Assembly (NCBI GenBank): GCA_018260755.1
Contig: JAGTWP010000009.1
Location: 13,038 to 30,998, forward strand
Source: Candidatus Altarchaeum sp.
GTDB taxonomy: Archaea > Altiarchaeota > Altiarchaeia > Altiarchaeales > Altiarchaeaceae
DNA length: 17,961 bases
Direction: 5' to 3'
The notes under the pieces were generated by a model, which made no database searches, was not told the DNA's origin, and worked only from the letters and a program-made list of their open reading frames with translations. The position numbers were made by a program, and so were the translations under genes. Positions 1 to 17,961 of this stretch are shown here, in pieces. How positions within the stretch are numbered: position 1 is the stretch's first letter; each line of letters opens with the position of its first letter.

Positions 1-353
1 TCGTTTGCACTGACAATTTCAGCATTAGTAGTAATTCCAGTTACAGTTGCAACATTTGTCGTATTTTGTGTTAAGTTAGCAACACATGTACAAATTATAC
101 TTTCGCCAACATTCAAATTTGTTTTAGGACAATATATAGGGGAGCATTTATCATCGCTGACAGTAACATTACTTAACGGAACATTACCTGTATTCGCAAC
201 ATTGTAATTATATCTAACGGACTCACCATAATTAACCACACTAGCATTTGCCGTTTTATCAATAGTTATTGCAGGATTTATTATCACGATTACAGTTGCA
301 GTATCGTTTGCACTGACAATTTCAGCATTAGTAGTAATTCCAGTTACAGTTGC
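1..353 (-). repeat. Exact 50-bp direct repeat, period 303 bp, inside the surface-protein gene
   Basis: Bases 1-50 and 304-353 are identical. The spacing is 303 bp, exactly 101 codons, so one copy per protein repeat in the same frame. The left copy may extend beyond the window. Flanking parts of the same protein repeats have diverged, so the identical block suggests recent gene conversion or unequal recombination between repeats. Confidence 0.9.
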
Positions 354-995
354 TATGTTTGTTGTTGTTTGTGTCAAGTTAGCAGCAGCATAACAAATCA
401 TCTTTTCTTCGGATTTTAAGGTTGTATTTGGACAGTTAATTGTCCCCAATACATCATCAGATAAGGATATGTTTTCAACAACAACATCGCCACAATTTTC
501 TATGATATAGGTATAATTTACACTTTCTCCATAGTTTATCTCTGTTTTATTTGCTGTTTTAATTAAAGATATACATGGATGATAAACAGATACTGTTATA
601 TTCGTTTCTGCACATACTCCCTTACACTGATCAACCCATCCCGAAGCAGTTGCTATGTTTGTTGTTGTTTCATTTACTTGGGTTATACTTTTACAGGTAT
701 AGTTTTCTCCAGGAGATAAATTACTTAAAGTACATATCACTCCGATTTTATCATCCCAAATCACAATTCCATATAGTGTTTTATTCCCTGTATTTGTTAC
801 AATATATTTGTATTCTACTGTTTCACCATGAGAAATTTCCGTTTGATTTGCATATTTTTGTATGGAAATTCCTTCGGTATCTACACAAACTGCAACAGCA
901 CTCCCTACAAATAAAAAAAATATACTTATTGCTGTCAATATTCCAAACATTCCAACCCCAAAATTTACCCTAAAACTTTTATTTTTTCCTTCCAT
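1..995 (-). CDS. Secreted DUF11-like repeat surface protein, N-terminal part (partial)
   Basis: This frame is open from an ATG at 995 to the left window edge, about 331 codons with no stop, so the C-terminus lies outside. Residues 1-35 form a signal peptide: a basic N-terminus, a hydrophobic stretch GILTAISIFFLFVGSAVA, then the mature start VCVDTE. The rest is at least three copies of a roughly 100-residue beta-sandwich repeat. Each opens with a version of I-x-K-x-A-N, then a GE-S/T-V-x-Y-x-Y strand, an N-T/C-G turn and an S/W-DD motif, and ends near TNIATVTG. This is the pattern of DUF11/CARDB-type repeats in archaeal and bacterial surface adhesins. Many N-x-S/T sequons suggest N-glycosylation, and paired cysteines recur. 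No membrane anchor is visible yet. The gene is downstream of rpl24e on the same strand but separated by 206 bp, so it probably has its own promoter. Ligand unknown. Confidence 0.8.
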   Translation of the reverse strand, partial: MEGKNKSFRVNFGVGMFGILTAISIFFLFVGSAVAVCVDTEGISIQKYANQTEISHGETVEYKYIVTNTGNKTLYGIVIWDDKIGVICTLSNLSPGENYTCKSITQVNETTTNIATASGWVDQCKGVCAETNITVSVYHPCISLIKTANKTEINYGESVNYTYIIENCGDVVVENISLSDDVLGTINCPNTTLKSEEKMICYAAANLTQTTTNIATVTGITTNAEIVSANDTATVIVIINPAITIDKTANASVVNYGESVRYNYNVANTGNVPLSNVTVSDDKCSPIYCPKTNLNVGESIICTCVANLTQNTTNVATVTGITTNAEIVSAN

Positions 996-1033
996 TTTAA
1001 AACTTTTATTTTTAAATTTTATCAAAAACTTTT

Positions 1034-1050
1034 CTATATTTATATATTTA
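1034..1050 (-). promoter_or_regulatory. Putative TATA box for the surface-protein gene
   Basis: On the minus strand this reads as an A/T-only TATA-like stretch, TAAATATATAAATATAG, roughly 40-55 bp upstream of the ATG at 995. That position would place transcription start shortly before the start codon. The region is AT-rich throughout, so the call rests on position more than on sequence. Confidence 0.35.
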
Positions 1051-1201
1051 TGTTTTAATTAATTTATATTTGGTAATGATAAACAAGTAATGCTGTTTTA
1101 AATGTAAACCTAATTCTTCAAAAAAAAATTGAAAAATATATTGGAGCTATTAAATATTTTCATCCGCTATTGTAGTTTAGCATTATTTCTTTAGCACCAC
1201 C

Positions 1202-1390
1202 CTACTTTTTTATTCTTGCTTTCTTTTCATTCCGGTATTCTTCTGTCCATTTAACATTTCTCGATTTTCTTTTCATTTCGGTATTCCTTCTGCACTTGGA
1301 AGAGCAGTAATTAATCCCTCTTCCTGACAATGTAACCAACAATAACCCAGTTCCTTTTTTAATTTCGGTTCCACAATATGAACATTTCAT
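1202..1390 (-). CDS. rpl24e: Large ribosomal subunit protein eL24 (L24e)
   Basis: A 62-residue protein of the archaeal/eukaryotic L24e family, a zinc-binding protein of the 50S subunit. Four cysteines in the arrangement C3-x2-C6 and C29-x3-C33 form the zinc site, with the family-typical G-T-G and G-R-x-I-N-Y-C segments between them. The C-terminal half is very basic ([20 protein letters not shown]), as expected for rRNA contact. The start overlaps the 3' end of rps28e by 4 bp (ATGA), so the two are translationally coupled. Length is normal for archaeal L24e. In many archaea nucleoside diphosphate kinase and aIF-2 follow; here they do not, and the next gene is an unrelated surface protein. Confidence 0.95.
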
Positions 1391-1632
1391 CTTGCCCTCC
1401 TCTTATTTTTATTTTTAAGTTTCATTAATTTTCTTGCAGCAGTCTCTATTGGCCTTGCTTCTCTTTCGGTTTCTTTCAGGACAAGTACATCTCCCATTCG
1501 TACCGGTGTTCTTACATTTCTCCTTAAAACATTCCCTGCCTCTCTTCCATCCAATAGTTTGCACATAACCTGAATTACTTCTCCGTAAATTCCTGTTCTT
1601 CCAACGACCTCAACAACCTCTGCCAAAGGCAT
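1387..1632 (-). CDS. rps28e: Small ribosomal subunit protein eS28 (S28e)
   Basis: An 81-residue S28e-family protein of the 30S subunit. The conserved core is visible: the segment [22 protein letters not shown], then the R-N-V-R-x-P-V-R-x-G-D strand of the OB-type fold and the E-x-E-R-E-A-R motif. In most archaea the protein ends soon after that motif. Here a basic tail of about 20 residues ([19 protein letters not shown]) follows, which is longer than the 70 or so residues usual for the family. It lies 32 bp downstream of rpl7ae and overlaps rpl24e by 4 bp, in the classical archaeal order. Confidence 0.95.
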
Positions 1633-1664
1633 TTTAGTGAATATATTTATATTTAAATTTTACT

Positions 1665-2027
1665 TTACTTTTTGATATCTTTTAGTTTGTTTAAGACATC
1701 TTTCAGTATTTCATTACTTTTACCTTCTTCAACAACACATGCCGCCGAGCACGGAACTTTTAGTCCTATTGCCTTTCCGATATCTTCTTTTTTATCCACA
1801 AACAAGTAAGGGATTTCTTTTTCGTCACACAGCATTGGCAGATGCATAACATTTTCAGGTGGAATTACATCGCCTGCAATTACTACTAATTTCGTAATTT
1901 TTCTTTCAACTGCTTTTGTTACTTCATTTACTCCTTTTTTTATTTTACCCGTATTTTTTGCGGTTTCCAAAACCTCTAAAGATTTTGTTTGCAATTCCGC
2001 AGGTGCTTCAAATTTTACATAACTCAT
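1665..2027 (-). CDS. rpl7ae: Ribosomal protein eL8 / L7Ae, kink-turn RNA-binding protein
   Basis: A 120-residue L7Ae. In archaea this protein is part of the 50S subunit and also the core protein of box C/D and H/ACA guide RNPs and RNase P, binding kink-turns. Family landmarks are the KTGKIKKGVNEVTKAVER segment with its RNA-binding G-x-N-E-x-T-K, the strand LVVIAGDVIPPENVMHLP, the CDEKEIPY turn and the C-terminal G-x-x-V-P-C-S-A-A-C-V-V. The length is typical and the ATG at 2027 gives the expected MSYVKFEAP start. It is the first gene of the ribosomal cluster. Directly upstream lies the 20-bp tandem array, so any promoter must sit in the short segment 2028-2060 or within the array. Confidence 0.96.
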   Translation of the reverse strand: MSYVKFEAPAELQTKSLEVLETAKNTGKIKKGVNEVTKAVERKITKLVVIAGDVIPPENVMHLPMLCDEKEIPYLFVDKKEDIGKAIGLKVPCSAACVVEEGKSNEILKDVLNKLKDIKK

Positions 2028-2060
2028 TTTTCATTGGTTTTGATTTATTGTTTTTATAGT

Positions 2061-2380
2061 TATATTTATTTTATTACTTTTATCTTTATTATATTGCTTT
2101 TATCTTTATTATATTGCTTTTATATTTACTTTATTGTTTTTATCTTTATTATATTGCTTTTATATTTACTTTATTGTTTTTATCTTTATTATATTACTTT
2201 TATATTTACTTTATTGTTTTTATCTTTATTTTATTACTTTTATATTTACTTTATTGTTTTTATCTTTATTATATTACTTTTATATTTACTTTATTGCTTT
2301 TATCTTTATTATATTGCTTTTATCTTTATTATATTGCTTTTATCTTTACTTTATTGCTTTTATCTTTATTTTATTACTTT
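2061..2380. repeat. Array of sixteen 20-bp tandem repeats upstream of rpl7ae
   Basis: The 418-bp gap between EF-1beta and L7Ae holds a phase-perfect 20-bp array with no indels. Units start at 2061, 2081 and every 20 bp to 2361; flanking 20-mers at 2041 and 2381 look like decayed units. There are two main variants: A, tatctttattatattgcttt, and B, tatatttactttattgtttt. From 2121 to 2300 they alternate B-A-B-A, giving a 40-bp higher-order period. One unit at 2341 mixes A and B features. The plus strand contains no stop triplet in any frame, which is why long hydrophobic open frames appear in all three; these are not genes. There are no unique spacers, so it is not CRISPR. Confidence 0.97.
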
Positions 2381-2445
2381 TATATTTTTTATATTTTTTG
2401 AATAATAATTAATCGCACAAGTATAAATTTTTAAATTTCAGAATT

Positions 2446-2745
2446 TTAAATTTCACTGAGTAGATTAATGTCTATTTCGGTAACATTTTCTACATCTGGC
2501 AATTTTGAAATTTTATCCTCTATGCTTTCTAATTCGCTTTTTGCTTCTGTAATTAATATTGCTACTTCTAACGACTTTAAACCAAAAGCAATCGGTCGGA
2601 CTTCAGCGGAATGAAATTTACTTGTTTCGCATTTGCTTAAAATTTCTTTAATTTCATCCTCTACCTTTTTTAAATCAACCTCTATCCCTTTTGGCATTAT
2701 CCTTAATTTTGCAACCATGTTAAATTTCTTTATTTCTTTTCCCAT
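2446..2745 (-). CDS. ef1b: Translation elongation factor 1-beta (aEF-1beta)
   Basis: Archaeal EF-1beta, the guanine nucleotide exchange factor that recycles EF-1alpha. The conserved region starts at MVAKLRIMPKGIEVDLKKVE and continues with the RPIAFGLKSLEVAILI strand and a C-terminal VENVTEIDINLL, as in the roughly 90-residue family members. The frame is open from a TTG at 2775, but a strong AAGGAG lies 9 nt before the ATG at 2745, so I choose that start (99 residues). The ATG at 2718 would give the usual 90-residue family length but lacks such a ribosome binding site. It follows the 62-residue protein by 26 bp on the same strand and is probably cotranscribed with it. Confidence 0.88.
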   Translation of the reverse strand: MGKEIKKFNMVAKLRIMPKGIEVDLKKVEDEIKEILSKCETSKFHSAEVRPIAFGLKSLEVAILITEAKSELESIEDKISKLPDVENVTEIDINLLSEI

Positions 2746-2754
2746 TTTATTTTT

Positions 2755-2760
2755 CTCCTT
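2755..2760 (-). promoter_or_regulatory. Shine-Dalgarno site deciding the EF-1beta start
   Basis: On the minus strand an AAGGAG-type purine run ends about 9 nt before the ATG at 2745. It supports that ATG over the upstream TTG at 2775 and the downstream ATG at 2718. Confidence 0.6.
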
Positions 2761-2771
2761 TAATACTAAAA

Positions 2772-2960
2772 TCAACTTGCGAGCATACCTGTTTTTAATA
2801 ACTCCAGATCAACATCAATCATGCCCATAGATGACATTTCAATGGACTTTGAAATTATTTCTCTGTTGATATTAAAAATTTCTGTGTTCTTCTCTACGAA
2901 CCCTAAATCTCTTTCTTTATTTGTTCTCCTTGCAGTCCGTCGTAAAATTTTTTTACCCAT
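2772..2960 (-). CDS. Unrecognised 62-residue basic protein upstream of EF-1beta
   Basis: I do not recognise this protein. It has a strongly basic N-terminus (MGKKILRRTARRTNKERD), then a mixed, probably helical remainder containing IINREI- and EMSSMGMIDVDLELLKTG-like stretches. There are no cysteines, no signal peptide and no membrane segment. In many archaea the small gene before EF-1beta encodes a four-cysteine zinc-ribbon protein (COG2888); this product has none of those cysteines and is not that protein. The basic start and the translation-factor neighbour would be compatible with RNA or ribosome binding, but that is inference. The gene lies 26 bp before the EF-1beta start on the same strand. 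It could also be a fortuitous open frame; position and spacing argue for a real gene. Confidence 0.55.
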   Translation of the reverse strand: MGKKILRRTARRTNKERDLGFVEKNTEIFNINREIISKSIEMSSMGMIDVDLELLKTGMLAS

Positions 2961-2976
2961 TTTAAATTTTTTGTCT

Positions 2977-3024
2977 TTTTAATTATGAATACTTTTAATT
3001 ATGAATACTTTTAATTATGAATAC
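2977..3024. repeat. Three perfect 16-bp tandem repeats in a divergent promoter region
   Basis: The unit ttttaattatgaatac occurs three times without mismatch (2977, 2993, 3009). It lies in the 137-bp gap between the divergent 62-residue gene and the CitG-like gene, so it may affect both promoters. A further 10-bp duplication, tttactcata twice, sits at 3069-3088, just before the CitG-like start. Confidence 0.95.
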
Positions 3025-3097
3025 TTAATAATATTTTTAACAATAACAATAAAACCATTATGAACAATTTACTCATATTTACTCATATTAATATAAA

Positions 3098-3988
3098 ATG
3101 AGCAAACTTTCAAGACAAATAGGAAATTTTGCAAGAACTGCATGTATTTTAGAAGTAACAACAGAAAAGCCGGGAAATGTTACACCTACACATGATTTTA
3201 CAGATACAAAATTTGAAAATTTTGTATTCGGAAGTATGCTCATTGGCGATGCGGTTGAAAAGGCATTTATCAATGGTTATCAAGAAAATTTCAGAATAGG
3301 CAAGCAGATTTATGACTTTGTCAGGCAATCAAAAACAAACAATAAAACAAATACACATTTCGGAATTGCTTTGCTTTTTATTCCGCTCGCTACGGCATTA
3401 GGAACGATGATAAAAAATAAAAAAAAATTTAAAAATTTTGACGAGCTGAAGGATGCAATTGATTATGTTATGAAAAAAACAGAGAGCAATGATTCGATTT
3501 ATATTCACAAGGCAATAAAGACCGCTAATGTAAGGGTTTCTGAAAATGCCGACAAATTTGATGTCCTATCAAGAAATTTTGCCGATATTGTCCGAAAAGA
3601 AAATGTTAAATTTTATGATTTGCTCAAAATTTCAGCTGACAAGGACTTAATTGCCAAAGAACTAACAACAAAAATGGACATCTCATTTAGATATTTGGTT
3701 TTTTTAAAAAATTTTTCGATATTTTCAAGAGAAATTTCAAGAGGAGAAATTTTATTATTATATTTAAATTTACTTTCAAAATATCCCGATACTTTAATAG
3801 CAAAGAAATATGGAATTAATATGGCAAGAGATGTCTCAAAAATGGCAAAAGAAGTCATTGATAAAAATTTAGCGATTGAAAAATTTAGCGATTATATGTA
3901 TAAAAATAACATAAATCCGGGAAGTACTGCCGACATTACAGCAAATGTTGTGTTTTTATACCTTTTAAAAAAATTTATAAATCTATAA
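3098..3988 (+). CDS. CitG/MdcB-family protein (triphosphoribosyl-dephospho-CoA synthase-like)
   Basis: A 296-residue member of the CitG/MdcB family. In bacteria these enzymes make the triphosphoribosyl-dephospho-CoA precursor of the citrate or malonate lyase prosthetic group from ATP and dephospho-CoA. Family motifs are visible: EVTTEKPGNVTPTHDF near residues 19-34, NTHFGIALLFIPLA near 85-98 with the nucleotide-associated N-T-H-x-G, and NPGSTADITAN near 273-283. No citrate lyase or malonate decarboxylase gene is in the window. The archaeal homologues are not, as far as I recall, functionally established, so the substrate is open. The gene ends one base before pelota and is almost certainly cotranscribed with it. 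The ATG at 3098 is preceded by an AT-rich stretch and no clear ribosome binding site, suggesting a leaderless or near-leaderless mRNA. Confidence 0.82.
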   Translation: MSKLSRQIGNFARTACILEVTTEKPGNVTPTHDFTDTKFENFVFGSMLIGDAVEKAFINGYQENFRIGKQIYDFVRQSKTNNKTNTHFGIALLFIPLATALGTMIKNKKKFKNFDELKDAIDYVMKKTESNDSIYIHKAIKTANVRVSENADKFDVLSRNFADIVRKENVKFYDLLKISADKDLIAKELTTKMDISFRYLVFLKNFSIFSREISRGEILLLYLNLLSKYPDTLIAKKYGINMARDVSKMAKEVIDKNLAIEKFSDYMYKNNINPGSTADITANVVFLYLLKKFINL

Positions 3989-3989
3989 T

Positions 3990-5012
3990 ATGAAATTTTT
4001 GGCGAAGAACATCAGAGGAAATTTTATAAAAGTAAAGATTGAAAATATTGACGATTTGTGGTGGCTGAACAATCTGATTGAAGAAGGTGATTTGATTAAG
4101 ACAAAGACATATCGCAGAAAGAAAATGGACGATGTCGGAAAAAGTGAAAGAGAACCAATAATTTTAAAAATTTCAGTTGAAAAATTTGAATTTAACGGGA
4201 AAATAATCCATGTTATCGGCAAAATTGTTGAATCAAGTGATGAAGATGTTCCCTTGCACAGTTATCATTCTTTTAACATATCAGTTGATGACATTATTGC
4301 CATTGAGAAAAATTTTAACGACTATCATATTGAAATTTTAAAAGAAGCGGAAAAAGGAAATTTTTTAAGACAAATCCTGATTGTCGTTGTTGATGAAGGA
4401 ACTGCAAATATTGCATTGCTTAAAGATGTAAGAGTGGAATATTCTGAAATTTCTGGGAATATCGGAGGGAAGAAAAATATAGAAGGCAGAGATAAAAGAA
4501 AGGCGGACTTTTACGGGAATGTTTTAAATTTTATAAAGAAATTTTCCGTTTACAAAATTATAATCGGAGGGGCGGGATTTGAAAAGGAAAATTTTTATGA
4601 ATTTTTAAAGGAAAAAGACAAAGAAATTTTAAAAATTTGCGTAATTGAGAATACCGGGAATTGCGGGGTTAACGGAATTAAGGAAATTATAGGGAGAAGC
4701 AAGCACTTGATTAAAGAAATGAATGTCGTTGAGGATGCAAAATTTATCTCGCAGTTAATGTATGAAATTTCAAAGGACGGGCTTTATTGTTATTCATTAA
4801 GTGATGTTCAAACCGCATTAAATTACGGGGCAATTGATGTTTTGCTTTTAACAAACAGATTTTTTAATGAGCACAGGAAGGAATGTGTGGAAATAATTAA
4901 AGCGGTAAAGAACAAAGGAGGCGAGATACATATAGCAGATAGTGAGAATGAAGCGGGAATGCAACTGGATGCGCTGGGAGGGATTGCAGGATTGCTGAGG
5001 TTTAAAATTTAA
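3990..5012 (+). CDS. pelA: Pelota / Dom34 mRNA surveillance protein
   Basis: A 340-residue pelota of normal archaeal length. Archaeal aPelota is shaped like a release factor. With aEF1alpha it enters the A site of stalled ribosomes, and with ABCE1 it splits the subunits for no-go and non-stop decay. Three regions can be followed. The N-terminal Sm-like domain (about 1-130) has the DDLWWLNNLIEEGD and KTKTYRRKK segments. The central domain (about 130-260) starts at ILIVVVDEGTANIALL and contains IIIGGAGFEKENFYEFL. The C-terminal domain (about 260-340) has GAIDVLLLTNRFF, GGEIHIADSENEAGMQL and GGIAGLLRF. No GGQ-like peptidyl-hydrolase motif is present, as expected for pelota. It starts one base after the CitG-like stop. 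Confidence 0.94.
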   Translation: MKFLAKNIRGNFIKVKIENIDDLWWLNNLIEEGDLIKTKTYRRKKMDDVGKSEREPIILKISVEKFEFNGKIIHVIGKIVESSDEDVPLHSYHSFNISVDDIIAIEKNFNDYHIEILKEAEKGNFLRQILIVVVDEGTANIALLKDVRVEYSEISGNIGGKKNIEGRDKRKADFYGNVLNFIKKFSVYKIIIGGAGFEKENFYEFLKEKDKEILKICVIENTGNCGVNGIKEIIGRSKHLIKEMNVVEDAKFISQLMYEISKDGLYCYSLSDVQTALNYGAIDVLLLTNRFFNEHRKECVEIIKAVKNKGGEIHIADSENEAGMQLDALGGIAGLLRFKI

Positions 5013-5287
5013 TAAATTTAATAAAATTTAATGTTAAAGATAAAATTTATTCAAGTTTATTTAATTATTTATTTAATATTTAAAACATATTTATTTATAT
5101 TTCATTTATATTTTATTTAATATCCAAAACCTATTTATTTATATTTTATTTCATTTTATTTTATTTATTTATATTCAAGATTATAATTTATTATATCCAA
5201 AAATTAATTTATTTATAGTTACTAATCCTAATTAATTAAACAAAAACAAATAAACAAAATTTAAAAATAAAAATTTAAAAATCTAAG
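5013..5287. repeat. AT-rich intergenic region with degenerate approximately 44-bp repeat
   Basis: This 275-bp gap between pelota and the dockerin protein is almost pure A+T. A 37-bp segment at 5071-5107 recurs at 5115-5151 with four mismatches, a 44-bp offset; a weaker third trace starts near 5192. No open frame or RNA gene was found. The promoter of the downstream secreted protein must lie here, but the composition prevents picking a TATA box. Confidence 0.7.
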
Positions 5288-6178
5288 ATGGATAATACAA
5301 AATATTTAGCAGGGATTTCAATAGTGGGACTGGTTTTGATTTTAGGTTTGACTATGAGTGTAAGCGCAATGCCATATATAAGTATAGGTGATACAACGCA
5401 TAATTTTACGGTTGTTCCCGGGCAGGAAGCAGATATATCTCTGCCAATAATGGTTATGAATGCTTCTGATAGTCCTGTAAAATTATTACAATTTAATGTG
5501 ACTTTTAATTGTTCTATGATAAATATTACAAATATAACGGAAGTTAATATAGTTAATGTTCCGAGTGCACCATCACAAACGGAAATATATAATAAATTAT
5601 GTAATAACTCTAATATGCCGACAGGTTTAGGTTTACAAAAAGCGTTTTGTGTTTATATGAATACTTCTCTTACCTCAAACAACAAAACAAATGCAAGTAT
5701 TTTATTTGTAGCTGTTAAAAATATGAGTGATAGCACTCATCCTGACCAATGTGTTTTGAGAATTGCTTTCGCAAGTTATAAAAACGTGGCTGGGGATGTG
5801 AAAATTGGAAAAATAAAAATGCATGTTAAAGGAATGGGAAATTACTTCAATACAAATTTTACTTTGCCAATGAACATAACAATTGAAAAAATGGGAAGTA
5901 ATGCTTCAGCAAATGGACATATAAATGTAAGTGATGCAAATATTCATTCACAAGCAAGAGTGAATGGATTGATAAAGGCGTGCAGAGGAGATGCTAGCCA
6001 GAATGGGGAAATAGATGTTGTAGATGTACTTTATATTGCTCAATACACAGTTTTTTTACGAAATTTAGACAACATAAAAGATTGTATAGATGTATCTAGT
6101 GACAATGAAGTAGATGTTACAGATCTTTTGTATGTAGCTCAATCCACAGTAGGTGTAAGAAATCTTAACACTTATTAA
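5288..6178 (+). CDS. Secreted protein with cohesin-like N-domain and C-terminal dockerin
   Basis: A 296-residue exported protein. Residues 1-27 are a signal peptide ending SVSA. Residues about 29-200 look like a cohesin-type beta-sandwich: a T-V-V-P-G-Q-E-A-D-I-S-L-P edge strand, then LLQFNVTFN, and later GDVKIGKIKMHV. Residues about 232-296 are a type I dockerin with two EF-hand-like calcium loops. The first is GDASQNGEIDVVDVLYIAQY (234-253), the second DVSSDNEVDVTDLLYVAQST (268-287). The two copies are near-duplicates, as in true dockerins. There are many N-x-S/T sequons, no catalytic domain and no membrane anchor. It lies 69 bp before a membrane-anchored protein with its own cohesin-like domain, which suggests the two meet at the cell surface. 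Cohesin assignment is by pattern; dockerin assignment is stronger. Confidence 0.8.
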   Translation: MDNTKYLAGISIVGLVLILGLTMSVSAMPYISIGDTTHNFTVVPGQEADISLPIMVMNASDSPVKLLQFNVTFNCSMINITNITEVNIVNVPSAPSQTEIYNKLCNNSNMPTGLGLQKAFCVYMNTSLTSNNKTNASILFVAVKNMSDSTHPDQCVLRIAFASYKNVAGDVKIGKIKMHVKGMGNYFNTNFTLPMNITIEKMGSNASANGHINVSDANIHSQARVNGLIKACRGDASQNGEIDVVDVLYIAQYTVFLRNLDNIKDCIDVSSDNEVDVTDLLYVAQSTVGVRNLNTY

Positions 6179-6247
6179 GTGGGGATAAATACAAAAATTT
6201 ATTTTAAATTTTTAATTAAAAGTATAAAATATTTAAAAAATTGTAAG

Positions 6248-8893
6248 ATGGGACAAAAAGAAAATTATATAGGGAGTAAAGATTACAAATTTGTTGTGAT
6301 TGCAACGATGTTTTTTATAGGAGGTTTGTTAGTGGTGGGAGGTGTGTCTGCACAAAATGCTACAATATATATAGATGATTACAAGGTCCCTCCAGGTGTG
6401 CCATCTATTGAGATACTAATAAATTTAAATTTATCAGAAAGTTCTAATTATTTTGGAGGTGCCCAATTTAATGTATCATTTGATAACAACATTCTTAATG
6501 CTACTGTCGTTACAAAAAATACTAATTTTGATGGGGGTCTTTGTAATATAAATAACAGCATGGGTTTAGTGAGATGTACTTTGGCATCTTCAGGAGGGAT
6601 ACCGCCCAGTGATTTTATGATTATGCGTATAAATTTTACCATTAATCAATCTTTTATTGGAGTGAAAACTATACTCTCACTTTCTGTTAAAAAGATAATA
6701 GATTATGGATGTGGAGGTTCATGTGAAGCATTAGATTATACGTATTCAATTGAAAATGGTTCTCTACAAATTAATTGTACAAATGATTCAGCATGTGGAG
6801 CAAGTAATTTTTGCAATACAACAACACATTTATGCCAAGCAAATATAACAACAATAACATGTTATGGAGATGCAGATAATGATACTTTTGGAAATGCAAC
6901 AAATACAACTACAACAACAAATGTGACTTGTCCATTAGGATATGTTAATAATAGTTTGGATTGTAATGATACTAATAACGCAACACATCCAGGTGCAACA
7001 GATATTCCAAATAATGGAATTGATGAAAATTGTAATGGATCTGATAACATTACCTATTATGCAGATTTAGATAATGATACTTATGGAAATTTGACAAATA
7101 ATCAAACCACAGATTATATTCCATCCGGAATGTGGATTACTAATGTGAGCATGGCTACTGATTGTAATGACAGCAATCCTGCAATACATCCAAATGCCGC
7201 CGAAATTTATAATGGAATAGATGATAATTGTAACGAAATTATTGATGATTGCTCTTCACTAAATCAGTCAATCAATGCACAAATTTATTGTAATGTGAGT
7301 GGTATAATGAACTACAAAAAAGTATTTAATACAACATGTTCAGCAGAGTGTGAATGTTTAAGTGACAATTGTACAGATGGAAAATGTGCAGGATATTTGT
7401 GTTATATGGATGCTGATAGCGATGGTTTTGGAAATGCAACAAATTATAATGTTTCAAATACCTCCTTATGTCCAACCAATTATGTAAATAATAGCGATGA
7501 TTGTAATGATAATAATTCAGCAATTAATCCAAATACTGTGTGGTATTTTGATTATGATAATGATGGTTATGGAAATGCAATAAATAATGCAACAAACTGT
7601 ACTAAACCATCTGGAAATTGGGTACTTAATAACAAGGATTGTAAGGATAATAATTCATATGTTAATCCAGGCGTGACAGAAAAGATAGGATACTCTTATA
7701 TAATAATTGGTAACACTATTAACACCACCTATTATACATCCTCTGATTATTATACATCCTCTGTGGGTATAGATAATGATTGTGATGGAATTATCAATGA
7801 ACAATGTCATACAGATGCTGATTGTGGAAGTAATTATTATTGCAGTGGCTACACATGTTATAAGAAATCAAGTTCCGAAGGAGGATACACAGGAGTAGTT
7901 GATCTTACACCTCCAAGCCCTGCACAACTCACAACACTTAATGAATTTTCAGGTGTTCCAGGAGAGGCAGAAGGTTTAACCTTTACTTTTAATTTAGGAA
8001 AAGATGCAAAAGGTGCATCAGTTACTGCAACTGTTGGAAATAAAACAAATACAGCAATTGCTAATAATAATGGAACTGTAACTATTGCTCTTCCGGGATA
8101 TGGACAAGGGGAAATAACTGCAAGTAAAACAGGATTTAGGACATTAACAAAAACAATTAATGTTTATGCTGGAACTTTAAATATTGTTAAAATAAGCGGT
8201 GAAAAGTACGGAGACGAATTTAAATTTAAGGTAACAACAAAGGATGGAACTCCAGTAAAAGATGCAAAAGTTGTAATTTATGGAAAAGAATTAAAGACAG
8301 ATGCAAGTGGAATTGTTAAAACGACAATTAAAACAATACAGGCAGGTTTAGAAGCATCTACATCAGCAAAGGACTACAAAGGTTCAAGCATTTTATTTGG
8401 TGTGAATGCGATAGGAAAATTAAGTATGGAAACCCCCGAAAAAGTGACACAAGGTGACACAATTACAATTATCGTAAGAGATGAGAACAAAAACCCGGTA
8501 CCAAATGCAAAGGTTACAATTAATAGTGTTGAACATACAGCAGATGCAAATGGAAAGATTGAATACAAAGTTACAACAACATCATTAACTCTTAAAGCAG
8601 AAAGCGAAGGATATATTCCATCTGAACAGACATCTGTTACAGTTGAAGCAAAGATTGAATGCGGAAACGGAAAATGCGAATCTGGAGAAACAAAGGAAAA
8701 CTGTGCAAAGGATTGCATAGTTTGCGGAGATAAGGTTTGTGATACTGGTGAAAGTTATAAGAATTGTGCAAGCGATTGTCCAAAGCCATCAGATAACACA
8801 TTGTTAATAATAGCAGGTATTTTGATTGTGATATTGTTGATAGCAGCATATTATTTCTTAGTGATGAGAAAAAAGAAGGGAGGAGAAGAATAG
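6248..8893 (+). CDS. Membrane-anchored surface protein: cohesin-like, MopE-like and Ig-like repeats
   Basis: An 881-residue exported protein. Residues 1-35 are a signal peptide ending GGVSA. Residues about 37-175 resemble a cohesin: IYIDDYKVPPG, then GGAQFNVSFDNNILNATVV. Residues about 205-520 hold repeated MopE-like modules, each with a calcium-type D-x-D-N/S-D-x-x-G-N loop (208-217, 273-281, 387-396, 435-443) and a D-C-N/K-D pattern; three also close with G-I-D-x-N/D-C. Residues about 550-800 are Ig/carboxypeptidase-regulatory-like repeats. Two C-G-x-x-x-C-x-x-G-E-x-x-x-N-C modules occupy 805-843, and a transmembrane helix at about 851-873 is followed by a basic tail RKKKGGEE. An upstream in-frame GTG at 6179 would add 23 residues before the signal peptide. 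The ATG at 6248 places the signal peptide normally and is preferred. Likely an S-layer-associated scaffold or adhesin. Confidence 0.85.
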   Translation: MGQKENYIGSKDYKFVVIATMFFIGGLLVVGGVSAQNATIYIDDYKVPPGVPSIEILINLNLSESSNYFGGAQFNVSFDNNILNATVVTKNTNFDGGLCNINNSMGLVRCTLASSGGIPPSDFMIMRINFTINQSFIGVKTILSLSVKKIIDYGCGGSCEALDYTYSIENGSLQINCTNDSACGASNFCNTTTHLCQANITTITCYGDADNDTFGNATNTTTTTNVTCPLGYVNNSLDCNDTNNATHPGATDIPNNGIDENCNGSDNITYYADLDNDTYGNLTNNQTTDYIPSGMWITNVSMATDCNDSNPAIHPNAAEIYNGIDDNCNEIIDDCSSLNQSINAQIYCNVSGIMNYKKVFNTTCSAECECLSDNCTDGKCAGYLCYMDADSDGFGNATNYNVSNTSLCPTNYVNNSDDCNDNNSAINPNTVWYFDYDNDGYGNAINNATNCTKPSGNWVLNNKDCKDNNSYVNPGVTEKIGYSYIIIGNTINTTYYTSSDYYTSSVGIDNDCDGIINEQCHTDADCGSNYYCSGYTCYKKSSSEGGYTGVVDLTPPSPAQLTTLNEFSGVPGEAEGLTFTFNLGKDAKGASVTATVGNKTNTAIANNNGTVTIALPGYGQGEITASKTGFRTLTKTINVYAGTLNIVKISGEKYGDEFKFKVTTKDGTPVKDAKVVIYGKELKTDASGIVKTTIKTIQAGLEASTSAKDYKGSSILFGVNAIGKLSMETPEKVTQGDTITIIVRDENKNPVPNAKVTINSVEHTADANGKIEYKVTTTSLTLKAESEGYIPSEQTSVTVEAKIECGNGKCESGETKENCAKDCIVCGDKVCDTGESYKNCASDCPKPSDNTLLIIAGILIVILLIAAYYFLVMRKKKGGEE
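7730..7765 (+). repeat. 18-bp in-frame tandem duplication
   Basis: Two adjacent copies of an 18-bp unit starting tattatacatcctctg differ only in their last two bases. They encode YYTSSD-YYTSSV just before the last G-I-D-N-D-C module and lengthen a linker without breaking the frame. Confidence 0.9.
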
Positions 8894-8918
8894 GAAAGTA
8901 AGTAATGAATATTAAGGA

Positions 8919-8961
8919 GAAATTAGTCAAGAACTAATTTCTTTATTTTTTTCTTTTTTTT
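8919..8961 (+). terminator. Hairpin plus T-tract terminator after the surface-protein genes
   Basis: A perfect 9-bp stem, gaaattagt (8919-8927) paired with actaatttc (8933-8941), with a 5-nt loop, is followed by about 20 nearly pure T residues. It starts 25 bp after the stop of the 881-residue gene. Archaeal termination mainly needs the T-tract; the hairpin is an added signal. Confidence 0.65.
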
Positions 8962-9159
8962 ATTTTATAAATTTGTTCTTTTATAAATTTATTCTTAATA
9001 TATATCTGTAAGCTTCTTGGTTTTTCTAATGTACTATCATATTTCAAGTATTTACATGGATTTGCCAAAGGAGTAATAACTTTTTATGCGTAAAAATGAA
9101 AGAGATGAAAAATTTGGCATATATCACTATCATCTTCAAAAACACAAAATAAATAAAAT

Positions 9160-10866
9160 ATGGACAAACATTCTATTCTTATAAATTCCGCATTACATCC
9201 AGAAAAATGCGATTTATTTGTTGAAGGGAATTTGGTAAATGTAATAACAAAGGAAATTTATAAGGCAAGAGTGGGAATAACAAATGGAAAGATTGTTTAC
9301 CTTGAAAAAGATGAAAATATAAGAACAGATAAATTTTTACTTCCTTCTTTCATTGACTCACACATTCACATTGAAAGTTCTATGCTCATTCCTTCCGAAT
9401 TTGCAAAATTGGCAGTTAAGCATGGGACATGTGCCGTTGTTGCAGACCCGCATGAAATTGCAAATGTTCTTGGAGTGGAAGGAATTAAATTTATGATTGA
9501 AAATTCAAAAAATGAGCTTATGTACTTCTACTTTAATATTCCTTCCTGTGTTCCCACAGCAGAGGGATTTGAAACATCTGAAAAAATAACTATTAAGGAT
9601 ATAAAAAAACTAAAGAAATACAAAAGAATATTGGGGCTGGCAGAGGTGATGAACTTTCCAGGAGTGCTCAATTGCAACCCCGAAATTATTGAAAAACTAA
9701 AAATTTTTAATTCAAATAATTTTGTCATTGACGGGCACTGTCCGAATTTAAAAGGAAATTTATTAAATGCTTATGCCTTATTTGTTCATTCGGACCATGA
9801 ATCAACAGAATACAGCGAGGCAATTGAAAAATTGAGAAAGGGAATGTACCTGATGCTCAGAGAAGGTTCTGCTGCAAAAAACATAAATATTTTGAGGGAA
9901 ATTGTTAAGAACAAAATTTCTACAACTAATTGTATGCTCGTATGTGATGATATCCATGCCGACGAATTAAACAAAGGACACATAAATTTATTGCTCAAAA
10001 GAGCAGTTGAAATGGGTATGAACGAAATTGATGCTATAAGATTAGCAACATTGAATCCTGCAAATTACTTTAATTTAAAAAATTTAGGTGCGCTCGCAAT
10101 AGGAAAGGATGCAAATATAACTGTTGTTAATAACTTAAAGGACTTTAATATTGAAAAGGTGATATTCAAGGGTAAGGTTGTGGTTAGCAACGGAAAAATT
10201 TTGACAAAATTTAAAAAAAGAAAAATTTCCGAAAAATTTATCCATACCGTAAAAATCAGAAAAATTTATCTCGGGGATTTAAAAATCAGGACAGACAGAA
10301 AAGAAGGAATAGAAAAAGTGCGTGTAATAAAGGCAATTGGTGGACAAATATTTACGAAAGAAGATATAATGGAAGTTGAGGTAAAAGATTATTGCTTGAT
10401 GGAAAATTTAAACAAAGACATACTAAAAATTGTAGTTGTTGACAGACATAAAGGAGAAAATTTTGCAGTCGGATTTGTTCATGGCTTAGGAATAAAAAAA
10501 GGAGCGATTGCATCAAGTATATCCCATGATGCACACAACATTATATGTGTCGGAAGCAGTGACGAATATATATTAAAAGCAATAAATGAAATACAAAGGA
10601 TTGAAGGTGGAATTGCTGTTGTAAGTAATAATGAAATTTATTTCATGCAATTAAAGGTTGCCGGATTAATGTCGGATAATGCAGAAGATGTTATAGAAAA
10701 AACAAAAATTTTAAATGAAAAAGCAAAAGATCTCGGATGCACATTAACACAGCCATTTATGACGCTTTCATTTCTTGCGTTGCCTGTAATTCCGGAATTG
10801 AAAATTACAGATAAGGGCTTGGTAAATACTAATGAATTTAAATTTACGGACTTGATTGTGAAATAA
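9160..10866 (+). CDS. ade: Adenine deaminase
   Basis: A 568-residue adenine deaminase (EC 3.5.4.2) of the amidohydrolase superfamily. It converts adenine to hypoxanthine in purine salvage and acts in the cytosol with a binuclear metal centre. The metal-binding H-x-H is SHIHIESSM (H68, H70). It is followed by VVADPHEIANVLG (94-106), GLAEVMNFPGVL, the metal-ligand histidine in DGHCP and then HSDHESTE, REGSAAKN and the acidic CDD motif with the downstream H. The C-terminal adenine-deaminase-specific domain runs from about residue 380 with GFVHGLGIKKGAIASSISHD. Length and domain order match the bacterial and archaeal enzyme. It stands alone on the plus strand and ends 13 bp from the convergent leuA-like gene. 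The ATG at 9160 gives a family-like start. Confidence 0.95.
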   Translation: MDKHSILINSALHPEKCDLFVEGNLVNVITKEIYKARVGITNGKIVYLEKDENIRTDKFLLPSFIDSHIHIESSMLIPSEFAKLAVKHGTCAVVADPHEIANVLGVEGIKFMIENSKNELMYFYFNIPSCVPTAEGFETSEKITIKDIKKLKKYKRILGLAEVMNFPGVLNCNPEIIEKLKIFNSNNFVIDGHCPNLKGNLLNAYALFVHSDHESTEYSEAIEKLRKGMYLMLREGSAAKNINILREIVKNKISTTNCMLVCDDIHADELNKGHINLLLKRAVEMGMNEIDAIRLATLNPANYFNLKNLGALAIGKDANITVVNNLKDFNIEKVIFKGKVVVSNGKILTKFKKRKISEKFIHTVKIRKIYLGDLKIRTDRKEGIEKVRVIKAIGGQIFTKEDIMEVEVKDYCLMENLNKDILKIVVVDRHKGENFAVGFVHGLGIKKGAIASSISHDAHNIICVGSSDEYILKAINEIQRIEGGIAVVSNNEIYFMQLKVAGLMSDNAEDVIEKTKILNEKAKDLGCTLTQPFMTLSFLALPVIPELKITDKGLVNTNEFKFTDLIVK

Positions 10867-10879
10867 ATTTTATTAAATC

Positions 10880-12346
10880 CTATTCCAGTAAATTTAACCC
10901 GTTTATAAATGCCGCAACACTTGCCATAACAATATCTTCATGTATTCCCCTTGCTATTACTGTTTTCTTCCCGTTACTTAGCTTTATTGTTACCTCTGCA
11001 AGTGCATCGCTTCCTCCGCTGATTGCATCCAAATGATATTCCTCTAAATGCACATCGCTATATTCTTTTATTTTTCTTATTGCATTTAATGCGGAATCAA
11101 CAGTTCCTACGCCTTCGCTAACTGAAATTTCCTCTTTTCCGTTAATATTTAGCTTTACGAATGCAAACGGTTTTTTTCCGAAATCATTATAAACCCGTAA
11201 ATCAACCAGTTTAATTTTTTCCTCTTTCTTTCTGCCTAAAATATCATCTGCTATTGCAATTAAATCAATTTCCGTAACCCTTTTTCCTTTATCTCCCAAT
11301 TCCTTGATTTTCTTTGTTATGAGCTCGGCAATTTCATCCGAAACATCGTAATTCAGCTCCTTTAATTTACCTTCAACAGCATGCACCCCGACTAATTTGC
11401 CTAAGACAATTCTTCTCTTTGCCCCGACCATTTCAGGCGTTATCGGCTCATAAGTTGATGATTCGGCAAGTACTCCATGAACATGAATTCCTGCTTCATG
11501 TGCAAAAGCATTATCCCCTACAAAAGGAAAATTCGGAGAAATTTTTATTCCGTAAAGCCGTTCAACTAACTTTGATGTCTCATAAATTTTCTCTGTTTTT
11601 ATGTTTGTTTCAAATTTATTTGTGTATAAAATTTTACATCCCATAACAACCTGCTCCAAATCCGCGTTTCCTGCTCTTTCTCCGACACCGTTTATTGTAA
11701 CATGAGGCAACACTACACCTTCCTCAATTCCGGCTAATGTATTAGCAACCGCCAGCCCGAAATCATTATGACAATGAACCGCAAGGGGTGTTGAAATTTC
11801 TTTTCGTAACATTGAAATTATATACTTCATTCTTTCAGGCGTGCAAACCCCCACCGTATCGGGAATATTTATGTAATGGACATTCATTTCATCGACAAGT
11901 TTGCAGACATCTATCATAAATTTTTCCTCTGTTCTCGTTGCATCTTCCAAGCTGAAATGAACCTTAAATCCGTGCTCTTTGCAGTATTGAATGCTTTCTA
12001 CTATTTTTTTAGTAACCTGCTCTTCGGTCATCTTTAATTTATACTTCATGTGGATCGGAGATGTAGCAATAAATATATGTATTAAATCAACATCGGCATT
12101 AATGCATGCATCAATGTCATTTTTTGTGCATCTTGCCAGTCCGCAAATCTTTCCGGGAAAATTTCTCGCGATTTCTTTCACCGTTTTTTGTTCTCCTTCG
12201 GATGCAGATGGAAATCCCGCCTCGATAATATCAACTCCAAGCTCCACTAACGCTTTTGCAACTTTAAATTTATCCTGTTGTGTTATTGCAACACCTGGTG
12301 TTTGTTCCCCGTCCCTTAATGTCGTATCAAAAATTTTTATTTTCAT
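10880..12346 (-). CDS. leuA: 2-isopropylmalate synthase / citramalate synthase family (LeuA-like)
   Basis: A 488-residue member of the LeuA/CimA/homocitrate synthase family, which condenses acetyl-CoA with a 2-oxo acid. The TIM barrel opens with FDTTLRDGEQTPG (6-18). The metal-binding H-C-H-N-D-F-G and the N-G-V-G-E-R-A-G-N segment are intact, as is the D-N-A-F-A-H-E-A-G-I-H motif. A C-terminal LeuA-type dimerisation and feedback domain (about 365-488) carries GVGTVDSALNAI and the final AISGGSDALAEV. The signature EAGFPSASEGE and KICGLARCTKNDID favour isopropylmalate synthase (leucine) over citramalate synthase (isoleucine), but archaeal paralogues with both activities look alike, so the symbol is tentative. 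It lies 37 bp downstream of gatD on the same strand. No other leucine gene is in the window. Confidence 0.85.
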   Translation of the reverse strand: MKIKIFDTTLRDGEQTPGVAITQQDKFKVAKALVELGVDIIEAGFPSASEGEQKTVKEIARNFPGKICGLARCTKNDIDACINADVDLIHIFIATSPIHMKYKLKMTEEQVTKKIVESIQYCKEHGFKVHFSLEDATRTEEKFMIDVCKLVDEMNVHYINIPDTVGVCTPERMKYIISMLRKEISTPLAVHCHNDFGLAVANTLAGIEEGVVLPHVTINGVGERAGNADLEQVVMGCKILYTNKFETNIKTEKIYETSKLVERLYGIKISPNFPFVGDNAFAHEAGIHVHGVLAESSTYEPITPEMVGAKRRIVLGKLVGVHAVEGKLKELNYDVSDEIAELITKKIKELGDKGKRVTEIDLIAIADDILGRKKEEKIKLVDLRVYNDFGKKPFAFVKLNINGKEEISVSEGVGTVDSALNAIRKIKEYSDVHLEEYHLDAISGGSDALAEVTIKLSNGKKTVIARGIHEDIVMASVAAFINGLNLLE

Positions 12347-12383
12347 TTTGATTATTTCAAATTACTTTAAGATTTTAACTCTT

Positions 12384-13655
12384 TTAAATTTCGCTCCTTT
12401 CATTAATTTCATAAGCGATATTTGTCAGCATAAAATTTTTTATGTCTTCATACCTATTATAATGTCCCAAGGCGAACATCAGTTTAATATATGCTACTTC
12501 GGGAAGCATATCTTCGCACGAAACAACGCCTGCTTTCAATAATTTCCTTCCTGTTGCATAAACATTTAAATTTGTCCTCCCGAATATTGTCTGTGAAGCC
12601 ATTGCAATAAATGTTCCTTTATCCATTGCCTTCTTTATCGAAGCAATAAGCGATTCATTTACATGCCCAAGTCCTGTTCCTTCTATGACAATTCCTTTGT
12701 ACTTTTCACATAAAAATTCAAAAATTTCAGCTGTCAATGTCGGAAAATATTTAAGAAGCATAACATTTTTTTCAATATTCGTGTCAAGGAGGGTCTCATT
12801 TTTTTCATCTTTTTCCAAAATTTTATTGTTTTCAAATTTCTTTTCAAAAAAATTGAGCCTTGCGAATTTCTCACCACCGAACGCATCTCTCCTGCTTGTG
12901 TGCATCTTTCTGACCCTTGTTCCCCTGAATACAGCACAAAATTTATCATTGGTACCTTCATGCATTAAAACAAAGACACCTTTATTGTGAAATTTTTCAG
13001 GATTCAACGAAGCAAAATATATTGAATTTATTAAATTTAATGTAGCATCACTGCTCCCTCTGTCACTGCTTCGCTGCGCCCCTGTAAAAACAACAGGGAC
13101 ATTTAAATTTTTTAGCATAAAAGACAACATCGCCGATGAATAATGCATTGTGTCGGTTCCGTGCGGAATTACAATTCCTTTCGCTCCTTTCTTTATGCAT
13201 TTATAAACCTCGCCGGCAATTTTAATCCAGTCGTCAGGTGTAATATTTTCGGAAAATTTATTTAAAATTTGCTTTCCTGAAATTCGGACACCTGTTTCGG
13301 AAATTTCCGGGACAGTGTTTAAGAGGTCATTTGCAGAAAATGCCGGTTTTACACCCCCTGTTATATAATCAATTTTACTTGCTATTGTTCCTCCGGTTGC
13401 CAATATTAAAATTTTTCCGTCCGCATTTTCATCCTCTTTTTCACTTTCAACAGCACTTTTTGGTTCTGCCTTTTCTATTGCTTCTATGTTTAAAATTTTT
13501 TCCTTTCTTATTCCGACATTGTAACCGCTTTTCAGTTTTACGAACAAAAAATTTTTACTTTCAAGTTCGTATTCAGGCATCAGATGACCCTCAAAAACTT
13601 TATCTGCCGTTGTAATTTTTACAAAATCGCCTGCATTTGTATTATTTGGATTCAT
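12384..13655 (-). CDS. gatD: Glutamyl-tRNA(Gln) amidotransferase subunit D
   Basis: A 423-residue GatD, the asparaginase-like subunit of the archaea-specific GatDE complex. GatDE turns Glu-tRNA(Gln) into Gln-tRNA(Gln), with GatD releasing ammonia from glutamine. An N-terminal beta-barrel (about 1-60) with GDFVKITTADKVFEGHLMPE is followed by a short acidic linker. Then comes the type-I asparaginase core: LATGGTIAS with the nucleophile T90, the HGTDTMHY motif (165-172) and VVFTGAQRSSDRGSSDATLNL. The first domain sets it apart from plain L-asparaginase. GatE is not in the window and must be encoded elsewhere. It is the first gene of a likely two-gene unit with leuA. Residues about 255-285 (FFEKKFENNKILEKDEKNE) look like a charged insert. 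Confidence 0.95.
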   Translation of the reverse strand: MNPNNTNAGDFVKITTADKVFEGHLMPEYELESKNFLFVKLKSGYNVGIRKEKILNIEAIEKAEPKSAVESEKEDENADGKILILATGGTIASKIDYITGGVKPAFSANDLLNTVPEISETGVRISGKQILNKFSENITPDDWIKIAGEVYKCIKKGAKGIVIPHGTDTMHYSSAMLSFMLKNLNVPVVFTGAQRSSDRGSSDATLNLINSIYFASLNPEKFHNKGVFVLMHEGTNDKFCAVFRGTRVRKMHTSRRDAFGGEKFARLNFFEKKFENNKILEKDEKNETLLDTNIEKNVMLLKYFPTLTAEIFEFLCEKYKGIVIEGTGLGHVNESLIASIKKAMDKGTFIAMASQTIFGRTNLNVYATGRKLLKAGVVSCEDMLPEVAYIKLMFALGHYNRYEDIKNFMLTNIAYEINERSEI

Positions 13656-13767
13656 TTTAAGTTATGATTCTCTATCTTGCGTTTTGAATGTTTACTATTT
13701 TATAAATTATTTTTATAAAGGTAAATTTAGATTATTATTTATCTTATTACAAAATCGTTTCACTACT

Positions 13768-13808
13768 TTTGAAGATTCAAATATATAGGTTACTAATAAT
13801 AATTATTA
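13768..13808. promoter_or_regulatory. Two palindromes upstream of the RHH gene, candidate operators
   Basis: An inverted repeat TTTGAA-ga-TTCAAA lies at 13768-13781, and a perfect 12-bp palindrome TAATAATTATTA at 13797-13808. Both lie just upstream of a TATA-like TTATAATAAA at 13820-13829, itself about 27 bp before the ATG at 13856. Ribbon-helix-helix proteins often bind such sites next to their own gene. The second palindrome is low-complexity and could arise by chance. Confidence 0.35.
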
Positions 13809-13819
13809 ATGACTAAAAG

Positions 13820-13829
13820 TTATAATAAA
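13820..13829 (+). promoter_or_regulatory. Putative TATA box of the RHH-methyltransferase unit
   Basis: TTATAATAAA lies 26 bp before the ATG at 13856, the spacing expected for a leaderless archaeal transcript. Called from position and sequence only. Confidence 0.45.
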
Positions 13830-13855
13830 AGCTACAACATACTTATAAATAAATT

Positions 13856-14011
13856 ATGGCAACTGTAAAAATTGATGAAGGTCTTTTGAAAGAAGTCCAA
13901 GAATGGCTGAATAAAAATGGTAACAAATACATACATCCAACTATTTCGGCATTTGTCAACAATGCTGTCTATGAAAAATTGAAAAAATTAAATGAAGAAA
14001 AGAAAAAATGA
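13856..14011 (+). CDS. Small ribbon-helix-helix (CopG-like) protein
   Basis: A 51-residue open frame with a full RHH pattern. A short strand MATVKIDEGLL is followed by helix A (LLKEVQEWLNKNG), the turn HPTISAF and helix B (AFVNNAVYEKLKKLNEEKKK). RHH proteins dimerise through the N-terminal strand and bind operator DNA. A TATA-like box sits about 27 bp upstream and two palindromes precede it, which fits autoregulation. The gene ends 43 bp before the DNA methyltransferase on the same strand. Such RHH proteins are common as antitoxins or as small regulators beside modification genes. Here the neighbour suggests control of methyltransferase expression, which is inference. A toxin partner is not obvious. 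Confidence 0.7.
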   Translation: MATVKIDEGLLKEVQEWLNKNGNKYIHPTISAFVNNAVYEKLKKLNEEKKK

Positions 14012-14054
14012 GCTCGCTTTGTTTAAACATTTATAAAATCTTGGTAATTTTAAA

Positions 14055-14885
14055 ATGAATGAAAAATTAGGAAAGTTTGAATTAAATAATCTATATGCAA
14101 TTGATGCACTGGAAGGTTTAAAAGGACTCCCTGATAATTGTGTTGATTTAATGGTTACCTCCCCGCCTTACGATAATTTAAGGGACTATAAGGGCTTTTC
14201 TGTTGACTTAAGTGCAATCGGAAAAGAGGTATTCAGAGTAATGAAAGACGGAGGAATCGCTGTTATGGTTATGCAGGACCAGACAAAAAATTTCGGAAAG
14301 ACATTAACAACTTTTAAGACTGCTATTGACTGGTGTGAAAATGCTAAATTTAAGTTATTTGAAACATTAATTTATCGCAAATATGGGGCAGAGGGGGCAT
14401 GGTGGAACAAAAGATTCAGAGTAGATCACGAATATATGCTTGTTTTCTTAAAGGGAGAAAAGCCGGCTTATTTTAACAAAGAGATGTTAAAAATTCCTTC
14501 AAAACATGGTGGTGAAACAATGACAGGAGGAGGAACTCGTCTTACCAACGGGATTCGTATCCCAACAAGACCGATAACTATAAACCTTATGAAGTGCCGG
14601 GGGACGATTTGGGAGTATATGACTGCAGGTGACGGAACCCGCCTCAAACACCAGCATCCGGCAACATTTCCAGATAAATTACCCTATGATTTTATTCAGT
14701 GTTTCTGCCCGCCGGACGGAATTGTTTTGGATATATTTATGGGCTCAGGAACAACCGCTTTGGCAGCCATAGGTCTGGAGAGGAAATTTTTGGGCTTTGA
14801 TATATCAAAGGATTATGTTGATTTGGCAAAAAAACGAATAAGAGAAGAATCAAATTTTTATCAGAAAAAGTTAAAGTCAGATTAG
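14055..14885 (+). CDS. Beta-class DNA methyltransferase (amino-methyltransferase), orphan
   Basis: A 276-residue S-adenosylmethionine-dependent DNA amino-methyltransferase. Catalytic motif IV, VTSPPYDNLRDYKG (34-47), precedes the AdoMet-binding motif I, LDIFMGSGTTALAA (225-238), which is the beta-class order. The FLGFDISKDYVDLAKKRI segment (motif II and following helix) ends the protein. An S-P-P-Y motif occurs in both N4-cytosine and N6-adenine enzymes, so the modified base is not decided. The central part (about 150-205) with GGETMTGGGTRLTNGIRIPTR is probably the target-recognition region. No restriction endonuclease gene is recognisable beside it, so it is either a solitary methyltransferase or a remnant of a restriction-modification system. 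It follows the RHH gene by 43 bp; the 3' end overlaps the tail of a convergent broken gene. Confidence 0.9.
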   Translation: MNEKLGKFELNNLYAIDALEGLKGLPDNCVDLMVTSPPYDNLRDYKGFSVDLSAIGKEVFRVMKDGGIAVMVMQDQTKNFGKTLTTFKTAIDWCENAKFKLFETLIYRKYGAEGAWWNKRFRVDHEYMLVFLKGEKPAYFNKEMLKIPSKHGGETMTGGGTRLTNGIRIPTRPITINLMKCRGTIWEYMTAGDGTRLKHQHPATFPDKLPYDFIQCFCPPDGIVLDIFMGSGTTALAAIGLERKFLGFDISKDYVDLAKKRIREESNFYQKKLKSD

Positions 14886-15308
14886 GGAAGTTTATCGGGT
14901 TTTTCAAGAGTGTATTCTATTGCTAATGTGCTTGTCATTGCCCATGAGAGAGGATTTTTCAACATTAACAGAACTTACGCAAACCAAAAGTAAACCCTTG
15001 AATTACTGAAGCCTTTTTACGATGCAAATGCGTAAGTCCTATTTCTTTAACATTAAGACCTTCCCGTCATAAAAACCAACTATGCTCCAGTTAAGCACAT
15101 TAGACATAAATAATCCGCAAAGCAGTCCGTCGCTGTCCGGGCTCAAAATACATTTTTGATTTTCTTCTAAAATCCAGGGATATTTTTTTATAAGGTTGTC
15201 ATAATTAAGCCGTTCATGGTCATCTGCTAACATATCATCTGTCATTTTTTGATATTTTTCATTTTTTATTCTCTTTCTTTTAATTCTTCCTAAGTAATTA
15301 ATATTCAT
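14882..15308 (-). pseudogene. Small D-S-D-G-motif gene apparently split by a MITE-like element
   Basis: Going down the minus strand, an open frame from the ATG at 15308 encodes 89 residues and stops at 15039 right at the edge of the 69-bp element. It contains LSPDSDGLLCGLFMSN (55-70) and WSIVGFYDGKVLMLKK. Past the element the frame resumes at 14968 as LMLKNPLSWAMTSTLAIEYT... and stops at 14882. LMLKK and LMLKN come from an imperfect repeat of the target (aacattaa at 14961-14968 and 15049-15056). Removing one repeat plus the element, 88 bp, restores one continuous frame of 112 residues. The D-x-D-G followed by G-F-Y-D-G-K recalls phage-type or DHH-like metal-binding proteins, but I cannot name the family. 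An upstream in-frame start at 15368 would overlap the divergent MBL gene and is not preferred. Confidence 0.5.
14971..15039. mobile_element. 69-bp MITE-like element, relative of the insertion sequence at the right edge
   Basis: Imperfect 11-bp terminal inverted repeats, gaacttacgca (14971-14981) and the reverse complement of ggacttacgca (15029-15039), enclose 47 bp. The left end carries acttacgcaa, 10 bases, then aacccttg. The same two motifs at the same spacing occur at 17867-17894. Read on the minus strand, the left end still shows the last codons of a transposase-like tail (NSRVYFWFA, stop), aligned with NPRVRVCLA in the insertion sequence at the right edge. This fits an internally deleted derivative. 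Confidence 0.7.
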
Positions 15309-15341
15309 TGATTTTAAATGTGATTTATCAAAGATATACAA

Positions 15342-16178
15342 ATGGAAGTTCATAAAAATTTTATTCAAATTTTAGGAACATCAGGCGGAAGATTTGTAAT
15401 GGCATCTCAATTGCGAAGTTCAGCGGGAACATTCATACACCTTAATGAAAAAAACATAATGCTTGATCCCGGTCCCGGAACGCTTGTTCAATGCTGTAAG
15501 GCAAATCCCCCTCTTGATTTAAGCAAAATAGATGCAATTATTTTATCTCACAGTCACATTGACCATTCAAATGACCTTAATGTTATAATTGATGTGATTA
15601 CAACAGGCGGATGGAGTAAAAGAAAACCCCTGCTGTTTGCACCGAAAGAAAGTATTGATGGAGAAGATAAGGTGCTGTTTAACTATTTGCGAAATTTTGT
15701 TAATATTGAGGTACTAAAGCCATCAACCAATTATGCAATCGGAAATTTAAAATTTAGAACTTCAATTGCACATAAACATAGTGTTGAGACATACGGAATA
15801 ATATTTGATTTTAATGTTAAAATTTCATTTATGGTTGATACGAAATTTTTTCCGGAATTGATAAAAAGTTATGCCGGTTCGGAAATTTTGATAATGAATT
15901 TGGTTATGTATAAGGGTAAGGAAAATATATTGCATTTATCCGTTGATGATGCTGTAAAAATTTTGGAAGAAATAAAACCGAAAAAATGTATTCTTACTCA
16001 TTTCGGAAGAACTATGCTTAAAGCAGATCCAAACAAAGTGGCGGAAAAATTGAGCGAGGAAACAAATATAGATGTTATCGCTGCCGAAGACGGAATGATT
16101 TTAAATTTAGCTCAATTTTATGATGAGAACAAAGATAAGCAGATGAAATTGTTAAATTTTAAACATTTAATAAAGTAA
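15342..16178 (+). CDS. MBL-fold metallo-hydrolase, RNase Z-like
   Basis: A 278-residue metallo-beta-lactamase-fold hydrolase. The metal site is SHSHIDHSND (H70-x-H72-x-D74-H75), with further ligands likely at H144 or H146 (AHKHS), D166 (MVDT) and H220 (LTHFG). The N-terminal LGTSGGRF and DPGPGTLVQCC segments and the ILHLS segment around H198 are like those of RNase Z and related phosphodiesterases. The flexible tRNA-binding arm of RNase Z is not obvious, so it is more likely a paralogue of unknown substrate than the tRNA 3' processing enzyme. It is soluble, with no signal peptide. The start at 15342 lies in a short divergent region shared with the broken D-S-D-G gene. No operon partner downstream within 99 bp. 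Confidence 0.85.
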   Translation: MEVHKNFIQILGTSGGRFVMASQLRSSAGTFIHLNEKNIMLDPGPGTLVQCCKANPPLDLSKIDAIILSHSHIDHSNDLNVIIDVITTGGWSKRKPLLFAPKESIDGEDKVLFNYLRNFVNIEVLKPSTNYAIGNLKFRTSIAHKHSVETYGIIFDFNVKISFMVDTKFFPELIKSYAGSEILIMNLVMYKGKENILHLSVDDAVKILEEIKPKKCILTHFGRTMLKADPNKVAEKLSEETNIDVIAAEDGMILNLAQFYDENKDKQMKLLNFKHLIK

Positions 16179-16198
16179 GAAATTTATAACTTTTAGAA

Positions 16199-16230
16199 TT
16201 TCTAAATTTATTTGTTTCTAAATTTATTTG
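16199..16230. repeat. Two perfect 16-bp tandem repeats
   Basis: The unit tttctaaatttatttg occurs twice without mismatch, 21 bp after the MBL gene and upstream of the nucleotidyltransferase gene. Same unit length as the array at 2977, but a different sequence. Confidence 0.9.
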
Positions 16231-16277
16231 TATTTTATTCTTATTTATTATACTTACTAAGTTATACTTACATTAAT

Positions 16278-16781
16278 ATGTACTATTTTGAAGTTCTGGA
16301 AGCATTGTATAAAAGTAAAGTTAAATATCTCATTGTTGGCGGACTCGCTGTCAATCTATATGGCGTGCCGCGACTGTCACAGGATATTGATATTATAATT
16401 TCTACGGATAAAGAGAATGTTTTTAATATAATTTCTTTGTTAGAAAAGATGGATTATGTCCCTCGATTGCCTGTGGATCCTAAAGATATATCCGAACCTG
16501 ATAAAGTAAAATACTGGATTGAACACAAAAATCTCAAGGCGTTCAGTTTTTATCATAAAAAAGACAACTATAAAGTAATTGACCTTTTGTTATTTCACAA
16601 CCTAAATTTTGAAAAATCGTTTGAAAATAAAACAGTAAAAAAAGTGAAATATATAGAAATTTATTTAATATCGATAGATGACCTTATAAAAATGAAGGAG
16701 TTTAGCGGAAGAACGCAAGACTTAAGCGACATAGAAATGCTAAAAAAAGTAAAAAATATAAGAGATATGGGAGATATATAA
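16278..16781 (+). CDS. MNT/AbiEii-type nucleotidyltransferase
   Basis: A 167-residue minimal nucleotidyltransferase. The pol-beta-type signature is V-G-G-L-A-V-N-L-Y-G-V-P-R-L-S-Q-D-I-D-I (20-39), with the G-G motif at 21-22 and the two metal-binding aspartates D36 and D38. The third acidic residue is probably in KVIDLLLF about 75 residues later. The C-terminal part has the family-typical ISIDDLIKMKEFSGRTQDLSDIEML. The frame is open upstream to 16212, but that part (FLNLFVFYSYLLYLLS...) is hydrophobic AT-rich read-through. The ATG at 16278 gives the expected start. Proteins of this kind are often toxins or antitoxins that modify tRNA or partner proteins. A 59-residue gene follows 79 bp later and is the likely partner. 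Confidence 0.82.
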   Translation: MYYFEVLEALYKSKVKYLIVGGLAVNLYGVPRLSQDIDIIISTDKENVFNIISLLEKMDYVPRLPVDPKDISEPDKVKYWIEHKNLKAFSFYHKKDNYKVIDLLLFHNLNFEKSFENKTVKKVKYIEIYLISIDDLIKMKEFSGRTQDLSDIEMLKKVKNIRDMGDI

Positions 16782-16852
16782 AAAATATATGAAATATATG
16801 AAATATAAGAGATATATAAAAAATATAAGAGATATGGGAGATATATAAAAAA
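16751..16852 (+). repeat. 35-bp direct repeat: duplicated 3' end of the nucleotidyltransferase gene
   Basis: Bases 16751-16785 and 16818-16852 are identical. The first copy includes the last nine sense codons and the stop of the nucleotidyltransferase gene; the second lies in the gap before the 59-residue gene. The 32 bp between are a degenerate echo of the same gatatata/aaatata pattern. The duplication separates what was probably a tight two-gene unit. Confidence 0.92.
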
Positions 16853-16860
16853 AATAAAAA

Positions 16861-17040
16861 ATGAAGAAAACAAAAAAAGGATACAGTTATACAATTGAGG
16901 ATGAAAAAATAATCGAATACATGAAATTGTCCACAGAAGATAAATTGAATTGGCTTGAAGAAATAAATGAATTCACGAATATGGTTTTAAATGACAAAGA
17001 GAAAGAAATGAGAGAAAAGTTAAGGAAAGGAGAGATATGA
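16861..17040 (+). CDS. 59-residue partner of the nucleotidyltransferase (antitoxin-like)
   Basis: A 59-residue open frame, MKKTKKGYSYTIEDEKIIEY to EKLRKGEI, with stop TGA at 17038-17040. After a basic, probably disordered start it is acidic-helical: EDEKIIEYMKLSTEDKLNWLEEINEF, then VLNDKEKEMREKLRKG. The pattern I-x-E/Y-x-K-L-S-x-E-x-K-L-x-W-L-E-E-x-N-E-F is one I recall in short proteins encoded beside MNT/AbiEii-type nucleotidyltransferases. I take it as the accessory or antitoxin member of that pair. This is from memory and position, not a database match. No DNA-binding motif is obvious. It ends 15 bp from the convergent TraB-family gene. Confidence 0.7.
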   Translation: MKKTKKGYSYTIEDEKIIEYMKLSTEDKLNWLEEINEFTNMVLNDKEKEMREKLRKGEI

Positions 17041-17055
17041 AAAATTTCTTAAAAT

Positions 17056-17859
17056 TTATCTGAACCTTAATTTTAGAAAAATAAGTGCAACAATCAAAAT
17101 AAAGGCAAACAAAATATTTGTAAAATGCGATAACTGTGAAATTTTTTCAACCTTGTTGATTGTGTTAATATCAACATTTATTACTTTTTCATTTTCAAAC
17201 TTATTTAAAAATTTTTCAATCCCTTCATTATGTCCCGCCCCGACAACGGCAACAATATTCGCATAAGGAAATCTTAACTGCAACGAATACAAATTCATTG
17301 CCATGTAAGCATCTCTTTCTTCAACCAAGCCCTTATAAAACTTCGGAAATTTTTTCATAATGTTTGTTATTTTCTCTAAATTTTTTGGGTCCAGTATGCT
17401 ATTTATTCCGTCTTCAAAATCAATATCTATGTCCTTTGTCATTTTTGGCGAAAGCGTCAGCATCTTGAGCTTTTCATTAAGCGGTAAATTTAATATCCTG
17501 TTCATAGTTACATCTATGTTTCTGTCAATTAAAATAATATTTGCATTTATTTCTTTCGCGCATAAAATTGCTTCTTTCATTTCCGACCCTGGAAAGACAT
17601 TTAATTTTTTTCCGAATTCTCTTTGAAGGTTTGCCAGTAAATACTGAATAAGTCCAGCAGGGGATGAAAATAAATCCCGGACAGAATAATGAGAATATGC
17701 TTCTTCAAAATTTAACTCAAAATTGTTTTCCTTTAAAATTTCATACCTCTTTCTGTCTAATTCAACTGCGACAAAATCCGGCTTAATTGCGAGGATTGTT
17801 TCTCTTACTTCATTTACACTTTTTTGTAATACATGTCCCGTGCCTATTATTTTTATCAT
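17056..17859 (-). CDS. TraB/PrgY-family membrane protein, short form
   Basis: A 267-residue member of the TraB/PrgY (Tiki-like, EreA/ChaN superfamily) group, named for the enterococcal pheromone-shutdown protein. Conserved positions are G-T-G-H-V (6-10), V-A-V-E-L-D-R-K-R (30-38), the L-I-D-R-N segment (110-114), V-E-E-R-D-A-Y-M-A (179-187) and V-G-A-G-H-N-E-G-I (206-214). The E, R and H residues form the putative metal or catalytic site of this superfamily. A single C-terminal membrane helix occupies about 247-263. As I recall, many archaeal members are near 390 residues with several membrane helices, so this is a compact form. Substrate in archaea is unknown. The start codon lies 5 bp from the terminal repeat of an insertion sequence, so that insertion occupies the promoter region. 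Confidence 0.85.
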   Translation of the reverse strand: MIKIIGTGHVLQKSVNEVRETILAIKPDFVAVELDRKRYEILKENNFELNFEEAYSHYSVRDLFSSPAGLIQYLLANLQREFGKKLNVFPGSEMKEAILCAKEINANIILIDRNIDVTMNRILNLPLNEKLKMLTLSPKMTKDIDIDFEDGINSILDPKNLEKITNIMKKFPKFYKGLVEERDAYMAMNLYSLQLRFPYANIVAVVGAGHNEGIEKFLNKFENEKVINVDINTINKVEKISQLSHFTNILFAFILIVALIFLKLRFR

Positions 17860-17864
17860 CTTTA

Positions 17865-17961
17865 AGACTTACGCAAGACAGACACGAACCCTTGGGTTTT
17901 TAAGTTCGTTGAACAGATAATTATGCAAAAGACCTTCTTTGAGTTGGTAAATTGTCTTTTT
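17865..17961. mobile_element. End of an insertion sequence (rest outside the window)
   Basis: The terminal repeat starts agacttacgcaa and contains acttacgcaa-N10-aacccttg (17867-17894), shared with the 69-bp element at 14971. A transposase-like open frame on the minus strand reads into it from the right. The element begins 5 bp upstream of the TraB-family start codon. The family cannot be named from this end alone. Confidence 0.7.
17869..17961 (-). CDS. Transposase, C-terminal 30 residues (partial)
   Basis: On the minus strand the frame is open from the right window edge and stops at TAA (17869-17871), inside the terminal repeat. The visible tail starts KKTIYQLKEGLLHNYLFNEL and ends KNPRVRVCLA. 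A coding region ending within the terminal inverted repeat is common for insertion sequences. The rest of the protein, including any DDE residues, is outside the window, so the assignment depends on the terminal repeat and its match to the MITE-like element. Confidence 0.55.
   Translation of the reverse strand, partial: KKTIYQLKEGLLHNYLFNELKNPRVRVCLA

Follow-up and report, generated by a model that had tools for sequence, protein, structure and literature searches.

The 20-bp tandem array that most likely occupies the leader of the L7Ae-S28e-L24e operon in one genome of the genus 'Ca. Altarchaeum' (a 1.32-Mb draft in 78 contigs) is very probably a young, species-level, AT-rich minisatellite, with probably little or no function beyond that of a spacer. 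It lies in a stretch of 17,961 nucleotides (hereafter the window), and the order on the minus strand is EF1-beta, array, L7Ae, S28e and L24e (Table 1). A longer ORF of elongation factor 1-beta, with a TTG start, extends to 2775. Near the operon (window 6179-8893 and 1-1025), large proteins with internal repeats are encoded that are predicted to be secreted; one of them, of 904 aa, has a signal-like segment at its N-terminus and a membrane anchor at its C-terminus.

Table 1. Features of the L7Ae operon and its leader region in the window.
Feature	Position	Strand	Basis
Ribosomal protein L24e	1202..1390	-	PF01246
Ribosomal protein S28e	1387..1632	-	PF01200
Ribosomal protein L7Ae	1665..2027	-	PF01248
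Proximal flank of the array in the leader, also present in G003, with ACCAATGA	2028..2059	-	Leader comparison
20-bp tandem array, 16.8 copies, 40-bp higher-order period over ~2098-2297	2060..2395	-	TRF, unit table, shuffles
Predicted promoter element AAATTTATACTT (TATA-like) of the L7Ae operon	2419..2430	-	Conserved in 4/4 Altarchaeum genomes
Elongation factor 1-beta (EF-1 guanine nucleotide exchange domain), next gene upstream, same direction	2446..2745	-	PF00736

An earlier reading of the sequence only had described a gap-free array of 16 units of 20 bp, and the TRF analysis confirmed it, with 16.8 copies over 336 bp, 0% indels and a match of 83% at period 20 that rises to 92% at period 40. 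The identity of the array at lag 20 was 0.835, whereas the maximum for any lag from 8 to 59 in 1000 dinucleotide shuffles was 0.622, and the periodicity is far beyond chance. As seen in the unit table, the variants TTTTATCTTTATTATATTRC and TTTTATATTTACTTTATTGY alternate strictly from about position 2098 to about 2297, which results in the 40-bp higher-order period; identity in the array is 0.95 between units at lag 2 vs 0.82 at lag 1. Outside this stretch the variants do not alternate. The 40-bp period speaks for the proposed growth by two-unit blocks. Variation among the 14 core units is confined to unit positions 7, 12, 14, 19 and 20. The TATA-like AATATAATAAAG, which had been attributed to every unit, occurs 7 times, and the alternate units have AATAAAGTAAAT instead. 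The copies are arranged head to tail and the unit falls within the range of about 10-60 bp by which minisatellites are recognized.

The plus strand of the array is 68% T, and the L7Ae-sense (minus) strand is rich in A and poor in T. A coding function was rejected because the minus-strand frames hold 13-23 stops, in every frame, and no sense-strand ORF is present; the plus-strand frames are open over the array owing to their T content. A terminator of EF1-beta was also rejected, since in the EF1-beta sense strand the array is A-rich and not T-rich. Neither the window nor six related leaders gave a match to a known RNA family.

The position of the array relative to the promoter was analyzed by comparing the four Altarchaeum genomes. 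Just past the EF1-beta stop, AATTTATACTT followed by a TTAATTA-rich stretch is common to all four, and the distance from this element to the L7Ae start is 71 bp in G001, 87 bp in G003, 141 bp in G002 and 400 bp in the array genome. The TATA-like AAATTTATACTT, conserved in the genus, is found on the far (EF1-beta) side of the array, about 400 bp from the L7Ae start. Moreover, TTTATW elements can be observed upstream of L7Ae, in the same general place, in most members of the class. We infer that the conserved TATA-like element is the promoter of the L7Ae operon, in which case transcription would start at about 2400-2405, some 25 nt downstream of it. As the element lies beyond the array, the array is most likely inside the transcribed 5' leader of the operon and not upstream of its promoter. 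With respect to the coding region, the earlier placement of the array upstream of a ribosomal operon is correct; the probable promoter, in contrast, lies on the opposite side of the array. Transcription of the operon by read-through from EF1-beta may also occur. It is important to mention that a genome-wide promoter motif derived from strand-asymmetric 8-mers was too weak for a consensus, and that a generic TATA search across genes was also weak. The predicted 5' leader comprises about 375 nt with the array vs roughly 45-115 nt in the congeners, and would be long given the published range of 10-200 nt for predicted archaeal l7ae 5' UTRs (PMC5539422). The predicted MFE of the leader RNA is 0 kcal/mol, and the RNA is predicted to be A-rich and essentially unstructured.

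The array is absent from the orthologous spot in all three congeners (G001, G002 and G003), and a role as a conserved control element is therefore improbable. The lineage specificity of a minisatellite, absent or different in close relatives, is therefore observed. The nearest congener, G003, has an L7Ae that is 92% identical and the same order from EF1-beta to L7Ae; the spacing between these genes is about 100 bp in G003, 75 bp in G001 and 160 bp in G002. The G003 leader holds an unrelated 12-bp duplication and the G002 leader an unrelated short repeat of the ATACACAAAT type, which indicates that tandem repeats arise independently at the L7Ae leader. A search for the 20-mer elsewhere in the genome had been suggested, and the unit pair was not found at any other place; nor was it found in the 28 other genomes of the class (29 genomes in total, searched with a 40-bp pattern that spans the variants and tolerates 3 mismatches) or, by exact pattern match, in IMG/VR. 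A mobile or viral origin was rejected owing to the lack of both IMG/VR matches and dispersed copies in the genome. The proximal edge unit GTAATAAAATAAATATAACT aligns at 18 of 20 positions with a single-copy leader sequence of G003, a match equalled by 0 of 500 shuffles; the core units match the G003 leader no better than shuffles do. The homology of the edge unit argues for growth in situ and against a foreign insertion, and the array most likely grew from resident leader sequence, the edge unit being its link to the seed.

The genome-wide context was assessed in a 513-kb sample of the genome, taken in stretches, in which TRF detected 339 non-redundant arrays. After removal of coding arrays by a gene call with a composition filter, 55 noncoding arrays (with a minimum of 3 copies and 50 bp) were counted, with periods of 8-47 bp and 28 of them free of indels, a density of about one array of at least 3 copies per 9 kb. 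The L7Ae-leader array is the longest (336 bp, followed by 262, 221 and 201 bp). Against this background the indel-free state and the 20-bp period are unremarkable, only the length being extreme, and the array stands at the tail of a continuum of noncoding arrays. In an AT-rich archaeal genome so dense in arrays, gap-free phasing is weak evidence of function, and so is a position near a highly expressed operon. The array density by the first gene call, made without the composition filter, was 0.89/kb in divergent, 0.41 in tandem and 0.36 in convergent intergenic regions. Three more AT-rich tandem arrays are present in the window outside the main genes, at 5045-5217 (periods of about 11/22/44 bp), 16741-16877 (9/20/29/38 bp) and 2977-3026 (16 bp). 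Other long arrays in the genome are found in L099 (5842-6103, 16 bp x 16.8), L100 (29-189, 12 bp x 13.4) and L077 (1-201, 45 bp x 4.5), and several arrays are located at contig ends, places at which an assembly is expected to break.

These data also bear on whether the array acts as a cis-regulatory leader, in which the copy number would tune the translation or transcription of the L7Ae operon, in a VNTR-like manner, via a long unstructured A-rich 5' UTR. The location of the array between the predicted promoter and the start codon, and the A-rich, predicted unstructured RNA, are consistent with such a role, as are the proximity to a gene start seen for 32 of the 55 noncoding arrays (within 100 bp) and the leaders of this genome, which are generally A-rich near the start codon. 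However, the A-over-T skew of the start-proximal arrays does not clearly exceed that of matched controls (22/32, p=0.05; skew comparison, p=0.11) and the congeners lack the array, and we therefore regard this role as unlikely, even if an effect of length on expression is possible. If the copy number in the leader did set how much L7Ae is made, such a control would be unusual for a ribosomal operon.

The sequence-only reading had offered a protein- or TBP-binding array, a chromatin element or a neutral slippage product, and the evidence favours the last. An array of nucleoid-protein or TBP binding sites with its units on one helical face would fit the exact 20-bp phase, and Alba, found in three of the four Altarchaeum genomes, is encoded in the array genome on the array's own contig. 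The units do not share one face, though, as had been claimed: 20 bp make 1.9 turns at 10.5 bp/turn, so that each unit is rotated by -34 degrees relative to the previous one, with a drift of about 1.5 turns over the array, and an integral number of turns is obtained only at a helical repeat near 10.0. Additionally, the periods of the 55 noncoding arrays do not cluster at helical-turn multiples (Rayleigh p 0.11-0.21 for 10.0-11.0 bp), and their mean phase is away from zero. An archaeal histone (PF00808), which a histone-bound element presupposes in the organism, was not detected in the four Altarchaeum genomes (G000-G003, 65-87% complete), with positive controls. TTTATA and TTTATTA, typical of the L7Ae locus in the class, would be expected in sense orientation in each unit of a TBP-site array; they occur 0 times on the minus (L7Ae-sense) strand and 7 and 10 times, respectively, on the plus strand. 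Neither a conserved position nor dispersed sites of the same motif were found, and binding sites of this type are highly improbable. The signs named beforehand as speaking against function are largely those observed. The three congeners have no such array at this place; the other repeats, in relatives' leaders and in the same genome, are unrelated sequences of arbitrary periods; and the conserved TATA-like element, as a predicted promoter, puts the likely transcription start outside the array.

We propose that the growth would have begun with the duplication of 20 bp already resident in the L7Ae-S28e-L24e leader, in the interval from promoter to start codon, and that a divergent two-unit block (40 bp) would then have been duplicated repeatedly, via replication slippage or unequal recombination, in a genus with many such arrays in its noncoding DNA. 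Slippage is the mechanism that we consider plausible for this growth, which would have lengthened the predicted leader to its present size. On the comparison of one genome per species, the minisatellite is probably near-neutral. Against this interpretation, the array is the longest noncoding one in the sample and lies at a ribosomal operon, the core units do not resemble the G003 leader beyond the level of shuffles, the promoter position is a predicted one, and the copy number in a fragmented draft may be misassembled. That the array is an assembly artefact, a shorter or longer repeat inflated or collapsed, is extremely unlikely. The draft state of the genome would allow it, as 336 bp may exceed the read length and tandem repeats are known to cause errors in assemblies (PMC6868369); but the distinct unit variants in non-random order and the unique flanks in normal gene order support the existence of an array, and the doubt is limited to its copy number.

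The leader can be compared to two known systems. The autoregulatory k-turn of the archaeal l7ae 5' UTR (PMC5539422, PMC6298567) resides in the same mRNA leader as the array. In 19 of the 26 Altiarchaeota leaders compared, against 0.07 expected from shuffles, the 60 nt that precede L7Ae contain CCRATGA, a match to the bulged strand (CC-GAU-GA) of the k-turn published for the l7ae leader. The GAU-bulge/GA signature (CCGATGA) closely precedes L7Ae in most of the Altiarchaeota analyzed. The array itself lacks a k-turn signature, and in Altarchaeum the k-turn-like motif is degenerate, reduced to ACCAATGA directly before the L7Ae start codon (window 2028-2045); the Altarchaeum leader has no clear Shine-Dalgarno sequence and no clear partner strand for ACCAATGA, and the congener G002 does not have this motif before L7Ae. 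It is very unlikely that a variable-number A-rich repeat tunes the operon and partly replaces the k-turn/Shine-Dalgarno feedback, which appears to be retained in other Altiarchaeota. The second system is that of the prokaryotic satellites and minisatellites surveyed in PMC6749651. The array differs from these in that its unit is AT-rich, is not a multiple of three and is located within a ribosomal operon leader; it resembles them in its noncoding head-to-tail units of one length with variants, local and not dispersed, and repeat content also varies widely from one archaeal genome to another.
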